DNA of 64,000 nucleotides from Calocera cornea HHB12733. Lineage: Eukaryota; Basidiomycota; Dacrymycetes; Dacrymycetales; Dacrymycetaceae. Under the pieces are notes generated by a model. The model was given only the letters and a program-made list of their open reading frames with translations. It was not told the DNA's origin and did not search any database. The translations under genes were made by a program, and so were the position numbers. Shown in pieces: positions 1-64,000 of this stretch (the first letter of the stretch is position 1; the number at the start of each line of letters is the position of its first letter). Location: contig KV423947.1 of the NCBI GenBank assembly GCA_001632435.1, positions 63,855 to 127,854 of the forward strand, given 5' to 3'.

Positions 1-109
1 TGTGCAACTAAAACTACAGTCATGGTCATGATCATGAACGCATGCCCATGATGATGACAGAAAGGCGCGGGCACCCGCTACAGAGAAACAACCCATACAC
101 CCTCTCCCC

Positions 110-860
110 CTACGCAGTGTACGCCGCCAATTCGCTCAGCCTAGCATCATGTGCCTGCTGGAGCTCTTCAAGCTCCTGCTTTGCATCACGCAATGCCCTC
201 TCCGCCTCTATCAGCGCATGCACCCTGTCGCAGAGCGAGTCGTTGAGTCGCAGTCGTTCGCGCAGGAGGATGTTCTCCTGCTTGACCTCTGCAAGCCGAC
301 ATTGAAGCACCTCGACAGTTCTGCCCTCTGCCAGCTGCGACCGCAGGGAATCCAACTTGACAGCCACAATGCGGAGCGTGTACTGAAGAAGGATGGCCCC
401 CCCCGGAGTGATGTTGGCTTGGCTGTCGCTAGCGTGGAGATCGGTGTACATGCGACGAGCCTTGTCGACCTCAGCCCACGTCGTATCCAGCGGGGGCAGA
501 TAGAAGCTCTTTCGATCTTGCATGTCCCTGAGCTCTTGCTGCAGGTGCTCGGTCCGGGCGACCAGCGGGTCGATTTCGTGATCATGATCCTGCTTTGCCA
601 ACATGCGATATTGTTCGAGAAGCTCGTTCTCACGCTCAAGATCATGGATGAGAGAGAGCGTCTTGATTGCCGCGGTGATGACAGGACTCTCATGCGTGAG
701 GAAGGCGAAGTTGCTGCTGATGCTCTTCAACGCCGTATCGATAGGGCGGCCTATCGCTAGCATCGTGTCGGCTGAGCCTAGGAGTGCGTTGGTTCTGGTC
801 CGGTATCAGCAAAGTCGCATGAGTTGTACTCATGATCACGTACATGGACATGCCGTTCAT
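110..860 (-). CDS. G1: coiled-coil protein of the KDZ segment, function unknown
   Basis: The model is two exons, 860-844 and 794-110, giving 233 residues; the exons sum to a multiple of three. The intron (795-843) has donor GTACGT, a GCTGATAC branch site and a CATGATC array just after the donor. The protein is almost entirely predicted coiled coil, with runs such as LERENELLEQYRMLAKQ and VKQENILLRERLRLND and no visible catalytic motif. A second array falls in the coding exon and reads as Asp-His-Asp-His-Glu. A TATATATA box at 924-931 lies about 65 bp upstream of the start. Layout and several blocks resemble G3 (4577-5233), so the two are probably paralogues. Function is unknown; a DNA- or transposase-binding scaffold is only a guess. 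Confidence 0.7.
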
Positions 861-1544
861 ATAGGGGATGCGGTTAGGAGGTTGGTTGTCGGAGGGTGGG
901 GCCTCTTGCGGTCCTGCAGCAAGATATATATAGGGCCTGGCAGGACAGCAAGGCGAAGGCGGTGCGCCACTCTGGCTGTGTCTCCGACTGCCTCCGTGAC
1001 CATCAGTCAGCCATGTTGGCATGATCTAGAACATGATTCCTCTTTTTCCGATGGACAACATTGTCATTTTCCATCTATACAGTACAATATGATGGAAGTA
1101 AGTCCATGCGGAACAAGTTGATAATCATAGTAAACTGTCCATATAGGAAGGGCCACCAGAGGGGACGGTAAGCCCGTTCGGGATCATGAACATGATCGTG
1201 GAAGTACTGTACAGGATTGAGTCGTAAGGGGGATGATAAGCCGACTTGGCAACATGATAATACTCGTGAGAGTTGCATTGTACAAGGTGGAGTCGTAAGG
1301 AATGCCTCTGAGCAAGGTCGTGGATGCATGTGTTGTCAGAAAAAGGACTTGAATCGAGATTTTTTTTGTTGTTATTTAGCTTTTGCGGTTTTTTTTGGAG
1401 TTTGATTTCTTGTGCGGTAGACGTGCGATCCGGATAATAATGGGTGGGCAGAAAGAGAGAGAGAAAAGCAGCGATAGAGTCGTGAAGGGTCACGACCATG
1501 ATCTTGATCATAATCTAGTAGGGATGGCAGGTTTCGACGCGATG
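861..1544. other. Intergenic spacer between G2 and G1
   Basis: No coding exon is supported here. It holds the G1 promoter (TATATATA at 924-931 on the minus strand), two CATGATC arrays (1182-1200 and 1491-1512) and a T-rich stretch near 1360-1400. Confidence 0.6.
924..931 (-). promoter_or_regulatory. TATA box of G1
   Basis: The sequence TATATATA reads on the minus strand about 65 bp before the chosen start codon of G1, a normal distance for a fungal core promoter. Confidence 0.5.
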
Positions 1545-3844
1545 TCAACGTAGACCGTGGGCCCAGTCGGTAACCAGCTGCCCTTCCATAGCGAAACACA
1601 GGTTATTGACTTCGGTGGCGTTGTTAGTGTTCCACAACAACACCACGGCCTTCTCCAGGTGCGGGCGCCACAAGAGAGGATCGCAGCACCAATAGATAGA
1701 AGCGACCCGTCTAGCAAATGCTTCTCTGGAGTTTGCCGCTTGGATGTTGTTCTCGTCCAGGTAGGTGATGATTGCGTCCTGCAACTGCTGTCTGACATCA
1801 TACGGCGGTTCTTCGGGTGGCTCTTCTTCAAAGACACGGGTAATAGGCTCGGCAGGGGTTGGAACATGAACATGAACATGATTGGGCTCATGATCGGGCT
1901 CATGATCATGAAGAGGAGGGTCGGCGTGCGTCGTCGTCGTCGTGGGTGCGGCGCCCACGGTATACAGCTCAGGGTCATTGAGTCTCCTGTACGCTTTCAC
2001 CCCGACACGGTTGGCAATATCGGGAGGGACGAGGGAAGTATTGCGAACTTCTTCAGCGTTGGCGTTGTTCATCAGCTCTCGCATAGGGATGATAGGCGGG
2101 TCTGTCAAGTTTTCCAGCGGGGTGAGCTTCTGAGCTTTTCTTTCTTTATTGATAGCTGCGAGTCGCTTGTAGTTCGTCAGATTCTCGTGGGCGATATCAG
2201 CTATGCCCTTCTTGAAAGCCACCGCCAGCTGGTTGCCGATACGCTTCATGCCCTCGTTATTCTGGATGAGTCGGGTGAAATGCACATGAACCTCGGGGAG
2301 TTTATCGGGGCCATCGTCGATTTTGGCGAAGAAGGTAGCTTGGACGAAGGCGCCGATGACTCGGTCTCCGAACTCGACCTGGAACAGTGGTCAGACGTTC
2401 CAGTCATGATCATGATCATGATCGTGACTTACGTGATCGAGAAGAGCCGGTACGTAGACTTTGGCGAAGAGGTTGCGACGTGGAATGGCACCTTTCATCT
2501 GCCAAGGATGTACAGCTTGCCCATGCAAATGAAACTTATCCCGATGACAGCCGTCGATTTGTCGGGGTTCATTCAACGCCCTCTTGCAGTCCCTTGCCCA
2601 TTGCCAAGAGTCCGTGTAGACGTACGAAGGAATCCTCGGATAGACGGGGAACTTCTCCAGCACTCGCTCCGTATTGTGCATATATGCGCTCCAGCTGATA
2701 ACATGGTCCTCAACGCGCCAAGGGTAAGCATCAGCGCGCTCCCCACCGGCGCTCAAGTCCGCTGCTGCGGCTTGGGCCTGCAGTAGGTCATCGTCCTGCA
2801 GAGGATCGTCGTCCCAGTCGCTGCTTTTCATGTCCACGACCTCTGCGGCAGGCGGAGGGCCCATCGGAAAGCTGTGGGTACGAGATGTGTTTTCGTTCCT
2901 GATAACTATGGATTCATGATCATGAGCATGATCATGAATCGTGGGTAATATCGGCAACTTACCAGCACGGGTCACGGGGTCAACTTGCATGGATGGCGGC
3001 GCACTGGACGCGACACTCCGGGCTGGGATCAGTGTAAGTGCATATCTGGACGGCATATATGCATACACGCACGTGGACGAACGCTCTCTGTGGCCTTAAG
3101 ACGACTGGTATCACTGGCTGCAATAGCTACGCACGCTCGTCAATATACGGACAATGCGGAAGGGTGTATGCATACCTGACGCTGCGTAGAACTCCCCTTC
3201 TTCTTGCATATCCTCGTCACCGTCGGAGGACTTCTCATGCATACCATCTAGGGAACGAAGCTCAGTCAGTCCACCTGAGAAGAGGACAAGCGCTTACTTT
3301 GAGCTAAAAGAGAGGACTGGGGGGTGGGCGGCGGCCCGGGTTTGACGGCTCGCGTCGCTTGGACTTGGACGGATGGAGCGGGACCTACTGACGATAGTCA
3401 GATACTCATGATCTCGATCATGAACATCTTCTTGCTTACCGGCGTCCGACTGAGTACTATATATGCGACTGTAGTCATCCGAACCGATCGCTGTGGGCAT
3501 TGTTAGTCATGTCATGCAGATAGGGGCGCATACATTTACCGCTAGCATCCCGATCCACAGTGGGCTGCTCTCCCATCGCGCGAGGACCCGTAACGCTGTT
3601 GTGGCGACTGTTGGAGGCTGTTACCATGGTGTGAGAGACAACATGATATGAGCTACCGAAAAGTGGACCCACGGCGTTTGCGCGACTGCGTGTTCACCGG
3701 CGTATTGGACTGACTGGGCGAGGAGGTGGTTGGCGCTGTGATCACGCTCGTCAGAGACGCTCGCTCATGTTCATGAGCATGAGCATGATCAAGCTTACTG
3801 TTAGCTCTGAGGTCGGCATACCACCTGGAGCGATCGGGTGGCAT
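1545..3844 (-). CDS. G2: orphan 605-residue protein of the KDZ segment
   Basis: Ten exons (3844-3799, 3735-3657, 3607-3540, 3490-3440, 3387-3298, 3247-3176, 3117-3073, 3022-2963, 2905-2433, 2378-1545) join into one frame of 605 residues. The first third is a low-complexity Pro/Ser/Thr and acidic region coded by eight tiny exons. The rest looks globular, with motifs such as YPWRVEDHVISWSAYM and WQWARDCKRAL, followed by a charged helical stretch. I do not recognise the family. Four of the nine introns carry a CATGATC array between donor and branch point, and a fifth array in the last exon reads as His-Asp-His-Glu and His-Val repeats. A probable leader exon (about 4060-3930) with its own intron lies upstream of the start. 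Confidence 0.7.
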
Positions 3845-4576
3845 AAGTCCTTGGCTTTACCTGGCGGAGATCGTTAGCGGGGAAGGACAACGATGTGTAC
3901 ACACGGGAGCTGGCTTACTGTTTGCGCCGGGGACAGAATGAGCTGGATACGTGAAAGGAGAGAAGCTTTAAGAGTATCGTGAAGAAGAGGATCTGGGGAT
4001 GATGGCGGACGGGAAAGAAAGGCGAGATAGGAAGACGCGCTGCGCGCAGGGTTATAAGTGTAGAGGACTAAGGCAATGCCAGTGCACTGCTCCCGAAGCG
4101 GAGGCTTTTTGGGCTGCTTCGGCAAAACCTCGCTATGGTGCATAACAGCTGTTCTCATGGTGAACCAGTAAAGATATAGAAGTACATTTCAGAATAGTGT
4201 CACATTAACTATTTCCAAGCTTGTTTGGAGAATTTGAGGTAGAATTCGAGGCTCCAGGAAGCGTTTAAGTTTTCCGAGCAGGGTCCGTGGGCCTTGCCTT
4301 GCTCGCAAGGACCGGAGAAGGTACAGTATCTAAGCAGCGGGCGATGCTATGACTAGGGCCTGACCATGAGCTTGATCATGATCATGATCATGATCACTAT
4401 TTGGTATGCAAACATCGCTAATAGACGCGCCGCAGGGACGGCGGAGTGAGGCATTGAGTCACAGGGACGGCGCGGTCAGGCATTGAGTCAGATTACGGGA
4501 TAGAGAAACATCGACGAGCATGATCATGAACTTGACTCTAGACGGTATAGAACATGGCGAAACAGCTATGAGTACA
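3845..4576. other. Spacer with G2 leader and repeats
   Basis: This interval carries the probable 5' leader of G2: a TTATAA element at 4052-4057 and a leader intron ending just before 3870. It also holds two CATGATC arrays (4363-4397 and 4516-4530) and a 29-bp tandem duplication. The 94-codon frame from 4158 down is better read as promoter plus leader than as a gene. Confidence 0.5.
4433..4490. repeat. 29-bp tandem duplication
   Basis: Two imperfect copies, 4433-4461 and 4462-4490, each start CAGGGACGGCG and end GAGGCATTGAGTCA or CAGGCATTGAGTCA. They lie between two CATGATC arrays in the spacer upstream of G2. Confidence 0.85.
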
Positions 4577-5233
4577 TTAGGTAGAAGATGCGATCTGAAC
4601 GGGCATCATCGTCAACGCAATAGCGCACTCGTGCTCCTGGCGTGCTCGGGCCATGTCGTCAATCCTCGAGTGGAGGAGCTCGTTTAGGCGGAACAAGCGT
4701 AGAGCCGAGTCCAGCTGTTCGGCACTCATCGCGTCGCGCAGGTTCTGGTTCGATTTGCTGACGATGCGCAGCTTGTCCGCTAGCGGCAACGTTTGGCGGG
4801 CAAAAGCGAGTTTGGTCTCGAGCTTGTTCAACTTCTCGGCGGCCCTGCGCAGCGCCTGGTCGATGGCAAAGGTGGACGTCCGACGGTCGGACAGCTGTGG
4901 GTTATGATTGGCAACAAGAAGATCCGCCTGTTGCAACGTCCATGCGATCATGCTCTCCTCGTGATCGAGCCGTTCCCGAGCGAATTCGATGCGAGTCTGG
5001 AAGTCGAGATGCGACAAATGCAGCGATTCTTGCAGAGCGATGTTCTGACGCTCGAGCAGCTGCACTTCATCGACGTCGCGGATCACGTCGGCAATGGGAT
5101 ACGAGCCCGTCATGTGCTCGATGGCCACGTTGATGCTCGTGAGCGACGACCGACTGAGTGACGATACGGCCTTGAGGGCAATCATTGGCATGTCGCCCGA
5201 GACGGAGGAGGCGGTGGGAGGCTTGTTCGTCAT
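4577..5233 (-). CDS. G3: coiled-coil protein of the KDZ segment, paralogue-like to G1
   Basis: A single exon of 218 residues is used from the Met at 5233. The frame stays open through a CATGATC array upstream (5261-5291), so an earlier start around 5270-5305 is possible. The protein is mainly predicted coiled coil, for example LLERQNIALQESLHLSHLDF and KLNKLETKLAFARQTLPLAD. It shares the order of blocks with G1: an ALK(A/S)(V/I)SS start, then long heptads, then a Leu-rich tail. No enzymatic motif is visible. It lies between the transposase gene and G2 in the same orientation, so it is probably cargo or an accessory factor of the element. Confidence 0.65.
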   Translation of the reverse strand: MTNKPPTASSVSGDMPMIALKAVSSLSRSSLTSINVAIEHMTGSYPIADVIRDVDEVQLLERQNIALQESLHLSHLDFQTRIEFARERLDHEESMIAWTLQQADLLVANHNPQLSDRRTSTFAIDQALRRAAEKLNKLETKLAFARQTLPLADKLRIVSKSNQNLRDAMSAEQLDSALRLFRLNELLHSRIDDMARARQEHECAIALTMMPVQIASST

Positions 5234-5526
5234 GATGCCAATGCTGAGGGCGTTTACCTTCATGATCATGATCATGGTCACGATCATGATGTCAGTTAAA
5301 CACCCGGATCCGAGAGAATATAGGGGGGCATACCAACGGCGAAAGGACAAATATATGAAGAGAGCGGCGAATGGGAAGAGAGGAGGAGTTAGGGTCCGCC
5401 ACGCGCGGGTCGCCTGGATCAAAAGAAGCGCTGCACCTCCCTCGCCGCGTCAGAAGGAGGACGAATGGGAGGCGAACATCGCCAGGCAGAATGCGTTAGA
5501 TTGAGTGATACATACAAACATCTATA

Positions 5527-8500
5527 TCAGATATCCTCGTCAAGTGCTTCGCTGTCGTACGCGTGACGCTTGCTCGTGTTAGATACGATCGGCGAAGCAT
5601 CGATTCCGCCCACTACGACTTCATAGGGATCATCCAATGGGACGGATTCCCAATTGTCCAATCCATCTTCGGATGAGCTATCTGACTCTCCGAAGTCAGT
5701 CGATGTCAGCGAAGTGGTGAAGAGAGTCGTATGGGAATTCACGGACTGCTCCGCCGCACGAATGAAAGGTAACCATTTTTGAGGGCCGAAAAGTCGGTTG
5801 CGCCAACGGAACCTCAGAAGGAGATGTTCCTTGAGGCGCCTTCGGATGTATGATCGCATGTGGTTATCTGGAGAGCCATCAGACGGTAGAACAAGCTCAT
5901 GATCATGATCATGATCATCACCTTCCGCATGGCTTTCTACGCTGCGAAGCACCTTGAGCTCTTCGCCCCACCATTGGAGCATATTGTCTGCATAAAGTCG
6001 AAGTCGCTGGGCCTCTTCCTCACATCGCTGTAAGGTGATATGTGCGGTGATGGCCTCACGAACGGAAGGATTCATCATCCACGGCTCCGCCGGAGATTCT
6101 TGACTTAGGAAGAGGTCTTGCCAGATGTCGTGATCTTCTGGCGGAGCTTCAAGCTCCTCTTCAATAAGTGCTTGTGGCAAGGCGATCCCCCAGGACGAAT
6201 TGTACCCTTCGCGTATGGAACGCACGTAGATGTTGAACTGCTTGACAGCGCGATTCAGAGTACCGGATCGTCTGGTAATGCCGGTTTTGATCTGTTGAAA
6301 CATTTTCTGCCCTGGACGGAAATCAATGTCAGCACGACGCGTATGCTCATGATCATGATCATGCACATACCAATGGGCTGATGGATGCCCCCCGCTGCAC
6401 GATTCAATCGTGACCTCTCCCACATTCGTTCGGCGACTCGCTGGCGAATGCGCGCCTTAAGATTTCGCGCCAATATAAGCGTTTGCACAGCGCCAGGGGG
6501 AACGCCGCTGAGCCGAGGATACACCTCCGCGATACCAAGCTGGTCGTATAGCTCATCGCCTCTTGAAACGAGTCGCTCCCAACTCTCAGTCATTTGAGAT
6601 AGTAGCACCCTGGCCTTCGAAGGGCCTAAGTCCCGCTCTAGAGATGTTCGAACGTTCTGAATGCTCGATTGCAGATCCTCGATATCGTTCTGGAGTTTCA
6701 TGTACGACTGAACCTTGCTTAGGATTCGCTTGGGAGCCACTGAGTACAAGATCATGAACATGAGCAAGATTGTCCTCCAATGGCAGAAACAACTTACAGG
6801 AGCGTACAGAGACCGCGGCGATGCGCTGTTTGGCGATTTGATCCTCGAGGGTGGATAGGTCGATGCCCGAAGCGCGCAGAACACGTTTCATTTCCTGGGT
6901 CTTGGAGGCCAGGAACTTGAATCGTCGGCGCATCCATCGGCCAAGGGATACTTGTCCAAGGGAAGCAGTGTGCAAGAACTTCCTGTCGAGAATGAAAACG
7001 TGTTTGTGTTTCTATCAGATGTATACAGTGAGACACCTAGGCGATCATCCTTAAGCAAAATACTGACCCCACTTCTTCTGAGAATAGGAATATATCGCCG
7101 GTGCCGACTCCAGATTCTTTCGCTGCCTTCTCCATTGGCCAGACCAAAGCCGGGACGACGTCGAGGGCTGTACACCAGCTGACAGGCCCATTGATGCCCG
7201 TAAGAGTGCAGTATGCTAACGGCCATCACAACACGAGGTCGAAGAGTACCTAGATAATCATACTGGGGCAGCGCATGAGGATCGATCCTCATGATCATGA
7301 TCAAGAACAGGGTGGATAGTACTCACCAGATTACAACTGTGATCGAGGACACAGCCCACGTCATAGAGTATGCCCAGGGTGGCAGAGGAGGGAAGCTCAG
7401 CCATGAGTTGTTGGATGATGGCAATTGCGTACATTTGCCGTTCACCAGGGGTGGTTATGTTGCAAACGACGAGGGGAATGTCGTGCACACAAGATCCAAC
7501 GACAAGGCCTTTCTCGTCATGAAAGCCTGGTACGCCATGAGAATCCTTCTCCTGTGCTGCCTTGAACGACTCCTTGCACGCTGTGACCACCTCGTCAGGC
7601 AGCGTCGAGTGGGGACGCACGGGCCCAGCACGATGCATCGCTCGTAGATCCTCCATTCTGCTCCCTACGGATGCCACCCATGCATCATCCAAGAAGAGTT
7701 GTGGCTCATAGAACCGAGGTCCCTGTCCGCCGTTGGTATTACGCCGATGATGGAAGTTCCCATCGAGTTGGATAAGCACATCCGGAAATCTGCATCATTG
7801 TCATGATCATGATCATGACAAGCGGGAGAGAAAGAGAATGGGCGTACCGACGGACATCGCGACCCCACTCCAACGAGGCAAAACATGCTGGGCACAACTG
7901 CCGTAGACGCATGCTGGCTCGCCCTTTCTGCAGTGCATCCGGTACAGACGGCTCAGACAACTCTGCAGGAACGATAGGTGCGTCCACCGGCTTCCTCAAG
8001 TATCCAATCTCCGCAGATTCCGGAAGGCATGGAAGGTGACTGCGGCGCTCTGCGTGGATAGTTTGCTCCAGCGCAGCCTGTAGGTGTGATTTGGCAACGT
8101 CGTACCATTGGACTGCGCTAGCCCACGCCCGTCGAAAAGGATCCTCGATGGGATGACCCTATGACACTGTCATTATCGGGACGAGTGGGGAATGAACGTG
8201 GGCGTACCTTCTCGTTGGTGTGGTACACCTCCCGTGCCTCATGAAACTGCTTCAAGGTTTCGCAGAAGGCCTCGCTGGGAGATGCGCAATCGGCGAACAA
8301 TTGTAGGTAGAAGTCGAGGAGCTCGACGGAGAACGCGAAAGTCGGTCGAACCGGGGTACTAGGCCAATATCCGCAGGTGACCAGGCGTGGTCCAATAGGA
8401 TGCTCCTGACAGTGCTTGGATATCTTAACGGTAAAACCTGAAGCATTTGAGCACATTGCAGGTTCATGATCATGATCATGAGGCTCACCATGGAACGTAA

Positions 8501-9005
8501 CACATCGGATACGGATCTCCCGGCTTTGGGAGCATGTACGGGTACAGAGCGTCGGCAGTAGGCTTTCATGATCATGATGAACTTGAGTGTATGGTCGTCC
8601 CATAATGTGCTCTAGTCCTGTGATGAGTGCGGGCATCAACGCGGCCCAGCGCTGGTACGCGGTGTCTCGGTGGGCTTGATAAGAAATCCGGCCGGGAGGA
8701 TCATACATCGGCGGGCTGGAAATGTTGATATCTTGCCACCCAGATTCCGACTCGGAGTCGAGGTCCTCGTAGGCGGTTGCTGGTGGAGTGAAGCTTGTGG
8801 TCGAAGATGGATGCCGCCGATTCACGTAGGGCGAGCGAAGGGGTACATGGAGTGAGCCAGGGAGCCATGAGGGTACTTGTCGGTCGGGCGACTTGGCTCG
8901 CCGCCGTTTGTTTGATGTCGTTGGCTGCGGGTGGACGTCGTCCGCGATAGAAGACTGTGGGCGATGAGGGCGTCGAGATTCGACGTGAAGTCGAGGCCGA
9001 GGCAT
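5527..9005 (-). CDS. KDZ (Kyakuja-Dileera-Zisupton) family transposase with CxC1-like N-terminal cysteine cluster
   Basis: Nine exons (9005-8489, 8437-8208, 8158-7848, 7789-7327, 7262-7068, 7011-6798, 6739-6371, 6311-5922, 5867-5527) sum to 3030 nt, giving 1009 residues with no internal stop. An N-terminal Ser/Pro/Arg-rich tail is followed by a CxC1-like cluster (Cys residues around CTRTC...IRC...KHC, then GYWPSTPVRPTFAFS). Next comes CPACF and the RNase H-like core: LIQLDGNFHHRR with the first catalytic Asp, SCVHDIPLV, LGILYDVGCVLDHSC, and NGEGSERIWS with the late acidic residue. The C-terminal third is coiled coil and acidic. All core motifs expected of an active KDZ enzyme are present. Six of the eight introns hold a CATGATC array, and a seventh array is coding (near 8565). 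Confidence 0.92.
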
Positions 9006-9210
9006 GTTTGCACAACAATAATTGCCAGCAAGCCAGGGCCAATGTGGAGGATCGCGACGCGTGAAGCGGGCTTCCGAGTAACGTGACGTAGGCCGAACTT
9101 TGTTTATATTTCCAGTACAAGTCTCACGCTCATGATCTAGAGAGGTGAACATGGTCATGGTCATGGTCATGACCATGTTCATGAGTGGCAATGGCATTTA
9201 GAAGATACTA

Positions 9211-10082
9211 CTACCTTAGCAGTCGGTCTCTATACTCTCGTCTGTACATTTGATACCAGCATGATTGATGAATCCTTGAGCTGCTCCTCGCTTTCCATGC
9301 TGGTCCATGTTCGCGATCATGAGATATGTCATTGATAAAACCAGGGATTAGGACATCTACGAGATTGAGACAGAGGAAAAGGACATTCAGAATGGGCGAC
9401 AGGGCGGGAAAATCGTTCGAATCGGAGGAGGGGGAAGGACATCGATATATATGACCTGCCGCATAGCATAGCGCCTGGATCCAGGCAGTGAAACAGCTGT
9501 ACTGGGACGACTCTAGCATCACGCAGTGTAAGAAACAGATATACAGGGGTGGAGTGAGAATGGACTGACCTCCGGATCGACCTCAAAGCGTATATCATAT
9601 GAGTAATCCCCGGCATTAACAGAGGATACCGAGGGAGGCGAGGGGAAAGGGACTGCTGCCGGATGGGCGGGAGGAGCGATGGCGTCGACATAGGTCAGCT
9701 CCACATCCTGGCAGTACGGACGACCCCGCTTGGGCTATCGTGTAGACATCAGCTTAAGTATTGTGGCCCATGAAGCTGAAGAAGACAAGCGGCTCACCCG
9801 AATGAGAATTCTCTTCCAGACAGTGTTATGCTGCGGACAGAGGCGCCGATTCAACCCCGCGGGCTGAGGGATAATGGGCGAGGCATTCCTGCGAGCGGGG
9901 AGCAGGTGACGATTGTGCGCTGGTAGCTGGTGTCGATCGTGATCTCGATCATGTTCATGACACATGACATTATTGACGAGGCTCGACGGCAGGCTCGCAA
10001 GACCATGCTGGCGATTGCGAACCCAAGGAAGCAATGTTGCCTGCCTGAGAGGACGCGGGGAAGGTTGACGAGAGGGTGCCAT
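9211..10082 (-). CDS. G5: small orphan protein of the KDZ segment
   Basis: Four exons (10082-9798, 9734-9570, 9501-9456, 9356-9211) sum to 642 nt and code for 213 residues. The N-terminal part is basic and Pro/Arg-rich; the middle has a KRGRPYCQDVEL stretch and a Pro/Ser-rich linker; the end is basic. No family is recognised. The third intron is long for this region (99 nt). One CATGATC array (9934-9968) falls in exon 1, where it reads His-Glu-His-Asp-Arg-Asp-His, and a short variant (9306-9323) falls in exon 4. A TATAAG element lies about 50 bp upstream of the start. It is the most upstream gene of the co-directional set. Confidence 0.55.
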
Positions 10083-10275
10083 GCAGGACGCAGAGACGGA
10101 CGAGGCGAGGTGGTGAGATCAGACGGGCTTTCTTATAGGAGAGGACCTTCGAGGGCCGCGTCGGGTTGTCAACAGAAGATAACTGAGCATATGCAGTGAT
10201 TTCAATGGGCCAGGGCAAAATAAAGCATGTTCCGGAGTCGGGGCGACGCAGGATGTTCATGAACATGACAATAGT

Positions 10276-10861
10276 CACAGTAATGTTACAGCAATAACGT
10301 TGGCGTGCAACGAAACATTATAGTGAGAGGAGAGACGGAAACAAGCCCCATGCTTGTGATTCCGCGGAGGCAGATACAATATGTGCGCGGTTGTAATATG
10401 TACAGAACATATCACATGAGGCAGGGCCTCGTAGGCCGGCACGGCAGTGCCACTTTGGGGCCCTTCGTGGTGTCGCTGGCTGTGTGCCAGAGGTGGTCGG
10501 ATTCCTATTTTTAGTCCCGAGCTCGGCCGCGGCTGCAATACCGGGCGCGGAGAATAACCAGCGCACGTGGTGCATTATCTGATTACATTATCGATTCTCG
10601 ATCTATTTCTTGACCGCTCTCGTCTAACCTCTTTCTGGAACATGAGAGTGCAGGCCGAAATGGACCCTCATTTGAAAGGGGATGCCCACTCGCTCTCTCT
10701 CTCGCTGTCTCACGAGCACGCTGGCACGTTCGTCGGTGCATCTGCGTCATCTTTCCCAGTCTGGGATTGCCTTTAAAGGATGGCGTGGGCGTCTGTAACT
10801 CACCTTGGCCAAGTCTCTTGGACCTCTTGGTGCCCAGTCGTCCCAGCCTCGATCCAAAATC
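10276..10861. other. Spacer at the right edge of the KDZ segment
   Basis: No gene is supported. The spacer lies between the last CATGATC array and the start of the acid phosphatase and should contain both the element boundary and the phosphatase promoter. I saw no clear terminal inverted repeat. Confidence 0.4.
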
Positions 10862-13106
10862 ATGAAGCTCACTCTCCTCGTCTCCGCCGGCAGCGTCATT
10901 GTGTCGACCCTCGCGGTCGAGCTGGTGTCTGACATCAGCATCATCTCCGAATACTGGGGCCGTGAGCATTGTCCCTAGCGCTGTCACATGCCTCCGCTAA
11001 TCGGGCGTTGCATTCCAGAGATCAGGCCGTACGCGGACAACGCGCCGGGCTATTTCGGCGTTGAGTTTACCGGCCTGCCCAACGGCTGCGGTATCGAGCA
11101 GGTCCACCAGCTCCAGAGGTGCGCCGCCGCTATTATTGGGTGCAGAACCGCCTACTGATCCGTTGCTACAGGCACGGTGCTCGCTACCCTACGAGTGCTA
11201 CCGAGGATGGTGTCGATGACCAGGCTCTCGCATCCAAGGTGCGCCCCACTTGTGATTAGGCTTGGCAGAACGAGCGCTGATGGATATGCAGATCTCTGCC
11301 TTCATCTCCGGCGGCGGCAAGTTCACCGGTGCCCTGAGCTTCCTCTCTGGATACCAGCAGGACATTGACTCTTCCGGTCTTCTTGTCGAGACCGGTGCTG
11401 CTCAGCTCTTTACCTCGTATGCATATTGAGCACATGTCTCATCGCGCCGAGCTGACGTGTTATAAACAGGGGTACGCAGTTCTGGAAGTGAGACTTACCA
11501 TAACGCCGCTTACTCATATGCTGATAACTACGACAGCCTTTACGGCCGTCTGCTGTACGGTGCCAACCCTGGTCAGCCTTACTACAATGCCTCCAACCCG
11601 GATGGTGCGTCTCGTCTTCTCGCCCTTATCAGCTCGATCGGCTCGCTGACACAAAGCGCAGGCACTCCTCGTACCAAGCCCGTGATCCGCACGACCTCTC
11701 AGCCGCGTATCCTCCAGTCTGCGATCTTCTGGGCGCAGGGCTTCTTCGGCTTCCAGACCAACACCTCCGACCTGTACGACCTCGTTGTCATTCCCGAGGG
11801 CGGCACGGAGAACAACACCCTGGCGTCTTACGACTCGTGCTTCAACGATGATGTCGTTCGTGAGTCGAAATGCGCTGTGAAATCCGTCGCGTGCTGATCG
11901 ATCTCATAGCCCTCGGTGTTCTCGTATGTCTCCCTGCTATTCCCTCTGTGTGTCGGTCCTAATACCGAATTTGCGTAGGGCGACATCGATGTGTTCACTT
12001 ACATTCCCCTGTACCTCCAAGACGCAACCGCCCGTCTGCAGCAGTATATTGAGGGCGACAACTTCACTCTGACCGTGAACGACACGTACGCCATGCAGTC
12101 CATCTGCGCGTACGAGTACAGCCTGCTCGGCTCGTCCGACTTCTGCGGCCTGTTCACCCTGGATGAGTGGAAGGGTTTCGAGTACACGCTCGATATCGAG
12201 TACTACTGTATGTGCGCTCGTAGTATGTTGAGAAGATATCCCCTGATCTGAAGATCTTTAGATGATTACTCCTGTCAGCGCTAGTTTCGCTCTAATACGC
12301 CTCTGTCTTACTCGGATCTTGCTTCTAGACGGAAACCCGACTGGCCGCGCGCAGGGTGTCGGCTACGTCCAGGAGCTCCTTGCGCGTCTCCAGAACCAGT
12401 ACATCACCTCCTCCAACTCGAGCGTCAACTCGACCCTGGACAACAACGCTGCGACCTTCCCCCTGGGTCAGCCTTTCTACCTCGACACATCCCACGATGA
12501 TATCATTGTATGTTGTCTGACTTGCGCAGTTTCCCACTTGCTGAGCCGCTCTCACAGATCTCCGTCCTCACCGCGATGAGCCTGGACTACCTCAAGCCGA
12601 CTCTACCCCTCGATGTCTTCCCCCCGCCGGAAGACCGTCCTTTCAAGCTGTCCCACCTGACTCCCTTCGGTGGTCGCCTCACCACCGAGGTCATCGGCTG
12701 CGCGGTGGCCAACCCCGAGGCGAAGCAGTACCCTGAGACGACCTACAAGATCTTCACCAACGGGTACGACCCTACGAACGCGCCGTTCAAGTTCATCCGG
12801 TGCGCATGCTTTCTATCGCTTGTATATGCGTCTCTGACTGCGCGTACAGTATGCGCCTGAACCAGGGTGTCCTTCCCTTGACCACCATCCGTGGCGGCTT
12901 CTGCCCACGCAAGGACGGTCTTTGCGCGTTGAATGATCTCATTGCCAGCCAGGTCAACCTGACCCAGCTCGCCAACTGTACGTCACGTCCGATACATACA
13001 TGTTTGCTGTGGACTAACGCTTGATGCAGACGATTACGGCTGCTTCGCCAACCAAACCGAAGTTATCGCCAACTTCAACTTCGACGGCGCCGCATTCCCT
13101 GCTTAG
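10862..13106 (+). CDS. Secreted histidine acid phosphatase (phytase-like)
   Basis: About 530 residues in roughly 13 exons. The enzyme should hydrolyse phosphomonoesters such as phytate outside the cell through a phospho-histidine intermediate. A hydrophobic signal sequence (MKLTLLVSAGSVIVSTLA) starts the protein. The N-terminal part has EYWGQIRPYADNAPGYFGV and then the active-site RHGARYPT, split by an intron after the first two bases of the Arg codon. The proton-donor motif is DTSHDD near two thirds of the chain. Asn-X-Ser/Thr sites are frequent, as expected for a secreted protein. Two exons are tiny: 14 nt at 11910-11923 and 12 nt at 12262-12273, the latter restoring a YYYDYSYGNPTGR stretch. 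Whether phytate or another phosphate ester is the substrate cannot be read from sequence. Confidence 0.9.
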
Positions 13107-13476
13107 AAAGCTTGATACTAAGGCATCTATCATTCATGTGTCATTCTGCATAAGGACCATCTACGAGCACGTGCAACTTTCGCTCGTGTCCTAATTGTAT
13201 TGCGTGGAGAGCGCGCATTGACAATGTTTCAGAAGACTCGCGTGGCCTGCATTGCGTGCGAATGTGCAACCCTCAGCATTCCTTGACCGAAGAGCTGATA
13301 TGGATATGCTCTCATGCACAGCATATCGTAGACGAAGGACAAGCATCATTAAAGATGTGTACGCAGAATCTACGACTAGCCTACACCCTGCGTTCTCTAC
13401 GGAGTGACGCAGTGGACGTCGTCCAGGTCATTATGTGTCGCTCCGCTTTCCGATTGCTCCTGCTCATGAAGAACAT
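13107..13476. other. Convergent intergenic spacer
   Basis: This lies between the 3' ends of the acid phosphatase and the ZIP transporter. I see no gene or repeat in it. Confidence 0.5.
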
Positions 13477-14880
13477 CTAGGCCCACTTGCCTGCAGAAAG
13501 TGATCAGATGTGTTGGACATCAGATTGAACAGACTGTCGTACCCAGGAGAGCCATGATGCCCGCGCCGAGCGCGAAGCTGACCATGACGAAGACGACCTT
13601 CTGCCAGGAGCACTTGTGGTAGTAGCTGTTGAAGATGAACTCGTGCGCCTGAGCAACAACCGTCAGCCCACTGTGCCCAGCGTAACATACAGCCTGCGTA
13701 CCATCAGCTCGACGGTTGCGGTGTACAGTAGGATGCCGGCCGAGATCGAATCCAATACTCCGCTGGTGATACTGGCGCCCTCAGCGCCCATGGAGATCGA
13801 CTCGCGTACACCGACGCCAATGGCCATGCCCAGCGGGGTGACGATCGAGTAGAGCAGGGCACCGAAGAACGGTACCCATGCCCAGCTATCAGGCAGGCGG
13901 AGGAACGCCAACCGGGTGCCCAGACCGAGGCCCTCGAACATCTGATGGAAGATAATGACGACGAAGAGGGTGTTGAACTCGTCCGGGCCCGAAGTGGCCA
14001 GCGTGAGCCCGATGATAAGCGAGTGGAAGATGACGCCGAACTCGAGGATGGCCACGCCGAGGATCTGCGCGATCGCGGGGTTCGCCTCGCTCGCATCGGC
14101 GAACTCCTCGACGCTGACCGAGCCCTCGTTCACCATCTTTTGCGCAGTCAGCCCGCGCTCGGTCTCGTCGATGTTGTCCCTTTTCGGGGGGTGGGGCCCC
14201 TCGTTCTCAGGCGGGGGGAAGTGCATGCCTGGGTGAGCTTGGGTATCCGATATACCGAGCTTCTCGAGCCTTGCTGTGCCGATACGGAAGGCGATAAGCT
14301 CCCTTTGGGACCGCTGAGTCCTCTGATCAGGTACAAAGACATGAAAGCGCGCACATGACGAAAGTGGTGAAGAGCGAGGCCAAGCAGATACCGAAAGCTA
14401 ATAATAGATCATCAGAAGATCAATTTCGTGTGGTGGAGCATCGGATACTCACCATACGGGTATTCTCCCCAAGCATCAGAGATACAGCCGCCCAGAGCCA
14501 GTTGATTCGCCGGCCCAAGCTCATCGTCCGCCGCAGGCTCCAGCAGATGGATAAGCGCCGTGGCCAGAATGACACCGGAACCGAAGAATCTGCGCGATGA
14601 GGTTAGGTGGTACTGTATGACCAGCTGCATGAACAGAACTTGCTTTGCAAACTCGAACACGATCTTGGGCACGGCGTTTCGCAGGAAGGCGACGCGCTTG
14701 GTCATCACGGGGAACATTGTTCCGAAGAGCGAGGTGAGGAGGATAATGAAGATAGCGCCGATCTGGGAAAACGCTCATGAGCATTGATGTTCCCAGGCTG
14801 GGCGCTCCCTGTCAACGTACACGCAGACCGAGATTGTCGGTGTCGGACGGCCCGCAGCCATCACGCTTGGCAATGGTCAT
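13477..14880 (-). CDS. ZIP-family zinc/iron transporter
   Basis: A membrane protein that should import Zn2+ or Fe2+. The start MTIAKRDGCGPSDTDNLGLR is followed by hydrophobic segments beginning IGAIFIILLTSLFGTMFPV. FFGSGVILATALIHLLEPA carries the conserved His of ZIP helix II or III. A cytosolic variable loop follows, and then GVIFHSLIIGLTL and FHQMFEGLGLGTRL, the two His-containing helices that form the metal site. The C-terminal helices end ALGAGIMALLGKWA, typical of fungal ZIP proteins, with the last four codons in a separate exon. Several short introns are needed. The family is clear; which metal is carried is not. Confidence 0.9.
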
Positions 14881-17595
14881 CGTTTAGACGCTAGGCGGTA
14901 TGAGGTAGGACGGCGGGGTGTGATGAGGGGAGAAGCGTTGAAGAGGCTCTCAGGGCGGCTTGCTGGCAGGAACAAGAAGGGATGGGCCAGGAACGGCCCC
15001 GTTGTTCGCCTTTTCATAGTGAGTGCGTCGGAGAACCTTCACAGCCAGCCGGGGCAACCGCATGGTCCGTGTCCGATATGGTACCCGGCGATCGGCCACT
15101 GATGCAGATGCTCTGGGTCAGATTACAACTAAAACCAGAGGGCTATCAGTATGCCGGCTGGATGGTCAGCCTCTCACTACGAACCCTCGAGGTAGTGACT
15201 GGAGGGGTACCGCTCCGGTATTGCGGCAAATTGTCGTTCGTTTGATGCCTGCCCCACTAGTCGCACAGCGCTTTTGAGGGTTCTGTCCCTGCTCATCCAG
15301 TGTCGGTCGGTTTCCCTCTCCCGAGAGTCACAGAGCACATTGCCTTCGTCCAAAGTAAAGTCGACTAGTTCGTGGATAGTGTCAAGACAAGAGAGCGGCT
15401 GCGGAAGACGTCATGAACAATACATTCCCTGGCGGGAACAATTGTCTCGCGTGTTTTGGTTTGTTTGGACCCTTGAAAGTGCCCGCTACCCTTGAGGGTA
15501 GTTGGGTTTACTAGGGGACGTCGTTTTGGCAAACCATTAGATGGAAGCTATTCATGTATATGCCTCCGAGTTTTTGACTTTTTCTGACTTTTCTCATGTG
15601 ATCTGAGGCAAGGACGCGTCGACTTTCTTGTTAGACGTGTCTGAGAACACTTAACTAGTTCAGTGCATTCTTTGCTTGATCTATACTCCCTTCAATTCTT
15701 TTGAAAAGTGTATATAGACCTGGATGAAGTGGTATCGTCAATTGGATTCTAATATGAAGTCACATGTCCAGTCACATGATCTACTCACTTGCTTCCCCAG
15801 CCTGTGCGCCGGAGGTGCATTTGTGCCGAGCGAGCGTTAGCGAGCAAAGGCCAAATGGACCGGTGGCGGCATGGGTTCCATTTCAAGTGAAATTACTATT
15901 ATGCAACTGACCTTCTGTGGCTTTGCTGATTACCTACCTATCACCTCAAAAAGGGTCCGCTCTGTAGCGGGCTCTGCCGTGCCCGCACGGCCTTCCCCGA
16001 CTTATCCCTGATCCCTGGGCCGAACTACCACAACGAGACCACACGGCAAACAGCGGAACTTGCTTGCCGGCAAGCAGTCGTCCTGATGCGCTTTAGCCTG
16101 AAGACTGTAGCACTCCAGACAGCGGGACTGCCAAGTGCTGTACCTCAGGTCACATGGTCCGATCGGAAAGGTGGCAATTGACGCTACTCAATCGTAGGCA
16201 CAATCAGCTGTCGTCTCTGCTCCTACCGTTCTTGCCCTGCTACCATCAGTCACGGCGCAGGTCTTCCAAACATCCTGACGTTTTCGCAATACTTTTCTAG
16301 TGGAGGACTACGGCACACGACCAATTCTTACGTGCAGATGGCGCTGCCACTCCTTACTACGAAACGCCAGTGGCCCTGCCATCTGCAAGCCACTCTCGTC
16401 AAGACATTTGTGGACATTTGTCTTTCTCCACAAAACCCCAGTGTCCATCGTCACACGGACCAGAACAGCACTCGATGGTTATGATTCCGACCGGCGAGCA
16501 TCGAAACGGCTCTTCGAGCTGTTTCAGCCGCTCTGCGTGATCTTTGGCACTTCAGCGGCTTTGGGAACCGGATACTTAGAGCTCTACTGCGCCAACTGCT
16601 CGCTCTATAAAAAGGAAGAGGCCCCACCAAGGACTTTATAAGCGGAATAAGGTATTACCATGGCCCGAGAAGAACTCCTCATAACTGCATGATATATAAA
16701 TGAATTGGATGCCATTCAATGTGCAACGCCCGTCGACATACTTGCCGAGTCTCAGACGGTTTTAACTATTTATAAAGAATAACTTCGAGGCCAGCCTGGT
16801 GCATTCTGATCTCCCTTTGTCAGGATTAAGTTCAGCGTCACCCGCATTACATGTACGCGCGAGGCCGCGGCAATTTCAGGGGCTCGGTCCTTGCTCCGCG
16901 CGGCGATTCCGCGCTTCCTACCGTTGGACAGCATTCACTGGCTCGTTCGTTCATCGCATATGCTTCTCGCACTTCCTCTTCCTCGTCGTTACTACTGGCG
17001 CTCGTGTCGGGTATTTGCTCAGAGCAGTCCATAACTGCGTGGAACTGCTCATGAAGGGGGGTACGGCCGCAACACCAATCCATGTTCCTCCGCCTCGAAC
17101 TCTGGCCAAGCGAACACCGTTGGAGAAGGGAACCACCGCTTGTATGCTTGTGCACTCTCCGATTCACCTCATGAGCAAGCGCGGTGGGATCTCAATGAGG
17201 GCATAACAGACGCCAGACCGCTAACAAGCTCCTCACCTTTCCCGGAGCCACGTTGTTCTTGAACATCCACACAGTACTCTCCACACGAGGAGAAACTCTC
17301 TGATGACCGCAGCTAGCTCGCGTACATGTCTTCAACGGTGGTACCAGAAGCATCAGAGCTCAAAACTTGTGCGCTTAATGTTCACTGGGATGGCCGTTGA
17401 GGACTCGCGTGCAGTCGCTCGGCAAGGCGACGGTCTCATGAAGACGACGAAGGTGACACTGTGGCTCGCCGGACTGTCTGTGCTGCAACAACTGGGCTAT
17501 ATAAACTGGTCTCTGTTCAGCCACTATTCGACATCACAAGTCTCCCAACTACTCTCCTCTCGACACTCAGCCATCTTACCACTAGCCCAACAGTC
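14881..17595. other. 2.7 kb gene-poor region
   Basis: No exon chain with coding character was found on either strand. A TATA-like CTATAAAAAGG occurs near 16605, but no open frame of note follows it. The last 100 bp hold the promoter of the small secreted protein. The stretch may contain decayed transposon sequence, but nothing recognisable as a transposase or reverse transcriptase remains. Confidence 0.4.
17498..17505 (+). promoter_or_regulatory. TATA box of small secreted protein gene
   Basis: TATATAAA lies 91 bp upstream of the start codon at 17596. Confidence 0.6.
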
Positions 17596-18304
17596 ATGTT
17601 TGGCTCTACCCTCCTCACCACGGTCGTCGCCGCGCTCTTCACGAGCATTGTCTCCGCTTCTCCCGTTGCTCGCCAAGGTGTTACGGTCGAACTCGGCTGG
17701 ATCACCAATGATAAGCTGGGGGGCGCCTGGACCAAGATGACCCAGGGCAACAGTTCCGCCGGCGTCCCAATTGGGATTTCGCCCAATACCGGTGGCGCCG
17801 ACATCAGGCAACTGGTAAAGCTCCCTCTATGGTCCATCTTCGGTATAGGGGCTGATTTTAGCATGTAGTTCGCCCTATACGGCGACGCCTCGGGAGATAA
17901 CACCTACACGATTATAGAGCTCGATACCGGCAATTACGTCTCCACCCTACAGACGACGAACTCGGACACCTGGTCATCCGGCTTCGAGATGTTGCAAACC
18001 TCAACGGTGGCAGCTGATAATACCGTGTTCAAGGTTAGCCCTGGTTACGATGAAGGCTCCTGGTAGTGCGTGTTCTTGCCGTCCTCCTTGGGTATTGGTT
18101 CTAACCAATCTTGCAGCATACAGCCGAACACGCCTAGCAACACGCAGCTGGGGTGGTACAGTTACGACGACCCTGCGGCTCCCTTCATCCCTGTATGCGT
18201 TTGTCGCTGTCCCCTGTATAGCACAAGGCTGACCCTCTTGACAGATCATCCTCAACGAACCGTTGCAGGAGCCGGACCAGTCCTGGACGTTCCACCCCCT
18301 GTAG
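17596..18304 (+). CDS. Small secreted protein, family unknown
   Basis: Four exons joined by three canonical introns give a protein a little under 200 residues. It begins MFGSTLLTTVVAALFTSIVSASPVA, a clear signal peptide with a likely cut after Ala-Ser-Ala. The mature part is rich in Thr, Asn and Gly with repeated aromatic residues (LGWITNDKLGGAWTKMTQ, NTQLGWYSYDDPAAPF), and looks like a small beta-rich extracellular protein. Only one cysteine is visible, so it is not a classical disulfide-rich effector. The second intron was placed so that Cys is coded across the junction before IQPNTPSNT. The strong TATA box suggests a regulated gene. No function can be assigned. Confidence 0.7.
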
Positions 18305-18684
18305 CGGTACGGCGCATGGCCTCTGTATGAGTGACAGAGACTTTCGTGTTCCCGAGCTCCATGTAGCTTAAAGAGCGCGTGCTGATCGAGCTGCTGTCTC
18401 AAGATTTGGAAAGTTTCAAGCCTCTGTTCCTCGTTGTCTGTGTCCTGTGTCCGTTCTCGTGTTCTGTCCCTAGATGTGCGTCATATGTTGACAATTTTAT
18501 GCCCGTCCTCGCAGCCGTCACACACAAAGCGCACTTCTTCATTCTGCTTGTGCTTTCATGTGATTCAGTGGAAGCGTCGAGACGGACATGACGTCCCAAC
18601 AGTACAGCTCCGTAATCGCCCCGCAATGTCACACTCCACCATCAAGGCAGCGCATGTTCAACCCCTCAGAAACTCAATGTGAAG
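18305..18684. other. Convergent intergenic spacer
   Basis: This lies between the 3' ends of the small secreted protein and the cyclase-family gene. I see no gene in it. Confidence 0.5.
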
Positions 18685-20085
18685 CTAGAAGATGGCCAGA
18701 ATATTGGGTGGGCTGAAGTAGAGTCAGCCTCCGTCGCACTTATAGGAGACACAGACCAACCTTGCCACGCCGCCAATGACGTTGCATGGCTCGCTCACGA
18801 CAAAGAAGGTGTATCGGCCCGTCTTCTGGCAATGCTCCGCCAGCTCCTCGAGGTTGAAGAACTCGCCGAGGGGCATGCCCCATCCAGATAGGATAACCTC
18901 ATGCAGGGCGAGGAAGTCCTTCTCCTTCCATTGCGTGGCTACAGAAAGACGAATGATCAGGTGATGGTAACGCAAACACTCGGAACAGCACGCACGCCAC
19001 GCTTCAAAGCTGGGCTGATCCCCTCCCTTCACTTTTGATCAGCATCTGATGTATGACATGATGGGACCCGCTTACGACTGCAGCAAATTCGTTCTCCCAG
19101 AGCCACTCGACCATTTCTTCGCTCTGCTCAACGCCGCCCGCCGCAACCGGGTTAGGACTGGCGGTCTGTACACGCTCTTCGGGAGACATGGCAAGGTACG
19201 TCTTGGTACATCCAGTGCGCGTGAGGAGGATGTCGCCCGAGCGGAACGTAATGCCCTGGGCCTCGGCGATCTGTTTCAGGTACTTGAGCGGAATGGGCGA
19301 TGTCTTGAACGGGTCGTATTCGATGCCCTCCTTCCGGCGCCAAGTATCGAAATCCAGCTAGATCATGATCAGAGTATGACTTTCTCAGAAACACAGATCC
19401 TTACAAGCACGCCTCGGCCGACGATGCCCTTATCGGACCAAGCTGCATGGACATTAGGTCGAGCACAACGGGCAAGGGAATATGGGCACACCATGGATAC
19501 CGTTGACGGTAGAACCTTCCGCATGAATGTCATCCATGGTCACGCCGTTGTAAAAGGCGAGCTTTCGCGGTGCTTGATATCCAAAGTGACGCAGCCCTTC
19601 AGGATCGCTTGTCAAACAGAGTGGGAGGCACATCAGAGCGCATCCACAGACCATCCCATTGCGAGCTCGATTGCGTGTTGAAGTCTACGATGGCAGATCA
19701 GATCGATTAAGGGATAATGGGAGTAAGCACTGCAACGCACGCCAGACATCATCGTTGACATTCCTAGGCGGCTTGGGATAGAGATCCTTGTGGAAAACCT
19801 GTCTGTTGAAGAACGGTTTGTCCTTGAAGACATCCAACGGCAGATTGAGCGAGATTCTATCAAAGCAGAGATAGGCACTATCATAAGAAACTGGAATAGG
19901 GTTGTGCATCCTCCTACCAACCTGACGCCAGTCTTGATGTTCTCCTCCGCTGCTTTCTTGACGACTTCCTCGGTGAGCAGGTTCAGTGCTCCGAGCTCAT
20001 CCTTTGGTCCATACAAGCCCCAAGCAGAGTAGGGTGGATCGTCTTTGCCCAAGGGAAGATCCTTGAAAGAGGGTCGCTTCATCAT
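18685..20085 (-). CDS. Cyclase-family (PF04199-type, kynurenine formamidase-like) hydrolase
   Basis: A multi-exon gene starting MMKRPSFKDLPLGKDDPP. Characteristic blocks of fungal cyclase-domain proteins follow in order: AWGLYGPKDELGALNLLTEE, NTQSSSQWDGLRHFGYQ, LAFYNGVTMDDI, DKGIVGRGVLLDFDTW, GDILLTRTG, and near the end HEVILSGWGMPLGEFFNLE followed by GRYTFFVVSEPCNVIGG. The protein ends SPPNILAIF. Members of this superfamily are metal-dependent hydrolases acting on formyl-amides or lactones; the true substrate of the fungal clade is not settled. One intron, before LDFDTW, contains a single TGATCATGATC near its acceptor, resembling the arrays of the first 10 kb but isolated. Confidence 0.85.
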
Positions 20086-20806
20086 GAACAGCAGCAGACA
20101 GCAAGAAGAGGAACAAAGCCAGCGAGTTGCACGGCGAGGCTCATACTGGTAGTACTGCGAGATGGAGGCGGATGGCCGCCGCCCCGATCCCGGTCGGCGT
20201 GACGCGGTCCAGGGTTTGGACCCTCGGTCCGAAGGTCTGCCGAATTCGGCGGCCGGGGGGACTCGGCCGAGCGGCAACAGGATTGCCATTCGTTGGCACA
20301 CACTCTCTCGCGGTCTTTGCTGGTCCTTGGACTTGATCGAGAGAGGAGCTATCCTCAGAGATTCTGCATAATGGCGGAAGTCCCGTCCACTCTCCGGCCC
20401 TCATTCGGTGCGCCCTCCGTGGCACCGCCAACGCTCCCTAGCGTTGAGCAAGGACAATTCACTCGGAACTTGTATCCTTATCTCCGTGAGACGTGCCATC
20501 AGAGTATATCTGCGCCTCGTTGCTGATGCCAGCGTAGGAAGCCACATTTGGTGCCCGCATTTGAAAGGTGCACAGCCTCAATCAGCTTCTTTGTGGGGAT
20601 TCCGAACCAGGCACAATACAACCATTGTCCTTCTTTCACACCGTCACCTTTGATAACTGCCTTCCTGCACTGGACGGCTCGTTATAATCCCGATGCTGTA
20701 CCGGAGGTTACTGTTCTGCTTCTCGGACCTCCTGTACGCTGCCTCATATATGCTGGGACAACTGGACACGAATTGCCTCCACCCCCCGTCTCTTCTACCG
20801 TGATCC
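20086..20806. other. Divergent spacer upstream of the HNH-like gene
   Basis: A start at 20371 opens a frame (MAEVPSTLRPSFGAPSV...) that can be spliced once into a second open stretch, but its frame does not match the downstream protein. It may be a leader, a separate small gene or chance. The cyclase promoter also lies here. Confidence 0.35.
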
Positions 20807-23505
20807 ATGGTCTCATCTGCAAATCACGACCAATCCGAGGGTATGCTCATACTTCTGCTGCTTTGTTCTACGACGCTCGAAGCTTACATTACCGTATCCC
20901 CAGGCATCAAGGACCCTTATCATGCCTTCCCTCCGGCTGTCGATCTCAGCCAATGGCTCCCCGAGGGAAAGCGCTCTCCCCAATTTCCTTCTGAACGTTG
21001 GAAGAAACGTGCATTTGTTGCTCCCCTGCCTTACCATTTCTATCAGGCCATTCAGGGGATGGACAGATTTGAGGACCGTCGTGCCGCACAGCAGGATGAG
21101 ATCCGTCGTGATCCAAGCTATCACAGTGGAACGTATGTCCATAACGCCGAAAAGCTTTCGGAAATGCACACCTCCCTTTCTGCAACCGTCAAGGATGTCA
21201 ACAGCCCGTTTGGACAAAAGGCCCTCGGAGTGGCGGCTGGCAAACTGATTAAGGGGCGAGATGGTCGTTGTGGCGCTTGCGAGGAGAAGATCAGCCTGGA
21301 AGCCGGCCATGTGATTGACAAACGTCAGAATATATCTAATGACAATCACGTAAGTCACAGCAGCGGTATCTCCACATTGTCTTACTCAGTCATAACAGGT
21401 TCAATGGTTGCGAAGCGAGAGAATCGAATCAATGTTCCGGAAGGATTTACCAAGCAATGTTGTTGCACGTGCGCCGCACCTTTAACATGCTTCAGATATG
21501 TTCCTGACACGTTGATGGACAGTCTGTCCACAGCATCACAACAGCCTGGATCAGTATATATGGACGTTTTGCCCATGTGAAGCGGACTTGCGTGCGCTGG
21601 CCAAGTATGAGATGGCTGATAGGGTGCGACGTCAAGAAGAATGGGAAGAGGCAAGACGACGAGATCGGAAAGCACCTCGACCAGAGAGGACCATACCACC
21701 GCCCACGGTCAGTAGCGGAATATCTATCTCAGACTACGCGGTACTGAAAGAGCACTGCGTTAGATGCTTTCCCAATGGTATGAGTACCTGCCGTGCCAAC
21801 CTCGGCTAGGGCACGGCAGCCACACATTGGGTCCATATAAGATCAGTGTTACCAACGACTTCGATGAGGACGAGAAGCGAGACTCTCAATCAACAGCATA
21901 CAATGAGTCTAGAGATGACTCACCTCAAGTAGTCTACACCGCCTGCGGAAGTCCGACAGACGGAAACTCCTTCTTCTACGACTGTCGCTCCGGGGAGCTC
22001 CTGTTCTTTCTGGGTCTGTCAGATCTTAGCGCTCATGCAACGCTCCGACTCGCCAGTATTGCCTTGGGCGGGCAGTCCGGTAACCTCTCCCTGCGCGTGC
22101 GACACATGCAAACGCTCATAGGGGAGCTCATTGCGCTCTACGAATGTCCTTTCAGATCGGGTACTTCAGCCTCCTTGGTCTCAAGTGTATCGTCGGACTG
22201 GGCCCAGACCAGCACTCGAAGCCAGCCAGAAGATAATGATGACCGGGGACTCAACAATTCCAAAAGGCCGCTGCAGTCTTCTTCGAAGGGCAAGTTATCG
22301 ACCAATGCGGCACATGACCGGCTCCATACTTCACAAAATTCATCGGCGGGACCAGAGCGCAAAACGGGAGTCTCAGGTGTGTGACGGTCCTTTGCCACAT
22401 GTCTACGGGGAGAATACTCACAGTGGTCTCAGGTCCGGCAGAGGGTTCTCGAAAGCCCACTTCCTCTGAGGCACGCAGGCGTGTAACTGGTGCGTGTGCT
22501 AGAGGACATGCAGATCCCCGCTGAGCTCATGCTACAGTACCAGAGGTCAATGGTCTACTGTCCGCATCGACTACGGGGCGTAACAGGCCACGCTCACGGT
22601 CCACATCCGATTCCAGGCCACCTACTGCAGAAGACATCTTCGAAGTCTTGCAATCGACCGAGTGCCACCGGGAAGACGTCGAGGGAGGCACTCTGGACTA
22701 CACGCGATGGGTCGGCTGGGCCCTGGTGGAAGGGGTGCGCACAAGAAGAGAGCTGCACGCTTCTGTTCGCAGATATAACAACCAGCAGGTGTGCAACACC
22801 AACAGGAATTCACCAAGTCCCTCGGTGCCGCAAGCACCCACCGCCCTACACACGCCTGGCCCGTCGACACGAAGGGCGCGGGCAACCTCCAATACCTCTG
22901 CTACACCTACATCACTATCACCGACACACCCGAATACATCCAGCCCGCGCAACGTGACGAGTCCCAGGAGATCCAGCCCTTCCCCGGCGAGGTCGCTCAG
23001 AGCCTCGGATTTGTTCATTGAGAGGGGAGACGCAGATTCACGTTCGTCTGACAAGAGCTCGGCATATGAATCAGCCAGGGACGGGGAAGACCCAGGGGAA
23101 GACGATGGCGACAAGGAGGAGACGGAGGAGAAGGACGAGGAGGAGGAGGAGAGCAGCGGGGACGAGGAGGTCGAGGAGCAGTTCAAGCTGGGTGAAGTGC
23201 TTGTATCCGCGGCCGTACCACTCAAAGACCACGTGGCGCTCATCCGACGAGCCTCGCGCCTTTACGAGCCCACAGGTAAGTCGGCCTCGGCGCCTGCCGG
23301 CAAGACTCGAGGGATGGTGAGCAAGGAGGTGGAGAAACTGCTGAACACCCCTTGGGGCCGGAAAGCGGAGAGGTTCTGGCGCGACAAGCTGGCTCGACCC
23401 GTTCTCGTGCGCGGAAAGCCGAGCTACGAATTGAAGCCCAACGTGATGGAGGAGCTGGGTTTGACGGAGCTTGCGTATGAAGATGTTGTATATATCAGTG
23501 ATTGA
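20807..23505 (+). CDS. Large orphan protein with HNH-like Cys/His cluster and acidic C-terminal region
   Basis: The model starts at Met 20807, where a 34-nt first exon joins cleanly to GIKDPYHAFPPAVDLSQW. Early exons (20807-20840, 20904-21349, from 21399) lead into a domain with GRCGACEEK, AGHVIDKR and, after one weak splice junction, HHNSLDQYIWTFCPCEA. The CxxC, His, His-Asn and CxC spacing resembles an HNH-type zinc-binding nuclease fold, but this is a loose match. A long exon from 21764 follows. Further splicing near 22376 and 22470 would join a Ser/Pro-rich part, a Glu/Asp-rich tract and a basic end at 23505. The last part could instead be a separate gene starting at 22648. Confidence 0.5.
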
Positions 23506-25124
23506 CCGGCGGGGGTGAAGCTTTGTATTGCTGAGTGCTTGCCAATGGACAATGGACAATCAGACAGGCGCATTGTTTGGTAACGAAATACCATTTCCAC
23601 ACCCATGCATTTTGAGTGGGTTGGACCGACGCTCGACACTCGAGCGGCGCTATTGGGCAGGTTACATAGTGCGGAACATGCCGAGGAAGATCCCCTCCGC
23701 GGCACACGCACCCTGCGAACTTGTCCCACGGCCGCCATACGCATACAGGGGCCTTTGGCGGGCAGGAGGGCAGAAGAGCAAACCGAACCTTCCAGTGTAA
23801 CTGATAGGCTCCAGAGAAGCGCCAACTCTTCAACTACAGTACAGAGCATGACATGCCGCTCAACGTTCAGCCAGCGCGCACTGCGGACCGTGCGGACGAT
23901 TCGCAGATTGCGCGCTGTACTTATGTGATGGCTGCGTGATCATCGGCCCGGCCCTCTGCGCGAGGATAGATGAATGTATGTATGGTGTGCGGTGTGATAT
24001 AGAGGGACTGCGTATCATCTGCCGCGCTGCGGTCGCTGGCGGGGGGTTGTTCCTGGGTCCTGGGTCTCGGGCTGTTGGCAGCGATGGGGACTGCGTGACC
24101 GGCGAACAGCGGGACCCGTGCCGAGCGAGGCTTGCTTAGACGCGCTGCAGGATGTCAGATAAGATAGCCGTTGATTAGCATCATCAACATTGTGGCATCG
24201 CGGTTCGCCGGGGAGTTGGAGCCAAGGAAGAGAGGGAGCCGATGAGGTACAGCGATGCGAGGTAATCATGGACGGTTCTTCATGCAGTTGTTGCGCAAGC
24301 CGCACCGAGTCAGGGCCCGCGTTCGGCGCCGAGGGACAATGGAAGATGGACGAATCCGTGCCACTGTCGTGCGGACGGTATTATACATGGGCCCAGGGAG
24401 TGTCCGGAAGACCGCCGAACCTGCTTTGGCCGCAACAGGAAGTTGTGGGACTGAGCTGCATCTTTCTCGAGCTTTGCTCACCGTGCACCGGGTGACAAAC
24501 CGCCGGCCGTGCGGAGGCTTTCCGCGGTACTTCTGCCACGTTGCGCGTCAGGGACGATCGCTGGGCCGTCCTGCGGGCAGGGCGTGAGTGCAGAGTGGGG
24601 CCGGACACTGGGCGCAGGCTGCCCGCAGCGCGCGATGAAGACATTGTTTGGTCGGGCTTTCACCGCCATTGCGCGGTCGAGCGGTGCATCTGAGGTGTGC
24701 AGTCCGTGGTCGTGAGACACGATTTGAATGGGCCCGAGGGTCGGCGCGTGACGCGGTGTGAGCGAATGGGAGCAAAGGCGTTTGGCGTGGCCAATCAGGG
24801 GAGGGCCGAGGAGGCGCGGGCGAGGGACGGGGATGGCGGAAGCCTGAGCGGATGCAAAATAGTTGCAGGAAGTGGAAAGTGTATGCCTGGCGAAGGGAGT
24901 GAGAGCGTTTAAGCGGAGATCGGGTGCGTTGCGCTCGCCGTCGTTGCCGTTGCTTCCCTCTCCTCGCTCATCTTCGTTTGGGTCTGGCAATAAGAACGAG
25001 CGGACCCGACCGTCCCTCCGCTCGCCCCTTTGCTCGTCTCTCCCCTCTCCCCCAGCCTCATAACCCCCGCCTGCCCGGCCCAGCCTTCCGCGCACCCCAC
25101 CGAACCCCCGCAACAGAGGCAGCC
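23506..25124. other. Intergenic region upstream of ALAS
   Basis: No exon set is supported. The right 350 bp form the ALAS promoter with a CCAAT box. GC content rises clearly across this interval. Confidence 0.45.
24791..24795 (+). promoter_or_regulatory. CCAAT box upstream of ALAS
   Basis: CCAAT within GGCCAATCAGGG, about 330 bp upstream of the ALAS start. CCAAT-binding HAP complexes commonly control heme genes in fungi, so this placement is plausible but untested. Confidence 0.35.
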
Positions 25125-27236
25125 ATGGACCGCCTGACCACCCGCAGTCTCTCAAAGCTGCGTTCCTCCTGCCCCTACCTCCTCCGCACACCCACCTCGA
25201 CCCTCCGCAACCTCAGCACATCCTCCTCCGCCCACCCGGGCCTCACAAGCCTCGCCGTCACAGCACAGAAATGCCCCGTCATGGGCCCGGCCCTCGCAGT
25301 CAGGGCAAAGCAGATCGGACACCCCGTCCCACCTCCCGCTGCGGCAGCGAAGGGGTGCCCCTTCCACGCTATGGGCGCAAAGCGCGACTACGCCGCCGTC
25401 GCCGGCCGTGCAGAGGTCGACGAGATCCACAAGAAGGCTGGCGTCGCCCCCGTCCCTGCGCAGGGCATCTGCCCGCACGCCGCCTCCGGCGCGCGCGCAG
25501 CCGCAGCTGCGGACGCCATCGCCGCTGGCAAGCCTGTCTCCGCTGCCGAGGCCAAGACCGTCGGGGAGATCAAGCCCACGGCAAAGCCCGCCCACGACGG
25601 CGCGGCGTACGACTACGAGGCGTTCTACCGCTCGCAGCTGGACCTCAAGCACAAGGACTCGAGCTACAGGTATTTCAACAATATCAACAGGCTCGCGAAG
25701 CACTTCCCCGTTGCGCATACGGGGAACACCGAGGAGAAGGTCGACGTCTGGTGCAGCAATGACTACCTGGGCATGAGCAGGAACGAGGTGGTGTTGGACA
25801 CCATGCAGTGAGTGCCCTCTATTGCATTATGTATGTGCTTCTTCTAACCTGCATATAGTCGTACCCTCGACCGCTACGGCTCAGGCGCCGGCGGTACACG
25901 CAACATCGCCGGCAATGGCGCCTTGCACCTGTCGCTCGAGGCTGAACTAGCCTCGCTCCATCGCAAGCCGGCTGCCCTTGTTTTCTCTTCGTGTTTCGTC
26001 GCAAACGATGCTACGCTCTCTACGTTGGGTAGCAAGCTCCCCGGTTGTATCATCTTCAGCGACTCCTCCAACCATGCCTCCATGATTGCAGGCATCAAAC
26101 ACTCCGGCGCAAAGAAGGTTATCTGGAAACACAATGACGTCGCGGACCTCGAGGCGAAGCTCGCGGCTGTGCCCAAGGACACGCCGAAGATCATTGCGTT
26201 CGAGTCGGTTTACAGCATGTGCGGTTCCGTCGGCCCTATCAGGGAGATTTGTGACCTGGCTGATAAGTACGGCGCGATTACATTCCTGGATGAAGTCCAC
26301 GCCGTTGGCATGTACGGCCCCTCCGGCGCCGGTGTCGCGGAGCACCTCGACTACGACGCGAACGCCACGGCACCCCAGGGCGAGCGCATTCCCGGCTCGG
26401 TTATGGACAGGATTGACATCATCACCGGCACACTTGGCAAGGCTTGGGGCACCGTCGGCGGGTACGTCGCCGGCTCGCTCGACTTTGTTGACACCATCCG
26501 CTCCTACGCTCCCGGCTTCATCTTCACCACCTCCCTCCCTCCCGCAACCGTCGCTGGCGCACAGTCGTCGATCGCCTACCAGCGGGAGAACATCTCTGAC
26601 CGCCGCCTGCAGCAGCTCAACACCCGCGCACTTAAGAACGAGCTCGCGGCGCGTGACATCCCCGTTGTCCCCGGCCCCTCGCACATCGTCCCCGTCCTCG
26701 TCGGTGATGCCGCGCTCGCCAAGGCCGCGTCGGACCGCCTCCTGCTGAAGCACAACATCTATGTCCAATCGATCAACTACCCCACCGTCCCCGTCGGCGA
26801 GGAGCGTCTGCGGATCACGCCCACCCCGGGCCACTCCAGGGTCCAGATGGCGCACCTCATCCGCTCCATCGAAGCCGTGTTCACGGACCTGCAGATCCCG
26901 CGCGAGTCCGAGTGGACGCTGCGCGGCGGGCGCGCCGGCGTCGGGCTCGGCGCAGCGGCGAAGAAGGTCACCCCGATCTGGAACGACGAGCAGCTCGGCT
27001 TGCTCGACGGCACCGCCCCGCGGATGATTGACGAGCTGCCCCAGGGCCGCGCAAAGGTCGACGAGCGCGCCGCCGTCGTCGCTGAGCAGCGGCTTGAGCA
27101 CCTGCTCGGCCCGAGCACGCGCGCGATCAGGTACGCCAACCCGGTCGAGGAGCACGTCCAGGCGGAGGAGGTGCCCGTCCAGGTGCTCGCCGTCGAGGAC
27201 AAGGGGACGCGCGGGGTGAACGCTGCTACTGCCTAA
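25125..27236 (+). CDS. HEM1: 5-aminolevulinate synthase, mitochondrial
   Basis: Catalyses the PLP-dependent condensation of glycine and succinyl-CoA, the first step of heme synthesis in mitochondria. Two exons (25125-25807 and 25859-27236) give 686 residues; the intron is 51 nt. The N-terminal presequence is long, basic and Ala/Ser-rich. It carries three Cys-Pro heme regulatory motifs (KCPVMG, GCPFHA, ICPHAA), which in other ALAS proteins allow heme to block import or promote turnover. The catalytic core shows [44 protein letters not shown] and the PLP lysine in GTLGKAWG. Family assignment is firm. Confidence 0.97.
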
Positions 27237-28010
27237 CCCAGGCCAGCCAAACCGTCCTTTGACTCTCGGTTTTCTCAGTTTACCTGACTCATGTGCTCTG
27301 CTACGCTGTTCGTAGTCCAATGTCGATCCGAACCGCCCAAAATGAATGGGTCGGGGAAATGATATTTGTTCTAAAGCGATCTGGATTTGTCCGAGACCTG
27401 CGTGCTGGACCACTCATTACTCACTACTACAGGGGCGTGTGGCAGGGTATTATAGTATACTGCCACTCGGGCTGGCTTCACAACGCCAGTCTGATAGCCG
27501 TCCGTGGGTTTGTCCGTTCATTTGGTGGATATTCGGTAATTGCATAAGTTAGTCTGCGACACAATGCTTCAACTGCAACGCGTTGAGAGTCGACTCCCTA
27601 CAGCTGATGCACCAGAACAAGGACAGTCACGGTGCCGAAAATAAGCAGTGTATTCCTGCATGAGCAGCGAGGTACAATATCATTGACGATATTGCGTTCG
27701 AGTACATCGCCCTCAAAGAAAATAAAGGGCGTGCGGGGGGGTCAAACAGTATGGAATGGCTGCATCAGAAGAAGCCCGAGTGTGCCAGAAGACGTGCGAA
27801 GCTGGGTCAAACAAAATCGGGCCCTCAAACAAAATACCGTAATCTACAGCAAGTCCTCCGTCCGTAGCTTGGCACTGAACAGCCTGATGGGCGCTTCCAC
27901 TCGCACGGCGAGACCATGGCCGGCTGCACATGTACAGTACAGTATAGCAGCGACAGCAGGAGATCGGGGACGCGAATGGGGGGGACCAGGGTATGCGATA
28001 TTTGCGGTAA
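27237..28010. other. Convergent intergenic spacer
   Basis: This lies between the 3' ends of ALAS and the pseudouridine synthase. No gene is supported. Confidence 0.5.
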
Positions 28011-29374
28011 TTACAGTATGAGCTGTTCTGCTTCAGGTGCCGCCCGACTGCCGTCTGCTCCCTGCGCTCCATCCGTTCCCGGCTCCCCTGGCTCTCGCTG
28101 CCCCCCCTCCCTTCCCAGCGCGACCCCATCAACCCACACCCCACCGGCCCTCTCCGCCTCCCACCGCCCCCCGCGCATCCCCGCCCTCTCACAAGCCTCT
28201 ACAAACCCCTCCGGCAGCGCGGCCTTGACCGTCAGCCTGAACCGCTTGCCCCTCTGCGGGCCGGAGGTGTGGTACCGGGAAAGGGAGAGGAGGGAGCTGT
28301 GCAGCATTAGCTGTGGGAGCTCCCGCTGCTGCTGCTCGCGCTGGGGTGGCGGGCGGCTGAGCGGGCCCTTGCGAGCGACGGGCTGATGATGCGGATGCGG
28401 ATGCGGGCCCGGGCGCGGGTGCGGACCGGGGCGGGAGAGCAGAGGGTCGTACGCCGTGTCGCCCAGAATGGGCGTGCCGAGGGATTGGGCGCAGTGCACG
28501 CGCAGCTGGTGGTAGAAGCCTGTTATGAGGTGCAGGCGGAGGAGGGTGAGGTTTTGGCTTGGCTGGGATAGGATGGGATGGGATGAGGGTTAGCTGTGGT
28601 GTGGAGGTGGGAAAAAGGGGGAAGTATCGGGAAGGTGGGAAGGAAGAAGGGGACGTACGGAATAGTCTATGACTTCCCACTGGGTGGTACACAGCGTCGG
28701 GCCTATGCGAACCTCCTCCTCCTCCCCCGGCCGTCTCCTCATCCTGTGCTCGCCGCCGTTCCCAGCGCCATCGCGGCTATCTTGCGGCGGCGCACACACC
28801 ATACTCCTCCTCCCCCTCCGGCTAATCCACCCCTCGACCGACCCCTCCCCCCTCCCCTCGCGCGCCCCAACATCCCCCCTAACAAGCGCGAGATACACCT
28901 TGTCCACCTCCCGTCTCTCGAACGCCTGTGCGAGCGCGCGGGCAGAGCGCGGCGAGCTCGCGAGCGCGAGGCAGCCCGTGATCGGCTTGTCGAGTCTGTG
29001 TATGGGGTGGGGGGGCGTTGGGAGCTGGAGATGGGACTGGAGCAGGGGGAGGAGCTCGGAGATCGTCCCTGCCTGTAGGGCGCACGCACAATTCAAAGAC
29101 GGTTACATCACAAAGTACGTTGGGACCACTGGAAGGAACACACCTGCAGCTCTTGCTTATTGCTCCCCTGGGCTACCAGCCCCGCAGGCTTGTTAACGAC
29201 TACGAGCCCATGGCCGGCGTACAGGACTGGCACGGGCTGGCCGGAGGAGGGGAGGACGACGACGGGGTTGCCGTGCGGGTCTGGGGGGATACTCGAGGTC
29301 GTTGTCAGCCGGCGGAGGCGGGGCCGGAGGAGGGCGCTAGGGAGACGCGTCCGGAGCTGGGGGAGACATGACAT
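28011..29374 (-). CDS. RluA-type RNA pseudouridine synthase, probably mitochondrial
   Basis: Three exons (29374-29144, 29072-28659, 28562-28011) sum to 1197 nt and give 398 residues. The N-terminus, MSCLPQLRTRLPSALLRPRL, is basic and Ser/Leu-rich like a mitochondrial targeting sequence. GHGLVVVNKPAGLVAQG is followed by the catalytic HRLDKPITGCLALA motif, whose Asp attacks the target uridine. The second core block is LHLITGFYHQLRVHCAQSLG and GDTAYDPL. A Pro/His/Gln-rich insertion near residue 250 and a Gly/Glu-rich tail are unusual additions. The gene is divergent from the mitochondrial ribosomal protein gene with 181 bp between starts, which suits shared regulation. The RNA target is unknown. 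Confidence 0.9.
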
Positions 29375-29555
29375 GTACTTTCCACCTTGAGTGAGACGGT
29401 GCGAACACCGGCCTTCGACCCTGAAGACGCCCACGACCAAAAAGGCAACTCTCTGAACTTCTGCTCCCGCTCTGCCCTGGTCCTGCTCAAGTTGCTGCTC
29501 GACCGCCGCGACGACCGTTCGACGACACAATTCACCGGGAGAGAAAGCGGGCGGC
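29375..29555. promoter_or_regulatory. Compact divergent promoter, pseudouridine synthase / bL19m
   Basis: Only 181 bp separate the two start codons. Both products are predicted to act in mitochondrial RNA or ribosome biology, so a shared promoter is likely. No specific factor site is claimed. Confidence 0.4.
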
Positions 29556-30271
29556 ATGGTAAGTCTGCAACTGCTCACAGCTGCTGCGGGTTGCTGACCA
29601 GATGTATGCAGGCGACCCTCCTCCGCACCCTCGCCCCGCGCCTCCCGCGCCGAGCACACCCATCGCTCTCCTCCACCAAACGGCACTACGACACCGCCGG
29701 CGCCTCCTACCCGTTCAACCCGCGCGCGCAGGTCATCCCCCCCCCGCCAACGCCCCCGACCCCGCAGCTCAAGAGGGGCGTAGGGCTGATGATGCACCTG
29801 CGGAACACGCTGCCCACCCCGCGCGCGAAGGAGCTCATCGAGGGCCTGTTCGCGCACCGCAACCCGGCCCGCGCACGCCCGGGGAGCATCATGTCCGTCA
29901 CGCTCAAGCGGGCGCCGTTCAACTTTGCTGGGATATTGATGGAGGTCAGGCACAAGGGCGTCGATACCACGTTCGTGCTGCGCAACGTCGTGCACCGCAC
30001 GGGCGTGGAGATGCGCTTCAACGTCTCGTCGGACAACCTGCTGTCTGTCACGCTGGAGCGGAACGCGGACGGGAAGGATATGCGCAGGGAGAGGCGGTCA
30101 AGGCTGTTCTACCTCCGCGACGACCCGACGCGGATGAACGCGATCAGCTTGGGGGCGAAGAAGCGCGCGATCAAGGAGAAGAACGACAGGGAGAAGGAGG
30201 AGAGGGAAAGGAAGGGCATCGGCAGGGGCGGGAAGCCAAAGATCGAGCCGGTCGCGCCGTTGAGGCGGTAG
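29556..30271 (+). CDS. Mitochondrial large-subunit ribosomal protein bL19
   Basis: The start codon at 29556 is followed directly by an intron (29559-29611, donor GTAAGT), and the second exon runs 29612-30271, giving 220 residues. The alternative in-frame Met just before the acceptor would change only the first residue or two. After a basic targeting segment (ATLLRTLAPRLPRRAHPS), the L19 fold shows RPGSIMSVTLKRAPFNFAGI, VRHKGVDTTFVLRNVVHRTG and RRSRLFYLRDDPTRMNAI. The end is a Lys/Glu-rich helix typical of mitochondrial versions. The protein should sit in the large subunit of the mitochondrial ribosome. Confidence 0.92.
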
Positions 30272-30437
30272 GAGCTCGCCTGGGCTCGTGGGTAATGACG
30301 TGTGGGATGCACGTTGTTGTGGGCGGGGAGGCGTGCATGCGGGAACTAGTGATATTGCAAATGCAATTGCAGTGTCAATGGTCGATGTATGCAGATATGG
30401 TATTCTAAGCCAAGCGCGCAACGCAACCACCGGCCGA

Positions 30438-32917
30438 CTAGTTGGCCCACAAAACGGCCCTCCCGTCCGCGCCCACACTCACACACCAGCTCAACCTCGG
30501 ATGCCACCGCACGCCGAGCACGCCCAGCCCCTCCCTCACCTCGTGCCCCCTGAGCACTTTGACGGGGACGATGCGCGGGTCCGTCATGAGGTCCGCGAAG
30601 ACGGTGGCGTGGAAGATCTGCACGGTGCCGTCGTCGCTCGCGCTGGCGAAGAGGGGGTGGGCAGGAGAGAATGCAACGGAGCGCAGCGCCCGCGAGTGGT
30701 ACCGCAGCACGCGGAACGGGCGCGTGCCCATCTCCAGGTCGAACCACGCGAGTTTGCGGTCGTACGAGCCGACGATGAGGTGCTCCCCCGAGGGGTGGAT
30801 GGACAGGGAGGAGATCCAGCGCAGGCCGGGCGTGAGCGTGCGAAGCAGCTTTTGGTTCACTAGGTCGTATTGTCGAACGTATTTCTGGGTCTGGGCGCGT
30901 AAGGGAAGGGACGTGTTAGTGTTAGTGAGGTGTTATTGGAGAGGGTGGGAGGGGAAGGCGTACAGCAACGAAGAAATGCGGCTGCTTCGGGTGGAAGCTC
31001 ACGAGCTGCACGGTCCCCTTGACCTTCCTGAACGGGCTCTGCGAGTGGTGCTTCGTAACCTGGTGGATCCACACCGCCTTGGCCGCCGCGTCGGGCGCGA
31101 CGCTGGCGAAGTAGTCGCCCTTTGCGTGCCAGGCGAGCTGCTTGGGGTTTCCGGGGACGGAGACGGTGAGGATGTGCCCGTCGGCGAGGAGCGGCTTGGC
31201 TGAGGTCCATTTTGGAGCGTCGGGGACGGGCGCGGAGGGGGTGGCGAAGGCACTCGTGCAGTAGGTGTGGGCAGCGGCGCGCTGCGCGGGCGGGAGGAAG
31301 GGGGGGATGACGAGGTGGAGTGCGCCGGACCTGTGAGGGGGGCTCAAATCAGTTAACAGCGAAGGAACGCAAGTGGTGGACGTACACGGCTATTAGGAAG
31401 AAATTGTACTTCGGGCACCACTCGACCGCCCCGACGGGCTGGTCGCCGAACGTGCCCTCCCACACACACTTGCCCACCTCCGCCTCCCAGCACCTGACCA
31501 CGCCCCGCTCGTCGCCCGTCGCGACCCACTCGCCGTCCATGCTCCAGCTGACGCAGCGCACGCGCGCCTTGCCCGGGTGCTCGAACACTACGTTCTGCGC
31601 TACGGGGAAGGGACGGAGCTCCTTCGGGCTCGGGAGCTTTGGGACCAAGGACTCGGGGTCGATGTTGAGCTTCACTCGCCGGACGCGCGGGGCAAGGTAC
31701 AGGTCCAGCTGCCGGTCGAAGCGCTCCTTGACGAAGTCCTCGTAGGCCGGCACATGCCGCAGCGTGTCGTGCGATCGGGGCAGGTAGTTCTCCGGCCGGT
31801 CCTCGGGGTCCATGTCCTCCCACTCTTTCCTCTCCTCATCCGTCGGCAGATACTCCTTCGGCGGGTTGTACGACTCCGAGTGGGTCGGCAGCCTGACCTT
31901 CGGTGCGGGTAGCGGCGGCGGTCGGCGGGACGCCTCCGCCTCGTCTGCGGTGCTCCAGAGCGCATAGTACTGCGGCTGCTGGGCGGCCGTCACTGGCCCG
32001 TGAGGGGTGATCCTCCCCTGCCTTATAGCGCGGACGATTTTCATGACCTTCTTGTGCTCCCACTTGCTTGGGATGAATCGGCTCTTCGGCTCGGGCCGCG
32101 AGGTGAGCGGCATCGTCATCTCCTTCCCGGGGCCGGTGAACCACTCCACCGTAGGCTCGTACGGGTCGTAGTCTCCGTCGGGGTTTTCCGCGCGAGCCAG
32201 GCGGCCGATGAGCTCCAGTTCTTCTGGAGTGAGCTGCACCTGTGCGCCGGTCGACTTGTCCACTGCGGTCGACCACGATGTGGGGTCCTCGACAGTCGAC
32301 AGGAACTTGTCCAGCTCGTCGCCCTTCGCCGGACGCATGACCCGCTTCCCACTGATATCATAACCAATATGCGGCAGGTCGTCGTACCAGTGCAGCGGCA
32401 CGTTCCCAATGCGGTTCGGGTCCTCCTCTGTGCTCGAGTCACTGTCGTACACGGCGTCAATCTCGGGGTACACCTTTTTGGGGAAACCAGTGATGTCCGA
32501 CTGGACAATTTTGGGGGCGCGGGGGTCTTCGGGCCGGTGTGTGGTGGGGTCGGACTCGTCTGGCTTTTCGGTGTATTTTGCGATGAGACGGGTTAGACGG
32601 GACTCCGGTGTTGCTTCGTCGTCTTCGTCGTCCTCGTCCTCTTCATCTTCATCGTCTTCTTCCTCTTCCTCCCCTTCTATATCATCCTCGCTGTCATATT
32701 CTTCATCCTCCTCATCCTCTTCCGTGTCACTCCCCAAATCCAGCTCTGGAAACGGCTCCTCTTCGCCCCCACTGCTCTCCTCGCCGTCACTCTCCTCCGG
32801 ATCGCTGAGCGTGAGATTGATCGGTCCCAGCGCCGTCCCATCGGACTTGTCGTTCAAGTCGTCGACTTTTCTCTTTGTGCCATTGGCAACCGACGCTCTC
32901 GCGACCGCAGTAGCCAT
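30438..32917 (-). CDS. ERB1: Ribosome biogenesis protein ERB1 (BOP1 homologue)
   Basis: Three exons (32917-31386, 31330-30964, 30890-30438) sum to 2352 nt and give 783 residues. ERB1 is part of the PeBoW (Nop7-Erb1-Ytm1) complex needed for 27S pre-rRNA processing in the nucleolus. An N-terminal very acidic tract (Glu/Asp runs around residues 40-110) leads to the BOP1-N domain with VPLHWYDDLPHIGYDISGK and RFIPSKWEHKKVMKIVRAIR. The C-terminal half is a WD40 propeller: ARVRCVSWSMDGEWVATGD, LAWHAKGDYFASV, LSIHPSGEHLIVGSYD and VAFSPAHPLFASASDDGT. It ends LSWCVSVGADGRAVLWAN. It is divergent from ARP4 with 240 bp between starts. Confidence 0.95.
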
Positions 32918-33157
32918 AGTGGTATCGAAGGTATCGCGGTAGGTAGACCTGCAAGGCCGGGCCAGGGTCTTCGCCCGCAAAAAGTCGCTCGCGGTTATTT
33001 GCGCACGCGCGGTGGCGTCCGGAGCCAAAAGTCTACTGCAAGCAACTTCACGCGCCCATCCAAGGGTCCAACCACCACCAGCCCGGTCCGCGCTGCACCG
33101 TCTCGCTCTCATCTCCCTCCTTCGCTGTTGTGTATTCGGTTCATCTAGGGCAGAAGA

Positions 33158-34818
33158 ATGGCAGTGTACGGAGGGGACGAAGTGAACGCCATTGTGCTCG
33201 ACATGGGCACGTACTCGACCCGCGTCGGCTATGCGGGCGAGGACATGCCCAAGGTCAACATGCCCGCCACTTACGGGTCGGTGCTCGATCAGGACTCGGG
33301 CAACTTCAAGCACTACGTCGGGGACGAGGGGGTGAATGTGTATAGGCCCAAGATGCGGCTGAGCAACCCGATGCGGGAAGGGATGAGTGAGCCGCACAAT
33401 ACAGTTCCCATATTGCCATGTTGGCTCATCAGGGTTCAGTCTACGAATGGAACGCGGTGGAGGACGTGCTGGACTACGCCTTCAACGACCGACTACGATG
33501 TGACACGGCGGACCACCCGATCCTCTTCACCGAGCCGCCATGGAACAACAAGCACAACCGGGAGAAGCTCGCTCAGATCCTGTTCGAGAAGTACAACGTG
33601 CCGGCGACGTTTGTGGTCAACAACGCCGTGTGCGCGTCCTTTGCGGCTGGGAAGGGCACGGCGCTTGTGATAGACGTGGGGCAGGATATCTCCTCTGTGA
33701 CTCCTGTTGTGGATGGTTACGCCCTCACGAAAAGTGTGTGTTCGTTCCTTGATATGTGGCATCTTCTGAACGCTCATCAGGCATACAACGGCAACCGATC
33801 GGGATGTCCCTCCTGACCAACACGGCGTACATGACGCTCACGACCCCCACCCCGGAGCGGCCAGACGCGATCGAGCTGCACTCGCACCAGCTGATTGCCT
33901 CCAAGAAGCCGATGGGGTACAACGCCAAGCCGGTGTACACGCTGCGGCAGGACCGGCTGGCGAACGCGGATCAGTCGTGGCGGAACCAGATGGCGCGCCG
34001 GGTGGTCGAGGACTGGCTCGAGGTGTGCGGCGGGGTGCTGGAGACGACGTTCACCCCCGAGTGTGTGCGCCGTCTTTCTGCGTGGAATGCTGGCTGATGG
34101 GGAAACAGGGAGGCGGACAAGAAGGGAACAAAGTTCTACGAGTTCCCCACGGGCTACCAGGCGATCTTCAAGGGCAGCGAGCGCCTGCAGCCCGCAGAGA
34201 TATTCTTCAACACCTCCGCGCTGAACCGGATCCGCGTACGTCTCCCCTTCATCCTCCCCTCCCCCCGCCCATCTGAGTCCTGGCAGGCGTACGGCCCCCC
34301 GCCCATAGCGGAGAACTACCCGTCTCAAGGCAGGATGATCCCCCTGCAGGAGGCGGTGCCGCTGCAGCACCTGGTGGCGCATGCGCTCGAGGTGCAGGAT
34401 ATTGACGTCCGGAGCAGCCTGATGCAGAATATGGTGCTGACGGGCGGGGGCAGCCTGCTCCCGGGGTTCCAGGAGCGGCTGCTGTTCGAGCTGCAGAACC
34501 TCACAAGAAATGTGCGTCCGGCTCCGGCCGGCCCTTGTGCTGTCTGCCGTTACCGCTTGCTGACCACGCGTACGCTGTGCAGAAAAACTACAAGTTCCAC
34601 ATCCCCACTACGAAGCACGAGCGCCGGTTCGGCCCCTGGATCGGAGGCAGCATCCTCGGTTCGCTGGGGACGTTCCACCAGCTGTGGGTGAGCCGAGAAG
34701 AGTGGAGTGTGAGTCGCCTTGCGCTATTAGCCTATGACCTTGACAATGACAGTGCGCATACTGATGATTGGTGCTATAGGAATTCGGCCCTGATATCCTG
34801 GCTCAGAGATGTAAATGA
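33158..34818 (+). CDS. ARP4: Actin-related protein 4 (chromatin complexes)
   Basis: ARP4 is a nuclear actin-like subunit of NuA4, SWR1 and INO80 complexes. The first exon (33158-33386) encodes [20 protein letters not shown] and [12 protein letters not shown], with the actin phosphate-loop region altered as in ARP4. The second, from 33440, reads [34 protein letters not shown] and [20 protein letters not shown]. Later exons carry [52 protein letters not shown] and, at the end, [20 protein letters not shown] and [16 protein letters not shown]. The first splice junction uses the acceptor at GGTTCAG so that MIYEW stays in frame. The family is clear. Confidence 0.93.
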
Positions 34819-35520
34819 GGGGGGGTGGGGTATCTGTTGTAGAGTATGTAATGTGATGCTGTGATGCTAGCACGTATGAGTGAGAAGAACACGCCTGGCT
34901 CACGTGCTGCAGTGGAGGCTCGGCAGGGCTCATTACTTGCTGTCGGTGCCCTCTCCACTGCCACGACATGACCAACCATCGACATCTTAACGCCTTGTCT
35001 GTGCCACGCCGCAAATGCCTCGTGCCGCGTAAGAACATGTAAGAATGTCGTTAGGTGAGCAAGACGTCAACCCCGCGCCTGTCCGGGATGAGTCGCTTCG
35101 TCAGGGTCCTGTCCCGTCCGTCCAAATTCTGGCGGGGGCGGAGGTTCTGTCCGCGTTTGCCGCGTATCGACGTGTGGCTGCCACCCTCTCTCGACCTCTC
35201 CTCCATTCATGCAGTCATTCCAGAATCCCCCAGGAGCGCCAGGGCCGCCAGCCTGCGTCCGAACGCGGGTGGTTCAAGCGGGGTCGAAGGAACTTCGCGA
35301 TGCAGCGTCGGGCGCGGAAACAATTGCGGCGGATGATCACGCAATTCGAACGCAATTCTCCGGCGGGTTCGACGAGGTCGCCGTGCCATTCATGGCGGAT
35401 ATATAAACGGGCAGGTCAGGGAGGAGGAGCACGAGTGACCACTACTGCCCCGCTGGTACCTACTCCACCCGTCCACCTTGTTCCATAACCCCCACCCCAC
35501 CACAGCACACAACAGCCAGC
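34819..35520. other. Spacer upstream of peroxiredoxin
   Basis: No gene is supported. The right side contains the peroxiredoxin promoter, including a TATATAAA box at 35400-35407 and a pyrimidine-rich CACCCCAC leader. Confidence 0.5.
35400..35407 (+). promoter_or_regulatory. TATA box of peroxiredoxin gene
   Basis: TATATAAA lies 114 bp upstream of the ATG. This suits a stress-inducible gene. Confidence 0.55.
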
Positions 35521-36305
35521 ATGCCCGCCCTCCGCCTTGGTAGCATCGCGCCCGACTTCGAGGCCGAGACGACGCAGGGGCCGATCAAGTTCCACGACTG
35601 GATCGGCGACAAGTGGGCCGTCCTCTTCTCCCACCCGGCCGACTTCACCCCCGTCTGCACCACCGAGCTCGGCGAGGTCGCGCGCAAGAAGCCAGAGTTC
35701 GAGAAGCGCGGCGTCCAGGTCATCGGCCTCTCCGCCAACGCACTCGACTCGCACGACAAGTGGATCAAGGACATCGACGACTTTGGCAGCAAGGTCTCCG
35801 GGCCCACCCATGTCGACTTCCCTATCGTCCGTCTCTCCTTCTTCCACCGCTTTGCATTGTAGGCTCATCCGCGCGCAGATCGCCGACCCCGAGCGCAAGG
35901 TCGCGACGCTGTACGACATGCTGGACGCGGTCGACCCGACCAACGTCGACAGCAAGGGCATCCCCTTCACCGTCCGCACGGTGTTCGTGATCGACCCGAA
36001 GAAGGTGATCCGGCTGACGCTCTCCTACCCGGCGCAGACGGGCCGCGACTTCGACGAGATCCTCCGCGTCATCGACTCCCTCCAGGCCGGCGACAAGTAC
36101 CGCATCACCACCCCCGTCAACTGGCACAAGGGCGACGACGTCATCGTCCACCCGGGCGTCAGCAACGAGGAGGCAAAGACCCTCTTCCCGGGCTTCAAGA
36201 CCGTCCTGGTGCGTCCATACGACCCCTTTCCCCCGCTTGAGCACCTGCTGACCCAGAGAACAGCCCTACCTCCGCCTCACCGAGGACCCCTCCGTCAAGG
36301 CGTGA
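35521..36305 (+). CDS. 1-Cys peroxiredoxin (Prx6/Prx1 type)
   Basis: Reduces hydrogen and organic peroxides with a single peroxidatic cysteine. Three exons give about 220 residues. The N-terminal block MPALRLGSIAPDFEAETTQG leads to the active-site motif FSHPADFTPVCTTELG, where the Cys, the preceding Thr and the Pro form the catalytic triad together with a later Arg (VRTVFVIDPKK). The C-terminal extension typical of Prx6 is present, including TPVNWHKGDDVIVHPGVSNE and PYLRLTEDPSVKA. No resolving cysteine is apparent, which supports the 1-Cys class. The first intron follows VDFPI. A strong TATA box lies upstream. Confidence 0.95.
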
Positions 36306-37059
36306 TCGCCCACTGTCACCCCCTGGGTCGCCGACATATGCATGGCCCTATGATACCGCTATCTGTCCGCTGAGGCTAGACAAGCCGGATTGTACGAAAT
36401 AAGAATTGAATACACTGGGTTGCACCTCTCACGCGAGCTGTCGAGCGGGAACTGAGCCCCGCCTGCCGCAGCGATTCCGCACATACGCGCGTATGCGCTT
36501 GTGTTGCAGACGATTGAGCAGAATGGCTTCGCGTGCGTGCGACGAGGTACGCGCATGCTCAGCCGACGGCGGCGATGTGAAGCGCAGGATTGCCCGCTGT
36601 TTCGCAGTGTACTAAAACCATTCAGAACATTGTCAGAACGTTCTCGCGCTAGCTAGCACTCAAGGCGGCCACTACTGCATGCGAACGAGGAATGTTCAGA
36701 CCCTGTGTAGGGGACAGGCGCCTAGCAGGGGCTGTTTGGACCGCTCAGGCGCTCCGGCGGCAGATGCTGCATGGGCCGGGTCAGTGTGCAGAGCGTGGTC
36801 ACCAGAGCCTGCAGCGGCCACCGTGTCGCGCATCGCGCGCTCCGACTGCAATGGGCCGCAAACAAAGACGGCTGCCGGAAGACGTGTTCGACTTTCTGCA
36901 TTTGATTTGATTTGATTTGATTTGATTTGACTTTCGTTTCGTTTCGTTTGCCTTTTGCGTTGATTTGGCATACATGTGAGACAGGGAATACAACACTCTG
37001 TACACGCGGACCCGCACCCCCGGGAGTCCCGGGCGCGGCGCTCGGACTAGGGTATGCGC
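36306..37059. other. Convergent spacer with pentanucleotide microsatellite
   Basis: This lies between the 3' ends of the peroxiredoxin and aldehyde dehydrogenase genes. Around 36899-36955 it contains about six TTTGA units followed by three TTTCG units. No gene is supported. Confidence 0.6.
36899..36955. repeat. (TTTGA)n / (TTTCG)n microsatellite
   Basis: About six TTTGA pentamers run into about three TTTCG pentamers, so one unit type changes into another by a substitution within the pentamer. Confidence 0.85.
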
Positions 37060-38898
37060 TCAGACAGGCGGCCACTCGAGCTCCTCGCCGTAGTTGAAGT
37101 GCACCGCCTTGACAGCGGTGTAGTTGTCGAGCGCGTACTGGCCGAGCTCGCGGCCGATGCCGCTCTGCTTGAAGCCGCCAAAGGGGACGTTGTTGTTGAG
37201 GAGGTTGTACTGGTTCACCCAGACGGTGCCGGCCTCGAGTGCGCCCGAGACGCGCATGCACTGCTTGGCGTCGTTCGAGTGCAGGCCGGCGCCGAGCCCG
37301 TACGTCGTCGCGTTCGCGAGCGAGATCGCCTCCTCCTCGGTCTTGAAGGAGGCGAGGGAGAGGACGGGGCCGAAGATCTGCCGGCACCTGTCAGCACGTG
37401 ATCACGGAGTGTGCGGGCATGATGCGGCTGCCCACCTCCTCCTTGACGATGCGCATGTTGGGGGTGACGTTTGCAAAGATGGTCGGCTTGACAAAGTAGC
37501 CCTTGGTGCCCTGGCGCCCGCCGCCGGTGATGACCTTTGCGCCGGCCTTCTTGCCCTCGTCGATGAAGCCGAGCACCTTTTCGAACTGGCCCTTGCTGAC
37601 GAGCGGGCCGTTGAACGTCTTCTCGTCATAGGGATCGCCGACCTTGACCTGCTCGAACTTCTTGATGAGGAGCTGGAGGAAGGTGTCGTAGATCGTGTCC
37701 TGGACATAGACGCGCGAGCCGGCGGTGCAGTCCTGGCCCATGTTGTACGTGATGCCGAGGAGGCACCAGTTGGCCGCCTGGTCCAGGTCCGCGCTCTCGA
37801 ACACGAGGTTCGGGCTCTTCCCGCCCAGCTCGAGCGTCACCTTTTTCAGGTTGCTCTTCGCCGCCGCCTCCATGATCTTGCGGCCCGTGAGCGTCGACCC
37901 GGTGAACGCGACCTTGTCGACGTCGAGGTGGTAGGTCAGCGCGTGGCCCGCGACGGAGCCGATGCCGGGCACGCAGTTGATCACACCGGGTGGGAAGCCG
38001 GCCTGCACGATCAGCTCGCACAGCATCAGTGCGGTCAGAGGGGTGAGCTCGGACGGCTTCATCACGATCGTGCACCCGCAGGCGAGCGCGGGGGCGACCT
38101 TCCATGCCCACATCTGGATTGGGTAGTTCCAGGGGATGCTGCGACACAATCAGCGATGGCTCTCCTCCGAGCATCCGGGCACGTACATCTGCCCACTGCA
38201 ACGCAACGGTGGTCAGAGCGGTTCACAGGATGAGGGGAGGGCACACGCACCACACGCCGATCGGCTCGTGCTTCGTGTACGCCAGCTTCTGCAGGTCGTT
38301 CGTCTCGATCGTCTGTCCGTGGATCTTGTCCGCCCAGCCCGCATAGTACCTCAAGCACGCGACCGAGTCGCCGATATCAAAGTCCCTGTGCCAACCCGCA
38401 TCAGCATGCCTATCCCCTTTTTCCGTTACAGCCCTGTGTGTGCGCACCGGGCGATCTTGACCGGCTTGCCATTATCGAGCGCCTCGACCTCGGCAAGCAC
38501 CTGCGCCTGCTCCTCCATCAGGTCCGCGAGCTTGAACATGAGCTTGCCCCGCTCCGTGCCGGGGCAGTGCTTCCCCCACGTCGTCTTGAACGCCTGGCGC
38601 GCAGCGGCGACGGCGAGGTCGACGTCGGCGGCCTGGGCGGAGGAGACGGCGCAGATGACCTCCTCTGTCGAGGGGTTTACTGTCCTGCCGCGCCGGGCTG
38701 CGTTAGCAGGCGCGATGCTCGGAGGGAGGGAGGGAGGGGATGGGCGCACTGGAACGTCTCTCCCCCGACGGCGGGGACGAACTTGTTGTTGATGAACAGC
38801 CCCGTCGGGAGCGTCGCCTTGCCCGAGGGGAGGGCGACGGCGGCGCTGACGTCGGGCGTGCCGACTGCGGACGTGGTGGTGAAGTAGGTCCTGTGCAT
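37060..38898 (-). CDS. NAD(P)-dependent aldehyde dehydrogenase
   Basis: Oxidises aldehydes to carboxylic acids. The first exon begins MHRTYFTTTSAVGTPDVSAA and carries GLFINNKFVPAVGGETFQ. Later exons read VNPSTEEVICAVSSAQAADV, then DFDIGDSVACLRYYAGWADKIHG, and IPWNYPIQMWAWKVAPAL with the oxyanion Asn. FTGSTLTGRKIMEAAA (nucleotide fold), LELGGKSPN with the general-base Glu, and GQDCTAGSRVYV with the nucleophilic Cys follow. The end reads PFGGFKQSGIGRELGQYALDNYTAVKAVH. All catalytic residues are present. It looks like a cytosolic or mitochondrial class 1/2 enzyme of about 500 residues; the first few residues may form a short targeting signal. Several introns interrupt it. Confidence 0.94.
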
Positions 38899-39959
38899 CG
38901 TGTGTGTACGAACGGTGGTGGTGGTGGTGGTGGTGCGGTACGAGGGGAAGACAGGGCGAGCAAGCTCAATGTGCATCCCCCGCTGGCACCCCAGTACTTA
39001 TAGGATCCCCAGCTGTCCGTATGCGAGCTCCCCACCCGCAACAGGAACGTGGTCTAAACGCGGCGCAGACCGAACCAGGACGAGAACCGGAACCCTCGGC
39101 AGTCTCCCTGAAGGTGCGCGTGCGCGTCACTAGTACTCGGGACACTTCAGGACGTTGAGGACCTTCGGACAGAAGCTCGACGAGTGTCCGAACCGCGGGG
39201 GAGCGGGGTATCGTATCGTATCGCTGGACCGCCCGCGGCGCACTACGCTGCCTGGGGTACAGATTACGGCCCAATCCGGCCCAATCTGGGCGAGGGACAC
39301 GATTGGAGTCGGGAATATTAATGGCAAGTAGGATTGGAGGGGGGGGGGGGCGATACGGGCCCTACGCCTTTCGAGGGGGTGGGGCAGGCTGATAGCCGAG
39401 CGCGGATCGGGCGAGTACTCAGGCTGGCTGGCGATGCGGGGTGGGGGGACGTAATGGATAGGTGTGGGTTAGGCTTTGTGGGCGTGTTCTGTTAGTCGGT
39501 GCACGCGCTGTGCGAATGCAGGAGTGTCAGTGTCTGGCGGTGCGTATTGGGCGTTGGGCGTTGGGTGTTGAGGAGAAGCGGGGGATGGGAATGGATGGGC
39601 TGGGATGGGATGGGCTAGTTGTACAGGTTGACCACGTGCGGAAAGGAACACGAACACGAACACGAACACAACGACAACAACAGTCCGCGAAAGGGCAGAG
39701 TCAGAGTCAGAAGCGGAAGCCGAAGCGGAAGCCGAAGCCAAGGCAGGAAATAAGTGGGAGGGTGGGAGGGGAAACAGATGTCCTTGACGAAACACAAACA
39801 CAAGCACAGACACAAACACAAACAAACAAGGGAGAAGAAAAGTCCTCGTCTTCGTGTGCTACGAGAGGAACGAGTACGGAGTCCCAGGAAGAGGGCGGGC
39901 ACGGGACAGTACAGTGCATCGTCCGTGCTCGATGCTGAAAAGTCACTGGCCAAGCCCGG
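38899..39959. other. Spacer with homopolymer and microsatellites
   Basis: No gene is supported. The spacer contains a run of 12 G at 39339-39350, CACGAA hexamers near 39650-39670, GAAGCG/GAAGCC repeats near 39712-39741, and an A/C-rich CACAAA tract near 39790-39832. Confidence 0.55.
39339..39350. repeat. Poly-G run (12)
   Basis: Twelve consecutive G on the plus strand. Such runs are prone to length errors in assembly. Confidence 0.8.
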
Positions 39960-41346
39960 CTACGCCTCGCCACACCCGGCGAGCGTCCTGGCGCCCCTCC
40001 CCGCGGCATCGGCGATATACTCGACCCTGGCGAACGTGCACCCTTTCTCCTCCAGCGCAGCGAGGAACATCTCCCGGTAGATGGGCAGGCCGAGCATGCC
40101 CCCGCCTAGGCAGAGCGTTGCGCGGGCGGCGGCTATGCGCCGGCCGTCGACGAGCGGGAGCGCTTGGTGTGCGAGGTCGCGCGCGGAGAGGCGGAGGACG
40201 CCTGCGGGGGGGTTAGCGGGGAAGGAGGGTGGGAGAAGATGGGACGGGACGGGACGGAGGGAAACGCACCCTTTGCCCGCTCGCAGTCGTACTCCGTTGC
40301 GCACTTGACGACTGCGCGGCTCAGCTCGGCGATGGCGAGCTTGCGCTGGTTGGCGGCGACGCTCGCGCTCTTGCGCTCGTCGAGCTCGTACACCTTTGCG
40401 AGCAGGCCGTCGGTCGTCTGCACGCCGAACTTGTCGCGCACGAGCGCGTGCAGCGCCGTCTCCGGCGCGCCAGAGTCAAAGTCCTCCACGACGGCGCGCA
40501 GCGCACAGCGGCCGATGTAGAACGCGCTGCCCTCGTCGCCGAGGAGGAAGCCGGTGCCGCCGCGGCGGCCGAGGTAGCGCAGCTGCCCGCCCTCGACGCC
40601 CCAGGCCAGGCAGACCGAGCCCGTGCCCGCGACGACGGTGAGGCCGGCGGTGCTCCCGTTCGTCAGGATCGGCGCGGCGAGCAGCGCGGCGTCGTTCTGG
40701 ATGACGAGGCGGGGGCCGTAGGGGATGTCGAAGAACTGTGCGAGGGGCCCGGAGAGCGCGAGCGCGTCGCTCGGCGCGTCTACACCGGCTAGGCCGACCC
40801 AGACGGAGGCGAAGCGCACTGGGCTGCGGGTGATGGATGGCGCTGAGGGCCGGTCGACGACCCACAGGTGCGGGTGCGGGTCGCTGCCCAGCGGGGAGAG
40901 CCGGAGCGTGTCCGCTGGGTCGGGCGTCTTGGGCGGGGAGGGCGTGCGCGGGGGCGTGCTGAGCGCTGTTGCGGCCGTGCTCACGGTGAGGCTGTTGGTG
41001 CGGTTGGGAGGCGGGGCAGGGCCCGCGTCCTTCGGGTGGCCGTCGACGGTTCCCAGGCTCTGCCTCGAGATGTGGCCCGCGCCGCGGTCGTTGACGCGCT
41101 CGAGGTCGTCCCAGGCGGTGCTGGCCATGCAGTGCTTTGGCAGGCCTGCGATCGCGCGCTCGGTGGCGAGGATGAGGGCGGCGACGCAGTTGGCGAGGCC
41201 GACCTCGGCGATGTTGGAGGTGCCTGCGTAGCCGCGGGCGAGGATGCCGGCGGGGGAGGCGATGCAGCAGGATGTCTTTGTGCCGCCGCCGTCGATGCAG
41301 AGGTGGAGCGGGTGGAGGACGGGGGTGGGGGCGGCGGTGGGGGACA
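39960..41346 (-). CDS. N-acetylglucosamine kinase (BadF/BadG/BcrA/BcrD ATPase superfamily)
   Basis: Phosphorylates free N-acetylglucosamine to GlcNAc-6-phosphate, part of salvage of chitin- and glycan-derived sugar. The start MSPTAAPTPVLHPLHLCIDG leads directly into the phosphate-1 motif DGGGTKTSCCIA. GYAGTSNIAEVGLANC and the FASVWVGLAGVD block follow. Next come VIQNDAALLAAPILTNGS, VVAGTGSVCLAWG (phosphate-2 loop), RRGGTGFLLGDEGSAFYIGR and, near the end, ATLCLGGGMLGLPIYREMF. A low-complexity Ser/Pro/Thr insertion lies near residues 100-140. An upstream in-frame Met at 41392 would add a poly-Thr stretch coded by a GGT repeat; the second Met is preferred. Confidence 0.88.
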
Positions 41347-41865
41347 TGGTGGTGGTGGTGGTGGTGGTCGGAGAGGGGGACAGGCAGGGCACGGTGGGGA
41401 TGTGCTCGCTGTGGACAGAGTGGCAGAATCGTGTGTGGGGGTGCTAGCGTTTCAGGCCGGGCGGTGGGGATGGTACGTTAGGGATGTGCTGGACACGCCA
41501 GGCAGAGGCACGTACGGCGATGCACCGTGCGCGATGCACGGGGCGGCGCTGGCGGTGCGCACAAGATGCAAAGTCAGTCGTCCGCCCACGCCGCGGAGAC
41601 CAGCGGCGTGTCCAGCGAGGGATGGACTCGCTCGCCCGAAACTCAACTCTACAACAAGAACCCCCTTCCACTTCCACTTCCACTTCCCAAGCGGCCCCTC
41701 GCCACCTACAAACTGCCGTATACCACACCAAAAACGAGCTTCGGAGCCGACCTGTGCCCACCAAGAATTGAACAGGAAAAAGGACGCGTCGAGTCGTGAT
41801 TACTAGGGTAACCCGGCTCGCTTCGCTCATTGCATTTGGTCCCACCCCGACCCGTCTCTTGCGGT

Positions 41866-42130
41866 GACCGTCTTTTGGTGCCTATCTTGCAGTGCCTGTC
41901 TTGTGGTGCCCATCTGGCAGTGCCCATCTTGCATTGCCCATCTTGTAGTATGCAGTGTGGCACCTGTTGTTTGGTGCACAGTGTGGTACCTATCTTGTGC
42001 TGTCCATGCTGGTGGTGCCTGTTTTGTGGTGCTTGTGTTGCCCCACCTTGTGGTTTGTGGTGTGGTGCCTGTGTTGTGATTCCCATGTTGCAGTGTCTAT
42101 GTTGTGGTGACCATCTTGCTGTGCCTGGAG
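41866..42130. repeat. Degenerate minisatellite, TCTTGTGGTGCCCA-like unit
   Basis: About 265 bp consist of diverged 15-18 bp units related to TCTTGTGGTGCCCA. Unit length and sequence drift, as in an old minisatellite. Confidence 0.75.
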
Positions 42131-42350
42131 TGCTGTCCCAAAGGGTTTGCTGTGCCCATCCTGCCTTGTGGGTCCTGGCCATCTCATGCAGTCAGGCTAC
42201 AAAAGAGGAGAAGAGACCTCGATCTAAGAGGTGAATCACTCTGTGCAGTGGTGGCCTCAGGCTCTGTGCCATTGACATATATTTACCTCCTTCATTTGCC
42301 TCTCTACCCCTGTGTCTGGCCAGTGTGGTATACAATATACCAATCTCCCT

Positions 42351-42654
42351 TACTCTGACTGTATCCTCCTGGCCTTAAATGCCTTTTAGTCTCCAGTCTC
42401 CAGTCTCCAGTCTCCCCCATCCTGCATCCCATCTCCCATTTCCCAATTCCCAATTCCCATCTCTCATCTCCTTTCTCCCATCTCCCTCATTGCTAAAAGC
42501 TCTTTGCCAAGATTCTAACTTGCTCTTGCCCTTCATAATCTACCTTTTTGAGCCAAGATATCTCTGGTCTACTCTGACTGTATCCTGACAGCCTTCAATG
42601 CCTTCCAGTCTCCTGCCTCCTTCCCATCTCCTGTTGCCTGTTGCCTGTCTCTTG

Positions 42655-42688
<34 letters not shown>

Positions 42689-42700
42689 ATCTCTTGTCTT
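42351..42700. repeat. Higher-order repeat with (AGTCTCC / TGTCTCC)n heptamers
   Basis: Two related segments start ACTCTGACTGTATCCT at about 42352 and 42571, a period near 219 bp. Each continues through a similar GCCTT(A/C)AATGCCTT block into a run of pyrimidine-rich heptamers: AGTCTCC and CATCTCC in the first, TGTCTCC in the second. Confidence 0.75.
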
Positions 42701-42783
42701 CTACCCCTCATTGCCCCAATGGTTTTATTTATTTATTCTTCCCCAAATAACTATGTGGTGTGTACAGCTATTGGTGCACTCAG

Positions 42784-42812
42784 GTTAGGGTTGGGGTGTG
42801 GGGTTAGGGGTC
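42784..42812 (+). repeat. Interstitial telomere-like patch
   Basis: The sequence contains GGTTAGGGTTGGGG and GGGGTTAGGGG, that is, TTAGGG-type units with variants. It sits inside the satellite-like block and is too short to be a telomere. Confidence 0.5.
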
Positions 42813-42827
42813 AGCTATATTTACTTC

Positions 42828-42873
42828 CATTGATTTGCTTCCACTGATTTGCTTCCACTGATTTGCTTCCACT
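42828..42873. repeat. 14-bp tandem repeat, three copies
   Basis: Three consecutive copies of a TGATTTGCTTCCAC unit, nearly identical, lie at the right end of the satellite-like block. Confidence 0.8.
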
Positions 42874-43228
42874 GGACCCCTTCCCCTGAGGGTGTGACGC
42901 GGACAAAGCCACGTGCAGCACGTGCTTTTCCCACGTGCGGGCCCTCACCGCCACAGCAACCCGGCTCTGCTTCCGCCGCACGCGCCCGCCTGCTCCTGCA
43001 CGCGTCTCCCGCCTCCAAGGGCCCTGACCCATTCGATTCCCCCTTCTCATTCCTCATTCCTCATTCCCGCTCCCAGCTCCCACACCCCACTCTCACTCTG
43101 CTCTGCTCTGCTCTGCGTGGCTCCCTGCTCCTAGCTACCAGCCACCAGCCACTAGCCACCCCCACCGCCCACCCCCTGCTCCTGCTCACCAGCGGTGAAC
43201 CGTAGGGCGTGTAGTTCCACGGAGATAG

Positions 43229-46200
43229 ATGGCCCCCAACAGCGAGCGGATCCAGGCGCTGCTCGAGCGGTGCAAGCATCCCGGTGCGTGCGCATCCACA
43301 TCCGCATCCACCCATACAGCATACATCTGCCTCTCTGGCTGGCTGGCTCGCTGGGTGTGCAGACGCTGATCCCGCGCAGATACGGACGTGAAGAGCGACG
43401 CGATCGCCAAGCTGCAGCTCGAGTTCGAGGGCGGGGCCGAGGTGCGCGTACTTCCCCACCTTCTCCCTCTTCCTGCTGGGAGCACAGTGGCTGACGACCC
43501 CCCAGATCCCCGACGCAGACAGCATCATCGCTACCTTCAAGCCCTTCCTGCGCAGTGCGAACCCGCACCTGTCCCTGTCGGTGCTCTTCGCGCTCCCGCC
43601 GCTCCTGCGCCAGCTGCACACCGAGCACACGCTGCGCCACGCGCTCCACGCCTTCCTCGCCCCCGGCACGGGGGGGCTGCTGGAGCGCATGGGCGACGGG
43701 AAGGAGCGGACGCGGGACGGGGCGCGCGAGGCCGTGCAGGCGCTGTGTGAGCGGTGCCTTGCGCTCGGGGGCGCGGGGATGAAGGGGAAGGGTGGGGCTT
43801 CCGGCGCTGGTGCGGGCGGGGGCAAGGGCGAGCAGGAAGCCGTGGGCGCGCTCCTCGAGCGGTTCCTCAAGGAGGGCGGGTTCGGGAGCAAGGTCCCGCG
43901 CACGCGCGAGGCCTGCCTGGGGCTGCTGACCGCAGTGCGCGCGGAGCACCCGGCGTTCCCCCTCCGCCCGTACCTCGCCCCGCTCATCGACAGCCTGCAA
44001 GACTCGGACGGGGCCGTGCGTGCCTGCGCGCAGCAGACGCTCGTGCGGCTGTTCGGGCCCCGCGCGGCCGTCAGCGACACCGCCCGCACGGAGCTGAAGA
44101 AGGAGGCCGGGAAGAAGGCCGTCAGGAAGCAGATCTGGGACCCGCTCTGGGCCCGCATCTGCGGCGCCGAGCCCGTCACGGACGAGTATATGGTCCCTGT
44201 CCCGGAGGGGGATGACGGGCTCGCCAGCTCGCAGACGAGCGAGTCGGGCGTGCGCGCGCTCAAGAGGACCCAGAGTCACGGCGCGCTCGCCGCCGCCGCC
44301 GCGGGCACCTCGCGCCCCCAGAGCAGGGTCGGCGACTCCCCCGGGGACGCCGACGTGCCCCTCGTGCTCGTCGCCTCGGCGCGGGACATGGAGAACGAGT
44401 TCAGCGCGCTGCTGCCCCCCTTCCAGGGCCGCGAGTCGGAGCAGAACTGGATGCAGCGCGAGGCCGCCATCATGCGCGTGCGCGGCATGCTCAAGGGCGA
44501 CGCGTGGCGCCGGCTCCCGGACGCCTTCCTCGCCGGGCTCGCACATGGGTTCATGGAGGGGAGCTTGAAAGCGGTGCGTGTGCGTCTCTGGCGCTGCGAA
44601 GTGGTGTGCTGATCTCGAGGCAGCTCAATTCTTTGCGGACGACGCTGTCGTCCGTCACGTGCGCGCTGTACGCCTCGCTCGCCTCGACCCTGCGCCAGTC
44701 CTTCGACCCCTTCCTGGACGTCGTCTTCCTGCCCCTCCTGCGCATGTCCAGCCTCACAAAGAAGCTCGTCGCCCAGCTCTCCCAAGCTACGCTCACCACC
44801 GTGCTCGAGTCCACCTCCCCGCACGCCCGCCTCGTCCTCCCGGCGCTGTACGACGCCCTCGGCGAGAAGAACGGGGCCACGCGGCAGGCCGCCCTCGCGC
44901 ACCTGCGCGCCTGGCTGGCGCTGCATGGCCGCCAGCCGGTAGAGCACTCCTCGGGCGCCCTCGACGGGCTCGACAGGGCCGTCAGGCGCGGGCTGGGAGA
45001 CCCGAACCCCGTCGTGAGGGAGGAGGGCCGCAGGCTGTTCTGGGCGTTTGACAGGCTCTGGCCGGACCGCGCCAGGCCGATCATAGATGGCTTGGACGCG
45101 AACATGCGTCGCGGGCTCGAGCGCGCCAACCCGAAGAACAGCAACACCTTACCTGCTACTGCTGCTGCGGCTGGGCCCGCGCATGTCGCAGCGACAACAC
45201 CCGTCGCAGCCGCCCTCCCTCCCGCCCCGGCGACCATCTCGGCGGGGTCGAAGACGGCGCCCACGACCCCCGCTGCGGGGCCCAAGCGGACCAGCGTGCG
45301 GGAGATGATCCAGATGCACCGCGAGCAGCTCAAGAAGGCCGACGTGGCCAAGCTCGGCGTCGCACCGGGGTCGACCCCGCCCCTGCCTCGCGCAGTGACC
45401 AGCCCGCCGGCTGTGCAGTCGTCGTCCAGCAAGCCCGCCCCGCTCCCGGAGCCCGCACCGCTCACGGCCTCCACCGCCTCCTCGGTCGGCTCCCCCCGCA
45501 GCGTCCGGGCCCCCTCGAGGACGGGCCTGTCGCCCATCCGGCCATCGCACATCCCCGCGCCCGTCCACGCCCGCAGCCCCTCAGTCCCGGACACGCCCAC
45601 GCCGACGAAACCCCGAGCAGCTTCAGCACACAGCCGGACGTCCTCCGGCCAGGCCGTGTCAGAGGGCGGAGGACGGAGGGTGCGCTCGCCCCTGCAGCTC
45701 AAGCGGGCGTCGCTGACCCACACGACGTCCACGCCGAACACCAGCCGAGCGCCGAGGGGCTCTAGGCTGACCTCGCCCCCCGCGTTCGAGGACGACGAGG
45801 TGGACCTGACGGCGGCTACGATGCAGATGCCCGGAGAGTCGGACGAGACGCTGCTGCTCGCGCAGGGCATGCCCCTGCCCGGAGAAGGCGACGAGGACGA
45901 GACGTTCCAGCCGTTCGACTTCTCCCCCGCCCTGGTGCAAGCACGGCGCACCCCACCGCCCACAACGCGCTCCGTCACGGCCCCATCAAAAATCCCCATC
46001 TCGCCGTCCCGCAAATCGCACCACACCCGGTCGTCCCTCTCCTCCAACACCTCCAACCCGCTGTTCTCCTCGCCGCCCATCTCCTCGTTCTCCCCGAAGC
46101 AGCAGGAGCAGGTACCCCAATCGGTTATCGAAGACGCTCTGCGTGCCCAGGCCGAACAAGCCGAGTCCGCCGCGAACATGCTGCTGGAGCTGGTAGAGCC

Positions 46201-47577
46201 GGAAGAGGACCGTACTCAGATGCTGCGTGCTCCGCCTGCAGCCCTGGCCCCTTCAGGCGCATTGTTGAGGGAGCTGGGGGGCGGGAAGGAGAATACTGGC
46301 CTGCCCCGAACCCCCTTACCAAACCGCCAACGATCTGCTATTCGCCAAGCTGCAGAATCGTTCAAGGACAGTCCGGCGCACTCGCACGCAACCCCGGGTA
46401 TGCTGCGTGCCTTGTCGGAAAGGAAGCACGAGGCTGGTTTGTGGCAGCGGAAGATTGCGCGTGAGTGACTGATACACTGGTTTCCAATCCACGCCATGAC
46501 TGATTCGGTCAGCAGCCCTCAATGGATCCAAATTCTCAATGGAGCCAGAGGAGCAGGCTGACATACTCGACCTGGCTACGACCTCTCTGGCTTCTGGCAC
46601 TGCGACTTCGGCCACTCTACGCGACATGGCTCGCATATGTGCCAGCAATCCTTGCGATGCCACCTCGCCTACGCCATCAGGCCTATCGACCATGAATGGG
46701 TTCCAAAATGTGTCCCTTCCCGAGATCTGGAACGGTGGCAAGGCGTTTGACGGCCTGTTTGACGCGCTGATGAAGTTCTTGGTTCCGGAACGGGTATGGC
46801 AGTGTTTTCTTTTGCTTTACCACGTTCTAACCGAACGTTCAGAATGGCGAACTCCTCGAGTTCGGTTTGGTGCTGCTGTGGGAAATGCTCGAAAATCAGA
46901 GATCCTTACTGGACGGCCGCCAAATGGAGATGTTCACCGCCTTGCTCAACGTGCGGTGGTGTAACCTTCCAAATGTGCTCCTGGCCACCAACGCCATTCG
47001 GGACGGCATCACCACGCAGTTCGATCCGGTCTTCGGAGTCACCCAACTCAATGCCTGTTTACGCGCATTTGTACAGCAGCCAGTCCCGGCATTCGCAACT
47101 GAAACCGCGCGATCAGCGACATATGCGTTTGGCCTAGTCGGCCTCGGAAAGTTCATAATGCGGCTACCTGCAGAGATCCTTGAAGACGAATTGCCGCGAT
47201 TAAAGGGGCTGCTGTTGGCGGTGCGTTTGTACATGCAATGTGGAGGATGCCTGTCTGACCTTTATTAGGCCCTGACAGACAAGTCATCCGAAGTACGCGA
47301 AGCGGCCAGTCTAGCAGTCGTCGCTGCGCAACTGGTTCTTCAGGATGAGATTCACCTGTTTATGCTCCTTGACGGCCTCGACAACGGCAAGAAGAACTTG
47401 CTCATTTACTACTTCGAAAAGTACAAAATCCGAAGTGCAGACGATACCGTTACGCATACACATAGACGGCAAGGGTCCGGACAGGAACTGATTGAGAAGG
47501 AAATGAATCGACTGGATATGCGGGCAACGCCGCCCCGAACGAGTAACTTACGGCCTCAGGCTATTATTCCGACTTGA
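43229..47577 (+). CDS. CLASP-family microtubule-associated protein (Stu1/Cls1 type)
   Basis: About 1,300 residues in seven or so exons. CLASP proteins bind and stabilise microtubule plus ends through TOG domains. The first exon begins MAPNSERIQALLERCKHP and joins DTDVKSDAIAKLQLEFEGG, a TOG/HEAT repeat. Further HEAT-like repeats run to about residue 300 (FLRSANPHLSLSVLFALPPL, YLAPLIDSLQDSDGAVRACA). A second TOG-like domain follows the intron near 44.6 kb (PLLRMSSLTKKLVAQLSQAT). The middle is a long Ser/Pro/Arg-rich basic linker, usual for microtubule binding. The C-terminal helical domain (LTDKSSEVREAASLAVVAAQ) is coded after 46.5 kb. Base composition falls from very GC-rich to moderate near 46.4 kb, inside the gene. 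Confidence 0.85.
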
Positions 47578-47750
47578 CGCGTATCCCGAAATGGCAGCTT
47601 ATGCGCATTGTTTGTAGCCTAGATTTTCTCCTTCACGGCTCTCACGAACGGTTCTTGTTCGTACTGTATTGCTATTTGAAGGTCGTACAGATTTAATACA
47701 TTGCCAGGGTATCATCGGCAGAGGTATAGGGTGCATCGTGTTGACGCCCA
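47578..47750. other. Short convergent spacer
   Basis: This contains the 3' ends of the CLASP and Myb genes only. Confidence 0.5.
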
Positions 47751-49912
47751 TTACTTTCTCGATCTCCCACGCTTTCGCCGTGCCGGCGCAGTCTGCATTT
47801 CGACACTTTCACGTTCCGCCTTTCTCTTGTGCGTAGGGGTCGGAGATGCCGCAGGGACAGACAGCTCGTTCGACTGCTGAGTAGTCCCTCTACGTCGGCC
47901 GCGTACCCTCGCGGCAATGTTGTCCACCACTTCTACTTTGACAGGCCGCTCCTCCTCAGTCGACACAACATCCTCCTGCTTCTCGGTTTCCGCCTCTTTC
48001 AGAGCAGCAGCGGTGTCAGGCCCTGGCGAAGAACTTGGCGCAGGCTCCGTCTCCACTGTCGGTGTTGATTTAAGCTTGCCCTGCACCCGTCCGTCCACAG
48101 GCTCGTCCATCGGCTGGTCCACCGCCTCTTCCACCAGCTCGTCCACCAGCTCGTCCACAGGTTCGTCCACCGCCTCCTCCACCGACTCTTCCACCGGTTC
48201 CACCGATGCCGCACTGGCCGAAGCCTGCCCCTCCAATTCCTCGCGTATCCTCGAGCTATGTATCGGTCTCGGCGGGGTATACCCCGGTATCCCCCCGTCA
48301 GCGACCCACTGCTCATACGCGGCCTGCCGCGCCGGACCAAGCTGCGTGTACCTTTCCTCGAGCTGCACAGGGCGTCAGCGACCGCTTCGAGCGTAACGGC
48401 AAGTATGAAGCCGATAAAGAAATGAACCTACCGACTTCTCCGTCCGCCCCGGAAAGAGGTGCATCATCTCTGCAAAGCCCAGCCTCAGGTTCTCCTTAGC
48501 GTCCACGAGCCGCCCGTCCTCCTCGTCCGCCCAATTCGCATCGGCCTTCTCCCGGTCGGCAGGCGTCATAAAGTGCCACCGCATGCGGCACTGCGTCCTA
48601 CTGCGGCCCGGAACGCTCTCCGCGACGCGTTTCCAATCGACGGACGCGTCCTGTGCTTCGTTTCGAACGGCCTGGACGAGCGCGCCGTCTTCCACCGCCG
48701 TCCAAGCGCCCTTCCGCGTCGAGTCGTCGTCTAGCTGCTGCCACCGGTTGCGCGCCCCGCGGGCTGTACGCCCGTGGCCGATGTATTTAGCAACTGAACG
48801 CGTTCCTCGGTAATGAGTTCCAGTCGCGTAGAGATACGCGTAAACACGCACCTTTCACCCAGCTAGTCGTCCCGAACCGCGTAACGCCGTCCTCCAGCCT
48901 GTCGTCCTCCTCGTTCGTCCAAAACTCGCGCGGCCGATAGACGACGCTAGCGCGATACGTGCGCACACACTGAATGACGGTCCGTCTCGTCTGTGTCAAT
49001 CCACCGTATCAACCGCAGCTCGCTTATTGGGTGATGCGAAAGAGCCCACCTGGAACTTCTCGTTATGCGCCGTGACGATCCCGTCCCAATCCAGGCCACT
49101 CTGCTTGTCGTCCCTGCCCCTCTCCTCCTTCTCTGCCAACTTCTTCTTCACTGCGTCAACGAGAGAGTCTCGCTCAGATTCTTCCCACTCGGCGTTGTTG
49201 ATCGCCATGTCGTCCACTCCGAGCCACTGGATCCTGCACTCCGCGCCCGTCCGCTCAGGCTTGGCCATACTATTGTTCCTCTGAATCCGAGCGACGTTGT
49301 CCCACCGCACCTGATCGCCCCGCATCGCACGCAGCGCAGCCTCGCCGTCGAACGTCTTGAGCGCTTCGAGCGCGCTTCCACCGCGCGACTGGACATCGAG
49401 CATCAAGGCGCGGCGGAGCTCGGTTTGGAGCGAGATGCGCAACGCCGCACGCTCCTTTGAGCTCCAGGGCCGAGGGGTCGTTAGGACGCGGTGCTCTTCC
49501 GCGAGAGCGAATGAAGAGTGGAAGGGAGAGTCCTGATGCCGCTGAGCTAGGTATAGGTAGCATGGAGAGGAGGACGCACGTCGGCCTTCAGGTTGACCCA
49601 TTTGCTCGGACCCACAGCGGGCAGAGCGCCCTTCACGAAGACGATCTCCTCGCCCTTCTCCTCAAAGTCCTCATCAGAGATATCCTCCACCCCATCCTCG
49701 TCCTTCCACCGCTGCTTGACAGCCTCGAGCTTCCCGACCTCTCCCTGCCTCCGTGTCAGCGCGCAAGCTGCGATGAGGATGAGGAGCGTACGCACCAGGA
49801 GGGACTCGACCGCCTTGAGCCTTGCCTGGCACTCTGCTGCAAAGTCGAGAATGTCCTTCTGGTGGTCCTTGTTCGCCGAGAGGGCGCTGTCGGTCAGCCC
49901 CAGCGCGGCCAT
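47751..49912 (-). CDS. Myb/SANT-domain DNA-binding protein
   Basis: A protein of roughly 600 residues starting MAALGLTDSALSANKDHQKD. After an acidic segment (DEDGVEDISDEDFEEKGEE) come several Myb-like units. One reads RPWSSKERAALRISLQTELR. A clearer pair is FWTNEEDDRLEDGVTRFG with GRTARGARNRWQQL, and GAWTAVEDGALVQAVRNEAQ with VPGRSRTQCRMRWHFM. A fourth is ANWADEEDGRLVDAKENLRL. The regularly spaced Trp residues and the RSRTQCRMRW recognition helix are typical. The C-terminal part carries Glu/Pro/Val-rich repeats (VDEPVDELVDELVEEAVDQP) and a basic KRKAERE...RRKRGRSRK end like a nuclear signal. The layout recalls SNAPC4/Bas1-like Myb proteins. The target genes are unknown. Confidence 0.8.
48070..48200 (-). 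repeat. Coding repeat of (E/D)(P/L)VDE units in the Myb gene
   Basis: A degenerate 12-bp-period repeat encodes successive PVDE, LVDE and AVDQ units on the minus strand. Such tracts vary in copy number between strains. Confidence 0.6.
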
Positions 49913-50117
49913 GGTCGCATGATGGTGGTCGCGAGTGAGGGGGTGTAATGAACCCTGCCGATAAATGCGGCGCGAGAGCCCGGCGCGTCGTAGTGGAGGC
50001 ACGAGCGCTTATGAGGCACATATGCATATATATAGAGATAATCTGTTGCGCATTACTCATGTAGTCCAATCCGCCATCGTGCGCTCTCCCACATCCCACT
50101 TCATCTCTCATACAGAA

Positions 50118-50647
50118 ATGGCCGACCCCGCCGACCCCCGCTTCGTCGTCCTCGTCACCGTCCGTCTCTTTCCCCCCTCCGCGCCTCCCGAGTAGCTAAT
50201 CATCTGGCACGCGCACTGACAGCTGCATGTCGACCGCTCCAAGCTCAGCGTCTTCACGCCCCTCTTCTACCGCTTCCTCGCCTCGAACCGCGCGGAGAAG
50301 GGCTGCATCAAGTTTGACGTCATCGTCTCCCCGTCCAGCGAGGAATGGACGATGTACGAGGTGTACACGGACGAGGCGGCGTTCAATGCGTGCGTGCATG
50401 GGCCTTCTCCCTACCCTGGCCGCTTGAAATGGGCGAGCTGACATGCCATCGGTTGCCGGTGGGGTAGGCACTGTGACGCCCCGCACCACGTCGAGTTCCA
50501 CAAGATAGCGAGGGACGCAGACGACCCGCTGTTCACAAAGGTGCGCATGGGCCGTACATGCGCTATGGGCCGGGCTGACGCGAAGGTGTGCAGCCGCCGA
50601 CCGTGAGACTCGACTATAAGCCGCTCGCGGGCGTGGAGCTTTCGTAG
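50118..50647 (+). CDS. Antibiotic biosynthesis monooxygenase (ABM) domain protein
   Basis: A small protein of about 110 residues in four exons. It reads MADPADPRFVVLVTLHVDRS, then LSVFTPLFYRFLASNRAEKG, CIKFDVIVSPSSEEWTMYEV, YTDEAAFNAHCDAPHHVEFH and a short tail ending LDYKPLAGVELS. The order of strands with the conserved Glu-Val-Tyr and His-X-X-Ala-Pro-His motif is the dimeric ferredoxin-like ABM fold. Members are small monooxygenases or quinone-handling enzymes; the substrate here is not known. It is divergent from the Myb gene with 205 bp between starts. Confidence 0.85.
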
Positions 50648-51016
50648 TGTGCAGTGTGCAGTGTGCAGCGGATATGAGCAGAGGGCGGGCGGCGGCAGTG
50701 GCCGGACATGGACTCCAACGTGGGACGAACCATGCCAGAGCGTGCACAGGACAGCGCAGCGCATTGTGTAGAAGCGCATCTACAAGGACTGGCACGCAAA
50801 GCCTCTGTAGACGCACCATGTTTGGAATAGAATGGAAGTGACAGATCTTCCCCTGTGCCCATCCTGAGCTCCCTTCACCGTCACGCCCACCCCGAAGAGC
50901 AGCATCACACATACCATTGAATTGCGTGCGGATAGTGTACATTGCCTTGCATTAATTACGTTGCGTTTCGCTTCGCCTCTTGCAGTCATCAGGCACCCAT
51001 CAAGCCAACGCAGCGG
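50648..51016. other. Convergent intergenic spacer
   Basis: This lies between the ABM gene and Ssu72. It contains a short GTGCAGT triplication just after the ABM stop codon and nothing else I can support. Confidence 0.45.
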
Positions 51017-52107
51017 CTAGTAGTACCCCACCGCATGCAGCACCCCGTGCGGATGCCGCTCCTGCCACGCGGCGAGGATGCCCTCCATATCCTGGTCCAG
51101 GTCGTCGGAGGCCTCGATCTGCCCGCATCACCCATCAGCACCTCATTACCAAAGGGGAAGGGAAGGAGAGAGGGCGCACCGCGCTAGCCAGATCGAGGAT
51201 CGCCTTGCCCGCAAGGAGCGCCTCCTCGACATTGTCCTTGATCTCGATGTTGATAATGTGTACAGGGCGGTTCGTCTCCCCGCCCCTATTGAGCAGGTCT
51301 GCCAGCACCGAGTGAGCCCACGCTGATGTTGGGATGGGGGGCGGAGGGACGCACCATCGCACACCGCGTCGAAGCACCGCTCCTCGCAGGTGATCACCAC
51401 GTCCGCCATTGTCCGTGTCTCCTGCCACCGCTCGGGCGCGCGCTTGATATGTCTGTTCCGGTCGATCATCTGCAGCACGCCATTGGCGGTATACCTGCCG
51501 CCCCGACAACGCGCAATCAGCACTGTGCTCTGTCCCGGCTAGGAGCAGGCAGACAGGGAGGGGACGCACAGCCGCGGGTCTTTGCGGACCAGATCCTGGT
51601 ATATCTCCTCGTACGGCGTGCCGAAGCCGTAGATGTTCGGCTTGTCGATTGACGGCCCCGGGAGGCGCACGGCCGTGCCGGTGCCGGAGGAGATGACGCG
51701 GAAGTGCGCCTGGGCGAGCACGTTGTGCGCTTCCATTGAGCGGTTCTGTGTGTGTACCGTCAGCATCATCAGCAGTATTGGGACGGGGGGCGAAGAGGGA
51801 ATAGAAGAGTGCAGGGAGCAGTGGGAGGAGGGAGCGGGAGACGCACGTTGTTACTCGCGCATACAACACAGAACAGCGGCCGCGTCTTCACGGGCGGGCC
51901 CTCATTCAGAGGCTCCGGCGTCCCCGGCGCTATGGGCGGCTGCATACCCAGCCCCGGACCCGGCCCGGGCGCGTTGGGTGGCATTCCCGCCTGCGGTGCG
52001 ACGGGCAGTGGCCCGGGTACGCCGGGCTGGTGAGCGTGCGGCTGGGGCGGCGGGGCGGGCGTGTGCGTGGGCCCGAGCCGGCGACGCGGGTCACGTCGGG
52101 GGTCCAT
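51017..52107 (-). CDS. SSU72: RNA polymerase II CTD phosphatase Ssu72
   Basis: Removes phosphate from Ser5/Ser7 of the RNA polymerase II C-terminal domain and acts in 3'-end processing. The P-loop [11 protein letters not shown] (Cys-X5-Arg) is split by an intron between the second and third Asn. After it come [60 protein letters not shown], a [17 protein letters not shown] block carrying the general-acid region, and [20 protein letters not shown]. The last exon ends [12 protein letters not shown]. An unusual N-terminal extension of about 75 residues, very rich in Pro, Gly and Ala, precedes the catalytic domain. Confidence 0.94.
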
Positions 52108-52560
52108 GTCCTTGCAGTTGCAATCAGTACTGTGTTCGCTGTGTCACAGAAGCAGGAGGAGGAACGGCAGCACAGGCAAGCTCAGAAGTATCTGTGAGTC
52201 GTCCATGACGCCCAGCCGCCCGCGAGCCGGTTGTCCGCTTGCTTGAAATGCATGGGGCGGGCAGGGGGCGTATGTGGGGGTGTCTCCGATTCCACTCTGT
52301 TATTAATCTTTGCTCGCCTGCGCTTCTGCTCTCCCAGTGACATTGTAAGAGGGACTTACTGATTACTAGACGTGCAGAGGACGTGCAGCAGCAGAGGATG
52401 GTCAGTGCTCTCTCAGGGTCCGCCGGTCCAAACCACACTCACAATTTGATCCCGCTGTGAAGAAGTCACACAGGCGCGTCCCTGGTCAGTGAGCGCTTGT
52501 CTGTGACTAACCGCCACCGCTCACACCTCCCCCCTCTGCTCCATCTCAGCTAGAAGGACG
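52108..52560. promoter_or_regulatory. Divergent promoter region, SSU72 / PRP31
   Basis: About 450 bp separate the two start codons. No coding exon is supported, and no specific factor site is claimed. Confidence 0.4.
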
Positions 52561-54358
52561 ATGTCGCTCGCTGACGAGCTTCTGGCCGACTTGGAGGACC
52601 TGGAGGACGGCCCCCAGCTGTCGGAGGAGAACTCGCCTGCGCCTGAGCCGGTGCGGAACGGCCACACGAACGGCAAGGGGAAGGGGAAGAGCGTCTCCTT
52701 CTCCGCTCCTGGGAAACGGAAGCTGGAGGTGGACGACACGGATGTGAAGATGGAAGAGGACGAGGAGGGCTCCGATGGAGAAGAGGACGAGGACATGAAG
52801 CCTGCTGGGTTCGACGATGGCGACCTCGGCCAGGGGCTCGTGCTGGACGGAGGTGTGCAGCCCGCGGCGGAGCTGGACAGCGAGGAGGTGGACAAGATGG
52901 AGCTGGAGGGCGTTGCGGACGTCACGAGCGTTGCGCACCTCGAGAGTCAGCCGCGGCTGAAGGAGATCCTGCAGGTGTGTTCGCCTCCCACTGCCGCGTT
53001 GACCTGCCGCTGATGACTCTGCGCGTGTGCAGAAAATCGACGAATACTCCTCGCGGCCCGCGCCGTCCGAGGACATGTCCCAGCTGCCCGTACACCAGAA
53101 CCCGGAGTACCAGCTCACCGTCTCAGCCAACAACCTCGCGGTGGACGTGGACAACGAGATCCTGATCGTGCACAAGTACATCCGGGACAACTACGCGCCG
53201 CGGTTCCCCGAGCTGGAGCAGCTCGTGCCCGACAGCTGGCAGTTCATCAAGGCCGTGCGGGCCCTGGGAAATGCTGAGGATATCGGTGCGGTGGACTTGA
53301 CCGCTGTTCTCCCCCCCGCGGTGGTGATGAGCGTCCGCATCACGTACACCACCACCGCGGGGACGGTGCTTCCCGACGCGCGGTGGAAGGCCGTCGAGCG
53401 GGCGTGCGACCTCGCAGACAGGCTCGAGGCGGCCCGGGTCAGGATATTCGACTATGTAAAGTCGAGGATGAACATCATCGCCCCGAACCTGTCCGCGATC
53501 GTGGGCACCACGACGGCCGCGAAGATCCTCGGAGTCGCGGGCGGGCTGGCGAATCTGGTCAAGATGCCCGCGTGCAACTATCATGTGCGTTTTCTTCGCT
53601 ACGGGCAGGGATCTCACTGATACTGGCTGCAGCTGCTCGGGGCACAGAAGAAGATCGCCGCGGGGTTCTCGACTGCGACGCAGAACCGGCACACGGGGTT
53701 CATCTTCCAGTCCGAGATCGTGCAAGAGACGCCGCCCGACCTGCGGCGCAAAGCCCAGCGAACGGTAGGCGCCAAGTGCGCGCTGGCGGTGCGGATGGAC
53801 CTGGAGCGTGCGTACCGGGACGGGTCGTACGGGCACAAAGTGCGGGCGCAAGTGGAGAAGCACCTGGAGCGGCTTGCCGAGCCCCCGCCGGCCAAGGTCG
53901 TCAAGGCGCTGCCTGTGCCGAGCGAGGGCAGCAAGAAGCGGCGCGGGGGCAAGCGGGCGCGCAAGGCCAAGGAGGCGTATGCGATGACGGAGCTGCGCAA
54001 GCTGCAGAACCGGATGGTGTTCGGGCAGGCGGAGGAGGAGGCCGGCGCGTTCGACGAGACCGTCGGCATGGGCATGATTGGCAGCAGCGGCTCGGGCCGC
54101 GTGCGCGCGAGCGCTGGCGAGGAGAGGAGCAAGGCTAAGATGTCGAGGGCGAACAAGCTCCGCACAGCTACGCTCACGAATGCGGCCAAAAGGAGCATGG
54201 GCACCAGCGGGACGGCCACCAGTCTCGTGTTCACCCCTGTGCAAGGCTTGGAGCTCATCAACCCCGCGCTTCAGGCGCAGCGCGTCAAGGCCGCCAACGA
54301 GAAGTGGTTTGCGAGCGGGACATTTACGTTTGTCGGGCAGAAGGGGGACGCCAAGTAG
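52561..54358 (+). CDS. PRP31: U4/U6 small nuclear ribonucleoprotein PRP31
   Basis: A spliceosomal protein that bridges U4/U6 and U5 in the tri-snRNP. Three exons (about 52561-52975, 53034-53583, 53632-54358). An acidic N-terminal part ([20 protein letters not shown]) precedes the NOSIC region ([40 protein letters not shown]). The Nop domain contains [40 protein letters not shown] and [20 protein letters not shown], which binds the U4 snRNA-15.5K surface. The C-terminal part is basic ([20 protein letters not shown]) and ends [18 protein letters not shown] and [20 protein letters not shown]. The 3' end has a decayed inverted copy 2 kb downstream. Confidence 0.95.
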
Positions 54359-54849
54359 GGTCGCGCGGCAAGTTCACTGCGGCACCGCTCATCGGCGCTT
54401 TGTGAGGCGCTTCGGGTTTATCGGACTGGGGATGAGCGACATGTAATGATAATATGTGCTTGTACCGTATTTTGCGTCTATGGACCGGCGCTGCAACAAT
54501 GGGCGCTGGTTGCTTTGCCTGCCGGGATCAAGCCCGGCATTTTGATCACATTTGCCACGAAACGCGACCGTACAAGCCTCTCAACCCGTATCAGTCCTCG
54601 TCAAACTCGTTCTCCGTTGAACTGACCCTCATAACCCTCACCGCCTAATATTTTCCTATGAACACAAAACCTTACTAGGTGCCTAACCGACCAACTGAAA
54701 GAAAACGCGGAAAATCTTGCGGAGTAATACCATAATCATGCTACATATGCTTCGGGTTTGGAGTACCGAGTGCACAGGACCGAGGCGGCGGGGAGGATGT
54801 TGGGGTGTCGCACGGTGGGTAGGTGAGGTAGGAGGGAGAGGTAGAGCGT
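54359..54849. other. Convergent intergenic spacer
   Basis: This lies between the 3' ends of PRP31 and ISU1. No gene is supported. Confidence 0.5.
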
Positions 54850-55538
54850 TTACGCCATGGCGACCTCGGGCAGCGGCTCAGAGGCGGCAGTTGCGGCCGA
54901 GAGCGCGGTCCGCTTCGTCTTGTAGTCGCGGATGGCAGACCGGATGGCGTCCTCGGCGAGCACTGCGCATTTTAGTCAGAACTTCAACCAAGGAGGGTGT
55001 ATCAACCGAACGCACTGGAACAATGCAGCTTGACGGGCGGGAGGGAGAGCTCCTTTGCAATCTCGGTATTCTTGACCTGGCCGGCCTGCTCGAGGCTCAG
55101 GCCCTTAATATGCTCTGTCACGAACGACGAGGAGGCGATGGCGGAGCCGCAGCCGAACGTCTTGAACTTGACGTCCTGGATGATCCCGTTGTCGTCCACC
55201 TTGATCTGGAGCTTCATTACGCTTTAAGGAAATGTTAGCAGGTGGAGTGTGGAGGTAGGGAGCGCGCGTACTCTCCGCATGCGGGCGAGCCGACGAGCCC
55301 GGTGCCGACAGTAGGGTCGTTCTTGTTGAGGGAGCCGACCTGTATGCGGCCGTCAGCACGGTGGATGGGCGAGGATGAGGAAGACACGCACGTTGCGCGG
55401 TGACTCGTAGTGATTGATAACCTTCTCGTGGTACGCGCGCTTCGCGACCTGTGCGACGGCGGGTGCGCGAGCGACAGACGGGCCGGCGACGACGGGGCGC
55501 ATGGATGTCCTAAGGGCTGAGCGGAGCATTGCAGACAT
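54850..55538 (-). CDS. ISU1: Iron-sulfur cluster scaffold ISU1/IscU, mitochondrial
   Basis: The scaffold on which mitochondrial Fe-S clusters are built. A basic targeting peptide (MSAMLRSALRTSMRPVVAGP) is followed by RAYHEKVINHYESPRNVGSL and GTGLVGSPACG with the first ligand Cys. The second ligand lies in VKFKTFGCGSAIASSSFVTE. The last exons read KNTEIAKELSLPPVKLHCS with the LPPVK motif bound by the Hsp70 partner and the third Cys, then VLAEDAIRSAIRDYKTKR. All three cluster-ligand cysteines and the Asp of the first loop region are retained. The C-terminal tail, ALSAATAASEPLPEVAMA, is a short Ala-rich addition. Confidence 0.96.
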
Positions 55539-56289
55539 TTTTGTTGTCGAGTGGGTTGGTTGTGCGGGTGAGGGGAGCAGGAGGTGGTCGTGCAAGGGCA
55601 AGAGTCAGCGGGTGTGCGCTCGGCGGGGCTGGGTGGTGTGAAGTGCAGACGGTGACGGCTGCAGCGGGAGCAAACCGAATCCACGCAAAGCCGAGGACTT
55701 GGAGCGCGGGCGGGCAACTCCGCCCTGCTTCCTTCCTTCCTCGCCCTTCCTCAGGGCGACTCGGGTCCACCGCCACGTGCGATGACACTTTTCTGCTCCC
55801 GCTACAGCCCCTTTGATCCCGCCTCTATCTGACAACTCTATCTCCGACGCCTGCCGCGAGCTGACGACCACCGGCTCGGCATAACGCGGTCCGGCGCGGT
55901 GTCGGCGTCAATTTGCAAGTTGCTCGATAATAGGAACTCATTTCAAAAGTGCTGCGGACGGTGATCGTATGCCGCGAAGTCCCCGGCATGGGATACGCCA
56001 GCAAGGCCCTGGTTCAGCCTGATCCACGGCGTCGTCGGCGTGCTTCCCGTGTCATGCTTTGGGGCCCTGATTTGTTCTGTCAACGAGGGAGGGGCCTCAG
56101 TCAGCCTGCCGCGTTGCAAACGGCTGTCAGCCCTTGCTGTCATGCACAGTAGGCTATGTGGCATAGGCCGTATGGTATTCAACATGGTACAACCACATAT
56201 TATCCTTACCCGTCATGTAACAAGTCCTATAAACCCGAACTACCTCGTAAACCACCGATGAGCAGTGTCCGAGTGAACCGCACGCGTCC
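55539..56289. other. ISU1 promoter and spacer
   Basis: No gene is supported. The left part is the ISU1 promoter; GC content drops to the right. Confidence 0.45.
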
Positions 56290-56432
56290 CTACGTCGCGT
56301 CCTCGTTCTGCCCCGTAAACGTAAACGCCCCACTCGCGAACCACTTCTCGTTCGCGGCCTTGACCCTGCCTGGCGTGCGGGGTTCACGCCAGGGTTGATG
56401 AACCCCAGCCCCTGTACAGGCGTGAACACGAG
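56290..56432 (-). pseudogene. Decayed fragment of the PRP31 3' end
   Basis: On the minus strand the fragment reads [14 protein letters not shown] and, after a break, [17 protein letters not shown] and TGQNEDAT followed by a stop. This matches the last 44 residues of PRP31 ([14 protein letters not shown]... [17 protein letters not shown]... VGQKGDAK). The stretch between the two matching blocks is 8 nt longer than in the parent, which shifts the frame, so no continuous protein is possible. No upstream PRP31 sequence is visible. It is an inverted, partial duplicate about 2 kb from the functional gene. Confidence 0.9.
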
Positions 56433-56737
56433 TCAGAATGACAGATCTCACAGATTGCTCGAATAGAACGACAAGTTGTCGAATGTTCCTCCGGAGAATC
56501 GGGGCTTGTCAGTTGGAGACGGTATTGCCGGGTCCAGACACAATCATCTCGTAAGCCATCGGGATAGGCAGGACCGCGGGGAACATTCGGACTTTCTGGA
56601 GAGGACGATCAGTAGATGCGGGTTTTCTTAGTCACAAATCGAACTGACTTGACGTCACACACCTTCCTCCAGGAACGTTCCAGGGCTGGAAGGGGGGCAG
56701 TCCGGCCAGGCATCTTCCCACGCAAGAACGTCGTCGC
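56433..56737. other. Spacer between PRP31 fragment and TAF8
   Basis: Short open stretches on the minus strand (for example RFSGGTFDNLSFYSSNL near 56470) look protein-like but are broken by stops and belong to no gene I can name. This may be another decayed fragment. Confidence 0.35.
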
Positions 56738-57653
56738 TCAGCCCTTGACGTTCCACCTCCTCCCCTGCATCCGGCCCCTCTCCCAGTTCACCACCGGCGC
56801 CATATCAGCGACGCTACGCGGTGGCAGCCCGAACGGCGGTGGCATGAGTGCGGCCTCGCTTCCCGCCCTGCTCCCGCCAGGCGTGCCATTCGTATGGGGC
56901 AGCGCGTCCGACTCGTCTTGCAGCGACTTGATGAGCTTGCGCAACGAGGCCTCGGCAAGGTGCGACTCCTCGACTTGCTGGTTCAGCGTGCTGAGTGAGG
57001 TGGCGCGCTGCTCTGGCGGAGCGCGGGAGAAGACGTAGGTGTGGGTAGCCGGGAGCGGGGGGACGTGCGCTGGAGCGTACGGGAGGAGCAGTGCTGGCTG
57101 GTCGGCCCCGTCGAGCGTGTCGAGCGTGGGCTCTGGCGGTGCAGGTTCCTGCACGTCGATCCGCACTCCTACTGGTAATCCGTAAGCCGCTGTGGGTCCC
57201 TGTCGGCAGTTCGACGCACCGGCCCGCTCCTGCCCCCTCCGCGCCTTCACAATCTCTCCGAGAGCTTCCACCCCGCCGCGTATCAAACCGTCCTCCTCGA
57301 TCACCTCCCACACGTCGAGCGCATTCGCCCTCCCGCGACCAGTCCCCTCCGCACGCTCCTTCGCAAGGTCGAATATATCCTGGACCACTTTACTCACAGC
57401 TCATCAACGCACGTTGTGAAGTTGTAGAGACAGGATACGTACAATGGATGACCGTCTCCTCCAGCCACTGCACTGCGCCGCTCTCGACGTGGGTGAACCC
57501 CGCGGCGTCCAGCTGGGCGGCGATGACAGGCACGAGCGCCGCATTGAGCAGCTCAGGAGTGATGGGGACAGGTTCGACGGGTGGAGGCGCGGGGAAGGGT
57601 ATTGGTCTGGCGCTGCTGCTGGCGGTTTGCGCCGGTTGACTTGTGGACGCCAT
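56738..57653 (-). CDS. TAF8: TFIID subunit TAF8
   Basis: TAF8 pairs with TAF10 through a histone fold within TFIID. Exon 1 reads ITPELLNAALVPVIAAQLDA and THVESGAVQWLEETVIH; a short intron (donor GTACGT, acceptor GATGAG) joins SVSKVVQDIFDLAKERAEG and NALDVWEVIEEDG, completing a Bromo_TP histone fold. The C-terminal TAF8 motif is PYAPAHVPPLPATHTYVFS, the conserved Pro-rich segment that precedes the Thr-Tyr turn. The tail is Pro/Gly-rich and ends GRMQGRRWNVKG. Total length is below 300 residues, normal for fungal TAF8. Confidence 0.88.
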
Positions 57654-58217
57654 AGCGCTAGGTAGTCGATGGGAGATGGTTGTAGGAGGGGTCGCGCGCC
57701 TGAGGGACGGAACGGAGCCTATTGTAGTATCACGTGACTATCGTCGTGTGCTGAGGATATTCCCATGTTCTACGCCGCTGTTCTGCCTGAAAGCTGTCTC
57801 ATCGGATCTTTCAGCAGTGGTCTGACATGGTGTAGACCAGGTGACCTTTATGTCTCTGTAATTTTTGTCGTCAGGCGTTAACTATCAATAGCACGCTCTG
57901 CATGTGACCAAGTGCACTGTGATGCGAGAATATTATTCCAGGAATTCTGGACTTCTACTATTCCGCTGGCAACGCCACAATATTTTTCCTTGGGTTTGGT
58001 GGTACAATAATCTTCTTCAAAGTCTAATAGCTCTATGTCTTGTTCACGCGGCCCGACAGGCAGAACGCGCTGGGAACGAAACGGAGGATTTTCGGAAGGT
58101 AGCGCATGGGATAATTACAAATGGACCATTTTCTCATGCTATAAACCCCCCGCCAGTACTTAAACGAGGTCCCTTCGACAATTTCCACACTCCAGCAAAC
58201 TCCTACAACGCCCAATT
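57654..58217. other. Divergent spacer, TAF8 / endoglucanase
   Basis: No gene is supported. A TATAAA box at 58140-58145 serves the endoglucanase gene. Confidence 0.5.
58140..58145 (+). promoter_or_regulatory. TATA box of GH5 gene
   Basis: TATAAA lies 73 bp upstream of the start at 58218. Confidence 0.55.
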
Positions 58218-59661
58218 ATGAAGGTCGCCTCTGTCGCTGCTACGATTTTCGGGCTCGTCGCCTCGGTACTCGCGACCCCGCCGCGCCTGGGGGGTGTCAA
58301 CACTGCAGGCTATGATTTTACCGTCAGCACTGATGGATACGACACTCTGCCATATGGTTAGTGAATTGTCCCAGGTTTGGTGCCCGAGACTGATCGGAGC
58401 GTCCCGCAGCCCAGCCTCCACTGTACCAGTATCCCTACTTCTCGCTTGAGGGTGCCAATCTGTACCGTATCCCCTTCGCCTGGCAGCTGGCAACCCCGAC
58501 ACTCGGTGGACCGCTGAACATGACCTGGCTGGCCGAGTATGACCAGAACGTTCAGGCAGCTCTCGCAACTTACGCCTTTGGTGAGCCCCTTTCGTCCGCG
58601 GTGCAGCGAGGTTGAACCCAAACACTCATATTCTTCAGTCATTGTGGATGTAAATGATTCACTTAATTCTCTCGCTATGAACCTTCTGATAGTATTTTAT
58701 CTCAGGTACACAACTATGCCCGCTGGAATGGCGAGATTATCAACCAGGTAATGCGAACTGTGCTTCAGGATTTGCTTCCGTGTTGACGGAAATTTAGGGT
58801 GGCCCGACAATTGAGCAATACGCGAGCCTGTGGTCTCAACTCGCTGCTTATTACAAGGACGAGGACCGTATTATTATTGGGTTAATGAATGAACCACATG
58901 GAACGCCGTGTTCGCTTGCATTACGGGTCTGTTAACTAATACTCTCGAAAACAGACCTTCCCGACAATACGTTGTGGCCACCCGCGGTTCAGGGTGCTAT
59001 CAACGCGATTCGCGCCGCCGGTGCCACCACTCAGTACATCTTGATGCCTGGAAGCAACTATACTTCGGCCGCAGCCATGCCCACCGTTATGGGTCCTCTG
59101 CTTCTTAACATTACGGATCCCGCCACCCCTGGCTCCACGGAGTTCCTGCTTTTCGATGTTCATCAATATCTCGATTATGACAACTCCGGTGAGGCATCCC
59201 TTAAGAGTTCCAACCTAGCTCAAAAGTTTAATGGGAGACACAGGCACGCATACAACCTGTGTGACGAATAACACCGAAATTCTCTCGACCCTTGTTACGT
59301 GGCTCAAGGCTAACGGCGGAAGGCAAGCCATTTTGTCCGAAACCGGTGGTGGAAGGAACGATTCGACCTGTTATACCAATCTCGGTGAAGAACTTGCGTT
59401 TGTTAAGGACAACTACCCTTACATGGTCGGATTCTCTACCTGGGCAGTACGTGTGTTCTTGCAAGAAGCGGTTTCCACCCTCTGATTCAATCTACAGGCG
59501 GGTGCTTTCGACACTACCTATATCCTGTCGATGACGCCTACCAACGGAAACACTGATGCTCCCTGTGAGTAGAATCCGCAAATGTCCAGCTCAATCCTAA
59601 CAGCCTTTCAGTGTGGGAATACGCAGTGCGCCCGAACTTGCCCGCGCCCACCTACACCTGA
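58218..59661 (+). CDS. Secreted GH5 endo-beta-1,4-glucanase, one splice donor apparently lost
   Basis: Hydrolyses internal beta-1,4 bonds of cellulose outside the cell. Signal peptide MKVASVAATIFGLVASVLA is followed by LGGVNTAGYDFTV and YFSLEGANLYRIPFAWQLAT. The chain continues with VIVDVHNYARWNGEIINQGG, the acid/base Glu in GLMNEPHD, the LLFDVHQYLDYDNSG block, and the nucleophile Glu in AILSETGGG. It ends FDTTYILSMTPTNGNTDAP and YAVRPNLPAPTYT. No carbohydrate-binding module is present. All introns are canonical except 58901-58954: the frame requires joining CATG to ACCTTCCC, but the intron starts GAACGC instead of GTACGC. The gene is therefore a pseudogene, uses a non-canonical donor, or contains a base error. 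Confidence 0.85.
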
Positions 59662-60278
59662 TTGGGAGGGAGGGAGGAACGTTTTTCCCACCCATCCAAC
59701 CAGTCACTCTGAATGGAATAAGCGTAGTTATGGACCGCCAATGTCTGATATTCCTGGAAAGAATTAAATGACAGTGATACGGTCATTGAAATTCACTGTT
59801 GAAACTCCATAAACACGGCCGAAAGTCGGGCGCTCAGTCCTTTAGATACCCCTACGAGACCTAAGATGTGGCTAACAGAAAGTGCCCTGTCGCGGTTTCC
59901 CGTCAACCCAGCAGTACCTAGCACGGCTTCCGCCACATCTGCTACGCGTTTGTCGCCTAGGTCCTGCTGTCTTTCATTTTCGAGATCACGCCGCTCTCTC
60001 TAGCGGAGCAAATCCTTGAATCAGATGGTGCCTCCGTTGCTTCATGGCGGGTTGCCGTGAGCTCTGTAGCCATGTTGTCTCCACGCTTATCTCCGTCTAC
60101 TTGTTCAGTTGCCACCAACGGCAATGAATCGCCGCTCTCTTCGGCTCTCATTTTGCCTGGATTCGGCAATAGCATTGAGTGGTCCAACAGTCCTTAGATG
60201 ACTTTGTCTTTCGTATCCCAAACGGATGAGATAATTGAGTCGTAGAGGCAAACCGGTCCCATGCATTGCAGCAGCACT
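59662..60278. other. Convergent intergenic spacer
   Basis: This lies between the 3' ends of the endoglucanase and the proteasome gene. No gene is supported. Confidence 0.5.
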
Positions 60279-61181
60279 CTACAGGTAATCTTTTATCTCC
60301 TCTTGCGTGAGCTTGCGGAATGTAGGTACAGGCCGCCCATCCTTCATCTTCAGCACGTTGTCCTGCGGCACCGTAATGACCCCAATCTCAAGCGTCTTCT
60401 CCGTCATCTGCCCCTCGAAACCCTCCTTCAGCGTTAGAAGCGCGGTGTGGATCGCATCCTCCAGCGAGATGTCATCGTGGTACCGCTTTTCCAGGAACGT
60501 CTTCGCGTTGACCATGTTCTTCCCTATTGCGCTCGCCTTCCACGCCCAGAACGAACCGGAAGGATCGATCTGGTAGAGCGAGGGTCCACGATGATCGTCC
60601 CACCCAGCAACCAGCAGCGATACACCGAAAGGCCTCACACCACTACGAAGCCATTAATAAACCTGCATTACCCTGGGCCCACGTCACGTACCCAGACTGC
60701 GTCGCCTCCTGCATCACGGTCGCAATCTCCTGCGCGAGCACCTTCGCCGGCGGGTACTCGCCATACATCTTCCAGTACGCCTGCGCGCTCTTTCTCGCCT
60801 TCCCAACCAGAACGCGGAAGTCTGGCCCCATACCAGAGTATACGATGCCGATATTCGGGCAGATGACGGACACCTTCTCGATCATACTGTCGTCGATCAG
60901 GATGGAGGATGCCTTCTTCTCGGTCGCGATGACGATGCCGTTTGAAGCTGGCGCATGGTCAGCGATCAGACAGGCAAGTGCTGCCCAGAAAGCTCACCCT
61001 TAATCCCCAGACTCGTTGTTCCCTGCGAAACAGCAGCAAGGGCATGCTCAATCTGCACAAGCTTGCCGGAGGGGTTGAAGGTGGTGAGCGAGAAGCTGGG
61101 CCCATGCATCAGTCGATGGTACGGGTCCATTGTGTATCTCACATACCTGTACGCTCCGCCGCTGCCTGCTCCGTCAGCCAT
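60279..61181 (-). CDS. PRE8: 20S proteasome subunit alpha-2
   Basis: One of the seven alpha-ring subunits that gate the proteasome. The first exon has a short leader ([20 protein letters not shown]), then [20 protein letters not shown] with the alpha-subunit signature, and [12 protein letters not shown]. Later exons read [60 protein letters not shown] and [20 protein letters not shown]. The last reads [20 protein letters not shown] and [20 protein letters not shown]. The sequence PEYSxFSLT is diverged at its first residues, but the body is typical. The leader of about 20 residues before SFSLTTF is longer than in yeast. Confidence 0.92.
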
Positions 61182-61411
61182 GGTATTCGATTAAAAGGAC
61201 GGTGGAAAGAGGAATAGCAGAAAGGCGGTTAAAGGGAGAGAAGGATGTATGCGCGTCGAGCTGGGCGGGGAAGAGCGCCTGCTGCTCAGGGAACGACGCG
61301 TAAGTGGGGGAACTTTTGGTTCCGCGCAACGCGCAAGCCCGATCACCGGCCGCATTCGGTTGCCACCGCGGCGTTTGGCCGGCTTTGATCCCTTCGACCA
61401 ACCACCACTAG
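61182..61411. promoter_or_regulatory. 230-bp divergent spacer, proteasome alpha-2 / truncated Dicer
   Basis: Only 230 bp lie between the two start codons. There is no room for the missing Dicer helicase exons, and none are visible on the plus strand here. Confidence 0.5.
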
Positions 61412-64000
61412 ATGGATATCACCGCCGTTCCACAACTCGAGCTGGAATTTGGGTTGGAGTATGACCCGAGCCCGTACAACGAAGATGATTTGAGCGAGCT
61501 CTATCATCGTATTCACGAGCTGGATGAAGGTGAACTCGTATTTCGGAACAACTTCAAAAGCGCCCTTTTTCTGTATGTTCGCCACACATGAAATTACACC
61601 CTTCTGACCAGAAGCACAGCGTAAAGGAATTGGGAACGTATGCAGCCGACATTGTATGGCAACGACATGTTATATCGCACGAATCTCGTCGAAATGCATT
61701 CGTCAGAGAAAAGCGCATCTCTGCGAGCTTCTCCGAAGTGGAGCAGATGCGCTCGAAACTCATTGACCTTGTCCGGGCCTACAAATTTCCAAACCTCGTC
61801 ATGGGACCTAACAGACCTGACTGCAATGTCACTCCCAAAGTGATCACTCTCGTGAACGTACTGAAAGGCATCATGGATCAGGAGAAGAACAACTTCAGGG
61901 CCGTCATCTTCGGTCAGTGGTTTTGCATGGTCCTCTCTCCAATGCTAACAGTTTCCGACGACTATTTCTTTTAGTACACTCTCGTACTTCTGGTAAAGCA
62001 CTGTCCGACATTTTGAACAAGCTCTCTCCCATGCTTCCAGGAATGAGAGCTCGAGCACTGGTCGGCATAGGGGCAGCAGTTTTCGACCCGAATGCGGACC
62101 ACTTATCCAAGGGACAAGCCACAGTTCAGTTCCGCGATGGCACGATCAATACATTGATAATGACAAGTGTTGGATATGATACGGAGCTGCCTCGCTACAG
62201 CATTGGCATTCTATTCGATGCATTCGATGGCCTATCTGCGATCACCCTGGTACGCACGGTCGGCATACTATTATCCATCTTGCTAACGCTTGCAAAGCAA
62301 GAATCTAATGCTCGCAAGGGCGCAAAAGTACTCCTCATCCTTACCGAGAAAGGAAATCAGAGGGATATGCGCGCCCTTGCAACCCATTCAAGGAAGCGTA
62401 GAAGAGAAAGTATATCAAGCGTGTCCAGCGAGAGTCCCTTCTCCCGGAATCGATCTCGCACAACCGACAGCGCAGATGAGGAGGAGGACGAGCGACCGTA
62501 CATTGTTGTCCCTGGATCAAGTACTGCAATGAGCGCTCGCGTATACCCTGAAGAAGCGCCTCAGCTGCTCATGCGATACATTTCGATCAAAGAGAAAGCT
62601 CCGCTTACGCTCAACGCCGAATATCGTGCCGTCGATGAGAACAATCGATATTTCGAATGCACCATCCACTTCCTCCCGAGTGCTGGGATGGAGGATGTCA
62701 AGAGCGAGGCCTGTCCCTCGAAGGCAGCTTCTCGCCGCCGCGCTGCGTACTTGGCTTGCGAAGAACTTAATAGACGCGGACTGTTGGGAGACTTGGTAGC
62801 GCAGGCCAAGAGAAAACTGAAAAGCCTCACAAGGGCAGAGAGACCTTCGATCTTCGATGGAGAAGTCGGTGTTGCTCTTGAGAAGAAGATGGCCAAGGAA
62901 CGAAACAAAAGAGAGCGAGGATCCAAGCTATACCCTCGCAAGAAGCTTGATTTTTGGCAGGACAGCCTTCTGCATCCCGACAGCCCGTTATATCCTCTTA
63001 TCATTCATCTGGACACTGGGGACATGGTTCTGCCCGATACCTACCGCACGCTATGCGTTCTTACTAGGGTACCCCTACCACCCATCCGGCCGTTTGAGCT
63101 CTTCTTTCCCGAGCTGAACAAGTCGCCAGATCAGGCAATTGCGGCTCCCGTCATGGTGAAGCTTCTACCATGCAAGTCGTTCCACGTACCGCCAGAGCGA
63201 GCATCGGATGTGCATCGTTACACCATTCGTCTGGTTCGCAGTGCTACCAGCAAACAGTTTTTCTGCCTTTCCGACCAGATGGTTTACTACTTTCTGCCCA
63301 TGAAGGCAGGATGGACTCTTCCGACGGGCTCGGTCGGTGAAGCATTGACCCCTGCCATTGATGATGCAATCGATTGGGGAGATGTCGAAACTGCTGCATC
63401 TCAGAACGGCTGGCTGCCATTGGATCGACGGAATCTGGAGGATGAAATCAAGGACGCCATAATTCAGGATCGTGAAATGGAGTTCACCAGGAAATACCGA
63501 CCCATTCGAGTACGTCATGACTTGACCCCGTTGTCTAAGCCGGAAGACAGCCCAGTATGTGATGACGTTTGGCTTCAGACTAGTACTCATGGGACTGTAG
63601 CGGGAACAAGAATATGCCAGCATCCTCGACTATTGCAGAGCAAAGAGGCGGGGCTTCGAGGGTGTGCAGGATGAAAGCCAGCCACTGATCGAAGTCGATA
63701 AGGTCCCCGAACCTCTGACTCGGCTATCCCCACATTGCCGCTTCCATGTAAATACGAAACGGATACCTGCAAAGTGTAGGACTTCATGTTCTTCAATGAA
63801 TAGTTGCTAATGCTCTCTAGATCTGATACCGGAAATCTGTGTCAAGTACTGTCTATCTCTCAGGTGAGTACCTATACTAGCCCGAAAACTGTTTCTCACT
63901 ATCTCCAGCTCTTTTCGCACTGCTATGCTTCTTCCATGCATAATGGCAAGGCTCGAAGAGCGGCTCTTGGCACGAGAGTGTAACGATGCTCTCTTTGAGG
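61412..64000 (+). CDS. Dicer-like protein lacking the N-terminal DExD/H helicase (3' end outside window)
   Basis: The gene starts at Met 61412 with ELEFGLEYDPSPYNEDDLSE, a segment that in full-length Dicers lies after the first helicase lobe. Introns at 61573-61619, 61914-61974 and about 62249-62296 join VKELGTYAADIVWQ, AVIFVHSRTSGKALSDIL (helicase motif IV) and the rest of lobe 2. Motif V reads MTSVGYDTELP and motif VI LQESNARKG, both far from the functional ATSVAEEGLD and QSRGRAR forms. A Dicer dimerisation domain (EAPQLLMRYISIKEKAPLTL, ASRRRAAYLACEELNRRGLL) and a PAZ-like region follow. The last visible exons read LIPEICVKYCLSLSSFRTAM, LLPCIMARLEERLL. RNase III domains would lie beyond 64000. 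The exon chain is intact, so this is not an obvious pseudogene. Confidence 0.85.

What the first reader, a model, noticed from the sequence alone, without database searches (positions are those of the whole stretch)
21..10269. A 10 kb segment punctuated by 24 self-complementary CATGATC arrays at quasi-regular spacing
The same short palindromic motif recurs about every 445 bp (most gaps 300-650 bp) through five genes and their spacers, in introns, exons and intergenic DNA alike, and then stops. Only one isolated similar copy was noticed in the remaining 54 kb. Because every array is its own reverse complement, all copies can pair with one another as DNA or RNA. The pattern is not a tandem satellite and not a normal terminal repeat. 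It fits dispersed binding sites for the element's own transposase or accessory proteins, or a self-recognition mark of the element. I know of no described KDZ element with this architecture.
Basis: partly seen in the sequence, partly recalled or inferred. Interest (0 to 1): 0.88.

Follow-up and report, generated by a model that had tools for sequence, protein, structure and literature searches.

The report
Jumping gene stamped with own code
A large fungal jumping gene carries its own short self-complementary DNA word every few hundred bases along its whole length, and related jumping genes in the same genome carry different words, which looks like a family-specific address by which each element recognises its own DNA.

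Summary
In the window, 23 CATG-type arrays (reader: 24) lie at 21-10267. The host is Calocera cornea. Four more full copies exist (62-76% identical, TIRs, perfect TSDs). Of 51 array sites, 27 are in all five copies; spacing is more regular than random. In exons, third codon positions are 84.1% identical inside arrays, 54.4% outside, so the DNA word itself is under selection. All 70 rows of a 17-mer genome-wide lie inside elements bounded by this TIR, including a 1,551-bp derivative without long frames (two copies, 5 mismatches) that shares little but the TIR ends and four arrays. Several other KDZ loci carry other words (GGCY, CTAG, CGTACG, TCCGGA, AACGTT); on a tree of 16 loci the words follow transposase lineage. 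Most likely these are cis-acting sites read by an element-encoded protein, like CACTA subterminal repeats or VANDAL/VANC motifs but element-wide. The reader protein is not identified.

The parts
1..10495 (.). In-window part of a 15,660-bp KDZ DNA transposon (C34:58690-74349); its left 5,165 bp lie outside the window
   Evidence: TIR pair and perfect 8-bp TSD, four homologous full copies
10484..10495 (-). Right terminal inverted repeat core, CACCTCTGGCAC on the minus strand
10496..10503 (.). Target site duplication GTCGGATT (same 8 bp left of C34:58690)
5527..9197 (-). KDZ transposase gene, several exons; outer limits are open-frame limits. Arrays at 6347, 6750, 7289 and 7801 judged intronic, 5897, 8464 and 8566 exonic
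   Evidence: Pfam CxC1 and KDZ, codon periodicity, splicing judged against NCBI proteins of C. viscosa (P0002) and of this element (P0003), partly by eye
8232..8417 (-). CxC1 cysteine-cluster domain of the transposase
   Evidence: PF18802, E 1.8e-9
7309..7782 (-). KDZ transposase domain, first part
   Evidence: PF18758, E 4.4e-22
7068..7241 (-). KDZ transposase domain, second part
   Evidence: PF18758, E 4.4e-14
110..805 (-). Accessory gene (open frame 231 aa), unknown function, modest codon periodicity across copies
1545..3095 (-). Accessory gene in two adjacent open frames with clear codon periodicity; an exonic array at 1865 and an array (2404) near the junction of the frames
4577..5449 (-). 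Accessory open frame, weak codon periodicity
9211..10118 (-). Small accessory open frames in a stretch with some codon periodicity
21..50 (.). array
580..591 (.). array
830..852 (.). array
1182..1194 (.). array
1865..1913 (.). array (exonic)
2404..2425 (.). array
2914..2939 (.). array
3406..3425 (.). array
3766..3787 (.). array
4374..4397 (.). array
4519..4531 (.). array
5260..5291 (.). array
5897..5918 (.). array (exonic, read as DDHDHDHE)
6347..6363 (.). array (judged intronic, transposase)
6750..6762 (.). array (judged intronic, transposase)
7289..7304 (.). array (intronic, transposase, by the NCBI model P0003)
7801..7820 (.). array (intronic, transposase)
8464..8483 (.). array (exonic, read as HDHDHE)
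8566..8579 (.). array (exonic, read as HHDHE)
9130..9183 (.). longest array in the window, near the start of the first transposase frame
9315..9324 (.). array
9950..9959 (.). array
10258..10267 (.). array, 228 bp inside the right end

Best explanation
The arrays are cis-acting recognition sites for a sequence-specific DNA-binding protein encoded by this KDZ lineage. The protein (the transposase's own cysteine-cluster region or an accessory protein) binds runs of CATG about every 390-465 bp along the whole element. By binding together, the molecules mark the long element as one unit, help bring its ends into a transposition complex, and probably keep it open. A derivative without long frames but with the same TIR and arrays can then be moved in trans. 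Other KDZ lineages use other words, so each acts on its own DNA. Shown: selection on the DNA word, conserved positions, near-confinement to TIR-bounded elements, presence on a recently moved derivative, lineage-specific words. Inferred: a binding protein, its being element-encoded, bridging, and the exact step helped.
For: 27 of 51 sites shared by all five copies at 62-76% overall identity; pairwise sharing 72-94% against a null of 11-14% (at most 40%); CV of gaps 0.37-0.44 against 0.95. Third codon positions identical in 211 of 251 cells in exonic arrays against 4,315 of 7,929 elsewhere. CATG kept while the linker varies. All seven inward-facing pairs of the exact TIR core genome-wide, five large copies plus two copies of a 1,551-bp element, carry the arrays; the two small copies differ at 5 sites, one has a perfect 8-bp TSD, and with arrays masked the best match to the large elements is the terminal 15 bp. 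On a tree of 16 transposase cores the words need 3 changes, the least possible. A second family, CTAG-NN-CTAG, has the same period-6 design inside TIRs, with 20 of 22 genome-wide triple sites in its two copies.
Against: No binding protein identified; the one structure prediction, of a left-hand accessory gene, was of no use (mean pLDDT 38). Arrays are not enriched in the outer 500 bp of the ends (2-3 per copy against 2.2-2.6 expected), unlike classical end-binding repeats. Eight of 16 further KDZ loci do not exceed the controls on palindromic hexamers, and C186 shows no clear word. GGCY words also occur singly in many other places. No expression, binding or transposition data.
Confidence: 0.55

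Rival explanations
1. Anti-silencing only. An element-encoded protein binds the arrays over the whole element and removes or blocks silent chromatin or DNA methylation, as VANC proteins do on VANDAL elements; it plays no direct part in transposition.
For: Whole-length coverage, introns and exons alike; family-specific motifs as in VANC (PMC5735166, passages). The host has cytosine methyltransferase matches on C104 and C177. CpG observed/expected in the five elements is 0.92-0.97, like flanks (0.93-1.01), while some other KDZ loci are depleted (C79 0.22, C13b 0.45, C40a 0.52, C228 0.74, C233 0.76).
Against: The small derivative carries the arrays although it has no open frame of 100 aa to keep on. 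VANC motifs lie mainly in non-coding DNA and in one orientation; these are also in exons and palindromic. Low copy number could explain normal CpG equally well. CpG-depleted C228, C13b and C40a belong to a lineage that has a word of its own.
Confidence: 0.25
2. Self-avoidance: protein bound along the element stops the transposase from inserting into its own DNA (target immunity).
For: Even coverage of the whole element and lineage-specific words. The five copies have similar lengths, 15.7-16.6 kb, so none holds another.
Against: Five copies are too few to show avoidance; a 1.5-kb derivative hardly needs it; I recall nothing that links KDZ transposases to target immunity (not searched).
Confidence: 0.05
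3. The arrays bind a host protein (transcription factor or chromatin protein) recruited by or against the element.
For: Conserved DNA-level sites in all copies.
Against: KDZ lineages in one host genome have different words that follow transposase lineage, odd for one host factor; CATG and CTAG arrays are rare elsewhere in the genome, though GGCY words are not.
Confidence: 0.07
4. They are ordinary microsatellites that arose by replication slippage and carry no function.
For: Unit of six bases; some arrays such as 4374-4397 are near-perfect hexamer runs.
Against: The CATG core is kept while the linker varies, positions are conserved, third codon positions are constrained, and the long form of the word is confined to one TIR family.
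Confidence: 0.03
5. The function is at RNA level: transcripts pair through the palindromes.
For: Most arrays are close to their own reverse complement.
Against: Present in introns, intergenic DNA and a derivative without long frames, and in genes of both strands. Not tested directly.
Confidence: 0.05

Closest known systems
CACTA/EnSpm subterminal repeats bound by TNPA-type proteins
   Same: Repeated short motifs, in part palindromic, acting in cis; non-autonomous derivatives are moved in trans as long as they keep the cis-determinants; motifs differ between subfamilies along with diverged binding proteins (PMC2613891, passages)
   Different: Those lie in the outer few hundred bases; here arrays run through the whole 16 kb with no end enrichment, through exons and introns; different transposase superfamily
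VANDAL elements and VANC anti-silencing proteins (Arabidopsis)
   Same: Short motifs enriched in one element family, coevolving with an element-encoded protein (PMC5735166, passages)
   Different: VANC motifs are mainly in non-coding regions, in one orientation, often within tandem repeats; no VANC homologue was looked for here; no methylation data
Fungal KDZ elements (Zisupton, Dileera, Kyakuja; Cryptococcus KDZ1-3)
   Same: KDZ transposase, CxC1 domain in Cryptococcus KDZ1-3, TIRs and 8-bp TSDs in several (PMC12730594 and PMC12810828, passages)
   Different: Dispersed palindromic arrays are not mentioned in the passages seen; PF20515 (TET/JBP type) has one match in this genome, at C84, not in a CATG element

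Membership tests
KDZ DNA transposon | KDZ transposase domain with CxC cluster | tested here: met
   PF18758 and PF18802 above cut-off
KDZ DNA transposon | Terminal inverted repeats | tested here: met
   CACCTSTGGCAC paired at both ends in all five copies
KDZ DNA transposon | 8-bp target site duplication (Zisupton type; Kyakuja has 7 bp and no TIR) | tested here: met
   perfect 8 bp in five of five copies
VANC-type anti-silencing system | Element-specific short motif confined to one family | tested here: met
   CATG 17-mer 70 of 70 rows; CTAG triple 20 of 22 sites; less clear for GGCY
VANC-type anti-silencing system | Element-encoded protein that binds the motif | not testable with these tools
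   no binding data; left-hand gene model unreliable
VANC-type anti-silencing system | Loss of methylation on bound copies | tested here: inconclusive
   only indirect: CpG ratio 0.92-0.97
VANC-type anti-silencing system | Motifs mainly in non-coding DNA | tested here: inconclusive
   9 of 34 C34 arrays lie wholly in coding blocks that cover about 40% of the element
CACTA-type subterminal repeats | Motifs concentrated near the ends | tested here: not met
   2-3 arrays in the outer 1,000 bp per copy against 2.2-2.6 expected
CACTA-type subterminal repeats | Non-autonomous derivatives keep the motifs | tested here: met
   1,551-bp derivative with four arrays

The most novel reading that the evidence does not exclude
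KDZ transposons of this fungus carry a lineage-specific address code: a short palindrome repeated every few hundred bases over the whole element, read by a co-diverging element-encoded protein, so that coexisting KDZ lineages recognise, mobilise and protect only their own DNA, coding-free derivatives included.
Probability: 0.45. Interest if true: 0.9.

Novelty: new variant of a known kind. Interest (0 to 1): 0.8.

Why it matters
It gives a directly testable case of how coexisting transposon lineages in one nucleus tell self from non-self. The CATG, GGCY and CTAG elements form a natural motif-reader set in one genome: swap the word or the protein and see which element moves or stays open. It also gives a simple way to find KDZ elements, including coding-free ones, by their word, and raises the question whether the many fungal KDZ elements elsewhere have the same layout.

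Tried and rejected
Chance or composition: rejected by Markov simulations and control windows. Microsatellite slippage: rejected by linker variation, position conservation and codon-position constraint. Classical end-binding repeats alone: no end enrichment. A TET/JBP gene inside the element: the single PF20515 match in the genome is at C84:37597, not in a CATG element; whether it belongs to the C84 KDZ element was not settled, as the 5 kb fetched there has only two AACGTT sites.

Led nowhere: AlphaFold of the left-hand gene (mean pLDDT 38); relatives of the KDZ core in viral contigs (none confirmed); a Calocera viscosa homologue (P0002) is spliced and partial, so it cannot show arrays. C61 gave no clear TIR and its words run to the edge of what was fetched.

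Results against or short of the general reading: by the palindromic-hexamer test 8 of 16 further KDZ loci exceed all 32 controls (C228, C3, C273, C35, C42, C162, C103, C84) and 8 do not (C40a, C13b, C10, C37, C64, C233, C79, C186). C64 has a high 8-mer (18.5); the 8-mers of C40a (9.2) and C13b (7.1) are within the range of controls, one of which reached 17.3, so the 8-mer test is not clean. I read DNA of 24 of the 31 KDZ places that I count; not read were C238 and C265 (they look like twins of C103 and C233), C164, C40:150330, C169, C58 and C8. The tree used 16 of 23 loci; seven (C103, C233, C84, C79, C35, C10, C186) were dropped because one or both exons had no tblastn hit, and C37, a near-copy of C10, was not put in. 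On it GGCY is not one side of a branch (2 changes, none of 200 bootstrap trees with 1) because C3, on a long branch, falls inside; only 3 of 13 inner branches are firmly supported. The reversed control pattern gave 74 hits, more than the 22 of the pattern itself, but it reads GATC-NN-GATC, which the CATG arrays contain. In one search the GGCY pattern gave 157 forward and 166 reverse hits against 49 and 53 for its reversed control, many of them single and away from KDZ genes among the listed rows. In one search 100 of 146 rows were listed; 6 of those 100 lie outside the TIR-bounded elements. The TIR searches were exact, so elements with altered ends would be missed. A first codon-position count took an intronic array as exonic; one search repeats it without, and the report uses. 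The coding blocks were set by me. Absence from print rests on the searches, open-access papers only; the original papers on KDZ with TET/JBP and on Zisupton were not read.
Full report
What is there. The window is C34:63855-127854 of a 32.1-Mb fungal assembly in 302 contigs. Protein hits on contigs of exactly matching lengths name it Calocera cornea HHB12733 (Dacrymycetes): CALCODRAFT_506497 on a contig of 342,448 bases, the length of C13, and CALCODRAFT_431953 on one of 220,030, the length of C34. In window 21-10267 there are 23 arrays by a fixed rule. The arrays are runs of CATG separated by two bases; AT is the commonest linker but many others occur. The C34 element has 128 rule hits against 2.1 expected, the remaining 53.4 kb of window 3 against 2.8.

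The carrier. Comparison with homologous islands on C12, C13, C81 and C82 gives sharp ends. Each copy is 15.7-16.6 kb, begins and ends with the TIR core CACCTSTGGCAC, and is flanked by a perfect 8-bp duplication (GTCGGATT, GGTCCATA, CCTATCGC, TGACTCGA, ATGCAAGC). The window thus holds the right two thirds of the element, up to 10495. It encodes a transposase with KDZ and CxC1 domains plus several accessory genes, one of them left of the window (CALCODRAFT_506497 type); the accessory frames that were tested match no Pfam family at its cut-off. Codon-position patterns across the five copies show that the transposase and several accessory genes are kept by selection.

The arrays are selected as DNA. 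The five copies are 62-76% identical. Each has 34-43 arrays. Grouped on the alignment they form 51 sites, of which 27 occur in all five, 5 in four, 4 in three, 4 in two and 11 in one copy; pairwise 72-94% of positions are shared, against 11-14% on average and at most 40% when one set is shifted. Mean gaps are 386-465 bp with a coefficient of variation of 0.37-0.44, against 0.95 for random placement. Within coding blocks set by me, third codon positions agree in 211 of 251 cells inside arrays and 4,315 of 7,929 outside (84.1% against 54.4%). In exons the word is read as HDHDH or MxMxM. In the transposase, splicing judged against NCBI proteins puts four of the seven C34 arrays in introns, and aligned gaps with arrays occur in all five copies; in some copies the protein alignment ran over an intron, so introns with arrays were not counted exactly.

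Confinement. Genome-wide, the 17-mer TCATGATCATGATCATG gives 70 rows (reversed control 1); all 70 lie inside elements bounded by the TIR core: 66 in the five copies and 4 on C17 and C142. Of the 100 listed rows (of 146) of a 13-mer, 6 lie outside. The TIR 12-mer gives 25 hits: seven inward-facing pairs and 11 single hits, with 15 hits for the reversed control pattern. The two extra pairs, C17:168874-170424 and C142:14354-15904, are copies of one 1,551-bp element differing at 5 sites. It has 360-bp TIRs, no open frame of 100 aa, and arrays near 161, 565, 1080 and 1364, 284 to 515 bp apart; 12 rule hits against 0.2 expected. With arrays masked, its best match to the large elements is the terminal 15 bp (E 0.36), with a weak 70% match over about 70 bp at the ends. 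C17 has a perfect TSD CCTTCCTT; C142 has CCGCTGCG on both sides but with four extra bases on the left. A recently moved element without long frames that keeps little but the ends and the arrays is the strongest sign that the arrays act in cis and are read in trans.

Other lineages, other words. KDZ domains occur in 31 places by my count, of which I read DNA from 24. C61, C204, C110, C64, C42, C273 and C162 carry runs of GGCY. C103 carries CTAG-NN-CTAG with 42 tandem pairs against 1.1 expected between TIRs at 107377 and 119576, and 20 of the 22 CTAG triple sites of the genome lie in it and its twin on C238. C3 has CGTACG, C35 TCCGGA, C84 AACGTT, C228 CTGCAG. Of 16 such loci, 8 exceed the best of 32 control windows on palindromic hexamers and 8 do not; C186 shows no clear word. 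GGCY words also occur singly in many other places. On a tree of 16 transposase cores, CATG (support 97/93) and CTGCAG (100/100) are each one side of a branch, and the four words need 3 changes, the least possible, against 8.0 when shuffled; GGCY is broken only by C3, which sits on a long branch.

How it most likely works. A protein encoded by the lineage binds the palindromic core repeatedly along the element. Two known systems show the two halves of such a role: TNPA of CACTA elements binds subterminal repeats that are cis-determinants of transposition and differ between subfamilies (PMC2613891, passages), and VANC proteins bind family-specific motifs and lift silencing (PMC5735166, passages; PMC10398659, abstract). 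The derivative favours a part in mobilisation. The host has methyltransferase matches and some KDZ loci are CpG-depleted while the CATG elements are not, which allows but does not show anti-silencing: these elements are few and diverged, and C13b, C40a and C228 are depleted although their lineage has a word.

What is new. In the KDZ papers seen (PMC12730594, PMC12810828; passages) no dispersed arrays are described, and the searches listed no paper that I recognised as describing them. Only open-access papers are held, and I read passages or abstracts, not whole texts. I rate it a new variant of a known kind: a KDZ transposon with element-wide, lineage-specific recognition arrays.

Noticed in passing
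L048:354-1904 and G000:C17:168874-170424: A 1,551-bp element without long frames, two copies 99.7% identical, with 360-bp TIRs, the CATG-element TIR core and four CATG arrays; probably a recently mobilised derivative.
   Followed up: yes
L035:7696-7786, L028:3501-3602, L038:8-48, L026:168-206, L034:3622-3676, L037:3462-3482, L036:435-466: A second, localised motif: two to four copies of ACCAGATCTGGT or close variants, roughly 20-50 bp apart, on what looks like the upstream side of the transposase in GGCY elements and also in C3 (CGTACG), so shared across different dispersed words; operator-like.
   Followed up: partly
G000:C84:37597-38148 and 49365-49733: The only PF20515 (TET/JBP type) match of the genome lies 11 kb from a KDZ transposase whose locus is rich in AACGTT; whether both are in one element is open.
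   Followed up: partly
L043, L027, L023: Strong CpG depletion at some KDZ loci (observed/expected 0.22, 0.45, 0.52), a sign of past cytosine methylation in this fungus.
   Followed up: partly
G000:C103:107377-119576 and C238: CTAG-type KDZ element whose contig ends at the outer TIR; C238 mirrors its array sites coordinate for coordinate, either a second recent copy or an assembly duplicate.
   Followed up: partly
window 10862-11900: Host gene next to the element reads like a histidine acid phosphatase (phytase); recognised from memory, not tested.
   Followed up: no
L010:5607-8976: Left-hand plus-strand accessory gene; its first exon was found in all five copies, and one of its later frames has a distant match in the C61 (GGCY) region (31% over 78 aa); a candidate reader, fold unknown.
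   Followed up: partly
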